Of a stretch of 64,000 bases of DNA, positions 1 through 64,000 are shown piece after piece. The notes beneath the pieces were generated by a model. That model had not been told where the DNA came from and searched no databases. It worked only from the letters and a program-made list of their open reading frames with translations. The first letter of the stretch is position 1. The number at the start of each line of letters is the position of its first letter. A program made the translations under genes and the position numbers. The stretch is from Amphiura filiformis (lineage: Eukaryota > Echinodermata > Ophiuroidea > Amphilepidida > Amphiuridae), in assembly GCF_039555335.1 (NCBI RefSeq), contig NC_092642.1, forward strand, positions 17,079,208 to 17,143,207, in the 5' to 3' direction.

Positions 1-143
1 TTTAGACAATTGATCAATTTCATTGTTCAGACACATCGAGCAGGGGGCGCTTGACAGTCGTCACTTGGAATATATTTTGTATAGTGCGCTTACAGGAAGG
101 GCACTTATTAGGTTGAATACAGTATTTTCAAATTGACACTTAC

Positions 144-3100
144 TGTGATGTCCTCCAAGGACGAATCAATGATTTCATAGTTGTCTGGTAAACAGTAAAA
201 CTTGAGTGTGTGAAGATTAAGGAACACATGGTGGTTGACTTGTACACTGTGTGTGTATGCATGCGACTTCTGACCACGACCTGGAAGGGGACAAACAAAC
301 ATACAAACAATTTTTAACCCTACCTCTATATAATCTTTCAAAGCAAAACCACTGCTCATCCCATGTGATGCCATGATGCAATTACCCTAAGTCATATACC
401 GTATTGTTTGTATTAAACGCTACCCCTCTAATAAACGCCCCTCCAATTTTTCAATGACAGAGGGATAAAAATTGCCATACCATAGTGTGTGTAACTTCAT
501 TAAGCTTAAAACTTGCATCAGTCATGCAGTGATGACAAAACTGATGATCAATAAATTGCTTGGGAAAAAACCTATTATGACTCTAACTTCCATCAAGTTC
601 ATTGCCCAATTATGGTAGAATTTTACTAATTTCATAAGATTCTTGTTTACGGATGTAATTTCATTATATTTACCGCAAAAATATCATGTTCCATACATTT
701 CCGCGTGCACGACCATCTTGAATTTGAACCCGGAAGTAGGTGATTCTTCCAAAGTTCGGAGCCAATTTTGAAGGTTTTTTTTCACTGAAAATTCACTTTT
801 AATAAACGCCCCCATTTGGACAAATGCAACGCCTCTGGGGCATTCTCACTTTCGTTGGCTGGGCCAACAAAACACCTGTAACTACCTCTTCTCTCCTTTT
901 TTGTTCTTTATATCCTTTCCGATAGCCCAAAACCACTTCTAGCGTTGGGGTTAATACATGCATATGGTATATTTAAGACTAAGGACATATTGATGGTGAA
1001 CTTGTTTTAGTAGTTTAAAAGGAGTCATGAACTTATAATTAAAACATGAACCTTTTTATTTTGAAATGTTAAGTAGCATTTTTTTTTTCAACCACATTCC
1101 ATTTGTGTTTTTTTCTTACCTTGGAAATACTTTCCACACACAAGACATGCGTACACATTCAGATGGGAGAGAGACACTGAACACAGCTTCTCAAAATCAA
1201 AATCTAACACAGTCCTGAAACATTAACAATGGGTAAAGTACAAAGTATGTCAGTATAATTATAAAAAAAATACATGGTAGTGAATTTTCCATTCATTTAT
1301 TGAGTTGTTTAACTAAATTTACAATTCAAAATTAATAACTTCACTGCTTGTCAAGTAAAATTTCACGGACATGTACTTCACTTGCCAGCCAATGAAGCGT
1401 AAATACATTATATGTGACATGATCATGAGTCGCATGTCGACCCTAGTCGAAAAAGAGATTTACATTATGTTAATAAAGAAGACATGTAGAGCTTTCAGAA
1501 ACTGAAAAACCCCATGTTGATACGACTTTTTTTTGCCAATTTTGTCAATTTATCAATCGCTGAAAATAATATAAAACAAAAGAATCTTAACACTGTCTTT
1601 GCCAATATCTCAAAATCAATATTAGCGACATCCGACTCATTTCCCTTGGTCGTGTCACATATACATCATTTGACCTGCTCTCACAAAATGAGAATACAGT
1701 TGACAAAATAATTTTCTGCAATATTTCAGATTAAATTCCTGATTTTATCAGCTTTAAAAGCATACCAAACATGTTCGGGTTGCTCCTTGATTTGGCCTTC
1801 AAAATCAATATTTCCTACAGAATGTTTTTGTTTTGGAATGGGCTATATTGCATTTAAAGTCCACATACCCTCTGTGGAAGATTTTGGAAATATTTTCCAC
1901 AGGGGAGCATGAATTTCAAATGGAATTAGCATGTACTCAATCTATTTGAAACTCACCCTCCCTCTGCTCTGTGGAAGATTCAGATTTAATCTTCATCAGA
2001 GGGTGTATGAAATTCAAATAGAACTGCCTAATATCATTCAAATTTCATAGTAAACTCCCCTGTGAAAGATATTCCGAACATCTTCCACAGGGGTCATGTG
2101 GATTTTAAATGGAATAGTTCAACAAACCTTGCTACGTTTTTATGAACTGTATCTTCTACAGTGCCCTTATGACTTAACGCCCATTTTGTGTGGGAGTCAG
2201 TCAGATTATGACATATCAATATGCAAGTCCCAACCACAGACTACTACAGACAAATCACAAACAGTCTCGGTCTCAGCACATACCATATATTTTTACAGTC
2301 TTTCATATAAACACAAAGACAACAACGCATGGACATGCTAGCTATATGTGAGTGACTGGTTTTACACGCGAAATACATGTCACCAAAAATGCTACCCTCA
2401 TAGCAACTCCTATTATGATACTACCATTAGGTAGCATTACACCATGTTGTAACATTGACTAACCTGTTGATGGTATCCAGATATGGACAACTTCTGCTTT
2501 TGTCAACTTTTGGCTCTTTTTTCACTGGAACTGCAGAAAAAGCAATAGAATATAGAATAGTCATGCACATATCAAATCATTATGGCCAGGGTTGTAGCTA
2601 GGATATTTTTAGTGCTGGGTGACATTTGATCAAAATCTTGCATATTTGACGATTTGTTGTAATTCAATAAAATTCTGGACTCTGAGTGGTGGGCTCCAGT
2701 GCTAAAATTGCAGCCGAGTGGTGGGCTCTAAAGCTGAGTTGTGGGCTCTGCCACCCACCACCGCCCACTGTAGCTACAACCCTGATTATTGCCCATCCAA
2801 AATATCAGTGGAAGAGTCGCTGGCTAAGCCCTTGACCGGGACTGCTCGTTATAAGGAAGATTTGCTTTTTGGGAAATTCAATTAGTTAGGAAAAACCAAC
2901 CTTTGTTCCATTTTCTGGTCTGTAATATTGATGTGTACATGCAAAGTTGCAAACCAATTTTAAAGAAGTTGAATTTAGCTACCTCAAGTGACAAATCAAT
3001 TTGCAGACAAATATGCAGCAAAGTCTTGATGTTTTCTTATAAACCAAAGCTCTGATGATTTATATTTAATAAAATAACTTAAAAGCATTTAGAGGGGACA

Positions 3101-3612
3101 AGCTGATTGGGTTGCTTTGCTTGGGACAATTGTGCGCAAATGCATGGACATTTTACAATTCAGACTATGGAGGTCAATTTTGAAGCATGTAAACTTTTGC
3201 AATTCTACCCTATTTTGGCCTAAAAAATGGTGTTTATTGGGTTAAAATCCACAGGGCAAAATTATTCAAAATCTTGTATTTTGACAAAACTACAAAGTCT
3301 TGATTTTTGCAGGGTATGTTAGTTTTAATAAAGTACATTACAATCATAAACAAAACAGAATTTTGAAAAATATTGAGGGCATCCTCTTCGGCAAATGTTA
3401 CATGGTTTTAAGCTGTGATTCTGAGTAAGGTGCACACATGTTTCAAGGCTGCACAACCTCACTATCAAACTCAAGCACACAACCAGTACCGGTAGTCCAG
3501 TATAATTACCAATCTCCTCCTCATCACTTTCATCAGAAGAGACGTCTACAAGTTTAATCTTGCGCTTCTGACTCTCCCGCTTCACACCTGCTACATGACC
3601 TTTGATGGACAT
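144..3612 (-). CDS. USP39: USP39 (SNUT2/Sad1-like) spliceosomal ubiquitin-specific-protease-like protein, 5' four coding exons, partial
   Basis: Coding exons, in transcript order: 3510-3612, 2464-2530, 1120-1214, 144-280. Together they encode 134 residues and end in phase 0 at a GTAAGTG donor; the remaining exons lie left of the window. The start ATG at 3612 has an in-frame TGA upstream; the GTG two codons earlier is not needed. Residues 1-35 are a basic then acidic tail (KRESQKRK, DESDEEE). From about residue 48 the sequence is the UBP-type zinc finger: CPYLDTINR, DFDFEKLC, ACLVCGKYFQGRG, KSHAYTHS, then HHVFLNLHTLKFYCLPDNYE. This is very close to USP39 of other animals. USP39 is a component of the U4/U6.U5 tri-snRNP needed for splicing; its protease domain lacks the usual catalytic residues in known members, but that part is not visible here. 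Introns hold MITEs at 399-845, 1837-2117 and 2587-2784. Family call is secure; exact N-terminus is inferred. Confidence 0.93.
399..845. mobile_element. MITE fragment with CCGTATTG terminus, in USP39 intron
   Basis: Begins TACCGTATTGTTTGTATTAA and carries repeated AATAAACGCCCC blocks; ends near CGCCTCTGGGGC without the second terminal repeat. The same family is present full-length at 25924-26321 in the opposite orientation. No coding capacity. Confidence 0.6.
1837..2117. mobile_element. MITE of the GGGCTATTCCA family, copy A
   Basis: Starts AATGGGCTATATTGCATTTA and ends with the inverse TTAAATGGAATAG. Internally it has three short hairpins built on CCCTCTGTGGAAGAT / ATCTTCCACAGGGG. Related copies lie at 4035-4136, 13262-13443 and 19871-20154. 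It lies in a USP39 intron. Confidence 0.65.
2587..2784. mobile_element. hAT-type MITE with 8-bp target duplication
   Basis: Perfect 14-bp terminal inverted repeats CAGGGTTGTAGCTA / TAGCTACAACCCTG enclose 198 bp. They are flanked by ATTATGGC (2579-2586) and ATTATTGC (2785-2792), an 8-bp duplication with one mismatch. CA..TG termini plus 8-bp duplication fit the hAT superfamily. Inside are three GAGTGGTGGGCTC-like direct repeats. Non-autonomous, in a USP39 intron. Confidence 0.75.
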
Positions 3613-5024
3613 TGTCACTGCTTGGCTTAGATCACTACCAGTTGGTATTCAACCTAGTCTGTGTATTTGACAGAGTTTTCCTGTTAATAAAAAAAAAGGC
3701 AAATTTGAATTTTTATTCTATTGTGAATTAAATAATATTTATTCTAGCCAAGATTGGCTACTAAAATTAAACCCCTTCAAATCACAATCACAGACACACT
3801 TATTTTGACTTGGAACTTCATCTCCGCTAGTGGCAGCACAAGTCATCCTAGTGGAGGCCTGATTGGGGCATAAGCTATTTTTCACATTTTCAAATCGATT
3901 TGGGAGGCATGCCCATTGCCCACTGCCCCTATGTCGATACACCACTGATATGTGCTCCTCAGGAAACTGCTCTTTCTATGGTCAATTTCATAAAGGTGGT
4001 GACTGATCAAAGTTCTTCCTCCTCATTTGACAAAATTGGGCTATTCCAGCTGGAATCCATACACCCTCTATGGAAGACATGAGTCACATGACTGTAACTT
4101 CCCACACAGGGAATATAGATTTCAGTTGGTGAGCGCCCACAAATTCTCTTTAATTCAGTACATTTCCGTTGTCAACCATGTAATTGAAAGGGATTTTGAC
4201 ATTTTAAAATGCTTGAAATATCACAAACAAATAGGCCTATGTTAATAAAAAATATTAATACTTGAAGCTAAAACCGTTGGGGTTCGATAATGAACCCCAC
4301 AAAACTAACAGAGTGTATGGAAATGCCATACGGCTAGCGGGCTGAGCGGTTTTGCCGTCTCTCTCCGCCCATCATGCCGCTCACCGCCTGATAGATTTCA
4401 AATGATTTTTAGAAGCCAATTGAATACTTGTCAAGTTTCACCATATAAAAAAAATTGCAGCAAAGGGTTGACCGATCAATAGCTATACAACCTGAACACA
4501 TTTGTAACCTTCCCGGCGGGGTCACTCAAGTTGAGATATTGACCAAAATCACAGAAAAAGGGGTCAATTTGAGGGAATGTCCGCGGAATTGACAAATTAG
4601 GGTTAAAACTTGTTCTCGAAATGGATAAAAAGGGGTCTGTTGGTGCCAATTTAGGCTTTTAAACATTTGCGTGTGTGGTGCGCCCTTAATTAAGGGATCT
4701 AAATTTAGCCCATAATTACTTGAGTTGCACCCAAAATTTGTGCGAACAGACAGACAATGACGGCTTGTAACTCGTGGTATTTACTTAGGTCATACCGTGG
4801 AAACATGGCATGTTGCCTCAGGGGATCGACGCTAAGTCAGGTACCGCGTGAGCAAACTCAAAATAGCGCAAATAGCGCGAGCGTACACAGAAGAAACTTC
4901 GCGTGTAAGATAAGCGATGTCGCCAGGCCTGTACGCTGTACCGGCGTCAGCTGAATTCGAGTACGCTTAGAGGGCACAGGCATGGAAAATTCCAATCTGT
5001 GTATTAATAAGCTAAGACTTAGGT
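3613..5024. other. Upstream flank of USP39 with repeat fragments; no gene seen
   Basis: Probably contains the USP39 promoter (minus strand), but no clear TATA or initiator could be placed. It includes a partial GGGCTATTCCAG-family MITE (4035-4136) and, from 4515, a fragment starting GGCGGGGTCACTCAAG that matches the end of the element at 52711-53234. The open frame at 4757-4954 resembles nothing known. Confidence 0.4.
4035..4136. mobile_element. MITE of the GGGCTATTCCA family, copy B, partial
   Basis: Begins TTGGGCTATTCCAGCTGGAA, continues with CACCCTCTATGGAAGACATG and the inverse CCCACACAGGG, and ends near GATTTCAGTTGG. Only one internal hairpin is left of the longer structure seen in copies A and D. 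Confidence 0.5.
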
Positions 5025-5026
5025 AT

Positions 5027-6340
5027 TCAATCATGTTTCACCATTGTTACAGATAGATTAAAGCTGCCCTCGCGAAGTAAACCACGCGGACGCATCATTG
5101 TTAATCGGTGATGAACAACGGCGAAACATGATCGAATCCCTTTCAACAATGAAAACAAGCTTAAAGATCCTCTAATTCATATGATTCATTCATTCAGAAT
5201 ATACGTTTGTCATTGCCACTCAACCTTACAAGAAGACCGATGATTTCTCTGTTGATATCAGCAATAAATCTAAAGAATAAAGCGGTAATGTTTAGCTGTT
5301 ACTTTAATAACATATTAATTAATAAGAAAGTGTTTACTTATAAGTTCTAGGCATGACGAATTTTACGCACTCACATGTAACGCGTAACCTTGCGTTCGTG
5401 TATACATACGCTAAGTAATGGAAAAGTGTGGATTCATCACAGATTAACAACGCTTGGCTCCTGTACAAAGGTATAGGAAGAGTTGTTGAATTGGCGATAG
5501 GCCTAATTATTAAAACCAGCAAGGCCTCTATGTGTGTCTTCAAAAACGTAACAAATATTAGCCATATAACCTTTGGACAGAAGTAGGTATAGCTACTTTT
5601 AATTTATAGTCCAGTTTAAGGTGTTGCTATTGGTTAATATCTCTGAAAGTATCCTAAAAATCCACTTATTAGTTTTTGAAATATGATCCCCGACAAGCAT
5701 GTAACTAGCTATATAGCAAGACCCAGTTTTTACCATATTTCGGCTCTAACCACGAAGACGGCACTGTCAAAATGACAAGACTTTTTTTACCATATAGTTC
5801 AATCATGTTTCACCGTTGTTCAACACCGATTGTTAATCGGTGATGAACAACGGTGAAACATGATTGAATTCCTTTCAACAACGAAAACAAGCTAAAGATC
5901 GTATAATTCACATGATCATTTCATTGAGGAATGTCAGTTAATCATTGATAGTCAGCCTTACAAAAAGATCGGTGATTTCTGTAGTTCCAGTAACTGTAAC
6001 TCGTCATACCTAGGTCCGTCTATGTCATTATGTTTATGATAAAGACTGAAGTCTTGCTGGCAGGACTATGATTTCTGTTGATATCAGCAATAAAACTAAA
6101 TAAAACGGCAATCTTTATCCGCTACTTCCAAATACTGAATTCAACTTGTATTAAGTGTGATACACACACAGATTCAAGACATGATGAATCATATCATACG
6201 CGCTCACGCGTAACACGGATGCGCGCTTGCATTCGCGCATACGCTATTACGCTTACTGTTAAAGTGTGGATTCATCACAGATTAACAACGGTTGGCTCCA
6301 GTACAAAAGTACATGTATAGGAAGAGTTGTTGAAAATTTA
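5027..6340. repeat. Diverged tandem duplication (~0.8 kb offset) with hairpin core
   Basis: Segment 5027-5555 is repeated at about 5796-6340. Shared blocks in order are AATCATGTTTCACC, GGTGATGAACAACGG, CTTTCAACAA, GTTGATATCAGCAATAAA, GTGTGGATTCATCACAGATT and AGGAAGAGTTGTTGAA. In the second copy the first two blocks form a near-perfect hairpin at 5798-5868. In the first copy the hairpin is interrupted by about 40 bp of GC-rich DNA. No coding potential. Confidence 0.65.
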
Positions 6341-6483
6341 GCCATTTAACAGTGTTGTAAATCATCAACGAGTATTAAAGAATTGGTTTGTAAGTAAGGA
6401 ACGATCTGTTTCACATTGGCCAAGAATTCACTCGCCAGGGCGAACTTTTGCCTTTGGGAAAAAACCCTACACTGTATAATCTA

Positions 6484-8348
6484 GGTATGCTAGGTGAATT
6501 CAAATTTGCCATCAAACTGCATCATTTTACATATCAAATTAAAGCCATTGAGTAAAGAAAGCCAAAACTGAAAACATTTTTGTCATAGCACTTTCTGTAA
6601 CAAAGTTACCTCTTGTCAAAGATTGACTTTCATCAAAAAGATTCTGCTAGCAAAATTCCCCAAAACGGCATTTTGGGGTGTTTCTAGATCTTAGTCTCAT
6701 GGCGATAGCAGCTTTTTTTAATGGAACTGCTATCAAAATCCCTCTAAAATTCCATGTGCGACTTGATTATCACCATAAAAAATCATATATATGTGACCCC
6801 TCAGCACAACTGAGCCCTGAAGTCGCCAATCATCATTTTTGAGATATTTAACCAAAATATTCTGCTTAAAATTAGCTTTAAAATGATGTATATCATGTCT
6901 ATAGTACTTGACATTTAAAGTCATAATGTACGATCTTTTTTCAGAATTTACCTTTATTTTTTTCAAAACCGACTTTTTGGCATATTTGTAATACTTACAC
7001 ATATTCTAACTTAAATCTATGAGCAAACTCTCAAATTCGTCCTATTTGTAGTAAAATGGGACGATTTTCTGTTGGTCGACATAAAGTCATAATTTTAGAT
7101 TATGACTTTATGTCGGCCACGATCATAAACCGTAGTCTCCTACAAAACTAGCTTGTTCGCTCCCTCCACATGTGGAGGGAGCGTAACTCAAACTGGCCGC
7201 AGAGGAGACTAACTCTCAGGCCGCACTTTTCGCTGTCCTAATCCAAATAGTGCGAGATGTTTTGAGTTATAGAGGTGAAGTTTATGATGCTGTTTCTTTG
7301 CAAATTCCCAATGTTTTTCAAGCGTCCAAATGTATTGGGAACTTTCATAATGATTGCATATTATCATTTTAGAAGAAAAAAAGAAAAATCTAAAAATTTA
7401 AAAAGATCGTACATTAAGGCTTTAAGTAGTGGAAAATCAATAAAACAGTCAATAAATCCTTTGTTTCCTATTGTTTATTGTTAAGTTCAATGGAGCATAT
7501 CTCAATAGTGGCACTGGCGACATCCGGGCTCAGTTGTGCTGCGGGGTCACATATTTGGTCAAGTGAAGTATAGAAAACATATTTATGTAGGTTTCCTTCA
7601 CCGCCTATTCTCGAAAAAATTCAAATTTCTATGTAAATATGCATTGTGTTTGGGCCCGGTCTCGGCGAATTTCGCTGACTAGCAAATGTGTTAACTAAGG
7701 TTTGCTTGGGGGATACCTATAATCGTACAGTGTCAGCAAGTTTGCATACGGTAATTCACATAATTTTTTATTGACAATAAATACTTACATAAATCTTTAA
7801 AATCTCATCAGGAAAATGCATTGTGTAATTATACTGACTCCCACCATCCCATGAGCTAAACTCATCTGCTCACGTCATGCATGCATGTAGGTAACCCAGG
7901 CAAACCTTAGTTAACACATTTGCTAGTCAGTCAAATTCGCCGACAATGTCAATGCATTTTTACATAGAAATTTAAAACAAGTGCCCGAAGAAAGAAACCT
8001 ACATAAATATGTTTTCTATACTTCACTTGACCCAAATATATGATTTTTATGGTGATAAGTCACCCACACATGGAATTTTAGAGGGATTTGGATAGCATTT
8101 CCATTAAAAAAAGCTGCTATCATAATGAGACTAAGATCTAGAAACACCCCCGAAATGCCGTTTTGGGGAATTTTGCTAGCTGAAACTTTTTGATGAAAGT
8201 CAATCTTTGACAAGATGTAACTTTGCTACGGAAAGTGCTATGAAAAAAAGCTTTTCAGTTTTGGCTCAAGGGCTTTACTCAAGGGCTTTAATTTGATATA
8301 TAAAATGATGCAGTTTGATGGCAAATTTAAATTCACCTAGCATACTAA
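6484..8348. mobile_element. Large foldback element (long inverted repeats) interrupted by a second element
   Basis: The left arm (6484-6792 continued at 7551-7730) is the reverse complement of the right arm (7885-8348). Landmarks are GTATGCTAGGTGAATT, CCAAAACGGCATTTTGGGG, AGATCTTAGTCTCAT, AAAACATATTTATGTAGG and GTTAACTAAGGTTTGC and their inverses. Without the insertion at 6793-7550 it is about 1.1 kb with a ~150-bp loop. No open frame of note, so non-autonomous. Confidence 0.7.
6793..7550. mobile_element. Nested element with ~35-bp terminal inverted repeats
   Basis: Terminal repeats begin GTGACCCCTCAGCACAACTG and GTGACCCCGCAGCACAACTG (inverse of the right end), with few mismatches over 35 bp. 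Flanking ATAT on both sides suggests insertion at TA. It splits the left arm of the larger foldback element. Contains the perfect palindrome GCTCCCTCCACA/TGTGGAGGGAGC (7159-7182) and a hairpin around ACATAAAGTCATAA (7080-7120). Sequence at 46290-46450 is a diverged relative of its interior. Confidence 0.7.
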
Positions 8349-8865
8349 TGCATGTGAACTCAGGTAAGCTTAAAATTAAATTGATTTGAGCATGTGAGCG
8401 TTCTACTTTTTTTTAACGACAACACTGTTCACAAAAACTACTACACAACTTACAAGTGCTACTGATTTCAAGCAGGAAGATGTAAGTAGCTGGCCCTGTT
8501 TCTTTTGGAAGGTCTTGCAAATTTCAAACATAAAAAAGAAAATCACAAAGCAAAAATCAAACTCGCCGTTCGGTCAACGTGGGTTACGAGCTACGTCACG
8601 ACGACAAACGGTATGGACAGCTTGATGACAAAACCAAACGCGCCACCACCAAAAAAAAATTAAAAAATAAAAAATACACAGACTGTTATATTTTCTTCCC
8701 AGCACACAATGTTAAAAAAAAAAGTTGCAAAAAGGTTATAAAAGCTTTTTTATCTTTTCAAAAGGTTATAAAAGCTTATAAACGTGTTTGGTTTTGGGCA
8801 AAATGCTTTAATAACATTTACATGTCGAGTTCCTCTTGGCCAACACATTTTTAAAACGTTTGATA

Positions 8866-9353
8866 AAGGGGGCTGGCATTTTCTTCGGAAGGGGGGGGGG
8901 GGTCCCAAATATGTCGGTGACCGGAGTCAATTTTTTATGACCCCCCTATCGCGGGCAAAATTTTTTATCACCCCCCTATCACTGGTCGAAATTTTTTATG
9001 ACCCCCCTTCCACCTACACAGACTCATTGAAGACAAATTATTCATTGCCGGAACTAAGGCGCAGAGCGTGCCAAAATTTAAGAGCGAAGAAATTTAGTGT
9101 GCGAAGCGCGTTAATTTTTATCATAAGTGTAAAGAAGGCGTGCAGAACGTGTAAAATTTGTGCATAGATTGTACGCACATTTCGATTGTGAAGTTAAAGA
9201 ATGCGCGCGCAGTCACCAGCCCATAATAATTCTATAACCCCCCTATTTCAGGTGTTAAAAAATTATAACCCCCCTTATTTTGGGTCTGAAAATTCTATGA
9301 CCCCCAGCCCCCTGTATTTTTGGGACCCCCTTCCGAGAAAATGCCAGCCCCTA
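8866..9353. mobile_element. C/G-rich inverted-repeat element with internal ATGACCCCCCTATC repeats
   Basis: Left end AGGGGGCTGGCATTTTCTTC is the inverse of the right end GAGAAAATGCCAGCCCCT. Just inside each end lie inverse G/C tracts. Internally, blocks of TTTTTTATGACCCCCCTATC recur. The element at 27037-28205 has a similar internal GACCCCCC/AACTTTTTTGACC architecture. Open frames here are short and not conserved-looking. Confidence 0.55.
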
Positions 9354-10105
9354 ATAAAACACAAGATTTTAAAATGTGAAATGCAGGGCCTAGTGTATTT
9401 TTTTGGCAGACATTTTTGCATACTCTGGCTATTACATTTAAGCATAAAACGCTGATTTGTATTAATTTGTGTGCAATTGATAGATTTTCACATCTGATAT
9501 TTCCAGTCACCATACTCCCTCTGTTTGTTAGCTTCCCAAGGATTTTTTTACTCGGGCTTTCGCGATCAATAAACTGGTAGATTCCAAAATCAGAATTGTT
9601 TAGTATAGAAGTGAGCCATTATAATTATGCAAGATATGTTGAATTCGAAAACTTTTATTGTCACTAATCATCTAATTATATAAACTCTTTATGGCAAGTT
9701 TACTATTGAACACTTTCATTTAAACATGTTTAATAAACATCGGTATAATTTTGGGTTCAACGGAATGCGTTCATCATGATCATGATTAAATAATAATAAT
9801 AACATATTTTTATCAAAATTCGACTATGGCATAGTCTAGAGGTTTAATGGCTAAAATCGCCAAAAAAACCGGCTGATTTTACATGATTTGTAACCATGTA
9901 ACAAAGTGCAGGGGGCTTCAGCCACTGCACTGCAACATAAAATCTTAAGTTTTTAAACATGTTAAAACATTTTTTTAATTTTTCCGCCCTTTTTTCTTTA
10001 ATAACTTTTTTGCCGGTCAAGTTCTGCTGCCCCTTCCTTTTTGCCGCCCCTGCTTTTACCGGGGGGGCTGGTGCCACCAAAGCTCCCCACCAATACGCGC
10101 ATGGC

Positions 10106-12030
10106 ATATTGATAAACACATGCTATCAGCAGTAAGTGGGATATTGATTGACTACTTGCTATCAGCAGTAGATGGGTATTGATAAACTACTAGTACTTGC
10201 TATCAGGTGATGGGATATTGATAAACAACTTGCTATCAGCAGAAGATGGGGCATTGATAAACTACTTGCTATCAGCAGTTAGATGGAGGTTGATAAAGTA
10301 CTTACCATCAGCAGTAGCTTTTTTTTTATTGATAAACTACTTGCTATCAGCAGTAGATGAGATATTGGTAAACTACTTGCTTTCAGCAGTAGATGGGATA
10401 TTGATAAACTACTTGCTTTCAGCAGTAGATGGGATATTGATAAACTACTTGCTTTCAGCAGTAGATGTGAGGTATTGATAAACTACTTGCTATCAGCAGT
10501 AGATGGGATATTGATCAACTACTTGCTATCAGCAGTAGATGGGATATTGATAAACTACTTGCTATCAGCAGTAGATGGGATATTGATAAACTACTTGCTA
10601 TCAGCAGTAGATGGGATATTGATAAACTACTTGCTTTCAGCAGTAGATGGGATATTGATAAACTACTTGCTATCAGCAGTAGATGGGATATTGATAAACT
10701 ACTTGCTATCAGCAGTAGATGGGATATTGATAAACTACTTGCTATCAGCAGTAGATGGGATATTGATAAACTACTTGCTTTCAGCAGTAGATGGGATATT
10801 GATAAACTACTTGCTTTCAGCAGTAGATGGGATATTGATAAACTACTTGCTATCAGCAGTAGATGGGATATTGATAAACTACTTGCTATCAGCAGTAGAT
10901 GGGATATTGATAAACTACTTGCTATCAGCAGTAGATGGGATATTGATAAACTACTTGCTATCAGCAGTAGATGGGATATTGATAAACTACTGACTTGCTA
11001 GCTATCAGCAGTAGATGGGATATTGATAAACTACTTGCTATCAGCAGTAGATGGGATATTGATAAACTACTAGCTATCAGCAGTAGATGGGATATTGATA
11101 AACTACTTGCTAGCTATCAGCAGTAGATGGGATATTGATAAACTACTTGCTATCAGCAGTAGATGGGATATTGATAAACTACTTGCTAGCTATCAGCAGT
11201 AGATGGGATATTGATAAACTACTTGCTATCAGCAGTAGATGGGATATTGATAAACTACTTGCTATCAGCAGTAGATGGGATATTGATGAACTACTTGCTA
11301 GCTATCAGCAGTAGATGGGATATTGATAAACTACTTGCTATTAGCAGAAGATGGGATATTGATAAACTACTTGCTATCAGCAGTAGGTGGGATATTGATG
11401 AACTACTTGCTATCAGCAGTAGGTGGGATATTGATAAACTACTTGCTATCAGCAGTAGATGGGATATTGATAAACTACTTGCTATCAGCAGTATATGGGA
11501 TATTGATAAACTACTTGCTATCAGCAGTAGATGGGATATTGATAAACTACTTGCTAGCTATCAGCAGTAGATGGGATATTGATAAACTACTTGCTTTCAG
11601 CAGAAGATGGGATATTGATAAACTACTTGCTATCAGCAGTAGATGGGATATTGATAAACTACTTGCTATCAGCAGTAGATGGGATATTGATAAACTACTT
11701 GCTAGCTATCAGCAGTAGATGGGATATTGATAAACTACATGCTATCAGCAGTAGATGGGATATTGATAAACTACTTGCTATCAGCAGTAGATGGGATATT
11801 GATAAACTATTTGCTATCAGCAGTTTTCATGGGATATTGATAAACTACTTGCTATCAGCAGTAGATGGGATATTGATAAACTACTTGCTATCAGCAGATG
11901 GCATATTGATCAACTTGCTATCAGCAGTAGATTGGGGTATTGATTAACTAATTGTCATCACTAGTAGATGTGGGTTGATAAAGTACTTGTTATCAGCAGT
12001 AGATGTGTATTAATAAATAAGTCAGTGTAC
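10106..12030. repeat. 36-bp minisatellite array, roughly 50 units
   Basis: The unit is TTGATAAACTACTTGCTATC followed by AGCAGTAGATGGGATA (36 bp). Central units are almost identical; both ends are degenerate, typical of unequal exchange. Variants include CTTTCAGC for CTATCAGC and a 40-bp form with an extra TAGC. Because 36 is a multiple of three, long artificial reading frames (INYLLSAVDGIL repeats) run through it; they shift frame at each 40-bp unit and are not evidence of a protein. Each standard unit contains two WGATAR motifs (TGATAA, and TGATAG on the other strand). Confidence 0.95.
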
Positions 12031-12762
12031 AAGATTTCACACCACCGTTATATCGTTGTGCGCCCTTAATTTCACTTCTTAGAAAAACCCATGCATTCTC
12101 AATTTAAGCATTAAAATGAGCAGAAATTTGCATAATTTTAGCCAAATTTGGATTGGTCATGATTAGTAATATTATATCCTGCAAGTGTACCACAGATGGG
12201 CGAGATCAAATAACTTTTAATGATTTTAAGCAGCCTTTTCTTTACAGAAACACTAGCATGGTTTTGCCTGTAAAATAGGCAATTCCCAGACATCGTAGAC
12301 TTCGAGGGCCAGTCGTAAAAAATAATGACGGTCAACCTATATTTTTTCCCAGCCAGAGGGATCAGGCAAGGGCTGATTTCAACCATGATAGCTGTCGCTT
12401 AAAACTGAGTCGCTCCTGTGAAGAAAAAATGACGCTTTCTTAAGGCATATTTAGCACATATCTCTATGGGACTCTGATTTGGTGGTGTGAGATCACAAGA
12501 TTCAAATGTGTTGAAGTATTTTGCTGTGTTTACTTCGAACATCCATATTATTCTTGAATTGTTTTCAAATGCACTCCAATTGTGAGACCAAAAAAGGACA
12601 GTAGGGCCACCCATGCCTGCCTGGGTGGTCTAAAACTTCTATATCAGGTGCATTTTGCTTGGTTTTATTTTTGCATATTTGGTGGTTTGATAGAGGCCCG
12701 TCATCACTCCGTGAAAATGTTTGCAATCACAAAAATATATGTATACAAAAATGTTGGCTTAT

Positions 12763-12904
12763 GCTGGTTTCATACTACCCTGCCGCTTGCCGCTGAGTGG
12801 CGCACGCGCATTGCAGACAAAACGGACACAATAAATGCTTGTCATTGGTTGAAACGCCCTGCCGCTTCCCGCAGCGGCAAGCGGTAGGAAAGTATGCTGG
12901 AGGC
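12763..12904. mobile_element. Short MITE with GC-rich inverted repeats
   Basis: GCTGGTTTCATACTACCCTG ..CCGCTTGCCGCT is answered by AGCGGCAAGCGGTAGGAAAG ..TATGCTGGAGGC. About 142 bp overall with arms of ~32 bp. No target duplication could be fixed. Its base composition stands out from the AT-rich surroundings. Confidence 0.6.
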
Positions 12905-13261
12905 TTTATACTTAGTTATATGTGTATGAGAAGAAGAATAAACAAGCACACAAAGTTTGATTTATTTGATTATTTTCTTTATTTAATGCTTAGTTCTTAC
13001 TAAGGCAGCTTTAAATGTCAAAAAATATGTTTCAAGCATTCTATTATTTAATACACGTTGTCTATAGTTTAACCGGCAAACAACAAACTAACATACCCTC
13101 TTCTAGTACTGAGCTGTATATGTTTATGTACAGTATCATGCATTACCATATTATTTACAATTTTACATTACATGTATTACACATGTGGAAATCTATTTAT
13201 TTACAATTATGCCAGATCAAAACAATTAAATTAGTATTCACCATCATTCAATGTAACAAAA

Positions 13262-13443
13262 TGGGCTATACCAGTTGAAATCCATACACCCCATAAAAGA
13301 CATGACTTTAATCTCCCACACAGAGAGTGTGACTTTGAAATTGGGTTAGCTTACGGTGACCCCATTTGAAATATTCACCCCCTGTGTGGAAGAATAAGGT
13401 AATGTCTTCCATATAGGGGGTGTGTATTTCAACTAGAATAGCC
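13262..13443. mobile_element. MITE of the GGGCTATTCCA family, copy C
   Basis: Starts TGGGCTATACCAGTTGAAAT and ends GTATTTCAACTAGAATAGCC, the inverse of the start. Two internal hairpins are built on CCCCTGTGTGGAAGA / TCTTCCATATAGGGGG. Confidence 0.7.
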
Positions 13444-13645
13444 AAAATGTAAATTATGTGACACACGAGGCTGTTCCAAAAAGAACTTATAGAGAACTTT
13501 AGAACTTCTACCACTGCAGGACTCACAGCGCACATACACGAATCACATGGGAATCATACAAGATTTATTTTGGAAATCAATGAGATAATACAAGAGAAAA
13601 CATAGGGATATTCAATTAAAAATCAAATATACTTCATGCTTGTCT

Positions 13646-14308
13646 TTAAGGGCTGGGGTATGAACGTTTGGACAGTATTTATTTTGGGACATTAGATCAC
13701 ATCAGACATATCGAATTGCATTCTGAATACGAAGAATGTCATTCTGATATCAAATAATTTTGTTTTTTGAAATTGCAAATTAATACACATTTTATGGCAA
13801 ATCATTAAAATTGATATTTTTGATATTTAACAGTACTTCACGCAACCTTTATAAATCTGACGATTTATACTTAGCGTGTATGTAGGTGGGATGAAATGCG
13901 ACGATCAATTGAAAATTTTGACCTTTCATATTGAAGATATGGATTTTTTCCTAAAACACCCAACAAAAATTAGGTCTTTTGGGAAAAAATCTATATCTTC
14001 AATATGAAAGGTCAAATTTTTCAATTGACCGTCGGCTTTTCCTCCCTGCTACATACACTTTAAGAATATATCATTAGATTTATATAATTTACTTCGAGGA
14101 CTGTTATATATCAAAATTTGAAAAAATATCAAATTTTTATAATTTGTCATAAAATTTGTATTATATTGTGATTTTCAAAAATGAAAATTATTTGATATCA
14201 GAAAGACATGCTTCAGTATTCAGAATGCAATCGATAGGTCTGAGGTGCTCTCATGTCCCTCAAAAAATACTGTCGAAACGCAATAAACGCTCATTTTAGA
14301 TCCCTTAA
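13646..14308. mobile_element. TTAA-flanked foldback element, copy 1
   Basis: Runs from TTAAGGGCTGGGGTATGAAC to GCTCATTTTAGATCCCTTAA, 663 bp including both TTAA. Most of its length is an imperfect inverted repeat around CACCCAACAAAAATTAGG; inner arms contain GACCTTTCATATTGAAGATA and its inverse. Another full-length copy in the opposite orientation is at 41527-42192 and a 3'-truncated one at 31339-31886. TTAA flanks recall piggyBac-type insertion, but the GGG..CCC termini are not the usual CCY..RGG. No coding capacity. Confidence 0.75.
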
Positions 14309-14886
14309 AGTTATAATCCAGATATTTGGTTTCTCTTTTATAGCTCACAACCCATTTTATCACCTCATCAAGGTGTTATGAAGAAATAGTACAATTAAAC
14401 CGGCAAATATGCCTGACAGGGTTAGAATTGTACTAAAATTGATTCTCGCTAAGATTCTTGTAATCTGTGCGAATCAAAGATGATTCTCGTAAAAAAAAAA
14501 TCTAAACAAAACCAAATATTCAGGACTATCAAATTTAGCATTGCGATGATATTCTAGCTCTGTGCAGCAAACCGTAAGCTCTTTCCTACATACAACATGC
14601 ATGCATGTTTGCATTGTCTATTTACTGTACAATCAATTCCATTTTAGACATTTTCTATAGTTTTATATCTTTTTTATGTACAACTTTTATGTTCAACAAA
14701 ATAATTTTCATTTTTAGTACATTGCATATCTTGGATGGAATATTTCTTTCAATAAACATGTTTCTTTCAATAAACAATCAATAAAATAAAATTGATTCAC
14801 AAATTCCTGCTCCACAAATCAATCCATTGCAATACATTTGTGGCCCTATATCAATTGATGATACAATTTCCTTCTAGAAACACCTG

Positions 14887-14900
14887 GTTGCTAAGGCAAC
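14887..14900. promoter_or_regulatory. RFX X-box-like site
   Basis: GTTGCTAAGGCAAC matches the RFX consensus GTNRCC-NN-RGYAAC at all but one position (C6 is T). Confidence 0.4.
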
Positions 14901-15030
14901 ATACCAAGCTGGTGTGTAGTGAAATCAATCCTAAACAATTTCTCTGCATAGTTTACCAGGAATACAGAGCCTGTTGAATAACACACTTAATTAACACTGA
15001 CCCTGCACCACCATACACACAAGCCTGGCA

Positions 15031-15044
15031 GTTACCATGGCAAC
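15031..15044. promoter_or_regulatory. RFX X-box, perfect consensus
   Basis: GTTACCATGGCAAC fits GTNRCC-NN-RGYAAC at every position, 130 bp from the site at 14887. RFX factors drive ciliary genes; the nearest ciliary gene is SAXO, whose stop codon is 2.8 kb away, so this would act as a downstream enhancer or serve an unseen transcript. Confidence 0.5.
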
Positions 15045-17803
15045 CGGAAACCTTATATCGGTCTAAAAGACTTTGCTGTTAATTAAATAGCTTCATTATA
15101 TTCCTTATAATGTTAATTACCTATGATGCTCATGTACCTTGGTATTAATTGTGTCGCCAAATCATGATATACTACATGTATTATTTTGAATGAAAGTGTA
15201 CAAATTGTCACTTTCTGAATTATGAACTCATTTTGTTATTTTCAATTTAGTCAAAATATATCACTTATTTAAGTTTGAAACTTGTTCATTTTAAAAGCTC
15301 TAACCCCAATACATGTACAAAGAATTTGACTTATACCCCTCTCATTACTTTGACAATTTGACTAAGAAACTTTACAAATAAAAATAAGAAATAAGAAATT
15401 GGCATAAATTTGACCAGCGCTATCTGAACATCATCACTCAATATTTGTATGGTGTGATATCCTAACAATTAAATCAATATGCAATTACCAGGTATTAAGA
15501 CAGAGATCAATAGCCTCCTTCTATACCAATGCAACTGCCATTAAAGTAATTGATTGATTGACTAAAGATGTCAAAATAACCAGATGCCATTTAACCAAAG
15601 CTATCAACAGGTACAAAAATACTATAGTCTATAATTTCAGCAACTTAATTGTTCATATTATTACATTTTTTAAAGGCATAAACTGATTTACTATTCACAT
15701 ACTTGGATTACTTGTTGTAATGTTAATTAAAATGTCATAAAACCTAACATTATTTTAAAGCCATATTGTAACATTTCCATAAAATAGATTTGTATTCTTT
15801 TCTACAAAATATTGGTTTTTACTGTCAGATAAAGTTGCCTTTTCAATTCTGAGCTGAAGAAAAAAAATCACAATTTAATTCCAGTGCTGATGTTGCCTAT
15901 ATGCGTGTACTGTCGATTGTGACTGAGTTCATCCTATATATCATATTGATGTGTTATGACCATTCCACACGCCATGTACTAACAGTGTCATCAACGTAGG
16001 CATTCGACTAATTTCAATTGTATGGATTAACCAATGGGACACATCTTTATTTATTAAGGGCATGACTTTTGCATGGTATGTTAGTTCATTAATGTGTAAT
16101 TAAAATCATGTAAACATCAGAATTATGACAGAACTTGAGGAAATCTTCCTCAGCAAATGTTACAATATGGCTTTAACACTGCGTACCTCTTTCTTTAGTC
16201 ATTTGACAATACAAATGCATTGTAAATTAATAAGCAAAAAGGAAAGCGATTGCCAATTGGTACACATTGCACCAGCATTGTAAGAACAACTCTAAGATTG
16301 CTTGCTTGACTGATTATGAATCCATCCACATTAGAGCCTTCAATCATGCATGGTGCATGTATAACTGAACATGCTCGAAATAAAAAACAAAAGAAACAAA
16401 TTAAGATATTAATTAAAAGACCAAACTTTCAACAGTGTTAATTACAATTAGACAGTGACTCATGTTTCCAAAATTAGCACAACTAAAACCGCCATAAAAA
16501 TATTTCAGTTTTTTTTTTATCCACTCTCTCATATCAAAAACTGTATTTTACACACACCTCGACCATCTCCAAAATTGCTTAATTTGTCATCAACTGTTTT
16601 TGCTCTATGCTACATTGTATATATTTCAGTATACAAAATAGATTCTATGATACAAAAGTTGTTGGTATGGAGAAGGGTGACATTATGATTTCAACAGATA
16701 TTCTGGGTGTGGGGAAGGGGGTAATATGAGCAAAATAGTTACCAAAATACCAACATGTCAGCTGCTCTTGGGATGAGGGTATTGAAAGGGAAGAGAAAGG
16801 TGGAATTCAATTAGAGAATCAAAGGAAATTGTTTTTCAATCGCCTTATATAGCTATATAACATGGGTGATGATGTCATTATTTTATTACGGTAAGTATTT
16901 TATTATACTGATATTGCCAAGTTATGTAGAGACTATAGATAAATTAAACATGGCAAAATAAAGCTGATTTTGCTAAAATTATGTAAAATCAGCTGTTTTG
17001 GGGCAAAAAATTATTAATTTTGGCTGAAAAAGTTTAAAAACAATATGTTTGCAAAAAATCTTCAGATTTTTTTTCAGATTTGTCAAGATTTTGATGAAAT
17101 TTTAGCCTCCAGAAAAAGAAAAATGCCAGACCAACCGACCCTATATTTGAAAGGTCTGTCTGCCCGTAGACAGGTATTTTTTCGTCGCCAAATAGAGATT
17201 AATTTACCTGGACTTTAAATCAATCAGTCCAGCTGTCAGACTCTCATGATCCCTGATTAGGTTGAGTGATGCGCTGGTGCGCAAGGTGTAGCCTTGTAAT
17301 TATACAGCACAGCCATGAACTAAAGAAATTGTTTAGAATACATTCCAATATATCAAAGAAATTGAATGCATTAAAACATAACTTTTGAGCACTTTAAGGG
17401 CATTGAGTTTTCATAATGCAATGCTTGCACTGAATTTTGATAATTGAACAGAAACATGGAAAACATGAATTTTACGGAGCAGAATTGCAGGGACTATTTC
17501 CCTACAATATGACTATCCCCTTTTTCTACATGCCCCCTTTGGGCTAATTCAGCATATCTAACTTGATTGTTTTTATGTCAACCAAGAAAATGCCATTTAC
17601 AAGCCTTGTGATGATGTTACACTTGACTTTGAGTATTTGAATACAGCTGTGGCTCCTGAGTGCATGGTCTGCTTGAATCGGCTCTTATTGGCTGATTGAT
17701 TTTAGCAGGTCCCATTGCACACATCTTTTTCACTGTAGTGAGCATCCATGAGTGCTGAGAGTGAGTTTATGGATACAATTTTACCAACGTCTCTGGTGCT
17801 CTT

Positions 17804-20800
17804 TCAAGCTAGAGTGGCTTGTTCCATTGAGAGTTGCTGTGTGGGTGTTCTCTGCATACTTCCGCTACCGGTACGCATCCCTATTGCACTGGCTGCTCTA
17901 CTAGAACCGGCACTCCGTCTCTGCGCTTCTCTCATAGCCCAGATTTCATGTCCACGTTGGTCTAACATTGTGAATTCATAACCAGCATTTGATAAATTAA
18001 TAGCGGGACATAAGGCGTTCTCTTTAGGAATGTATTCTGTCTTATACATGGTGCGATCATCAAATGGTTCCGAGCTAAGATTAGCTGTACGATCAGGGCC
18101 CAGGCTACGTACTGGGGGCGCTTGTTTCGGGATATAGTGAGACCTATAGTTCGTCGTTCCCTCAAATGGTAAGTCTGGCCTCTGGTAAGGCTTCTGTGTT
18201 GGGTCACCGCGTCTCTCGGGCACACTGCTCCACTGCCTGAAATCTTGACTGTAATGTGTGCGGTCGTCAAAAGGCGCTTCTGTCATGCGACCAGTCGTTT
18301 TTGGCCTCTTGTGGCTTGGTGGTCTGATCTGATGAGGTGGGTATGCGATTTTTGATGTTGTTGCTAAGTCCATCTCACCAGCTGGTTTTGACCATGATTC
18401 TGGTACGTGGGGTTGGGGGCGCTGCCCTTCCCATGGTCTGTAATCAGTTTTAAAAGTAGTGTTGTCATCAAACGGCGTATCAGAATGGAGTGCATCAACT
18501 GGAGGCTTGAAGCTGTCCGATCGTGGTGCGTTTGTACCGGTAAAGTCACGTCTGAACGTTGTCATGCTGTCAAATGGATGCTTGTTTCTTTTGTAGGCCT
18601 CCTTTGGCGGCACATAGCGAGCCTGTGCCTGATGGGGAATATAGTCCAAGCGATGACTTGTTTTATCATCTAGTGGGTCTTGGGATTGATATGCAGAGTT
18701 TGATGGTTTCATGTTTGGTCGCATTTCAGCTCTCTTAGGGGCATAGTCCCGAGTGAAAGTAGAAACTCCATCAAAGGCTGCATTTGGAGGTATGTAGGCA
18801 TTCTGCGGTTTCGGGGCGTCTCTTGGTGCAAGGTCCCATTTGCGGTAGTCATCTGGAGAAAGGAAAAAAACAATGTAGATTTTATATTTATCAGGTGTCT
18901 TAATTTGCATTTTAAATTAACAGAAAGGAAAATACATTCAAACTTTGAACAGAGGAGCAAGTCTATGGATACATTTGAGAGAAAAACAAAAAGAGTCATT
19001 TAATTGGGCGAAGACGACTAGGTGAAGTTCATCTGTTTTTAGAAGGCTTCAAAATGGAAATTTCTAAGCCTTTAGAGTATAACTCTTTAACTCATGAATA
19101 ATTCTTCACAGTGGCATAGATTTCTTTGTAGAGATAATCTAGTCCCTTGGTACAAATATGCATGAAACAAGCTAAAAAGCCATTGCCATTTTAAAGTTAA
19201 AATGGTCAAATATGATGTAAATTTGAACAAATTCACATGAAGTGCATGACAATTTGCAATTTTTAAGGTTTAGCATTCCTAGGGGGCAAAAACCTGGTCT
19301 TTAAAAAATCCTTGTTAAATAAGACAGAGGATTCACAAAGGGCTGATCTATCTTTTTTGTCAAGATTTTACCTATTAATATTTTTTGTCAAGATTTTACC
19401 TATTAATATTTTTTGTCAAGATTTTACCTATTAATATTTTTTGTCAAGATTTTACCTATTAATATTTTCCAAGAAGGAAGTCTCCTCCCTCACTCTAGTT
19501 ATCACTGGAAGACACCATTGCCTCCAGAGTTTGAAAATAAATCAAATTTTGAAACATGCTTTTGCAATCTTGCTATGTGTGTCTGGACTCCAGATCTCAT
19601 CAGGCAACTGACCACTGGACTAGTTGTGTGATAGATGGCATAAGAGAGTATGAGTGGAATGCACCAAAAGAGTCATCTGTGAGAGTCATGCATCAAAGAA
19701 GTCATCTGGGACCGAGATTAAAAGCAACCATCACTAAACAAGACAGGAGGACTCAGTTTGAACTTTTATCTCATGTATGGGACTAAGCCATCAAGACGAT
19801 ACATAGTTATCTATCATGTAACCCATCCAGCAGGTCAGATGCCTGATGAATTCTGGAGGTTCCAGATGCAATGGGCTATTCCAGTTGAAGTAAACACTAC
19901 CCCTGTGGAAGATTTTGGAAATACCTTCCACAGGTGGAGCAAGTTTTTAAAATGTAATTGGTCAGGGTAAATCATTTTGAAACCAATACTCCCCTGTATT
20001 ATAGCTTTACCTAGATATCTTTCACAACTGGAGTGAGTATTTCAAATGGAAGTTACCCAAAATGTGTCTGTTCTATTCAAAACTTATACTCCCTCTGTGG
20101 AAGACTTTAGCTAAATCTTCCAAAGGGGTAGTGTGGATTTTAAATTGAATAGCCAAATATAGGGAAGCTTCCAAACTTGATTTCCAAATTCTATTTTCAA
20201 CTACTGGATGTCTAAGAACATTCTCTCATTTGTAAGCCATTAGTCTTACCTGTGTATGTTGGGTGTCCCCTGAATTCACCAGTTGGTACATGGTTTGTGT
20301 GTGTACCCCTAAAACTCTTGGGCATATCAGCTTTTCTTGCAGGATAGTCTTTGGTGTATGAGGTCAAGAGGTCAAAATCACCATCAGGTTTTCTGTAACC
20401 ATCAGGAACATGGGGAGCAGGGCGTTGTGCATCGTGAGGGATGTAATCAAGTCTGTGGGGAAACAAGAAAGAAAATTATTAGTTATTCATTGTTTTTGGT
20501 AGGCTATGTGATGTGGTATATTTAGAAAGTTGCACCAATGAAGTTTGGTTTTGCATTCAGTTCTCCTCAAGAATTACTTTTCAATTTTGGACAAGTCAAG
20601 TCACCTCCTTTGTCTATTTGCAAGTTAAAAGTAACAATCCTTTTCTTTTGTTATGTTTGTAAAATCAGCTTCCTCTTGCATCACAAAATTGATTGCCAAT
20701 GTGTTTGTTTGTTCTGATTCACGATGCGTAACTCTATTTACTGCTTAACTACCGGTACTTGATATTCTATGAGCAAAAAGGATTAGTTTATCTTTCTGGG

Positions 20801-23445
20801 TTTTTTTTTCTGTTCCTCTTTTTTGCATTCATAATCCATATACTAAAAATGTTAAAAGGCAATGGTTGATAAAGATAAAGTGGTAAGATTTTATAATAAT
20901 TTAATCAATATTCAAACAAACAAACAAAATATTATATGCCTAGTTTTCTTTTTTTGGGGTGGGGGGTTGGGTTGGGGGCACTCAGATATCAATTGGTGTG
21001 CACTCATGTAACCAAACTGATTTTCAAGAAAAAGGGGTGTTTTTGTCAAGCCAGTTGAACATGTAAACCTGTTTCAGGGGTCATAATTTAATTCAAACTT
21101 GCACAGAGGGTCAAATTTGGTGTAATTACACTACTGCATCCAAGTCCATGTGTCGTCACCAAAACTTTAGGGAGTATTTTAAAAACAGTTGGTCAATGGT
21201 GTGTACACTATATGGTTAAGTGGGCTGATCCTTACCTCTGTGTGGTAGCATCAGACATAGGTTCTCCTCCTTGCAGCATCTGTTGATTGGGTTTAAAGCT
21301 CTCCCTCATCCCAGCTCCTGGATAGGACTTGTACTTATTAGCATACTCTGTTAACATACATGGTCCGTGGTTCTTGAGTATGGTAGATTTGGCTCTGTGT
21401 GGGCATCGATGGCGCCTGCAGAAATGTAAAAGAGAAAATGATATAAATTGGACATTAAAAAAGCAAGTGGTTTTCTTTTACAAGTTAATTGAACAATACA
21501 GTTGTGATAATCTCTGGCTATTCCTGCTCCATATCATGGTGAAGTCAATTCTCGCTATTCGCAATAAGGGCGCCGCCAGCGGTTTGCGATGTAATCGTGA
21601 TGTATCATGGGAAAATTGTGATGTATCATGGGAAAAGGTCGACATCCAAGTCCACGCAATAATACTGAATATTACCATGCTATTACATAGGAACACATGA
21701 CAATATTTTTTAGTTTGTCAATATAACGGTATTACACGCAAATCGATAGAAAAAAAATTAATTGTGCACATTTCAAATCACATTATTAAGTATTATTGAG
21801 TATCGATTCGCGTGTAACACCTTTATTTTGAAAAACTAACAAAATATTGTCACGTGTTCCTATGTAATAGCATGTAAATTTGTTGATGTGAATCAATGGT
21901 AATTTTAATTTTTTGTTTAATTCAGCATTTTGCTGTGAAATGATACAAATAAATGGGTAAACAACTTGTTCCTTCTTTATAGAGTCATTATAACATTGTT
22001 TTCTCTAAACATTAGGTCTTTTGGTTTATGGGAAAAAACCCTGGGTCTTTGGGTTAACTGTGAGCATTTAGACTTGGCATTCAGCAAGTATGTTAATGTA
22101 TGGTATAACATTATCTTTGCATAAAAAACAACATTTCCTGTACAACTGTAGATGCTCCAAAAACCATATGCGAGATGTTTTTTTTTAAACTTGTGTGTCA
22201 AGTAAAATTGCTTCAAATCTAAATTATATAGTGTGATTTTTAATAACAGCTATTGATTTCAAACTATGAGAAAATATCTCAATTTTTCTTATGAATTTTA
22301 TACATGAATATGTATTTTTTTCTGGATTTTTCAAATTAAAAGTGCATAAGAATAGCTCTGAAAACAAAATGTGCATGTGTGCCATATGAAAAACAGTTTT
22401 TATTTAGCCGTATATCCCTGGCTTCTTTCACACAAAAACACAGGCAATGCGAGCTAGTCGTTTGTTTTGTATTTTTTGTCTATCGCTTATTACAAATCAA
22501 TAGAATAGGATAGCATACTGTTTCCTGAGCAACGGGCTCCATAAATAGGTGTACTGATCACCTGTTTACGTGTACGTCATGGATACACCATTATTGTATA
22601 TTATTTAGATGTACTTTCGCTAAATGTTACAGGGAAATTCATAAAAGGTTAATGTATTTTTTCTGTTAATCATGTGCATCTGAAAAATATATGATTTTTA
22701 AAACATTTTCTGCTACGTCACCTGCAACAAATTTTTATGTTGCTCACAAAAAAGGGGCAACAATCTGTCTGGGCAATCTATAAGTCATATATTCACCAAT
22801 CCAGCATTTAAATTTAAAGCATGAATTAGCTGATGTGCAAAAATGCAAGTAATGAAACTAAAATATATTTTACTGATGAATACTCTATATTTGGCAATTG
22901 ACTTCTTTATCTAGCGATTCATGTTTCCAACAGTTTACAGTTCTAACCCTTTAGGCCTAGAAATTTGTGACAATCTGAGAATCTATTCTCACAATTCTGT
23001 GATCTATTCTCTATTCTGAGCCTAAACACTAAGAAAATGGGAGAAAATCTAAAGATTGTCGTAAAATGCTGTTGCCAGATTGTAATTGAATTCTTGCAAA
23101 GTGAACAAAATACTACCTGGCTTTTAAACCACCAAACACATCATCCTGCACATCATTCTTATAAAGTCGATCTTGCTTTCTATGCAACATTTGGAAAGAT
23201 CCTAAAACTAGTCCAAAATCAGGATAAATTTTCCTCTTAAGAGTCAAGACCATTATTCCTAACAACAGATTCCATTTCCCCCATCAGGAAATTTCCTCTT
23301 AATTTTCATCTGAAGAAAATTATACATAAATACCACAGCCTTTAAAAATCAAATTCTGCAACATCTTAAGATTACATAAAATCATAGTTATTACATCAAC
23401 TTACCCACACTGACAAAGCTGACAAATGCACTCTTTGGGTGCCAT
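17804..23445 (-). CDS. SAXO: SAXO1/2-like stabilizer of axonemal microtubules (FAM154 family), complete, 490 aa
   Basis: Coding exons in transcript order: 23405-23445, 21236-21415, 20250-20452, 17804-18852. Each junction has GTAAG-type donors and AG acceptors with matching phases; total 1473 bp. The N-terminus MAPKECICQLCQCGRHRCPH carries the cysteine-rich motif diagnostic of SAXO proteins (CxCxLCxCGRHxCPH), which anchors them to centrioles and axonemes. After SFKPNQQ come about eleven Mn-type modules of the form PFDxxTxYxxDYxPxxA, e.g. APFDDRTHYSQDF, LPFEGTTNYRSHYIP and EPFDDRTMYKTEYIP, which bind and stabilise microtubules. The tail GYEFTMLDQRGHEIW matches the family C-terminus. Most modules lie in the single large last exon. 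Length is near that of human SAXO1. Whether it is the SAXO1 or SAXO2 orthologue cannot be decided here. Confidence 0.93.
19353..19468. repeat. 28-bp tandem repeat, four copies
   Basis: TTTTTTGTCAAGATTTTACC + TATTAATA repeats exactly at a 28-bp period (GTCAAG at 19359, 19387, 19415, 19443). It is in the SAXO intron between exons 3 and 4. Identity between units suggests recent expansion. Confidence 0.9.
19871..20154. mobile_element. MITE of the GGGCTATTCCA family, copy D
   Basis: Starts CAATGGGCTATTCCAGTTGA and ends TTTTAAATTGAATAGCC, inverse termini. Internal hairpins use CCCCTGTGGAAGATTTTGG / CCTTCCACAGGTGG and a second pair near 20090-20130. It lies in the SAXO intron 100 bp from exon 3. 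Confidence 0.75.
21676..21874. mobile_element. Foldback element, ~70-bp arms
   Basis: CATGCTATTACATAGGAACA and onward is answered by TGTTCCTATGTAATAGCATG (21855-21874). Arms extend inward through TGACAATATTTT, GGTATTACACGC and ATCGATA to a ~50-bp loop. Located in SAXO intron 1, so SAXO pre-mRNA would carry the hairpin. Confidence 0.75.
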
Positions 23446-23760
23446 AATATCGAGACACTAGTAAAATATATCCTAGTAATAGATTCCTGAACCGCTAATA
23501 TATCACTTTATAAATCCTGGTAATTTGTTAGAATAAAACTGTAACTCGGTGATGTATCAGTCTGCGTCTACTCCTGTTGGTAGTTAGCGATCACTGCACA
23601 AGACACAATTTTTCTTTCCACCTGTCTTTATGTAAGTTTGTTGACGTATCTATAGAATTCTGACTACCATGGTGATACCATTAGAGCGGCAAGTTTGTGC
23701 TGTAATGAGCCATTACTAAAAGCTTCCTTTGGTTACCATAGTTTTAAGCCAGTGGCATCA
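23446..23760 (-). promoter_or_regulatory. SAXO upstream region with forkhead and weak X-box motifs
   Basis: Upstream of the SAXO ATG on the minus strand. 23636-23645 reads GTCAACAAAC on the minus strand, a forkhead (FOXJ1-compatible) site. 23671-23686 reads ATCACCATGGTAGT, 11 of 14 to the RFX X-box; 23733-23746 has the half-site GTTACC. FOXJ1 and RFX are the known regulators of motile-cilia genes. No TATA box seen. Motif matches this short can occur by chance. Confidence 0.35.
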
Positions 23761-23879
23761 TGATCAATTAGCAACAGAGTTACTAAAGTGATATTATTAA
23801 TTTCCGGTATAATCGATATTAATTTGGTAAAATTTGGAAGCTTTTGTAAATTCTGGTGTATAAAATAAAGAAGAAAAAA

Positions 23880-24104
23880 CACCCCAAAGAGCTGCAGGCT
23901 ATACATGATGTCCATTTTGAATTTCAAATGGGGTTACCTGAATGGGCAAAGTTCACAGGGGCCTCTAATTTATGTTGAATATCTTTAAAAACACCCCAAA
24001 GAGCTGCAGGCTATACATGATGTCCATTTTGAATTTCAAATGGGGTTACCTGAATGGGCAAAGTTCACAGGGGCCTCTAATTTATGTTGAATATCTTTAA
24101 AAAC
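23880..24104. repeat. 112-bp exact tandem duplication
   Basis: CACCCCAAAGAGCTGCAGGC and the following bases recur with a 112-bp period (23880 and 23992), apparently without substitutions: a very recent local duplication, 0.4-0.65 kb upstream of the SAXO start. Confidence 0.9.
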
Positions 24105-25923
24105 TTGATCAGAGGAAAAGGTTTTATAATTGTGGTAATTAGGCATTGATTAATTTAATACGGTACCTATATCATGTAGCACTATTGAAGGGTGTTGTTT
24201 AATCCTGGTTATTTTAAAATCAGAACAAATACCTTTAACACTACAGCTCTGTAACTCTGTAAACATTAACTGTAATTTGCAGATCACATAATTGTCAATT
24301 ATATGTCAAAACATTTCACTGTTTGATGGATTTCTTGGAATAATGTTTGCTCAAGTCCTGAATAAGTATTGCTGTTAGGACTGGAGTATGGGTCCGTTGC
24401 CAAGTGGCAAGGCTAGTAGGAAACAAAATGGCTAATTTATACAGGTTATAAATTTCTCAGTGCTTTACAAAATCAGAAAAAAATCAAATTTCTACAAACA
24501 TAGCTCTAGTTAAACATACCTTGCATGAGATATGACGTAATATATAAGGATACAATTTGCTATCTGTAAGTCAATGTTGGAGGCTTCATTAATTATGGAC
24601 AACATGCAATCACCTCACATTTTCAGCATTGCTGTATTCTTCCTTTTTGTCAAATTTTGAAATACCGGTACCCAGAGAGGTTTTTATACCTCGGGTAGTA
24701 GACTTATTCTTCATTTTCAAGCAATTAATTTCAAATATTTTTACCACAGTGCTTATTCTTCATTTTCAAGCAATTAATTTCAAATATTTCATACATTTGC
24801 ACCACAATGCTTTTAAATGCATATTTTATTATCTAGTACACATTTGAAAAAGGCATTTAAAAGTTAAAACCCTATGAGTGGTATGATAATTGCCAATCAT
24901 TACTAAAAGTGCTTTGCAGTGCATACCGTATTTCCTCAAATAGTCATTCCCCTTCAAATAAACGCTCCCCCCCAGCAGTTTTTGTGATGAAAATAACCCT
25001 AAAACTAACGCCCCCAGTATTCGATTTACCACCTGCACATTTGCAGATGACTTTGATTTTGTGCAGGTAACTTTTCAAATGTAGGGCCTACTCTGCACAA
25101 GTGCATACTATGTACCGGTAGAATTTTAGTCGTAAATTACACAGTTGGAATCAGAAACATACAATGTGCCTCTAATCAAAGAATTAATATAAATATTGGT
25201 CCGTTATGAAATGACCACAATACCTGCACAGAATCAAAGTCACAGGTGTGCAGGTGGTAAATCGAACACTGTTGGCTGTATTCCATAGTGACGTATTGTG
25301 GGGCACCGTGAATAAACAACTTTCGAGAAAATCAGGGTCAAAGAAATGTCCATTATAAAATGTGTAAATCAGACGTATACATTAATTATATTTTGTAATT
25401 GATGTGAAATTTCTTTAGTAAATTAAAAAGATTTTATCTTAATAGAACTTTCAAAAGAAATGAAGACACATTAATGGCAAATTGAAAACAATAAGTACAA
25501 AATGATACGTCTAACGTGACTATGGAAAACATGCAAAACGCAATACTCTAACCTTATCGCAACCTTATACCATCTCGGTCGCTGTGTAATCCTTTTTACT
25601 GTTTGTCTGCTCAATTCCATAGTATGGAAAGTAACAAACTGATGTATGCCGCTATGACTAGTATGAGTGACATACAATGTTTTTCATTTGCCAATATTTC
25701 TAAAATTTGTTTACTATTTAAAATGTGTACCGTATGAAAAGTGGCATATGGTCCATATTGATAATCGGCGCGGCGCGTAGTAGACGTCCTTGTCACTTCT
25801 GCGCGATCGCAATTCACAGAAGTAATAAAAAATTAACTTTACATGTTTTTAGGTTGAATTGTGCTGATACTTTGTCCACTCCCAACACTCAATTGCACTT
25901 TGTAATGAAACGCCAAATGTACT
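24105..25923. other. Intergenic, minor repeats only; no gene seen
   Basis: Holds a 49-bp direct duplication at 24703-24800 (CTTATTCTTCATTTTCAAGC). It also holds an inverted pair at 25018-25072 / 25220-25268 (TTTACCACCTGCAC and its inverse) beside a degraded CCGTATTTCCTC..AATAAACGC MITE fragment (24927-25020). Frames present are short and lack splice context. Confidence 0.5.
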
Positions 25924-26321
25924 TACCGTATTGTTTGTAATACGCCCCGGGGGCGTTGCATTTTTCCAAAAGGGGGCGTTTATTGAAAGTAAATTGTCAG
26001 TAAAAAAAGCTTAAAAATTGTGTTCAATTTCCCGATGGTGCTCCTATTAAAAGGAGGGATTTACACTATACATGATGGCGGCGCCCACGGAAAATGATAT
26101 TTTTGTGGGGAATACAACAAAATTACACCTGTAAGTGCATGTCCATGAGTGAAATTCTACCATAATTAGGCAATGAAATGGATGGGAGTTGAGTCATAAT
26201 AGGTTTTGTCCATTCAATTTAGCGATCGTGACTGAAATGTTTGCATTTTTGTCAATTTTCACAGAAAAATTGGAGGGGGGCGTTTATTAGAGGGGGAGCG
26301 TTTATTACAAACAATACGGTA
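25924..26321. mobile_element. Full-length CCGTATTG MITE
   Basis: Terminal repeats TACCGTATTGTTTGTAAT and ATTACAAACAATACGGTA are perfect inverses, flanked by TA. Subterminal GGGGGCGTTTATT / AATAAACGCCCC blocks are shared with the fragment at 399-845. It sits between two ~85-bp direct repeats (25794-25877 and 26490-26579). Confidence 0.75.
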
Positions 26322-27036
26322 ATTAATTATTACTGAGCTAATTTTGACTGCTGATTTAGCAAAATGACTCGGCTATACGCCACTATTATCATGATGGAAT
26401 ACATATGTATGAAGCCGACTAATTGGTAACAACAAGCAAACAACTGTGCACAGAACTGATAAACAATCACGCTGATTGGCTGACCAACGCACTTCTGCGC
26501 GATCGCAATTCACGGAAGTAATAAAAAATTAACTTTACATGTTTTAGGTTGAAACTTGAATTGTGCTGATACTTTGTCCCCAGCTACAACATGCATTATC
26601 ATTCACCAGATTCATTAACTCTGGGATATTAAAGTTTTATTCAGATTTCCTTTTACAAATTAAGCGTACTGCTGGCCGTCCAGCGAGTATTATTTGCACA
26701 AGGTCCAATATGCACACGCTTGACGTCGCGCACGTATACGCGATGGTTAAGCTGTCAAAGGAAATCCGAATAAGACTTTATCATACTACATGATTATGAT
26801 TTCAAGTTTCACAAACATAACAAAGATGACAAAAAGTCTAAAAAATAAAAATAAAGAGAAAACAAAAAATGCATCCCAGAAGAACGAACAGAACAGATGC
26901 CTTGGCACTTCTGAAGCTTTCTGAGACTGAGCCGGAGGCAAAGCATAATTGCACAAAAGACAATATCAATCAAACTTGTTTTCACATCAATTAAAGTTTA
27001 TAGTACCTCCTGAAAAACAAAAATTTTAAATCGTTT

Positions 27037-28205
27037 AGGGACCGTTCAGAAATACTTTGGTGGGGGGGGCTGGGCACTTGGAATTTTTGGAGTCAAAACT
27101 TTTTTGACCCCCCCCCTCCAGAGAACCTAAAACTTTTTTGACCCCCCTCTTTAGATATATGAAACTTTTTTGACCCCCCTTCCAAGAGGTTAAAAAACAG
27201 TCTGAGGAGGGGGGCTACTCCATTTGTGCAAACTCAGTCACAATTATAGGCCTGAAAGTTCAAGGTGTTTTTCACATGCTGTGACTTGTATGAAGTTTAA
27301 TTTCAATTTATGCATTGTAATTTTGTTTCATTCTCAGTAATCAAATAAATAAAAGTAACACAAAAAGGGAAATTGACAGTGGCGTAGCTAGGGCTTGGGG
27401 GTCCCAGGGCTAAGGCTAGGTGTCGCTCCCGATTCTTGAAATAATTATTGCGCCGGAGCACAAATAGGGCCTACCGCTAATTAATTTTGGTTATAATGAA
27501 AGAATATCGGTCTTAAATTGATCTTTCAAATGACTTTGTCCTGAAATGCGGCATAAGCGCTTGCTAAAATTTTGAATTTCATCGCTTAGAGTAGCGCAGA
27601 ATCGATGCTGAATTGGTCAATTTGGTGCCCCTAAGAGTGGCGCCCAGGGCACATGCCCCCACCTGCCCCCGTCGCTATCCATTGGAAATTCAGAGCAACA
27701 TCTGGGCACATACTCAAGATTTTTAATACTTAAGACTTGTTTATCAGGGCGTAGCCAGCTTTCTTAGCCAGGGGGCAAAATATAAATTTCGGGCAAAGAC
27801 AAAAACAAATCCTGGTTGCATCATTTTGACCCGGTATTATCAGTGGGATACATACATAATCACCCTTTTCTTATAGCGACTGTAGAATACATGTAAAGTC
27901 TTTGAGATTCCAAAAAGGCTTTAATGGGATACCGGCAATGAGCGCGCGTAGCGCGCCCCAAAATGTATTTTACACTATTTTGGGCCATAATCGTGGTAAA
28001 AAGGGCTTTATTATACATATCTTGCGCCGGTAGCGCCAAAAAAATTTTGTATGCTCTTGTTCTTTTGTTCTTTTTTTGTTTAAAACTTTTTGACCCCCTC
28101 CTTTGGTAACCAAAACTTTTGGTCCCCCCTTTGTGCAACTCAAAACTTTTGTGTCCCCCACACTTTGCCCAGTCCCCCCACCAAAGTATTTATGAACGGT
28201 CCCTT
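27037..28205. mobile_element. Inverted-repeat element with two nested hAT-like insertions
   Basis: Left end AGGGACCGTTCAGAAATACT followed by TTGGTGGGGGG is the inverse of the right end (CCCCCCACCAAAG..TGAACGGTCCCTT). Flanks are TTTA and TTAA. Inside each end lie inverse AACTTTT(TT)GACCCCCC repeats. A hAT MITE (27377-27684) and a 3'-truncated relative of the 60785 element (from 27745) are nested within. The frames it contains are not recognisable proteins. Confidence 0.65.
27377..27684. mobile_element. hAT-type MITE, nested
   Basis: Starts CAGTGGCGTAGCTAGGGC and ends GTCGCTATCCATTG, a decayed inverse. It is flanked by GAAATTGA (27369-27376) and GAAATTCA (27685-27692), an 8-bp duplication with one mismatch. 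Confidence 0.6.
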
Positions 28206-31046
28206 AACTAAGCTTACTTACCCACACAAACATATTTCGCAAATACATTTTCTGCCCATGTTGGACAACAGCACTGGCGTGAAATTATGCCAAGCAAATC
28301 CACGTCAAAAGTGGCGAAAACACGCAATAAATTACTCAAAATTTGTCTCAAATTTGTACACCAAGTACTGAATTCAGCTGTCAGCATTCACTGAGCGTTT
28401 GCCAAGAATCGATGCCTAGTTTCCACGTTGTTTAATTGTCGTGTTTGCATCAAGGACAACAGCTTACTTCAATGGTCGCCAAGCCAACAAGTACACAAAT
28501 TGACAGTGATCAAAGGCGGAGCCTGGCTTCCCCAACGATTGCCCTTTGACCGCTGCGGATAATTGATTGATTTGATCAATAACAAAATGATTGTAGCGAG
28601 GTAGCGTCGCAGTTCAATACAATACGTGTGTGGGAATAGAATCTAAAGTCGCGGTGTGGTTGTCTAGGGATGACGTTATCGTCAACCAAGGGATAATGGT
28701 CTCGGGTTCAGGTTTTGGTTTGTTTCGGCTCATATGGTGTACAGTGTTCGTAATGCAGTAAAATTGCTTTAATTGGTGGCTAAATTTGAGCTTTGTGGGA
28801 AGGTACTGAAATATGTGTGCAACTTTTTCCGGGAACTTTTTGATATTGTTATTCAAATTTATTGGGATTTGGGGCGATTTTTCCCGAACTTGAAAACCAT
28901 ATCAGTTTGTCAGACACTATAGGCCTAGATGAATTATTTTATGATAGGGAAGTTTTTTGAACGTGTGTATCTTTGGCCAATTTTTTTTTAAATCTAAAAA
29001 CTTGATTTTTTCCACCCAAAACTAGCTTTGAACCACCGCAACTAGTTAACTTCTAAATAATAAAATACATTATTATTGATTTAGAGTCAAACATCTAGTC
29101 AACTCCTTTCTCAAATTTGTGAAATGTTCTCAACAGAAGAGTGAAATGCATTGGTCTTTATTTCTTTAGTTGTAACCAATTTTGGGGATATTTTGATGAT
29201 CTAATTAAAATATAAATCAGAGAGTAGTTACAACATTTTTGTCTCTGATCAATAATATTTATTTTCTATTTTTCCAGGTGTAATTATAATCTGAGACCGA
29301 ATTAATAAAAATTCCTTTAAAAGGAATAGGGCGGGCAAATGAAAAATTGTCAAGAGAAATGAAAGAATGAGTAAGTCAAGTTCACAATTAAAAACAGGAA
29401 AATATGACACAACATCGATTTCCAATGGGGAATAACACAAAACGTATAAACAAAGTTAAAAGAGTTTTTAACTTTATACGTTTATACGTTTGTTATTCCC
29501 CATTGGAGGTTGTATCATATTTTCCTTGATTTTAATCTTATCTATTGCTTATCCTTTGTTCTCTGCTGGTCAGTTGGAACAGATTTTCCCTGTTTTATAT
29601 TAACCCTTCACATCATAACAGAAGACGCTTTATGTTAACATTTTATATAAAACATTGTTATAAAACTTTTGTAGATAATAGTTATTTAAAACATTTTCGT
29701 AATCATACCTAGAGGTTTTTTTATCATCAGATAGAAAGACTTCTGCTCATCTTCTCTGGTGAGACAACAGGGCTGGGGTATCTTTCCATATCAAAGTTTA
29801 AAAATCTGTCATATCAATTTCCTCAATAGGCCTATGTTGTTTTGATACAACTTATGAGGGGAAAAGTTTGATTTTACAATATTTCGATATTATTTTTTAA
29901 CTTTGTAACTTTATTATGATTAACATAACTGTATTTCAAAGCGTCAAACTATATCATTATTTTGTCCCAACAAAAATAATCCAGGGAATAAAATATTCAT
30001 TCATATGTTTATTTATTTTATTCAACCTGGGCCATTTCTACTGGTGCACATGCATTCTAATAATTTGTCTATAATACCTTATACAAGCATCAGCAAGCAC
30101 TATTTGTCACAAGATTTGAAAAGTAAATAGCCTATGTATACACACTGAAATGCACATACAAGCTGTATTTAAGTACATGCCGAAGCTATCAGTATAAAAT
30201 GATATATATGACCTTCACGATGCTATTAATTTAGCCCAAAGATTAGGAAAACTAGCAAAACTGGTGAACTGGTACTGTTCAAATAAAAACATCTGCAAAT
30301 CTTGCTGCAATTTCCAAATAGTATTTCTATTACTTAAATAATTATTTTTGTTATTTCCTTTAATACAAACACATTACTGCCTATGACGACTTTATCGTAT
30401 TACTTACATATCAAAATCAAGTAATAATTACAAAACTCGCCGTAAACTATCACCTCTGTGGGTGTTTGGGATATAACCGGCACGAATATTTTCTCAACAC
30501 TGCGGCATGTGAGAAAGTAGGTCAATAGTCAGAGAATACAGGCACCCGCACCTGCACGCCGCACCCGCCCAAAAGACTGCGTTTGACGCCACTGTCAATC
30601 AAACTCCCTATGGCTCTTGATTGGTTTTATAGCGCGTAAAAGAAAGGTTGGTTCTTCTCGGAGAAAAGGAATCACAGAAAACTACGGTATTTTACTAGGC
30701 AAAAACAACTTTCCTAGATATTGTTGATAATGGTTTTTGAGACGGTTTGTATGTTAGAAGGAACAAAACTAACCACAAGGCACGGTGTTTTAACGCCGTT
30801 GTCAGAAACTCAATAATCACGACAACTTAAGGATGATGACCTGATATATTAAAATCAAATTCTTTAAAACTTATGTATAACATAAAGTACTGTCCCTTTC
30901 AAGCATTCATGCAAAAAGATCATGTAAATGTTCATTGTAAATGCGACTAATTCTTCATGGAATTACTGACATTCAATAGAGCGTAAAACTGGCAGTCTAC
31001 CGTGGTGTTTTTATTAATGATAATTATCATGATAATGTAATAAATT
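28206..31046. other. Intergenic; one foldback element, no gene seen
   Basis: 29389-29533 is an inverted repeat (CCAATGGGGAATAAC and inverse, TATACGTTT and inverse) with a short loop. The rest is AT-rich unique-looking sequence; a somewhat GC-richer patch at 30540-30640 has no open frame of note. Confidence 0.45.
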
Positions 31047-31278
31047 GATATCAAATGAAAGATCTTATTTTTCTCATTAACATACTGAAATTAGGAGGTC
31101 CAAATCGGTGTATTTCCGAAGATATCTTCAAAAACTGCCGAATTAGTTAAAATGTGGTATACATACCACATTTAAGACTAATTCGGCAGTTTTTTGATGA
31201 TTTCTTCGCTAATATACCGATTTGGAACGCCTAATTTTAATATGTTAATGAGAAAGATATGAGCTTTCACCTGATACC
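31047..31278. mobile_element. Foldback element, ~105-bp arms, tiny loop
   Basis: Arms pair GATATCAAATGAAAG.. with ..CTTTCACCTGATACC, through CCAAATCGGT, AACTGCCGAATTAGT and TGTGGTAT, meeting at about 31157. It lies 60 bp from the TTAA foldback copy at 31339. Confidence 0.75.
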
Positions 31279-31338
31279 AAAATCTGCATTTTGATAGGGT
31301 AAAGTTGGAGATGAGGCTATCAATCAGGTCACCCACCT

Positions 31339-31886
31339 TTAAGGGATCGGATATTAACGTTTTACGCGTTTGCACAGTATTTTTGTGGGAGCTGAGAGTA
31401 CACCAGGCCTATCGAATTGCATTCTGAATATGGGGAATGTCCTTCTGGTATCAAATAATTTTGATTTTTGAAATTCGCGCGCGATATAATACAAATTTGT
31501 TAAATTTTTGATATTTAACAGTCCTCAAAGAGTAAACTTCATAAATCTAATGATATGTTCTTAAAGTGTATATTGCTGGGATGAAAAGCCGACGATCAAT
31601 TAAAAATGTTGACCTTTCATATTGAAGATATCCATTTTTCCCCAAAAGACCTAAACTTTTTGGTGTTTTTTGGAAAAAATCCATATCTTCAATACGAAAG
31701 GTCAAAATTTTCAATTGATCGTCGGCTTTTTATCCCAGCTACATACACTTTTTTAAGTACATATCATTAGATTCATCAAGTTTACTATGAGGACTGTTAA
31801 TAACGTCAATTTTTAATCATTTGCCATGTGTATTATATCGCGAATTAAAAAAAAATCAAAATTAATTGATATCAGAAGGACATTCT
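31339..31886. mobile_element. TTAA-flanked foldback element, copy 2, 3'-truncated
   Basis: Begins TTAAGGGATCGGATATTAAC like the left end of the copy at 41527 and follows it through ATCGAATTGCATTCTGAATA, the inverse arms around GAAGATAT and CGTCGGCTTTTTATCCC. It stops at ATATCAGAAGGACATTC, about 100 bp short of the right terminus. Confidence 0.7.
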
Positions 31887-33385
31887 AATCTTTTTTTAAA
31901 TTCTATCTCCGATTAAAGTTCTTGCGGTGAAAAACTTGATCCAGATGTACGTTTAAAAAAAAAAGGCATTTTTTTCTCCAAATTCCGAAGATGCAGTTGA
32001 ATTCCTTCCATTGTTCATTTTAAAAAAGATACACTTTTATTGTCTTTGCTGCTTGATTAATTTATAGTATTTTACCGCCAAACGTGATCCTATGATAATA
32101 GATTGGTTGGAAGAATCTAAATTGAATCGCCGTTTAGATTTTGTATTTAAATTGAATCAAAAATATTTTTTAAGCTGGGATCATTTAAATGGGAATTTGA
32201 GTAAAATTCTTTAACAAATTGGGTCCTAATTTTGTTTAATTTATTTAATTCTACTTTATTGTCGTTATATCAAATCATCATCACCATCCATGTCCAGGCC
32301 ACTGTTACCACCATCACTACCCGCACATCACCACCCGGGGGGGGGGGCCACCCTGGTTGGAGGTATGGGATGTGCCACGGTTTTGGGACAATTTCAGCGA
32401 GATTGGTATATCGATGGGCGGGTTTTCAGTGGAGGAAAAAAGTGTCCCTAAGAATGCCCAATTAGGTCAAATTTGGGTACTTTTTGCATATTTTTGGTGG
32501 TCTTTTTGTGTTTGAAAAACAGCAAAAAGTTGGTATATAGAAAGTCAGCACCGAAAGTTTGCGCGGCACATCCCCGTACAAAATATTTTGAAGACCCATC
32601 CCATCACCACCACCACCATTTTTGATGCTTTGGCTGCTGTATCCTTATTGCTGTGTACTAATTGCAGTTACCATAGTTACTGCTTTATTTTTTTTAAGTA
32701 AGCACTTCAGACAAAAGGAACAATGACAATGATGAATTATGTTTGTTTACAATTAGCACGTTTAATCATGTTAATAATATTTATTAAACATTTGATACAA
32801 ATGAAATGACGCATACATGAAGACCAAAATATAATAATAACTATTGTACATAAAATGATATATTTGTATAATGTAATCTGGATGGAATATGATGCTTAAC
32901 TTGTCTTGTATCATCTCAGATCAATTCAAGTCTTACCCAGGAAACAAAACGTTCTTATAGAAAACGTTTAAATGTCAGGTTATATAAACGGTATAAAATG
33001 GTTTAATAATAACATTCAGAAAACAGGTTGATGCAAACATTCTAACATAATGTTATTAAGTGTTGACAAAATATTGTTTGCCAAAAAAAGTATTTTGCAA
33101 TAACATTTTATAATTAATGTTTGTTTCATTACAAATCGTTTTGAAAATGTTTTTTTTACCTTTATCTAAAAAGACATTTAAATGTCATTAAAACGTTTTG
33201 ACCGAAATCAAAGCGTTATTTTTTTTAACGTTTTAAAGCATTTTTGTTGATGGGTAGCAGATGTTCTCATCATGATCAAACAAGCAAAGGCGATTTAACA
33301 TGAAAGCAACTTGTTTGTGGCCTGCAAATATATTCCAATGGTGGCGCACTTTCTCAACCAACAATGGTCAGAACTTAATGATTTT
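31887..33385. other. Intergenic; no gene seen
   Basis: 32330-32600 contains a dispersed repeat (GTGCCACGGTTTTG..CAGCGA.TT.GTATATCGA) also present at 53930-54005. The remainder is AT-rich without exon-like frames. Confidence 0.45.
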
Positions 33386-33539
33386 GCATTAGGTGGAGGC
33401 GCCGTATTTAACGTTAGCTTTGGAAATTTAATATTATTATTTTCTTTATTTTCTACCCGACTTACCCGGGTGAAAAATAAAGAAAATAATTAGATATCCA
33501 AAGCTATACATTAAATACGACGGCGCCTCCGCCTAATGC
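33386..33539. mobile_element. Foldback element, ~70-bp arms
   Basis: GCATTAGGTGGAGGCGCCGT pairs with ACGGCGCCTCCGCCTAATGC; arms continue through CTTTGGA and ATTTTCTTTATTTT to a short loop at CCCGACTTACCCGGG. Confidence 0.75.
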
Positions 33540-35040
33540 CGAGTTCGAGTGTACTGATGTTAATTTTACTGTGTTGAATCATGGTTGAATTGACATGTCT
33601 TTTGTTTGTGTTAAGAATAGTATTTTACAAATGATTGAAACATTTGTTAAATTTGCATGTTATATCATCAAAATCTAAAAGATAATGCACTCAACAAGTT
33701 TACTTTCTCATATGGAAGTTTAAAATCGTTTTTACCATGTCTACTTGTATTCTTTGAACTTCTTTCCACAATGTCTTCTTGAGCTGCATGTATCAGCCTC
33801 CCTTTGAATGAATAATTACCTAATTTAATATCAATAATATATAAATGCATATACACAATTACTGGTTATTAATCATTTTAATTAATCCATTTATTATTAT
33901 TATTGATTCACCATGATTGACTTGTATTCAAGAAGTAGAAATCTAATACACTGCTAATAAATGTATACGTCATTGTCTTGCAGGCTACGAAAAAATCATG
34001 TTCTACGGTCCCGACTGATCGAGATTTTACGTTTCGGGGATTTTGTTAGCTATATGAAATCAGGGAATAAAACCAGCAGTTTTTCGGGGTGGATTGATTT
34101 TTTAAACGGTCATAACTTTCATACTATATTTGAAAACAAAATCAGATTTTTCAAGCTTTCGCTGATTTTTACGGTCAGTTAGCTTCTTCCAGAAAAAAAA
34201 TCAAGAACAAAATTATCGACTGACTGACCCTACATTTATTTGGGAAGTTCGTCCTCCCGCGGGGATCCCGTAGAACATGTGTTTTTTGTCGCCTAAAAAA
34301 AGTAACTACTAATAAAATTCCTTTAAAAGGGACATCGCACATCAGATGGATGATAGAATCAGGAACGTCAATTACAATACAATTTTTATAGCTTTAATTT
34401 ACATGGCTGAACGTTTTATGTATTAAAACTATCGTGCTTTAATTGCTAAAATAAAGATGGTTATGCCACCAGAGCTTAAACAATTCACAGCTCTGCTAAA
34501 ATTGAAATTTTAAGATTCAAAAGTTTAAGAATGATAATCACAGGATAATTTCTCTTTTTTTTTCTCTGACAGTTTCCCAAACCAACGGGGTAGCCACGGT
34601 ATATACTTCTTCCACTCATTCATAATAATAATAATTAATGTAATAACATAATTTAAATTTTGTAATGTATTGAAGCCAACTTCGTGCATTGATCATTTTG
34701 TATAATGTGTACTCTCATGATAAATGGATCAGGAAAAGCTCGGAACCCGCAATACTAAAATCCATGTCAATAATATTGGGAAATTAAAGGATTTTATGAT
34801 TATGATTAGGCATAAAAAGACATATTTTTCTGATGGAAATAGATGATCAATATTGAATTGACAGCATTATACAATTACATTAAGGTCTTTCATTGAAAAT
34901 AAGATCGATATATAATATCTATAAAATATATATCTATGTACACATTTTTTATATAATTTTATAGTCTGTATCATTTGATATAAAAATTCCACATTTGAAA
35001 ATATAATAGTTCACAGATAGTTCAAAGTTCAAAGTTCATA
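33540..35040. other. 3' flank of Nodal; no gene seen
   Basis: 33980-34300 is a degenerate dispersed repeat also seen at 16950-17210. 34,600-35,040 is very AT-rich and should hold the Nodal 3' untranslated region (minus strand); no single polyadenylation hexamer stands out. Confidence 0.45.
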
Positions 35041-38000
35041 TCACCTGCATCCGCATTCTTGCACGATCATATCCTCATGGTTTTTCATAACGATGGAACC
35101 TTTCTCAAAATACAAAATACTCAAAGGTGATAACTTCGTTGGTACACAACACGGCGCTGGTGCCCTGCGTTTATCGCGGATCCGTAAAAGTCCGACTAAA
35201 ATAGCATGATTACTTGGGTTATCATCAGAGTCTAAATATCCAGTGCATCTGCCAGCACAGCGATACGCATTAAAGTTCTTTGGGTATATAATCCACTGTT
35301 CCCAACCGACGCGTTGAAAGTCAACTTCCATTGGCACACGACGACAAGGTCCTGATTCCATCTCTTTCTGCATTCCTTGCAAACGTTCTCTTTCAAGTTT
35401 GTCCCGTCTAGCCTGTTCTTGACGCTCCCGTTCTAATTTCCGAGCTTCTTTTTCTTTCTTTTTCTGCCGTTTAGCTGCTAGTCGATCTACACCTCGTCGC
35501 TGTCGAACTTTCACTGACGCACCAGCGTCCAAATGAATACTTAAAGGCACTGAAGCTTTTGAAAAACAAACAAGCACAACTTCACTAAAAATATCCGTTG
35601 GAGTTTCAATATCCACGATCAAATTAGGGTCACTAAACTCGTGTCTTGTGCGAAGTTCAAAATTATTATCCCATTGTGCATCTTCAGTTAACCATGCCCG
35701 GAGAACTTCGGTGACGTCAAAGACTTCTCGACCATCGTAGAAATCATGATGACGCTCAAACAGTTGCCGTTGGGAAAGCATTTTCCTTACAAGACAATCA
35801 AACACAGTAGCATCAGTATGGCAAGGCCTTCGTGCGAAATGATGAACGCCGATTTCAACAGTGTCGTGACGCCGAGATGGTCGGATCTGAACTCGAAGCT
35901 CTGCTAGATGAAGATCTTCTGGGTGAGTCATGAATGATGACAACTTGAATTTGGCCAGGAACTGCGCTGAGGTGCCATCAGAGGAGACATTCTGAACTGT
36001 ATAAGAAAAGACAAAAATGATGGAAGGATTTGATTACTTTTATGGTAGCAATTAACAATAGTCAATAAACATGAGAAAATACTTACAACATAGAAGTTAG
36101 AACCTTTTTGTCCCGTACAAGTTCAAGAACCAGAAAGCTCATAAGGACCAATAAGGGTTCTAAAGATCTGGAGGTCAGTTGACGAACCCTTTAGAACCTT
36201 TTTTTTCAAAGATTGTACACACAAAAAACATGACATTTTTCTTCAACGATATTTCGGGAAAGTACAAACAAATTAATTATTCGGGAAACACCGTGGACCT
36301 TTTATTCCACTTTATTGAACATTCCGCACTCCAAAAACTGCGACTTGTTTAGCTACCACGGGGGACCCTCTTCAAAGCCGTGCTTCGCAAGGGCCCCTTT
36401 TTGGCTAAATAAACTAGTTTATATTTAGTTCTTCAAAAGTATACACCAAAATTATAGAAAACTAAATTTGAACTAGGTAGGGGATCTCTTGAACGATTGG
36501 TAAAATGTTTCCACTTACTTAGTTAAATAAACGCGATTACAAATTCTTTTTTGAGAAAGAGCAAACCCGATTAATGTTTTCAAGTCGAGGTCGACTTATT
36601 GAAAAGGAATAATTTTGACTTTGTATGCCATCAGACGACATAATTGGCTTGTCTGAAATATGACAAAATTGAACCACTGTTAAGTTTCAACATTTTGTAC
36701 ACAATCTATATATAAATGCAGGCCTAAAATGAATGTCAACAAAAATGTAAAAAATATTGATAAAAATCATATAATATGCAATTAATATCAGTGGTTTCAC
36801 TCAAAGAAAATAATGGTATAACCGCTGAAGACAATTTCACCGAATGCTCCGCAATACGAAGCATTTATAGTAATTATTTATTTTTATGCATGCACGGATT
36901 CAAGAACTGCTTGCATGCAGAAAGTGGACTTCCCGTAAAATTGACTTTGTTGATGTGCTTCGCTAATTTGGTCCTTCTTGGATAGGTTGATTATAAAATT
37001 TTGAAGTTAAAATTTGAGTCCAAAATTGTAAGAAATAGAAAGCTGACACAGTTTCCTGTAAAATGAAGGGTCAATCATGTCTGTTGAGCAAAATTAGTGA
37101 AGTTCTAGATGAAAGTATATTGCCAGACTTGACCTAAAGGTAGTGACCAGTGCACGTGTGCAGGTTAATATACGCAGTTTTCAATGTTAGACTATATCAT
37201 GTAGTACTTTTTACAGAGGGGCAGTTTTTCCAGTCGTTTTATAAAGAGATCATTTATATTTTATAAAAAGGAGCAAGTGGTTTTGGTAAGATGTGTATAA
37301 GAAATACAAAACAACATTTGCTTTTCTTGAACATGGATGGGAAGCGGTTCAATGGACGTGGCCACAGATTTTGAACACAAGGGTGTCACCAATATCCGTG
37401 TTATGATCACACATATCTTGGACATCATACCTTCAAAAGTTCACATTTGAAAATAAAAACTCGCATTTTGTCCTTTGCCCGTAGATTTATAACGTCTCTA
37501 CAAGATAAATATGGCTGAATGCCGAATGTTAAACTCGTTTTTAGAACTTTTTACACGTTCGTTCCAAGAATGTACATTTTGAAAACAGTGTTTTGAAAAA
37601 AGTAAACTATGATCAGTGTGATAATGTTTGTGGTAATCATGGTAATAATTATCATAATGATCCACTTTTAATTTGGAGCTAAAATACTGTGAAGTTGAAT
37701 GAATTGTTGAATGATGAACGAACGAGTGAAATATCTAAAAATGGAAAGGAGCGTTTGATAAGGCGCTGAAGTATGTAATTGCGCCAAAAAATAATTCCGT
37801 TTCTTTTTCGTTATGATTCTTTATTTGAACCTAGTTTCATACACGTTCCGTACAACAAAATTAATAAACATTATTTAAAACATAGACTTACCGGCAAGCT
37901 TAGCACCAAAACTTCTCACAGTATCGGACTCTTCTATCGCCAAACTCTCTGTCTTTGACGGATGCAACAAATTGTATCCCGTAGTCAAAGATTGATATAA

Positions 38001-38243
38001 ATTAATGATATAAGTGGGAGACGGGTTATGGATAAAATGTCCTGTAGCGTTCCAATCAGTCTCATCGGTTACATCTATACTGCCGTTGAAATTCAGAAGA
38101 TGAGGTAGCTGGTTCGTGTCCCTTTTGGAGCGAGCAATTTCATCAAGTTCTTCCAAGAATGACTCGTCGTGCAGAAATTCCGCATCGAATGCGACGCAAT
38201 GGGTGACGAAGACTGAAGCCAAAACCAAATATAAAATTTCCAT
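35041..38243 (-). CDS. nodal: Nodal, TGF-beta family ligand precursor, complete, 435 aa
   Basis: Two coding exons: 37892-38243 (donor G|GTAAGT, phase 1) and 35041-35996 (acceptor TTATACAG). Start ATG 38243 opens MEILYLVLASVFVTHCVA, a signal peptide; an upstream in-frame extension would bury it. The prodomain (to about 281) has NGS, NAT and NVS sequons and the AELRVQIRPSRR / LRAWL blocks of TGF-beta propeptides. A furin-type RQRR is at 282-285. The mature end has seven cysteines in Nodal order: C335RRVP..[24 protein letters not shown], ..APAPCCVPTKLSPLSILY, ..MIVQECGCR. Nodal signals through activin-type receptors and Smad2/3 and sets axes (left-right; oral-aboral in sea urchins). Unusual: 49 residues of Lys/Arg/Glu-rich linker between RQRR and the first knot cysteine. 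Intron 35997-37891 has a small GGGTTCTAAAG hairpin near 36160-36200. Confidence 0.95.
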
Positions 38244-38382
38244 GTCGATGATGATAATATTCCTATATGATAACTTAGAGAGCAATGGTAATGATGTTGA
38301 TCGGTGTATGGATAAAATCCAAGTGAGGTTTTTGACTTTAACCAAAACAAACTGAACTGATATAACTTAATTAGCTCTAGTA

Positions 38383-38600
38383 GTTAACCAATCAGCTTCA
38401 AGCAGCTCTTAAATGGGCCTAATCCAATTCTGATCGATTCGAATTGCTCTGAATATACCCTTATTAACTCACCACGAGGGCGCGGGTTAACCAATGAATA
38501 TCATAATCCAATCATCCTGTCTATCTTCCTCCCCACATTGTCATCCATCAGCGGCTATTGTGCACTCAATGTCCACTTGATGTCCACCTATTGTTTGACC
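38383..38600 (-). promoter_or_regulatory. Nodal upstream region: repeated TTAACCAAT boxes and a Sox-type site
   Basis: TTAACCAAT occurs at about 38385 and 38489 (CCAAT boxes; 140 and 245 bp upstream of the ATG). AACAATAG, a SoxB-type site, lies on the minus strand at 38588-38595. Sea urchin nodal is known to need SoxB1 input, so the site is plausible; no TATA box or FoxH1/Smad cluster was evident. Confidence 0.3.
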
Positions 38601-41012
38601 ACTCAAATGGGTGGAATAGCGGACTTAATGATAACTAAGTTGACATGTCAGTTATAAGTAAAAGTATTTGTACTAATAGCGGTAATTATTGGAATTCTAA
38701 AGATAATATTAATCATGTCGATTTGTAAGTATTATCGACTCAAAGGAGTTGACAAGATTAAAAGTTTTAACACGTGTACGGTATAAAGAGCAACAGTTCA
38801 AAATAATTTATCACGTGCTTGTTATATTTTTACGCCTCATTCAAACATGATTGGTCACTTTCCTGGACACGATTCCGTTTGCTATGTAACTATTAATTAT
38901 GATAACATTGAGTTCCGGTTGAGGCTTAGTAAAATAAAATAAATGTTTCTCTTCCCCACCCAGCCTCTTCCTTTTTGGAATATTATTTTTCTACTTTGCA
39001 TTTTTTTCTTGTTTGTTTCATCAGAGTATATGTAATTATTACATCTTTTCTGGATTCATAAATAGTTCTGGTATTAAGAAGTGTTATTTTAAACCATCAG
39101 GCCCTTTAATCAAATCTCACCGTATTTCCGTAATTTTTGTTACCATTGCTTTCTGTATTTGTTGGTTTACTTTCTCTTGCCCCTTGAATCCCTAGGCAAA
39201 GGTGCATTTAAACATTGTGTTATGTTATGTTATTTATTGGGAAGGGGGGGGGGGCTGATTTTGAAAAGTTGACCAAACGAGAATATCACATTTCTGGCCA
39301 ATCCCCAGCCGCAGCAAGTTCCCACTATTGCGCGGGTCACGGGGGTCGGGATTAGAATTGACAAGCGCATTAATGACATTAGGAAACAGGAGCCTTCTTT
39401 AGAACCAGGATAATGGGAATGAAATATACATTGTGTGAACGAGAAACAAATGAATAGATTATTTTACAGCCTGATCTTAGCATAAATTATTTTTTGAATG
39501 TCTGAACTGGGGACGTATAGGTTTGTATTATTACGTTTTTCTCTAGGCACAATGACTTTCATCGCAAAAGTGGATGTGTCGACTTGTTTGCCCAGATATA
39601 TGTGGCGAGGCCTATAATTTACCAATGCCATTATTATGATTTGCTGAGTAAGGGCGAGTGAGATGGACAATGAGGACGCACGCCCTTTTCTTCTGTTGTT
39701 AATTTGTCAATTTGTATGTGTTTTCCTTATTCATTCTCATTTCATTACATTTGAAATGAACAGTCCAATCAAATAAAACATACCATGTGCAAGCACAGGT
39801 CATTGACCTTGAGTTCAACCACGCTGGATACCTCATCGCGTCATTGCGCTCATTCGTTGCGCAGTGCGCACTCATCGTACGCACTGGCGGTAACCTGTTG
39901 TTGTGGAAATCGAAACGTAACACAATTTCTTCATGTTGCGGTGTCGGTGAAATCATCTGGACAACGGAAACATCGGGTTTCCTTCTGCTTAATTTGTCAG
40001 TTTTTAGCGGGATTTCTAATGAGTAAGTATGCTTCATCAAAATAATTTGTTGTCTGATCTTTCTGGGGGAAATGATTATTTTAATAAACATTAGCATTGT
40101 AATAATACGAGGACCAAAAATGCGGAGCTAAAATAAGCTATTACTTTTGAGGCAACCGTTAAGTTTAGCGTTTAGTTAGGACTGCGATGTTATTATTCTA
40201 GAATGATTAAAAAAAACAATTTTGCATCAACATGATCAAGCTAAATCGAATCAAGATGCTTTAGCTTGATCATGTTGATGCAAACGTTTTTGTTTATATG
40301 GATGCACCACCAAGACGGTGGGTGCCGCTGTTATAAAAGCGTTTTCCAAACAAATAAATAAATAAATAATAAAATAAAATAATAGAAACTGATTGAGGAA
40401 TTAATGAAGTTTCCAAAGAAAAATAATCCTTAATTTTTGACAAATCATTCGCCATAGGAATAATGAAAGGCCGCGTACATACCGTGTACAATGAAGTAAT
40501 GAAGTGCGTTTCTAGAGCGAGAGTTGTCAAACGCGCCACAAAACGCGTGAAAAGCCACCATTTAAACGAGCGTATATTTTGTGAGTACTACGCGTTTAAA
40601 CAAAATGCAACGGTTGCTGTCGGAAGCTGGAAGCAGCAGTTGATATTCTGTTCATAAAATGTCAAAAGTAGCAAGAAAAACATTTTCTTAAATGAAAATT
40701 TGTTTAATGCAATTAAAAGTACTTATGTAAAGGTATAAAAGGGATAAAATGTGAATTTCAAAATTTTAAAAAGTGCTGATCTCCCCCATTTCATAATTAT
40801 GTTCATTTTTGGAAAAGAGGACATGACTTCGGGAAATGAAGGAAATAACGGGGTAAAAAAAGCAACATACAAACTTAAAAAATGTTTATTGAAAGAAATT
40901 CAAACGAATGTTTACGTTTAACGTTTTCGTAATCAAGCCCATGTTAATTGATCTATTCACATTGTTTTTCTACTACAGCTGTAGCCAGATTTAACTAGAA
41001 AAAAATCTAAAA
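38601..41012. other. Intergenic region between divergent Nodal and the 1034-aa gene
   Basis: No recognisable gene. 39790-40010 is relatively CpG-rich and open on both strands but unlike any family I know. 40221-40284 is a perfect hairpin (listed separately). 40350-40380 is an AAAT-type microsatellite. The 150 bp before 41013 probably include the promoter and 5' leader of the plus-strand gene. Confidence 0.4.
40221..40284. repeat. Perfect 25-bp inverted repeat with 14-nt loop
   Basis: TTTGCATCAACATGATCAAG+CTAAA (40221-40245) is matched exactly by its reverse complement at 40260-40284. Could be a hairpin RNA or a small foldback remnant; no flanking target duplication recognised. Confidence 0.8.
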
Positions 41013-44000
41013 ATGGAAAAAATCTTCGGAAATTTAACAAATGTGGCATCTATTACTGAAAACAAAGATCAAGACCGCAAATCTATGGGTAAGTTTAAAT
41101 CAGTCGTTTAACAAATGACACGCACGATTGTGATCATAAATACCATGAGTATATATTGTACAGTTATACCTTAGTCAGTATAGATACAGCATTGGTCTGT
41201 TTTATTACGAAACAGCTTAAATTTATCATTTAGTTATCAGGGCTCTCAAACTACCAAAGCAAAACAATATAAATGTTACTAAAATGTTAATAAAATACAA
41301 GGAATATCTGTTTCAAAATGTTTGCACATATATTTTCACGCATGATGTGCACGTGGTGCACCTATGCACAGGCGGGATTTCCAAACATATCGATATTTTT
41401 GCACGGAAGTCCGGAGCCTGGAAAGTCAACATTACGCCATCAATTGCTGCTATGTCACACAATACAGAGCGTGTTATATTGACCGCAGACAATAATACAC
41501 AACTTTAAAAAAGAACATCCTTAGTTTTAAGGGATCTAAAATGATCGTTTATTGCGTTTCGACAGTATTTTTTGTGGGACATGAGAGCACCTCAGACCTA
41601 TCGAATTGCATTCTGAATACGAAGCATGTCTTTCTGATATCAAATAATTTTCATTTTTGAAAATCACAATATAATACAAATTTTATGACAAATTATAAAA
41701 ATTTGATATTTTTCACATTTTGATATATAACAGTCCTCGAAGTAAATTATATAAATCTAATGACATATTCTTAAAGTGTATGTAGCAGGAGGAAAAGCCG
41801 ACGGTCAATAGAAAATTTTGACCTTTCATATTGAAGATATGGATTTTTTTCCCCAAAAGACCTAATTTTTGTTGGTGTTTTGGGAACAAAATCCATATCT
41901 TCAATACGAAAGGTCAAAATTTTCAATTGATCGTCGGCTTTTCATCCCACCTACATACACTTAAAGTATAAATCATCAGATTTATAAAGTTTACTTCAAG
42001 TACTGTTAAATATCAAAAATATCAATTTTTAATGATTTGCCATAAAATGTGTATTAAATTGCGAATTTTAAAAAGCAAAATTATTTGATATCAGAATGAC
42101 ATTCTTCGTATTCAGAATGCAATTCGATATGTCTGATGTGCTCTAATGTCCCACAATAAATACTGTGCAAACGTTCATCCCCCAGCCCTTAATGCGTGTG
42201 GCATTCGAGTCGGAAGGGAGCCCAAGGCTTGAGGGATAAGTGGATAAGGGATGTCATTTCTGCATCATGCGCGTAATTTTTCTCGAGGTGGCAAAATGTC
42301 CAAAACTATTGTTTTGATATTAATTTGGCTTTGACTTAAGAACCGCAATCTTGACCGGGTTTTGGGGGAAATTATGAGGTTATTATTTGAAACTCAAAAA
42401 ACCTATACAAACATTATTTTATACCATGTTCAATGTCGCCAAAGTACACAACCTAGTCACCAATGGAAATAGAATAATATGAATGAAGTGATTGCCACAG
42501 CAGCAAAATTGGGCGTGTTATTTAAACTCTAAATTTGACGTTTAGCACATTTTGTGATATTGTCAATTTGCAACCGATTTTTAATCTCCCTTGCAGATTC
42601 ACAGGAAAGTCAAGAGTACGCTCTTTGGGGTCCGACGTCATTGTCACTCAGTTTCACAAACCAAGAATCACCAGGAAACTGTACAGAGAAGGACGAAAAC
42701 AAGAAGGGCGAAGGCATTTCCAAAATGAAGTCGAATGAAGCGAAATTGTACAAGACGGAAAGCGATTTTGAAATTCTAAGTAACAATGGACAATCAGAGG
42801 AAATATGTCATACGGTTGAGGTGAAAGACACACACTCTAACTCGAGCTATGATCTCTTGTTTGATTTAGAAGATGACGGTTTGGATCTTTATCTTCCAGA
42901 TCAGCATGATCAGGGTGTGATAAGAAAATCAGAGACAGCTAGCCCGCAAATGGATGGGCTTTCCATTCTAGCCGATTTAACGACATCATTGTTTGATGAC
43001 CATGACGATGGAATAAAATCCAATGACAATGTAAATCGCCGCTCTGTTTCAATTTCAAATAACGACATCGAAAACATCAAAAGCACCAGTCGTAATGGAT
43101 CTGTGGAACCAACCAAGTCTCCAAATGTTTTTGCAAACCAAACTAAATCGTTGTCCCAGAAAAGTGATTCAGATTCCCTGCCAGATATTAAAAGTTGTCG
43201 AAGTAAGGAACTTGAAGATTTAGAGAATGAAAAGAGCAGTAATACATCCGAGGAACTATCCATACTTGAAAGCGAAAGTTTTGTGGATTTATTCTACAGG
43301 ACCAGTGACAATCCGGGAGCAAATGAGCCACAATTTAACCGTTCAAAATCGAACTTACTGAAAATGTCAGAGAGCTCGAAAGAAAACAATGCAGTCGAGA
43401 TCTCTCTACTTGCAAGCGAAGCTTCTTTTTTCTCCAACACCAGTATCGAGTCTGACATTGTCATGTTCTCGACACCACAAGAAACCTCGTCACCTATACG
43501 ATTGAGAAGCAGTGAAATTATAACGACTAGCCCGTCTAACACAATGGAGGATAGAACTCCTTACACCAGAAACGACTTAGTAGGATGCAGGCTGGATTTT
43601 TCAGATGATGATTCGCGTGATGCTTCTTCCGATGTTGTACAAACTTTTGAAAGAGATCATCTTAAGACACTAGGGGACGCTAACGATAAAATGAACACAG
43701 CCCAAGATACAAAAACATCGTCGTTGCTCAGTAGTGACGATTTTGATGATACAGATTGTGACGAAGACAAGCAATCCAATACACCCGAGCTTAGTTTCGA
43801 AGATTATCTTCTCACCATCGACGAACTTCAACGCTTCAAGAGGAGCTGCGCAACAGCCAGCAGCTGCAGCTCTGTTTGCGATTTAGATACTGGATGTTCT
43901 GCAGAAATTGCCGACATAATCGCCAATGCCTCCTTGTCATTAGATTCGTCTTTTTCTGATGATGACGACGAAGATGACGACGAAGATGATGACGACAAAT

Positions 44001-45625
44001 GCTCTTCGGCGAAGGCCGAAAATGACAATGCAGACTCAAAAAGTGTTGACGAAGGTAAAGCTGGTGCCGTCCAATCTTCCAATCAGAAAGCTACCAAAAC
44101 TAAGGCAATACCTAAATATTCTAATGGAGAATTGCATCCGCGATCATTTGGATTTAACTCCATATCAAATGGACCTAGATCGTCCTCTGGAGGGTTTTGG
44201 GCTCGCCCATCGATACCAAGTCACCACGTCAGCAGTGTGCCCAACCATCATAGCAATATACCCGATCAAGGTCTTGAATTTTGTCGGAAAAGGGGATATA
44301 CTCATAATAGGCATTCAAGAGCAAATAGGAAACTGTTTGATCCTTATGTTGACAGAAAAATAGCGCCTACAACACCGAGAAAGCGTCCGTGGCGTCCAAA
44401 TGTACCTCGCGAACAGGGAGAATCGCATGAAGAGTGGCCGGCTCTTCCAGACGGGCCGTCGCCTGAGATACCCAATGAGGAAGCCAAGGAGCAAGCCCAG
44501 TCACAAACGTATGCAGAAGTGTTGACGTCACCTCCGAAGGTGAAACCCAAAATCGATCCCGCATTAGTGTCAACCTCTCATAAACCGATCCATGCTGCAA
44601 ATATTGAGGATTCCATGGAAGCGTATTGTTCCATAAGACCATTAATGGTAGGAAGCTTTGTTTGCGCTCCGATTAGTCCTTGTCGAAGAGAATTCTTGAT
44701 TTCAAATGGTGAAAATCCGACCAGGTTAAATAATGACGGGACAGTGTCTTTAGGAACTCAATTTGAAAGTAGTGAGGCCTTTAACGCAATCAGTTGTGCT
44801 GCACATGAAATAAATGGATTCCCAAATAACATCGTCAACTCTCGATACCATCAGGATCAGCAAAGGCCAGTTGAATTCCAAGATCCTGCAATCGTTGAAA
44901 TAGGCACAGGCTTTCAAATTCCCTCCATGGTCGATTCCTCTTGCGGGACGATAGAATCACAACTAAGAAATGGTCCAGATGTCGACTTAATGAGTTTGTT
45001 TAGAAGCAGCAAAATGCCGATAATGTATTGCCGACCTAATGTGCAACAAGAAGATCCGGCCATTTTAGGCGTCCAAGGTTGTGGTCAGCAACCCTTGACC
45101 ACTTTTTCACCTATGAGCCATGCCTTGCAAATACAACATGTCCAAGTAATGACAAACGGTGTCTCCCCATGTTATGCCAAGCCAGTAAGTGAAACTCCAT
45201 CTTCTCCACCGAAGTCATCCAAGAAGAACGCCATGTTTGACGATCCTGCAATTATTTACGCCGATCGTCGGAAAAGTCCCACGAATCCGCCGCAACATGA
45301 ATCCCTTCCATCGACAGAGCTTATCCAGACCGGTTTCTGGTCGGTACACGAAAACACACGTTGTTTGAACAACACGTTCGTCGAGAGCAACCCGTTGTTC
45401 AATCAATCAGCTGCTTTGCAGACTCAGACTACCTTTTCAGCGGGATATGGCAATCACGGTATTAGTCAAGAAACTGTTTTTCCCGGTCACGATGGCTATC
45501 AGCAGTTCCCTTTTCAACCTAAAGCGGCAACTTTTAACTTGATTGCAAGCATCGGTGGTACTACATTCTACAATCCACTTATACAAAATCAGGGGCATGA
45601 CGGGATAAGTATATGTGGTGTGTAA
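41013..45625 (+). CDS. Large disordered Ser/Asp-rich protein, family not recognised, complete, 1034 aa
   Basis: Exon 1 41013-41088 (25 codons, ATG|G GTAAG donor) joins exon 2 42597-45625 (acceptor CTCCCTTGCAG) in matching phase; total 3105 bp. No signal peptide, membrane segment or known domain was seen. Residues 30-480 are rich in Ser, Asp, Asn and Glu with clusters of short acidic/hydrophobic runs (DLLFDLEDDGLDLYLP, SFEDYLLTIDELQRF). About 480-495 is an almost pure Asp/Glu tract. 550-640 is basic and aromatic (SFGFNS, GGFWARP, RANRKLFDPYVDRK, PRKRPWRP) followed by EEWPALPDG and TYAEVLTSPP. The C-terminal third repeats a DPA[IL] motif four times (near 680, 788, 845, 908). It looks like a scaffold or RNA/chromatin-associated regulator, but that is a guess. 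ATTAAA at 45768-45773 is a possible polyadenylation signal. Intron 1 contains the TTAA foldback at 41527. Confidence 0.85.
41527..42192. mobile_element. TTAA-flanked foldback element, copy 3 (full length, intronic)
   Basis: Starts TTAAGGGATCTAAAATGATC and ends CATCCCCCAGCCCTTAA; 666 bp including both TTAA. It is in the opposite orientation to the copy at 13646. Arms pair almost end to end (e.g. ATCGAATTGCATTCTGAATA vs TATTCAGAATGCAATTCGAT). It occupies nearly half of the single intron of the 1034-aa gene. Confidence 0.8.
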
Positions 45626-47436
45626 CATAATTATATGATCAAGACATTTCATCGGCCACTTTCGTATTCTAAAAAACCTCTAAAACCTACAGGCAAAGAA
45701 ACAATATACATATAGTGTTTTTTTATGTACAACGCTAGAATGGATATCGTGACAAAAGTTAGCTTTCATTAAACATTTTTTTAAAGATTTCAAGAAGTAT
45801 AATTGTAGGTAATGTCAGTTCACGTCCCAATCCTTACAAAGGCCTACCAGTACAATAACCCTTCGCTATGGGACCAGCAAAATCCGAAATTTGCTGAATT
45901 ATGAAAATAGATTGACTCACAAAATCCGACTAAGCAAAAACGCATTCTTTTTCCCCGCACTGTCAAGCAGCCAGTTAGCTAGGCTCTGTAAAGCAACATT
46001 AGAAAAAGAGGCTCAGTTGACTTTTGACCACATTTTTCAAATTTTAAAACCTTTACACAATTAATGTCACTTCTTGAGGAATTTAAAAATACATTTAATC
46101 ATATACGTTATACCGGTTATTTTTGCTCTTTCAAAGTCAAAGTCGTCATTAAAATATTATAAATTTAGGAGACTTGAAAAAATAATGCGTTGCAATAATT
46201 AAAGTCTTCACTGATATATATATGCACGAATAAAATGAAGAAATGAACAAAAACAATTATTTGTTTCTGCAGTGTTAATGCTATTTTGCTATATCACCAG
46301 CAATTATTATGACGTCCAAAACATGATAAATGCACGGGCATGTGGCTCGTAAAGCCATAATGTACGATCTTATAATATGAAATTGGTACATTTTTTTTCA
46401 AACCTGATTTTTTGGCATATTTGTAATGCTTACACATGTCCCAACTTGCACCTAAATAGTAAATGGAATCGGCCAAATTTTATGTGATTGTAGGTCAAAC
46501 AGAGAGCAAAGTTCGACATGAATTATGACTTTTTGTCCTCTTATATAATACATGCTAAACGGCCAAAGTAACCAGTACGGTTTCTTTCACTTAAATTAGA
46601 CAGAAACCCTTCCTGAAGTATTGTTGCATTATTTGGAGTATATAAAAATTATAATAAGAATAACAAATTAAAAATTTGAAGGAAATCAAACACTAGGGGT
46701 TTAAATCAGAACCCTGAAATGACACAGGTTAATGTGACTCACCTTTCCCAGTGATCATAAAGCAAGTCCAACATGTCCAAGGATGGCGAATTTCCAGTGA
46801 CCGTCGCGACAGAATTTCGGTACGTGCGCGTCGTCGTCTTTTCAGTGGTCATTGTGCAAGTGCCGAAATTCGGTGACTAATTCCGTGAATTTGAGTGCAT
46901 GCTATTAATATGAGCCCTTCTATATGACTCAATCAGCGTTTTAAAGAATTATTCCGGTTAGAAATTATTCCTGCTAATCCTGAAAATCCAGTGTTTGCCC
47001 CTTTCGAGTGATGCACAGCACAAGTACCGATACACTATTGCAAAAGTCCAGTAACCATCCCGTTCTTCCTATGTGTGACCAATGACCATACATATCACCA
47101 TGGCTCATCCAGTGATCACGAGATGCGTCAATTAATGGTTCTTACACCCTCATTCCCAAATGAAAATGCTCTATGGACTTGTACTGTAGCTACTTTTGCC
47201 GTCAAAGACTGAAATGATTGTTGTTAATGTTGTTGCTCTAAAAGTGTTTAATTCCGACGACTTGTGGTATACGTCGTACAATGTATTTAGTCCATCAAGG
47301 AACTTCGGCAGCCGGCCATCCAACTGACGAGGAATCTTGACGGACTCTTTCAATACCACCGGTCTACATGTTTATATTTCTTTGTAATTGAATAGTGCAA
47401 GTTGAGAAAGAATATCGCTGTCCTTATCATGTTGAT
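45626..47436. other. Intergenic; no gene seen
   Basis: 46290-46450 is a relative of the interior of the nested element at 6793-7550. 46745-47125 shows a degenerate recurring CAGTGAYCAT / CAAGTCC theme about every 60 bp. No credible exon. Confidence 0.4.
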
Positions 47437-47712
47437 AGGACACGGTGGCGCAGCGGTACGGGCTCTGCCTTGCAATCGATGAATTGCGGTGCAAATCATC
47501 ATGTTGGGCAAGGCGCTTAACTTTACTTGCCTCTCTCTACCCAGGGGTGAAATGGGGAGTTGTTATGAATTAATTGTCCATTGAGCACTAGTTGAGCGCC
47601 GCCCAAAGGTATGAGCATGCATAGCGCGCATTGGCCATTGTATGTCAGCTGACATATTCTAACATGTCTAACGACACAGCTGAATAAATGCAAAGCGCTT
47701 TAATACACGTAA
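47437..47712 (+). mobile_element. tRNA-derived SINE
   Basis: Opens GGACACGGTGGCGCAGCGGT, where TGGCGCAGCGG is a good Pol III A box (consensus TGGCNNAGTGG). A weaker B-box-like GGTGCAAATC follows about 40 bp on. The body includes GGGCAAGGCGCTTAACTTTA, CCCAGGGGTGAAATGGG and ends AAATGCAAAGCGCTTTAATA, a layout common in animal SINEs. Poly-A or target duplication is not clear, so the copy is old or truncated. Confidence 0.6.
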
Positions 47713-48880
47713 ATCATGTGAAAGACACTTCATTAATGCCACTACATACGCCCTCGCTCAATAGCGCCGCATAGATATACGCGTGTAACAACTGCCTCAA
47801 TTCGTTGACGTCACTGCCACATTAGGGTGAAAAATGGTATAGTCAAAAAATCATGGAACTCACTTATCACGGGCCATGGATAATTTTTCCAGACACTTAA
47901 TTATTATTTGATAGCTCCAGCAGTATTGACCCTTTTTGTACTTTAGTCGTGCTGAGCATGCCATTCAAAAAAAATGATCAAGGCATAGTGTTTTGGTTTC
48001 CATGGGCTCTTGTGGTAGTATAGGCCTACTATGTATATTTGATATCTGATAGACTTTGAAATTGAAGTACGGTACTTAAAACATTTTTGTTAAAGTAGCA
48101 TTGATACACAAAGGCTTACTCAACAAATACTGCTGTCCAATCCACATTGTATACACAAGTATATACAAACCGTATTCAACAGATGTTTGTAAGACATGAG
48201 ACTTTAGGACGCTATGGCACCATGATAAATGTTAGAAAACGTTTTTTTAATCGAAATTTTGCTTCAATTGTTTTTAATATAACATGAATCTCACATTTCA
48301 TGTAGAATTGATTTTACTTTCAAATTCAATTTATCACGCGCTTCATTTCATCAGGAGAATAGTATGAAATTTATATGGTATCTAAAATCGATCGACAACC
48401 AAAACAGTGTTTCTACTCTATATCATAGGCTTAATCTCAGAGTTTTCAGCACAGTTGTACATCATGAACACAATCTATCGCACGGTAAATGCCACAAAAT
48501 CATCACTAAGTTTTAAGAACGTAAACTTTCAGGTCTGAAAGCCTTTATTCGCCGGCATTTTGGCAATCGTGTAATGAGTTGAAGCATTTCACGGTTCAAG
48601 TTTTTAAGACGTTTACAAAAGAGTCCAGCAAAGTTTAAGGTAAGTCATCTGAACTTATGTATGGTAACATCATTTTAGCGATGTCTTGTGCACTGCAATA
48701 AAGCCTACACCTTAATTAAGCAGAGATTTACAAAGGTAATTTGAGACCCAGATGATCTTAAATCCAGATGAAGGACAGACCCACACTCAGGTATGACACT
48801 GTATACATGCGGGACTTTTTTTTCCACTTCATGACTCACCAAAATGAGTTTCATCATCACAAACACCACCCCACCAGTGT
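47713..48880. other. Intergenic; no gene seen
   Basis: AT-rich sequence without exon-like frames or clear repeats. Confidence 0.4.
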
Positions 48881-49040
48881 TGTAGTCGAGGACCTCATGG
48901 CCGAGGCCAAGCCCAAGGCCAAGGACTTGGTGTCCGAGGCCAAGGCCAAGGCCAAGGACATGGTGTCCGAGGCCAAGGACAACCCTCCGAGGCCAAGGAC
49001 TTTTGTCTCCGAGGCCAAGGCCAAGGACCAAGGACTTTCA
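48881..49040. repeat. GAGGCCAAGGCCAAGGAC minisatellite, locus 1
   Basis: About ten interleaved units of (TCC)GAGGCCAAGG(CC)AAGGAC, beginning TAGTCGAGGACCTCATGG. GC-rich against an AT-rich background. Open frames through it (AKAKDLVSEAKAK, or GLGL on the other strand) are by-products of the repeat. Confidence 0.85.
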
Positions 49041-49447
49041 TAATAATGAACCATACTAAACCACGCCCGATCGGGGGGGGGGGGTCATATTGTCGTCAAC
49101 ATAAGGCAATTTTATATGTACTTTAAATAACGCTGCACAGTAAGCCTATTTATAGAACTTTATAAAATAAACATGCCTAAAATGGACTCTTTATCCTAGT
49201 TTCAACCAACAAAACTCAACTTGTTCACTATATTGATTTGTTTCTTAGTCTTATAGGGAACAACCCAAAAGTTCGATGAAGTCCTTTCGCTAGAGCTACC
49301 ACCTCCACTCTAACGCAAGTGTCAAATATCGAAAACTCCCAACCTGTATTCATATAGGATACAGTGCCGTCGCTATGGTGGATGGGGGTGCGACAATGCT
49401 TAGGATACTAGTGATCACGTTTATGGAAGAAACAAATATTCTATTTT

Positions 49448-49810
49448 ATTTCGTATAGCGAATACCGTATATCGTATATTTCCTTCGTACAAAAAAAATA
49501 ATTAGGACTTGCTGGATTTTCAAATAAAAAATAATCAGCTGCTTACAAAATTAACTTACAAGTTGCAGGTTGCGAGTACTGTACACTATATTGATTTAAA
49601 ATCATTTTGAAGCAACCACTGTAAAATTTCAATATCGTAGGCCTACTTCAGAAAATACTGAAATTTTATATTAAATCCTTAAAAAAATCAACTTTGACCG
49701 ATGTTTTAATGACTTTTTTACAAACGTAATCTGACTTTTCGACCCCCCCTCCCTCCCTAAGGCTGCGATCACATAGAAATATACGATATACGGTATTCGC
49801 TATACGAAAT
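49448..49810. mobile_element. Element with perfect 32-bp inverted repeats
   Basis: ATTTCGTATAGCGAATACCG+TATATCGTATAT (49448-49479) is repeated exactly in inverse orientation at 49779-49810, 299 bp apart. Immediately right, 49830-49860 is a second hairpin, GAGTTCACATAG / CTATGTGAACTC. Confidence 0.7.
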
Positions 49811-50464
49811 ACACTCGTTCGATCAGGGTGAGTTCACATAGGAGTATACTATGTGAACTCAGCCTGATCGAATGAGCTGTTCCCTTATCTAGACAAGTAG
49901 ATTACAATATAACACACTTATGTGTTTGATCCGCATACCTACCATTTTGATGTCAAAAGCTACACAGTTATGTGGTATATAATAATGTGCGACAAAGCAG
50001 TCTAAAATGGGCACTGATCTATCTTAAGATCAAACGCAGCAAAATGTAGCTGATGAGATTAACCAAAATAGATAAAATTCATATGATCACAGTTAGGCCC
50101 ACCCGGTAATCGAAACATGTCCTACAGTAGCGTCCAATGAGTTTTTTAAAATATCTAAAGAACCTCTTGTGTCTATTCGATATTCCAATTTTAGGAATCA
50201 TATTGGCTGAGTGGAATTTTAATATAAAACCACATATTTGGCCTCCATGTGCATGTTTTGCAAAGAGCAAAGATGATAGTTAAGAGTGCACCAAAATATT
50301 GACAAACTGTTATGTATTTCAATCAGGTACAATAAAAAGCTATCCTTGTCATGTTTCTCTGAAAAGTTTTAATTTATAACTAAACAGCAGATAGTACTCT
50401 TTCACTCTTTAAACATTTGCCTGCATTTTTGATGATTTTGCCTGTCCTTGTCGGGTCCTTGTTG

Positions 50465-50610
50465 TCGAGGACCAAGGACTTTGGGAGTCCGAGGCCAAGG
50501 CCAAGGCCAAGGACTACATGTCCGAGGCCAAGGACTACATGTCCGAGGACCAAGGACTTCAAAACCTGTCCTCGAGGTGTCCTCGAGGCCGAGGACTGTA
50601 CTCGAGGACT
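50465..50610. repeat. GAGGCCAAGGCCAAGGAC minisatellite, locus 2
   Basis: Same unit family as 48881-49040, with a TACATGTCC variant spacer and TCCTCGAGG palindromes at the right end. The right flank GACTACAACACTG is the inverse of the left flank of locus 1 (CAGTGTTGTAGTC), so the two loci may be inverted copies of one element. Confidence 0.8.
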
Positions 50611-50619
50611 ACAACACTG

Positions 50620-52321
50620 CACCCCACCATCCTTCGGCTGCGGAGCAGACCATCACAAAATTTCTACATGCACAGCGACTTTTGGCAAGCTGAGTGCGAC
50701 TCTCTTCTGCTTGAAAGCCTTCACCATACCCGGCAAGTTTTGAGTTCATAACATAATATACCCCTTCATCCAAAAGTAAGGTTATGACCAAACGTACTCT
50801 TTTAAGACTTATTTTATAAAAGGAAAACAAAAAACGAACAAAGTAGTTGTATGATATTATATTATAGAACGATATAACATAGAGATGAAAGGCATATTTT
50901 TCTTCGAATAATTATCTTCCTTTTGAAAGTTGATCGTTTGTTATTGTTCATGATTTTGTCTGTTTGTCAACATTTGTGGAATGGTTTCTTTTATTGTAAA
51001 CAAAATACATATATAAAATGGGCTACATGTAAGTGTGATAGTTACTTTTTTAGTGTGTGAAATTAAAGAGTGATCGATATTTCATACGAAAATATTGTGG
51101 TACGTTTTTGTTATCATCGACACCAGAAACTTAAATTCAAATTGATTTGGAAGAGAAGCAATAAATGACCAATAAATCCGATTGATTTATCAACCATGAG
51201 TTGTGATAAGATACACTGTATTCGTGTAGTACCAGGACATATAATAAAGGCCTACATATACGTATCGACAGGTATATAGTTTATTGTTGGTTTTAACAAA
51301 TTTATTGTGTCTGAGCAAACCATATCAGTGCCAGAGACGACAGATCGTCGATGATATGACTTCTCTGTTAACTTCCAGTCGTATTATATTTCAGGTCATC
51401 ATGGTGGTTGTTTCTTGCAAACCTTTTGCACAGCAGACTATAGCCAATATCAGATATAACTTGGTAAAATAATGCGTACTGGACAAAATTGTAACACCAA
51501 TGTTTTTGATTGCTGTCTCTGATCTGAGGAAAAAGAAGTATGGGAAAAAAGGCTAATTTGCATAAACCAAAATGGCCGGTAAACATGGTAAATGCAGATT
51601 TTCAAATCTCAAAATTGGACAAAATTAATATGGATTGAAAAAAACTAGTCTCATTGTAGTTCTCTCATTATTAGGATTCAGAAAAAGTATAGTTTGACCT
51701 ATCTGCGATGTCATATAGTTCTTGAGTTATAGCATAAAGGTCAAACGTCAAATTTTGGCTTCCACATGGGTACAAAAAAAAAGTGTTTTTTCGAATTACT
51801 CGACATTGCGCGTCGATAATCCAAGTTTTTCGAATCTGTATTGATAAACCAAGATTTTGGATTTGAAAAAAAAATGGTGATTTTCGACGATAAACTAAAA
51901 ATTTTGAATTGAAAAACTTGATTTATCGACTGAACATTGAAAAACTTGGATTTCCGATCGGAAAACTTGGATTATCGATGTCCAGTAATTCGAAAATCCA
52001 AGTTTTTCAATTAAACAAATTTGTACGGGAATGCTTTCGGATGCTGCTGCTGCTGACTTTACCTAATTTGCTGTTTTTGCCCATAAAATTATCAGTATAC
52101 CATTTTTTTTTCACAAAAAGCACACAAATTTGACATAATTTGACGGTTTTAACCTTTTTTATGGGCACTTTTGATCCCGGCTTTTGATATAAAATTGGAT
52201 CGGTTCATTCATTGAGCCCATATTTATTGGTCGAGCTACGAGTTTTAAAATATTGGACGAGACGTACATTATTATGTTTTGGATCCAATATTTTCACATA
52301 CTTGGATCCATCAAAACATAA
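50620..52321. other. Intergenic; diverged foldback remnants, no gene seen
   Basis: 51480-51760 shares AGTATAGTTTGACCTATCTG..TTCTTGAGTTATA..AAAGGTCAAA blocks with the element at 52322-53810. 51780-52020 is a degenerate inverted repeat on AATCCAAGTTTTTCGAA. Confidence 0.45.
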
Positions 52322-53810
52322 TAATGCCCAAATAGTCCAGTCAAAGTGGGTTTTGACTCACCACTAATTGCAACAGAATTTTTTTCACTCCTATGAATGT
52401 CAGAGATGTCCACTGAACAGCATACAAAAAGTATACTAACATATACTTGGTGGAAAGGTAGTTTTTGGCGGGAAAAGGTCATACAGGGGTCAAATTTCAA
52501 AATCGCTCCAATCATTTTAAACTGAACTATACTTAATTATTCCTCTAGTCATAATCATTCAGAAAAAAATATAGTTTGCCATATCTGTGATCTACGGTTC
52601 TTGAGTTATAACCGAAAAGGTCAAAGGTCAAATGTTGGGTTCAACAGAGGTCAAAAATCTAAAAATTGTCTGATTTTAACCAAAATGGTCTCAAATTGTT
52701 CGGCTTGCAACGGTGGGGTCACTCCCTGGCAAGGGGGACACGTAGGACCGTTACCACAAGTACAAATTACCCCCTTTCGCAGTCGATTTCAAGGACAAAT
52801 CATGAAATTTTACCCCCTTTTTCACTCCAGAACAAGGACAAAATGGTACTCTGAAACACCCCTATTTTTTAGATTCCGAGGACACATTTGCAATTGACCC
52901 TATTTCAACATTTCAAGGACGAGTCTTTTATGAATCTTTGCTAACGCTATGCACAAAATAGAACGGAGAACAATATTGATCACGGGATGAGTACGAAGTA
53001 GGAAACCAAATTTATTCCTGTGATTTAATATCTGGCCAGCTATCCACGGGATCGGGAGAAAATAATAAGAACCCCTTTTTTTTTAATTTTGCAGACATTT
53101 GTGCGATAAAACACCCCTATTTTTCCAATTTCACTGACAATTTTGTCCGCGGACAAGCCCTAAAATTGACCCCTTTTTCCGCGATTTTGGTAACGATCGT
53201 GCGGTCAGTATTGCAAGTTGAGTGACCCCACCGGGGCTTGCAAACATAATCCATTTAAAGAATATGTGCACTGTTTAGGTTGTTTAATTACATGTGTATC
53301 ATCGAAAACTAGGTCGGGTCAATAGAATTCAATGGTCAATGACCTCTTTTACCCTGCTACCTAGGTAACGAAACATCCAAGATATGGCAAACTATTCTTA
53401 TTTTGGAGTGTTTTTAAAGGACGAACACATTGAGACCATTTTCAAGGAGATCGGAGCATTTTTCGAAGTTGACCCACGTGGAGCCCAAAATTTGACCTTT
53501 GACCTTTTTGCTTATAACTTGAGAATGGTACATCACAGATATGACAAACTATACTTTTTCTGAATCCTTAAGACTAGAGGAATGCTTTGGTATAGTTTTT
53601 AAAAAGATTAAAGCAATTTTGAAATTTGACCCTCGTATGACCTTTTCCCGCCAAAAACTACCTTTCCACCAAGTATATTTTAGTATATTTTTGGTATGAT
53701 GTTCAGGGGACATCTCTAAAATGTATAAAAGTGAAAACAATTCTGTTGCAATTAGTGATGGGTGACACCACTAATTTGTTTAGATTGACTGGACTAAAAT
53801 GTGTCCAATT
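52322..53810. mobile_element. Large foldback element split by a nested insertion
   Basis: Left arm landmarks (AGTCCAGTCA, ACTAATTGCAACAGAATT, CTTGGTGGAAAGGTAGTTTT, GGCGGGAAAAGGTCATAC, GTTCTTGAGTTATAA) recur inverted in 53395-53810. The loop is occupied by another element at 52711-53234. Confidence 0.7.
52711..53234. mobile_element. Nested element with 9-bp target-site duplication
   Basis: GGCTTGCAA stands at 52702-52710 and again at 53235-53243, a 9-bp direct repeat. Between them, ends CGGTGGGGTCACTC and GAGTGACCCCACCG are inverted repeats. Internal inverse blocks ACCCCTTTTT(C) recur. A fragment of the same family starts near 4515. Superfamily uncertain (8-9 bp duplication fits hAT or MULE). 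Confidence 0.75.
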
Positions 53811-54240
53811 GGACGCATTGGTCTCCACTGAAAAACCCCTTGGAGATGGGAAATATTGTTTTGGTGATGCTATTATTTAAAAGAGGGAGCAGTAGTTATC
53901 GAGCCTAGACAGGACTATGCCACGGACCCCGGGGTGTGGGCGTGGTTGAAGGTATACGGGGACGTGCCACGGTTTTGTGGTACCTTTTCAGCGATTTTTG
54001 TATATCGACGGGTCCTTTAAAATAAATCGTCTTCCACCTCTCCTAATAGTCCTATGCTTGCCGAACTTCACTGGTTGAATAAATCAAGTTCAGTACCCTG
54101 TTCACGCCATACAAAATGCCTTAGTTTCTCTACCATATCTAACCATTCGCACATATAAATCCTACTAGGCCACTCTCTCATTTATTATGGCGTTTGTTTT
54201 ATACAAAACCCTTGTTTATGTGTTTCTTCCTAATGAATAG
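53811..54240. other. Upstream flank of the OAS-like gene
   Basis: 53930-54005 is the dispersed GTGCCACGGTTTTG repeat also at 32380. The coding ATG at 54241 directly follows TTCTTCCTAATGAATAG, an acceptor-like sequence, so a 5' non-coding exon further left is likely. No kappaB or ISRE-like motif found here. Confidence 0.35.
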
Positions 54241-57200
54241 ATGTCAGAGGTTCCGTTGCCTTGGGATCAATCAGATACGGACATTAATGACTACATCTCT
54301 ACATATCTCAGACCAGATGAAGATGTAGCCAGGAATTTGGATGTTGCCTTGGACAACTTGATGATTACACACCTGCGGGATGCAGTCACGTATACTATTT
54401 CACGAATTAGAAGAGTAAGTTTGTGGGGTGAGTTGGGGATGTGGGGTGAATGTGTGGGGGTGCCTTTGCTTTTGCAATACTTCCGAGGACTCCAACATAA
54501 CAACACACCGACACACCGAGGACCGAGGACCTCGTACTTAACGAGGACCTAAACGGCATAAAAATGAGGTCTTACATACTGCAGTTACTGTCCGTTTTCC
54601 TATACACAATACACAGTGCTCTCACCATTGACGCGTGACCTGTACAAATGATGTATGTTGGGAGAATGGACACTTGCCTAGTTAACATCACTGTGTGAAA
54701 AATAACCAGCCAATATTTTATTTATTCTCCAAAACTTCTAGCAAATATATTTCTCTAACATGACCTAAAATTACAGCTAGGTTAGATGTTCAGAAATGGT
54801 CGCACTTTTGTAAAATATGAGTGAGGGCAAGGCATAGCTAGCCAACTCCCCGTGTTAATTGAATGGAGATTTGACCGAAAATATTGGTATCGGACCGCTC
54901 ACTTCTGAAGGATGCCACAAAAAACGGTAAAAGCTACATTTAAATTATTCTAAATAGGTTCTAGAAAATAAAGTTTTGTAACATGTCCTAAATTTTTAGC
55001 TAATTTAGATGTTTGGAGAGGGTCGCACTTTTGTGTTTTAGGAAGGATATGTAAACGACAGATAACACCAAAAATATGAAGAAATTATTTCCAAACCGTG
55101 TTAAGTCAACAATCATTATGTTGCTCATTTTGAAGAATGCTGGTTAACAAAAAGCAGGTCTTTGTCTCATTTCGTGAACAAAAGTACACATACCATTGTT
55201 TCCTTTCGTTTCCTTTATAATCGGTTACCCAACTGAAGCTATAATACGCAAACTTTATTGCGATATCGCACATGAAAACAGTCACATGTGCACAGCCAGA
55301 GAAGATCCGATTTAATCAGTTGAGCTGTTTCAATGAGTGTTATCTTGGTTTAATAGCTTTTAATGGGGTTAAGTCCTGCAAAGGTCGAGATGAATTCTAC
55401 TGTAGACATGACTGCATCATGATACCCTACTACCCCCTCTATAACTGACGTCTTTGCAGCGCTAACCTTTGTAATACTTGTTCGGTATTACCGAATTTTT
55501 GAGCACTTGACATGACAACACCGACACACCGAGGACATTTGGACTTGTATCATGTATGATGATATAGCACAAATTATTTGTGCTGTGGATTCATCAGTTC
55601 ATTTTGTGAGGACATCCAGACACAGGAAAGTCTACTTTGATATGCTTTCATTAAGTGTGGATAACAATGATATTAAAATATTAATTATAAGCTATTATAC
55701 TCGTAGGCCTACTTGTGAGGAAACAATTGAATATATGAATACAAAAGCCACCCAAGTCCATACTGTGGCCAAATTGATTTAAGCATGGGAATTTGTTGCT
55801 ATGCATAGGCCTGTCATATGTATGAAAAAACAACTCAAATTCATCCACTGTGTCTATTGAGCATGTGAGAAATAGCATGTATGAAAGAACCACCCAAGTC
55901 CATGATTTGAGTCTTGTAACACATTGATTGAAATCCAGTATGTATAAAAGTCCACTTGTAACACATTCATTGCTTCAGAGTGACTTTTGAAAAAAAGTGG
56001 GTTTAATAAAGGAAAGTGTGTGGTTTATATTACATGGCAGAATGCTTGTCAACATTATACATACCTGTGTGCTTTATTTTGTATTATCTTACTAGTGGTA
56101 ATCTCATTCAAACATTGTTGTCTTTGTATATGATTCAAAAAACCACCCAAGTCCAAAATTTAAAATGAACCCCACGAAGTCCCTGAAATGCTAATCGTCA
56201 TACTTAATACAGTTTAACTCACTCATTTGCACGTAAAACTTACCATATTGACCAGGTAAATATAACTGAAGGAATTAAAATGATACACATGTTTTTCTCT
56301 CAAAATCACTTCCCATGGACTTGGGTGGGTTTTGTATTCATGTATTCAATTTGAGGAGTCCATATAGGCCTATGCATTTTCATTTCTCATAGCCTGCTGC
56401 TCCATTCCATCTCCTGGTTGTGACAGTTTGGTATGTGTGCGTGTTGGGGGGGGCTCGTGTGTTCAGTATGGTGATTATCACTTACGTTCTACGGGGGCTA
56501 GGACTCTACCGGTCCAAAATGTTTCATTTTGGAACTTCAATATCTCACACCAAATAACAGAGAATGATACGTGGGAAAAGGTATTTTCTATGATATTTGT
56601 GTTCTCTCTTGCAGGGCGGTGGTTTAGCTCAACGTATCCATCTGAAAGAAGATGAACTTGACTTCGAGCTCTACGTATTCATCGGTGACCTTCGCGGTAT
56701 CGATGAGCATCGGCAGCGTATCGATAAGATATTGATAGAGACACGTGACGTCTTGGATAATCCTGACCTGATGCATCTTGTGATGGTCCGAGGGGAAGAA
56801 AAGGAGATGATCAAAGAAGGCAGGATCTCAATCAGAGTGACGGCTGATGATGAGTGGTTTGAAGGAAAGCTATACCCAACAGTGGACTTGCTTGGAGTCA
56901 AACCTAGCAATGGTATGTCGGAAAACATCTCAGCAGCCTACGTTAGTACAAGTAATGACACTATGATTAGGCTTATGTTGAAAAATAATACCCGCCATAC
57001 ACTTTGTAAGCACACTTTTTGGTATAAAAACAGTGTGACGATATTCTCGCGAGATCTCGTTTAAAGGTTGTGCGCGAAGACATTATCCATCATACACTTC
57101 GTAAAATTCACTTTTTATATCTATATTAATCTCGTGACAATAATAATTCATTCCATCTCTATTATTTACTTGCTGTAAACGAACAGCAGCAGTGCTACAC

Positions 57201-58744
57201 TTAAGATATTATATCAATGACGCGCTGTGGAAGCTCAGAAGGTAAATAATTTTGCATGGATGAAATGAGACATGACTGCCTATGCCAGGAATGCCTCATG
57301 AAATAAGACATCGATATTAAACAACCGAGAAGTTTGGGTTTGCAGGATGGTACCTCAGAAAATCTGAAAGTGGACCCATATTTATACAAATTTTCCAACA
57401 AAATAGATACATAGGGCCTATATACATTGTTTTATAATACTGATACCCAGGTCTTTCAATTTAACACAATTTCGCAATTTGGACTCCAGTTAGATGAAAT
57501 TGTGGTATTTTTTCACCAAAATATTCGAAAAAAAAAGTACTAATTTTCATATACCAAGATTGACCGAAAAGGTACTATTGTTATACCAGATCAGAGGCCT
57601 GAACATGAGCCACATAAATTTGAGGCGCATCCCCATATTGTCATTTGTACTAAGTGCCCCTAAGATTATAGAAAATAAACTGAACTGAACTGAATTGACC
57701 ATAGATCATCACATTTAGATAATCTATGATTGAACTAGCATTGGATTATCTGTTTTTTCTTCTTGCAGCAACTCTGGAGATCATGTATCGTCAATACACA
57801 AGAGATGCAGACAAGGCGTGTTTCCTTCCCGCACTCAGAGTTCTTTACATCAATCTGATCCAATCATTACCACAGAATGTCAGAGACTTAATCCTGCTCT
57901 TAAAATACTGGGAAAAGTCTAAATTGCAACTCAGGGGAAGAAAACTACCAGATAGATTCTGGGAAGTGATATGTATTCGTCGGTGGGAAATGGCGGGCTC
58001 TCCGAAGACGTTCAATTGCGCACGTGGTCTCTTCGATGTACTTGAATTAGTAAGCGATTGGCGCGCAATTATGATCACGTGGGAGACAAGTGAACATAGA
58101 TTTTATTCGAAGAAAATTGCTGATGAGAAAAGGCGGGAAATTGACAATCGTAATCGGTAAGGATACCTTATGAAACTTATGATTCAGATTTTGAATACCA
58201 GTTCAGTATAAATATATCAGTATAATTATATCTTCATGTTAAATGGACATTTTCTTTATGAAATAGACACAGCTACATCTGTGGTGCGCCTGTATTAAAG
58301 GCGGAAAATCCTACCAACCAACCTATACCAATCTGGAATTCTGGGGCTATATTCAATCATGCATTTTAATCAACGCTGCAAGTGCATAAATTCTAAGTAT
58401 TTCATTTAGGGCCTAACTCACTATTTTGATCCTTTGAAAGTTGATTAGTAAATTAATACTTTAACTTGAGGTATTCAACAAACTTTTTGACTAAATGTTT
58501 AGGAGAAGTCATATATACCTTACTTTAATTCTACCCTCAATTAATATACGAGTATTGTGGCATATTCTTTGCTCATTTGGGGGAGGGCGGATAAAAGTGT
58601 TTTTACCGTTATATAATTTTTAACCGCAAATTTAGAACATAGTTATACAGGTCAAATATAGCAACCGGTAAGCATGTCAATTAACATGATTAAGTTGACG
58701 CGTTGAAGAAATGGTATTATTTTTTATCGTTTTATATTTTTATC

Positions 58745-58775
<31 letters not shown>

Positions 58776-58985
58776 GTGTTGTTATTATTATTATTGTTAT
58801 TTTCTTCTTTTTTTCCCAGGAAAGGTGAGCAAGTTGCAGTTATTTACGATCCCGTGGATCCTCATTTAGACCACACACGTGGAATACGTTCTTTGGTTTG
58901 GGATGAAATAGCCAGGACAGCGATGGACTCGTGTGAAGAAAAACTGCTTAAAGTACTGAAGAAAACCAAAACTTGGACAATATGA
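54241..58985 (+). CDS. OAS-like (2'-5' oligoadenylate synthetase family) nucleotidyltransferase, complete, 341 aa, altered active site
   Basis: Coding exons 54241-54414, 56615-56912, 57769-58156, 58820-58985, with consensus donors/acceptors and matching phases; total 1026 bp, the length of a single OAS unit. Residues 1-58 form the N-terminal helix region (DINDYISTYLRPDEDV). Exon 2 begins GGGLAQRI, in place of the GGSxxKGT loop, then ELDFELYVFI, in place of DADLVVF. KLYPTVDLLGV replaces FDVLPAFDALG. Exon 3 carries LLKYWEK, FNCARGLFDVLELVSDW and ITWETSEHRF, and exon 4 VIYDPVDP, all OAS hallmarks. OAS enzymes sense double-stranded RNA in the cytosol and make 2-5A that activates RNase L. Here, of the three catalytic aspartates, the second reads Glu and the third Lys, and the KGT loop is lost, so synthesis is doubtful; a non-catalytic OASL-like role is possible. 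AATAAA at 59355-59360 may end the transcript. Confidence 0.88.
54484..54550. repeat. CGAGGAC-motif cluster in OAS-like intron 1
   Basis: CGAGGAC occurs four times in about 65 bp, with ACACCGACACACCGAGGACC. The string CCGACACACCGAGGAC recurs at about 55518-55535 in the same intron, and CGAGGAC is the core of the arrays at 48881 and 50465. Confidence 0.6.
58746..58798. repeat. (TTA)n microsatellite
   Basis: About 17 imperfect ATT/TTA units, 20 bp before the acceptor of the last OAS-like coding exon. Together with the following T-rich run it extends the polypyrimidine tract. Confidence 0.85.
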
Positions 58986-60784
58986 ACACAAAATAATGGT
59001 CTCTAACTTTTATATGAAACATTATTTAGTGGATCGCTACATAATATTGACTTGAGATGACCTCAGCTACCTGCTCATATAATTAATCTGGTCTACTCGG
59101 GCAGCTGATCCTCGTGTGATACTCGGGGAGTGGATCCTGGCTGCGATGGTTATCATATTATATGTAGGCCGACTAGGGTCTGCGCCTGTATAGAGCTGCA
59201 TCCTATTATCAATTTCTAAGCGCTCTTTAGCAAAGTCAAAGTTCACTGAATTTTGAACCGTATGACAAAACAGGCGAAAATGGTAACTTTTTGCACAAGA
59301 TTTGCAATTTAAAAGAGAATTGGCCATTGCTCATTGAAATGAAGCTAGTATATAAATAAAAATAAATGTCGGTGATTTAACGTGCGCTACACCTAAGTAC
59401 CAGCACACTTCAACACTTATTCCGCTGCCATTAGGGTATATCAGAATCAATTTCCGCTTCCACAAGTCCGCAACTGATGCACAGGTACTCTCAGCGACGT
59501 AGATTGTGATTACCCCCAGTAGCTCCCCAATTTACACCTGGGTGGAGTGAAGCAATTGGGAATTCAGGTTGTTCAGTTCCCCGAATGGAGTCTGATTAGG
59601 AGCAAATTTTGACGTTTTTAACGTTTTTCCCCCGAATCCCCCGAATGACCAACAAAAGTGGGGGGGGACATGGCCCCCCTTTGCGCACGCCACTGTTAGG
59701 GACTCTCATTACGACTATCTGCTGCTGCTGTGAATACGTCCCTTTGCGTAATATCCTATGGAGGCGGTTGCAGAGAAACGAACCAGACCCAGAATGACGC
59801 AACCACATTTCTTGAAAGTAACTGTAAGCAGTGGTAAGGCCACTCGCGACCCCATTTAGAAAAAAAGGACAAAAAATGACATAGGGGGAAAATGGTATGG
59901 CCGCTATATGCAGGTGTAAAAAGAGTGGAAAAAAGAGTGAAAGAGTGAAATGGAGGACACCCTTTTTGAGTGGAAAAATGTTACTCTAAAAAAGTAGTCT
60001 GTATACTCTCGAAAGAGTAAATATTGCCTAAAGATAATGATAAAAAAATATATTGTTTCTTTCATTTTCGAGTGTTTTCCACTCAAAAACGGGTTGTCCT
60101 TGGTTCAACTCCTTGAAAGTGTGGAAATTCACTCTTTTACATTTAGAGAGCTCAAATGACAAAATTTGGTGAATGTGGATAAAAACGCATGTAACTGCAT
60201 CAATATTCGCCCAAATTTAAAATTTGAGCCCTACATTAGCGGTTAAATATTGGAAATATGCAATTAAAGACTCATTCAGTGATTCCAGCTCAAGTTTACA
60301 AAAATTAAAATTGTTTATAAATTGCTTAAAAGTGAAGGATAAGTCATTCAAATTGTCATTTGGTATTTTTGAATAGACAAATTTGGCAAAAAACGAAGAA
60401 ACAGCAGTATTGACGAAGTTGAAGCCCCATTCAAATACATGTAGCTAATTTAGATATACATGTATACTGTCAGTATCTAAATTACAGATTCGTGTAAAAT
60501 GTCTTATTTTGTCTTAAATACACGGCTTTCGGCTGAACCACTAGCAGGCTATGCTATGACAATGACAAAGGTACCAAAATCTGAATTTTGATGATTTTTA
60601 CGATCACTGAATGGGCCTTTAACATTCCCCCTATTTTGGATAATATGTTCAGGAGGGTTTTAGACTGGAAAGCAAACACATTCGTGTTCACATTTTGTCT
60701 ATGCACCCATTATTTTACTTAAATTGCCTCGTCTACATGTCAAAAGAAATAAACTTCCGTCAGGTTGTTTCAAAACCCATAATT
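58986..60784. other. Intergenic 3' of the OAS-like gene; no gene seen
   Basis: 59590-59700 is one end of a dispersed element (..GGGGGGACATGGCCCCCC..GCGCACGCCACTG). 59920-60130 is an inverted repeat on GAGTGGAAAA / TTTTCCACTC and AGAGTGAAA / TTTCACTCTT. Confidence 0.45.
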
Positions 60785-61188
60785 CAGGGGCGTAGCCAGC
60801 TTTCTTGGTGGGGGGGGGGGCAAAATAAAATTTTTGGGGCAAGGACGTCGGAAAAAATTGCAGTTGCATCATAATACATAGAGACTGTGTCTTCGAGCTT
60901 CCCGAAAAAGGCCTTATTTGGATGATGTGCTAGCATAGGGCGAAAAAATGATATTTTACACTATTTTCGCCCATTATCCTGCTGAAAAGGGCTTTACTGT
61001 TACAATGTGCGCGCGTAGCGCGGAATAAAATTTGTATTTTACACTATTTTGGCCCTGCTCCTTGCCTTTTTCTTTTCCTTTGCCCTCCTGATTTTCTCTT
61101 TCATTTTTTGTCAGAGAGGCACTTTTTTCTTTCATTTTTTTTGTCAGGGGGCACTCTGCCCCCTGCCCACCCGCTGGCTACGCTACTG
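60785..61188. mobile_element. hAT-type non-autonomous element
   Basis: Termini CAGGGGCGTAGCCAGC and GCTGGCTACGCTACTG are inverted repeats (14 of 16). The 8-bp flanks are CCATAATT (60777-60784) and TCATAATT (61189-61196). The interior has GCGCGCGTAGCGCGG and ATTTTACACTATTTT blocks shared with 27945-27990. No transposase frame. Confidence 0.8.
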
Positions 61189-61251
61189 TCATAATTGGTG
61201 CCACAGAGCATTAGGTGTAAGATTATACCCCACACCTCCTTCATCCATACC

Positions 61252-61404
<153 letters not shown>

Positions 61405-61543
61405 CATTTCACTAAAATAAAGTTGGCTTCTCAAGTTTTTTCCACATGCTCAAGGGGGAATTAACTATATGTTTTTTTGCTACCACAGAATAGGTTTTGT
61501 GTTGTGGTGGGGGGGTGTCGAATGCGTGAACATTTCATATCAA

Positions 61544-61742
61544 CACTGCAAAAACAAGTGTTTTTATTTAAACACCATATTGTGCTTATTGGTGTTATAT
61601 ATCACCAAGTGTTAATTTATGAACATTAGTGTTAGAACCATTAACATTAGTGTTAGACCATTAACATGAGTTATGTGTTTATTAAGTGTTGCTCTAATAA
61701 ACACAATATGGTGTTTAAATAAAAACACTTGTTTTTGCAGTG
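61544..61742. mobile_element. MITE with ~40-bp near-perfect terminal inverted repeats
   Basis: CACTGCAAAAACAAGTGTTT and the next ~20 bases are matched exactly in inverse at 61702-61742. The 199-bp element has a short interior with repeated ACATTAGTGTTAGA. No target duplication recognised. Confidence 0.8.
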
Positions 61743-62141
61743 AAGTATGCACAATAATTGGATTTTTAGCTTTGTGAGCAAAATGTTGTTTTTTTTTGCT
61801 TTTTTTTTTAAAAACTTCTTATGTCCCTCGAAATCTAATGGTGCACACACAGTCTGCGCACTGTGCAGTTTCCCTGCAGCAGACATTTGTGTAAATCTAA
61901 TTCAACGCATAAGGTGTATCTTTTTACTGGGATAGCTTTTTTTAATTTTCAAAATGTAGGAAAATACACTACATGGAGTAAGCATATACTTCTACAAGCT
62001 TCTACATTAAATTATTACAAATACTCTTACATGTATTAGGCCCGTACTGTTTAATCATTGCATGTACTGCTTTTGCTTTTACTAGTGCGTTTCCGAAGCG
62101 AAGCTGGAAGCCAAGTAGGCCTACTATGATATAATACTACG

Positions 62142-62303
62142 TGACGTCATAATGATATTCATCGGGAATTCCCAGTTTAAATTTAGCTAAAATTCTTTAT
62201 AAATAAATTTCCGAGGTCAGTGCGAATACAATACATTTGACAGCTAGTGTACATGTATTTTCTGGTGCCTTGTTAATTTTTCTTTAGGATTTCTGCAGTT
62301 AAA
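62142..62303 (+). promoter_or_regulatory. Predicted inducible promoter and first non-coding exon: CRE, kappaB, TATA, donor
   Basis: TGACGTCA at 62142-62149 is a perfect CRE/ATF site. GGGAATTCCC at 62164-62173 is a perfect palindromic NF-kappaB/Rel site. TATAAATA at 62198-62205 is a consensus TATA box 25 bp downstream of it. The expected start is near 62225-62230. 62304 begins GTGAGTA, a good splice donor, so 62228-62303 would be a ~76-nt leader exon of a plus-strand gene leaving the window. No coding sequence follows before the window end, so the gene is unidentified. Confidence 0.4.
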
Positions 62304-64000
62304 GTGAGTATAAAATCATTTTTATCTCATTTTCACCCTGACACTATACGAGTAAGAGGATATAGATCAGCAAGTACCATAGAATTGCCTTCGTTTGTGT
62401 TTTATTTTTACCATATAATTCGATGAATCAAAACACGTAAATCTAGCTTAAAGTGCATGCATATATATAATAAACAAACTTCAGCCAGTAAATATTAATA
62501 TTTTGACGGGGTTTTACTCCAAATCACGTCGTTTTTAATCAAAATGTGCCACGTCTATAGCCTGTAGACCTACACGTATAATCGCACTTCCGGATAAGTA
62601 TGTAACTGAGCCAGCAGTTTTATGAATATGTGATATCAGGTGGTGTTTACTTTAGAGTGATAAAAATAATATTATGAAAAAATGCATAAAATTATCATGA
62701 AAAATATGTGTATTTCAATAATTATTTAGCCTGCAATATTAAATTGAAATACACACCTACTTGAGAATTGTGCGTGGGCTATACATGTATTAAATAATTA
62801 GCAAGACATTTCACTGAACATGTATTTAGTCGTTTGTATTCACTGTATATTATATTCTAATTAGTTCGGACAATGAAGTGGTGAACTTTGTTTGACCACA
62901 GATAAGTTTAAAGTACGGTCATATTCTGCACATAAACCGTGGAAAGGTTAGCACTTTTATCATGTTTATTTATAAACTTGGGACTCAATACCTATAGGTG
63001 GTACTACACCCCTTGATAAATTTTTGACTATTTTTGTATTTTTCTCAAAAAATAATAATATACTGGTAACAAAAGTTATGTATATTACAGGGGCAAGGAA
63101 TCCAGTTACTACACTGGAATTTCAGTGACTCAAGACGTTAAAATGATAAGAAAAGAAGTACCACCGCTAGAATGTACCTCACACCAACCCTAAAATCACA
63201 GACTTTCCTTGAAATCTTCTTGAGAAGAGGACCTTTTTCCCTGGCCTTTTTCACTGTGGGTGTCAACTGTTTTGGGTCAAAGATTTTGTTAGTCTGTAAA
63301 ATTGTGAAATGGCCAAGAGAGAAAACTTGAAAGAGAGTTTAAATATGAATACCTAGCCTAAACGCGGGCCTAAACGGTGATTTGGCGCCGAATTCGTCAG
63401 CCTCGCTGGTGCGATAAGAAAAAAGCGGAAGTTATAGAAGTTATATCTTCATTTTGATGGACGGTCCGATTTTGTGTTTAAAAGATTGCTTTCAACCACA
63501 TTTGTCATTTGTCAGAAGTCGCACATCTACATGCTTGTTCCATTTATGCAAAAATCTCAATTAATTTTGGTTCGGCAAATTTCTGATAATTCCTTTTAAA
63601 GCTTTTTAAAGGGGAGAACTTGGACATGGCAACCCGGGCATGGCAAATTTGCTGGATGATCGATTTGAGATAGCGCTGATACTGGATGGAAACAACATCA
63701 GTATAACTGAGGCACACTGCGCCTACCGACATTGCATTAATTTGAACCAATTTGTCCATTTATATAATATATAAATATATATGATATAATTTATTAACAA
63801 CATTTGACTAGGCCCCCTATGTGATTGCAACAAGTGAAATCATTTTTGAAAGGGGGTTTACCGGCTTTAAGTAAAAAAAAATACACACATTCAGAAATCA
63901 TTGGTCCATTGTGTGCGAAATACCCAGGGCAAATATTAATGTCGAAGTCCCGGTTATAAGTGCACATAACAAACTGGTTGAATAACCATTTTATTTATAA
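62304..64000. other. No coding exon seen
   Basis: AT-rich sequence without exon-like frames of known type. If the promoter at 62142-62303 is real this is its first intron. The open frame at 63544-63759 (minus) matches nothing I recognise. Confidence 0.35.

Follow-up and report, generated by a model that had tools for sequence, protein, structure and literature searches.

Within the 64-kb window (the whole stretch of DNA that was analysed), four exons on the plus strand, separated by three introns that all have GT/AG ends, make up the gene model for a protein related to OAS:

54241..54414, plus strand: exon 1 (aa 1–58), the N-terminal region up to the P-loop, ending in ISRIRR; open reading frame followed by the donor AGA/GTAAGT
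56615..56912, plus strand: exon 2 (aa 59–157), with the active-site loop, the DxE motif and K143; acceptor TTGCAG/GGC, donor ATG/GTATGT
57769..58156, plus strand: exon 3 (aa 158–286), the bulk of the OAS1_C domain
58820..58985, plus strand: exon 4 (aa 287–341 and the stop), with the IYDPVDP motif and the C-terminus
59355..59366, plus strand: AATAAA twice, possible polyadenylation signals by pattern match only

The spliced frame of 1026 nt encodes 341 amino acids plus the stop, without internal stop codons, and an in-frame stop adjoins the ATG of exon 1 on its 5′ side. The initial annotation described a model that closes in frame at the size of one OAS unit, and this frame, the GT-AG introns and the presence of the motifs it quoted bear that out. 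In the alignment exon 2 pairs with OAS1 61–167, and residues that are split between exons 3 and 4 of horse OAS1, according to the exon/residue table in PMC2048516, fall within the single exon 3 here. The codon-usage log-odds of the spliced coding sequence against the intron background (0.079) exceeded that of each of the 2000 intron samples, which reached −0.063 at most; one of the wrong frames, however, scored higher still (0.095), and the measure was dropped as evidence for the frame.

Shortly after the end of exon 1 comes another GT that resembles a donor (54428, GTGAGT), and an AG that adjoins the ATG on its 5′ side might serve as acceptor for an exon further upstream. Both would fit a gene-model artefact, in which the loop and DxD were miscalled and the real exon 2, or the real end of exon 1, lies elsewhere. 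However, use of the 54428 donor shifts the frame of exon 2, whose other two frames hold 8 and 13 stops, whilst the sites used agree in phase and the family alignment continues in frame over each exon junction. The DxE and K143 are also well inside exon 2, 15 and at least 14 codons from its ends. An alternative exon 2 with GGSxxKGT and DAD was sought: tblastn of the protein against the window gave no other OAS exons (nothing below E 0.5 beyond the four exons of the gene) and Pfam gave no OAS-like exon in the three plus-strand frames of intron 1, in searches that relied on the protein itself or on Pfam models and that a short canonical exon could escape. We consider an artefact highly improbable. 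No known domains were detected by Pfam (E up to 0.1) on the plus strand at 45.3–54.3 kb, from the stop to 64 kb or in intron 1.

The protein matches Pfam OAS1_C (PF10421) with an E value of 1.1e-16 and 61.4 bits against a cut-off of 19.9, and this domain is used as a marker of the OAS superfamily by Culbertson and Levin (2023; PMC10732462). Its best match in the PDB is human OAS2 (residues 15–321, E 3e-24), and an HMM of six vertebrate (mammalian) OAS domains, built without the protein, scores it at 71.7 bits. Judged by its sequence, the protein belongs to the OAS family, with similarity that extends across both lobes and is far above chance; together with the quoted motifs, these matches agree with the earlier statement that the landmarks of the OAS fold are present. 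It is nevertheless divergent, with 24.7% identity to human OAS1, 24.8% to OAS3 domain I and 20.5% to OASL. Among the 58 alignable positions that are invariant across the six reference domains 25 are kept, a count that leaves normal invertebrate OAS variation uncontrolled, the comparison set being mammalian only, and part of the mismatch may be plain divergence. The Mab21 domain of cGAS-like receptors (PF03281) was absent from Pfam matches up to E 1. Matches to influenza PB2 cap-binding sequences (Pfam E 0.015, below cut-off; six PDB sequences at E 0.05–0.5) were rejected as chance. Searches for relatives in IMG/VR returned 8 matches with the protein and 98 with a three-sequence alignment, and GTDB genomes gave 43 pattern matches with the alignment; tblastn confirmed none of these.

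The residues that define the active site lie in exon 2:

56615..56638, plus strand: GGGLAQRI (aa 59–66), aligned with OAS1 GGSSGKGT
56660..56668, plus strand: D74-F75-E76, aligned with OAS1 D75-A76-D77
56867..56869, plus strand: K143, aligned with OAS1 D148

All four MAFFT modes place D74, E76 and K143 opposite OAS1 D75, D77 and D148, and so reproduce the triad alignment first made by eye (DFE, with Lys for the third Asp). The first Asp is kept, the second is conservatively changed to Glu and the third to Lys. The description of the catalytic aspartates as substituted thus holds for E76 and K143 but is overstated, because one Asp (D74) remains. The replacement of the KGT loop by GGGLAQRI, also proposed earlier, was confirmed by alignment: the two loops have the same length and share the first two Gly, S63, K66, G67 and T68 of OAS1 are all lost, and one residue is inserted before the DxE. 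E141, two residues before K143, was considered as a spare third metal ligand and rejected, since OAS1 has a Glu there too (E146). When all metal and substrate contacts of pig OAS1 are taken together, 5/23 match, no better than the other aligned positions (50/221), and the acceptor-group and donor nucleoside contacts are kept at 0/8 and 1/4 positions respectively. The active human OAS2 domain II keeps 19/23 contacts vs 120/231 positions elsewhere.

Profile searches give a related picture. Pfam NTP_transf_2 scores above cut-off for three of three active domains and none of three dead ones, and still matches two of the active domains when they are trimmed to start at the loop; the protein has no match. 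PADLOC models of bacterial cyclases, at E up to 1, gave 12 matches for OAS1, 17 for OAS2-II, 6 for OAS2-I, 1 for OAS3-I, 2 for OASL and 0 for the protein. This gradient fails to part dead from active domains cleanly and counts only as supporting evidence for a loss of activity, because the dead OAS2-I still matches a PADLOC cyclase model (E 9.3e-9). CdnC is found at E 0.0062 by a profile that combines the protein with two human domains. Structure prediction for exon 2 alone gave a mean pLDDT of 43, too poor for use.

The initial annotation had allowed for a nucleotidyltransferase of relaxed specificity, and an active enzyme with a rebuilt active site and a changed product or metal use would draw on several of these features. 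D74 and E76 retain a pair of carboxylates on one strand, Glu can take part in the triads of polymerases (PMC4446440), K203 and E223 match the pyrophosphate contacts K213 and E233 of OAS1 (Y230 is F), and the N-lobe weakly resembles the NCBIfam model CBASS_cyclase_a (E 0.013, below cut-off). Against this stand the Lys at the third carboxylate, found in every alignment mode, the missing GS/KGT loop, the loss of acceptor and nucleoside contacts and the unmatched NTP_transf_2. Furthermore, OAS1 D148A and OAS2 D481A are reported to be inactive (PMC13372824), and we infer that Lys at this position is no milder a change than Ala. Human OAS3 domain I, with the triad D/E/S, is likewise called inactive from its mutated sites (PMC6307210). 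An active enzyme is therefore disfavoured and in our view very unlikely, and the protein very probably cannot make 2-5A. The option of a pseudo-enzyme is well supported by the D/E/K triad, the loss of the phosphate-binding loop and the few contacts kept.

A dead enzyme might also be a decaying paralogue, a copy of an active OAS gene that no longer functions but is too young to have acquired stops. Many conserved positions have changed, as such a copy would predict, and a young pseudogene can stay open: in a random-substitution simulation of neutral change, which ignored indels, no stop arose in 43.9% of runs at 0.02 substitutions per site. However, this fraction fell to 1.5% at 0.12, with indels uncounted, and to 0.05% at 0.3. 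The change of six catalytic residues requires at least 7 nucleotide changes in about 24–27 sites, a density estimated post hoc and on the assumption of an active ancestor. Despite these changes the four exons still read through 341 codons, each of the three introns keeps its GT/AG ends, and the hallmarks of the C-terminal domain are preserved. Decay, one of the options raised initially, is disfavoured by this combination and seems unlikely; the gene most likely encodes a catalytically dead, single-unit OAS under selection.

The surface that binds dsRNA in OAS1 is only partly recognisable:

54376..54378, plus strand: R46, aligned with OAS1 K42 in a column that is empty in three of the six reference rows
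54400..54414, plus strand: S54–R58, aligned with OAS1 S56–K60
57849..57878, plus strand: C-lobe dsRNA contact stretch, with I185, Q189, Q193 and N194 aligned with R195, K199, T203 and K204

In the N-lobe, the contacts S56, K57 and K60 are kept as S54, R55 and R58, with Arg in place of Lys, and K42, described as a base-contacting dsRNA residue of OAS1 (PMC7367156), is R46. In the C-lobe, all four contacts examined are lost. The protein has a net charge of −5 and a pI of 5.9, with −13 on aa 1–157 and +8 on aa 158–341, compared with +11 for OAS1; the corresponding stretches of OASL, OAS2-I and OAS3-I are also near neutral, and sponge OAS is described as having few basic interface residues (Hu et al., PMC6307210). 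The proposal of a dsRNA-binding protein like OASL stands as far as the N-lobe contacts are concerned, and fails on the C-lobe contacts and on the ubiquitin-like domains (UBL) expected downstream, so that a dsRNA sensor is only half supported.

These data also bear on the possibility that the protein senses dsRNA and boosts signalling by RIG-I-like receptors, as a true functional analogue of OASL. The residues that match OASL K63 and K66 are basic (R55 and R58), R46 matches OAS1 K42, and the OASL mutants K63E and K66E (equivalent to OAS1 K57 and K60) are reported to fail to enhance RIG-I signalling (PMC4446440). Genes for RIG-I-like receptors are said to occur in hemichordates (PMC10210618), which is relevant if the host is such an animal. 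On the other hand, R196 and K200 of OASL, part of a four-residue charge-swap mutant (PMC4446440), match I185 and Q189, and no ubiquitin-like domain was found in three plus-strand frames over 5 kb downstream (Pfam E up to 0.1). The lower metazoan OAS examined by Hu et al. (PMC6307210) are likewise described as lacking a UBL. We think such an analogue quite unlikely.

Considering all of the evidence, the best explanation is a single-unit OAS pseudo-enzyme that is kept and works by binding, to which we assign a probability of roughly two in three. The loss of catalytic residues probably implies function by binding rather than by synthesis of a signal molecule, a mode known from a few mammalian OAS proteins. 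The protein would dock double-stranded or structured RNA, mainly via the retained Arg-rich edge of the N-lobe, or a partner protein, and would serve alongside active nucleotidyltransferases as a decoy, inhibitor or adaptor, in a mode that may be likened to that of mouse Oas1b or of the inactive units in OAS2 and OAS3. Since K143 sits at the place of D148, across from D74 and E76, one may speculate that it forms a salt bridge that takes the place of both metals and keeps the cleft of the active site shut.

The wider question is the role of OAS proteins in animals without RNase L and interferon, neither of which Hu et al. (2018; PMC6307210) found in their survey of four sponges and eight other lower Metazoa; in the sea anemone Nematostella, nevertheless, immune cells are enriched for an OAS1 homologue (PMC13319465). 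A dead single-unit OAS in such an animal would show that binding by itself suffices for an OAS to be retained. It would also be a clean case to test, as its function could be attributed neither to 2-5A nor to ubiquitin-like domains. It is possible, if still tentative, that a stand-alone OAS pseudo-enzyme arose within an invertebrate lineage, separately from the mammalian OASL, OAS2-N, OAS3-N and Oas1b. In this protein a Lys would replace the two-metal site and lock the fold, and its action would depend on none of 2-5A, RNase L, interferon and ubiquitin-like tails. If so, OAS proteins would repeatedly have come to serve immunity by binding instead of catalysis. Dead OAS units are already known (OASL, OAS2-N, OAS3-N and mouse Oas1b), and what is new here is a separate loss of catalytic residues in a probable invertebrate; among the titles and abstract openings of open-licence literature, we saw no report of an invertebrate OAS without catalytic residues.

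The closest known systems each share part of this pattern. Human OASL (p59OASL, PDB 4XQ7) is an OAS family member with an incomplete triad (E/E/T) and a basic N-lobe, with K63 and K66 where the protein has Arg, and is described as acting by binding dsRNA (PMC4446440). It differs in its C-terminal ubiquitin-like domains, in a loop that keeps GS and GT, and in the retention of R196 and K200, and the two are only 20.5% identical. As far as the sequence goes, the protein does not qualify as an OASL: it stops at 58985 and no UBL was found downstream. Human OAS3 domain I (PDB 4S3N), the domain called non-enzymatic (PMC6307210), has the same first two triad residues, D/E/S compared with D/E/K. Unlike the protein, it is one of three units in a chain whose domain III is active, and it keeps GS, GT, R195 and K204, at 24.8% identity.

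Mouse Oas1b is a single unit, and the likeness is by description only: the protein ends with the OAS unit, whereas Oas1b continues into a transmembrane domain. This OAS1 relative is described as having a C-terminal membrane anchor of that kind and no 2-5A synthetase activity, and as still being antiviral (PMC13372824). For the OAS of lower Metazoa, such as Saccoglossus, comparison was again by description and not by alignment; their divergence is alike (28% identity to human OAS1, compared with 24.7% here) and no UBL is described (PMC6307210). The bacterial CBASS cyclases (CD-NTases, such as E. coli CdnC, PDB 6P80) show a weak resemblance in the N-lobe, and the PADLOC models of such cyclases match the two active human domains scanned, the dead ones more weakly and the protein not at all.

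The 341-residue OAS-like protein is encoded by four exons, taken from the spliced open reading frame:

54241-54414, plus strand, exon 1 of the OAS-like gene
56615-56912, plus strand, exon 2
57769-58156, plus strand, exon 3
58820-58985, plus strand, exon 4

All three introns are GT/AG and the spliced frame of 1026 nt comprises 341 codons and a stop, which bears out the intact single-unit frame described in the initial annotation. G+C content by codon position (0.52/0.35/0.44, against 0.355 in the introns) is coding-like, though by codon log-odds the correct frame did not stand out. An in-frame stop codon lies immediately 5′ of the ATG, and the sequence ahead of the ATG holds a pyrimidine-rich stretch, CTAAT and AG, which could be an acceptor for an exon further upstream. 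For horse OAS1, the available part of PMC2048516 assigns residues 18 and 49 to exon 1, 77–150 to exon 2, 209 to exon 3 and 264 to exon 4. Because exon 2 of the OAS-like gene aligns with OAS1 residues 61–167 and exon 3 with 168–295, exon 2 agrees between the two genes, whereas exon 3 spans two horse exons. Within intron 1, at 55725-56351, inverted repeats of 37 nt, 95% complementary and separated by 553 nt, enclose related direct copies, an arrangement that resembles a small inverted-repeat transposable element.

Elsewhere in the window, a minus-strand ORF at 35041-36033 matches Pfam TGF_beta (E 1.3e-32), the TGF-beta ligand domain, and appears Nodal-like by eye, and a second at 37875-38366 (minus strand), with a signal-peptide-like start by eye and no Pfam match, may be the first exon of the same gene. 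Pfam matches a 370-aa ORF at 17804-18916 (minus strand) to SAXO1-2 (E 7.6e-28), a stabilizer of axonemal microtubules. The 1028-aa ORF at 42539-45625 (plus strand), acidic and serine-rich by eye and with no match in Pfam or NCBIfam, gives the impression of a genuine, long coding exon from a gene without an assigned family. Repeats over 10361-11947, readable in several frames of the ORF list with units like DIDKLLAISSRW, are probably a tandem satellite and not a gene; 61101-61430 is a microsatellite of simple sequence whose minus-strand translation is repeated YLFI.

Pfam identified OAS1_C in the OAS-like protein (E 1.1e-16) and no nucleotidyltransferase domain. Of the 15 distinct sequences that a PDB search returned at E up to 1, seven belong to OAS proteins (E 3e-24 to 1.4e-8, human OAS2 best); the other eight, all non-OAS, score E 0.05 or worse. 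The comparison set throughout was six OAS domains, mammalian only, to which the protein is 20.5–25.6% identical (24.7% to human OAS1), against 37–79% among themselves. Lower-metazoan OAS are given as 23–33% identical to human OAS1 in the accessible text of Hu et al., 2018 (PMC6307210). Given these matches and this range, the protein is, on sequence grounds, an OAS family member by descent, about as distant from human OAS1 as other invertebrate OAS. No relatives were found in IMG/VR or GTDB genomes.

The key active-site positions were the same in 4/4 MAFFT modes, and an HMM of the six reference domains, with the OAS-like protein left out, aligns across them. In the alignment, the OAS1 metal triad D75, D77 and D148 corresponds to D74, E76 and K143, and the phosphate-loop residues S63, K66, G67 and T68 to G, Q, R and I. 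The replaced loop, altered DAD and lysine at the third aspartate, first aligned by eye, are therefore upheld in all four modes; the claim that the catalytic aspartates are substituted holds for the second and third but is slightly overstated, as the first is kept. Mutation of the third aspartate alone (OAS1 D148A, OAS2 D481A) is reported to abolish activity (PMC13372824, in part; D481A also in part of PMC7264852). Loss in the loop goes further than in the inactive human domains compared, OAS2 domain I (OAS2-I), OAS3 domain I (OAS3-I) and OASL, since all three keep S63 and T68, whereas the OAS-like protein has lost both. A structure model of exon 2 alone was of poor quality.

We compared 23 metal- and substrate-contact positions of pig OAS1, from the available part of PMC13129866, leaving out residues 130 and 306–308, counting twice-named residues once and scoring a gap as a miss. 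The OAS-like protein is identical at 5/23 contacts and 50/221 other aligned positions, and on these counts is without the special active-site constraint shown by the active OAS2 domain II (OAS2-II).

Identity of human OAS domains to pig OAS1 (contacts; other aligned positions)
Human OAS1: 22/23; 179/231
OAS2-II: 19/23; 120/231
OAS3-I: 10/23; 109/220
OAS2-I: 14/23; 98/223
OASL: 10/23; 98/224

Profile libraries served as controls. Human OAS1, OAS2-II and pig OAS1 exceed the 21-bit cut-off of Pfam NTP_transf_2; OAS2-I, OAS3-I, OASL and the OAS-like protein do not. Since the OAS3-I and OASL stretches lack their first ~60 residues, human OAS1 and OAS2-II were trimmed to the same loop start, and still pass (25.0 and 28.6 bits). 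Human OAS1 is matched by 12 PADLOC cyclase models at E up to 1 (6 of them at E up to 0.001), OAS2-II by 17, OAS2-I by 6, OAS3-I by 1, OASL by 2 and the OAS-like protein by 0, a weaker test because the dead OAS2-I still reaches E 9.3e-9. Pointing the other way, an NCBIfam CBASS cyclase model still matched the N-lobe of the OAS-like protein at E 0.013, below cut-off. It is through the loop and DxD that the active human domains are matched by bacterial cyclase models, so the canonical motif is most likely an ancestral feature that the OAS-like protein has lost. The loss was most likely independent.

The initial annotation had also raised a decaying paralogue. Replacement of the six catalytic codons needs at least 7 nucleotide changes, counted from the genetic code, and frame and splice sites are intact despite them. 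When the coding sequence was subjected to random substitution (2000 runs per density, indels not counted), densities of 0.02, 0.05, 0.12 and 0.3 per site left 43.9%, 12.4%, 1.5% and 0.05% of runs, respectively, with no stop, the applicable density being uncertain because the catalytic sites were picked after the fact. These observations argue for, without proving, a gene that is kept; decay is less favoured.

RNA contacts were mapped by alignment, the OASL stretch beginning at residue 61 with R45 outside it. The N-lobe set (OAS1 K42, S56, K57, K60) is kept as R46, S54, R55 and R58, the K42/R46 column having letters in only 3/6 reference rows. The C-lobe set R195, K199, T203 and K204, the last of which we take to be a further dsRNA contact, becomes I185, Q189, Q193 and N194. 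The protein carries a net charge of −5 overall, where the OAS1 stretch has +11 and the OASL stretch −1. Published contacts include Lys42, Ser56 and Thr203 in OAS1 (PMC7367156, in part) and K63, K66, R196 and K200 in OASL (PMC4446440, in part); as Ser56 acts via its backbone carbonyl (PMC7367156), the kept serine means little. From the mapping, its caveats and the charge, dsRNA binding is possible and not predicted with confidence.

The evidence is best read as a maintained single-unit OAS that is catalytically dead and would act through binding of RNA or a protein partner. More speculatively, K143 might pair with D74/E76 and stand in for the metals, an idea prompted by the reported resemblance of the OASL domain to activated OAS1 (PMC4446440, in part). 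The case matters moderately, chiefly for the question of what OAS does in animals that lack RNase L. The suggested likeness to dsRNA-binding OASL survives in the N-lobe contacts and fails at R196 and K200; OASL works via ubiquitin-like domains, and none was found 3′ of the stop (Pfam, E up to 0.1, three plus-strand frames to the window end), which makes OASL the weaker precedent. The nearest functional one is mouse Oas1b, described in the available part of PMC13372824 as lacking 2-5A synthetase activity and antiviral all the same, and, by a title cited there, as suppressing 2-5A synthesis in intact cells. The OAS-like protein is probably a new, invertebrate case of a known kind, the inactive OAS unit.
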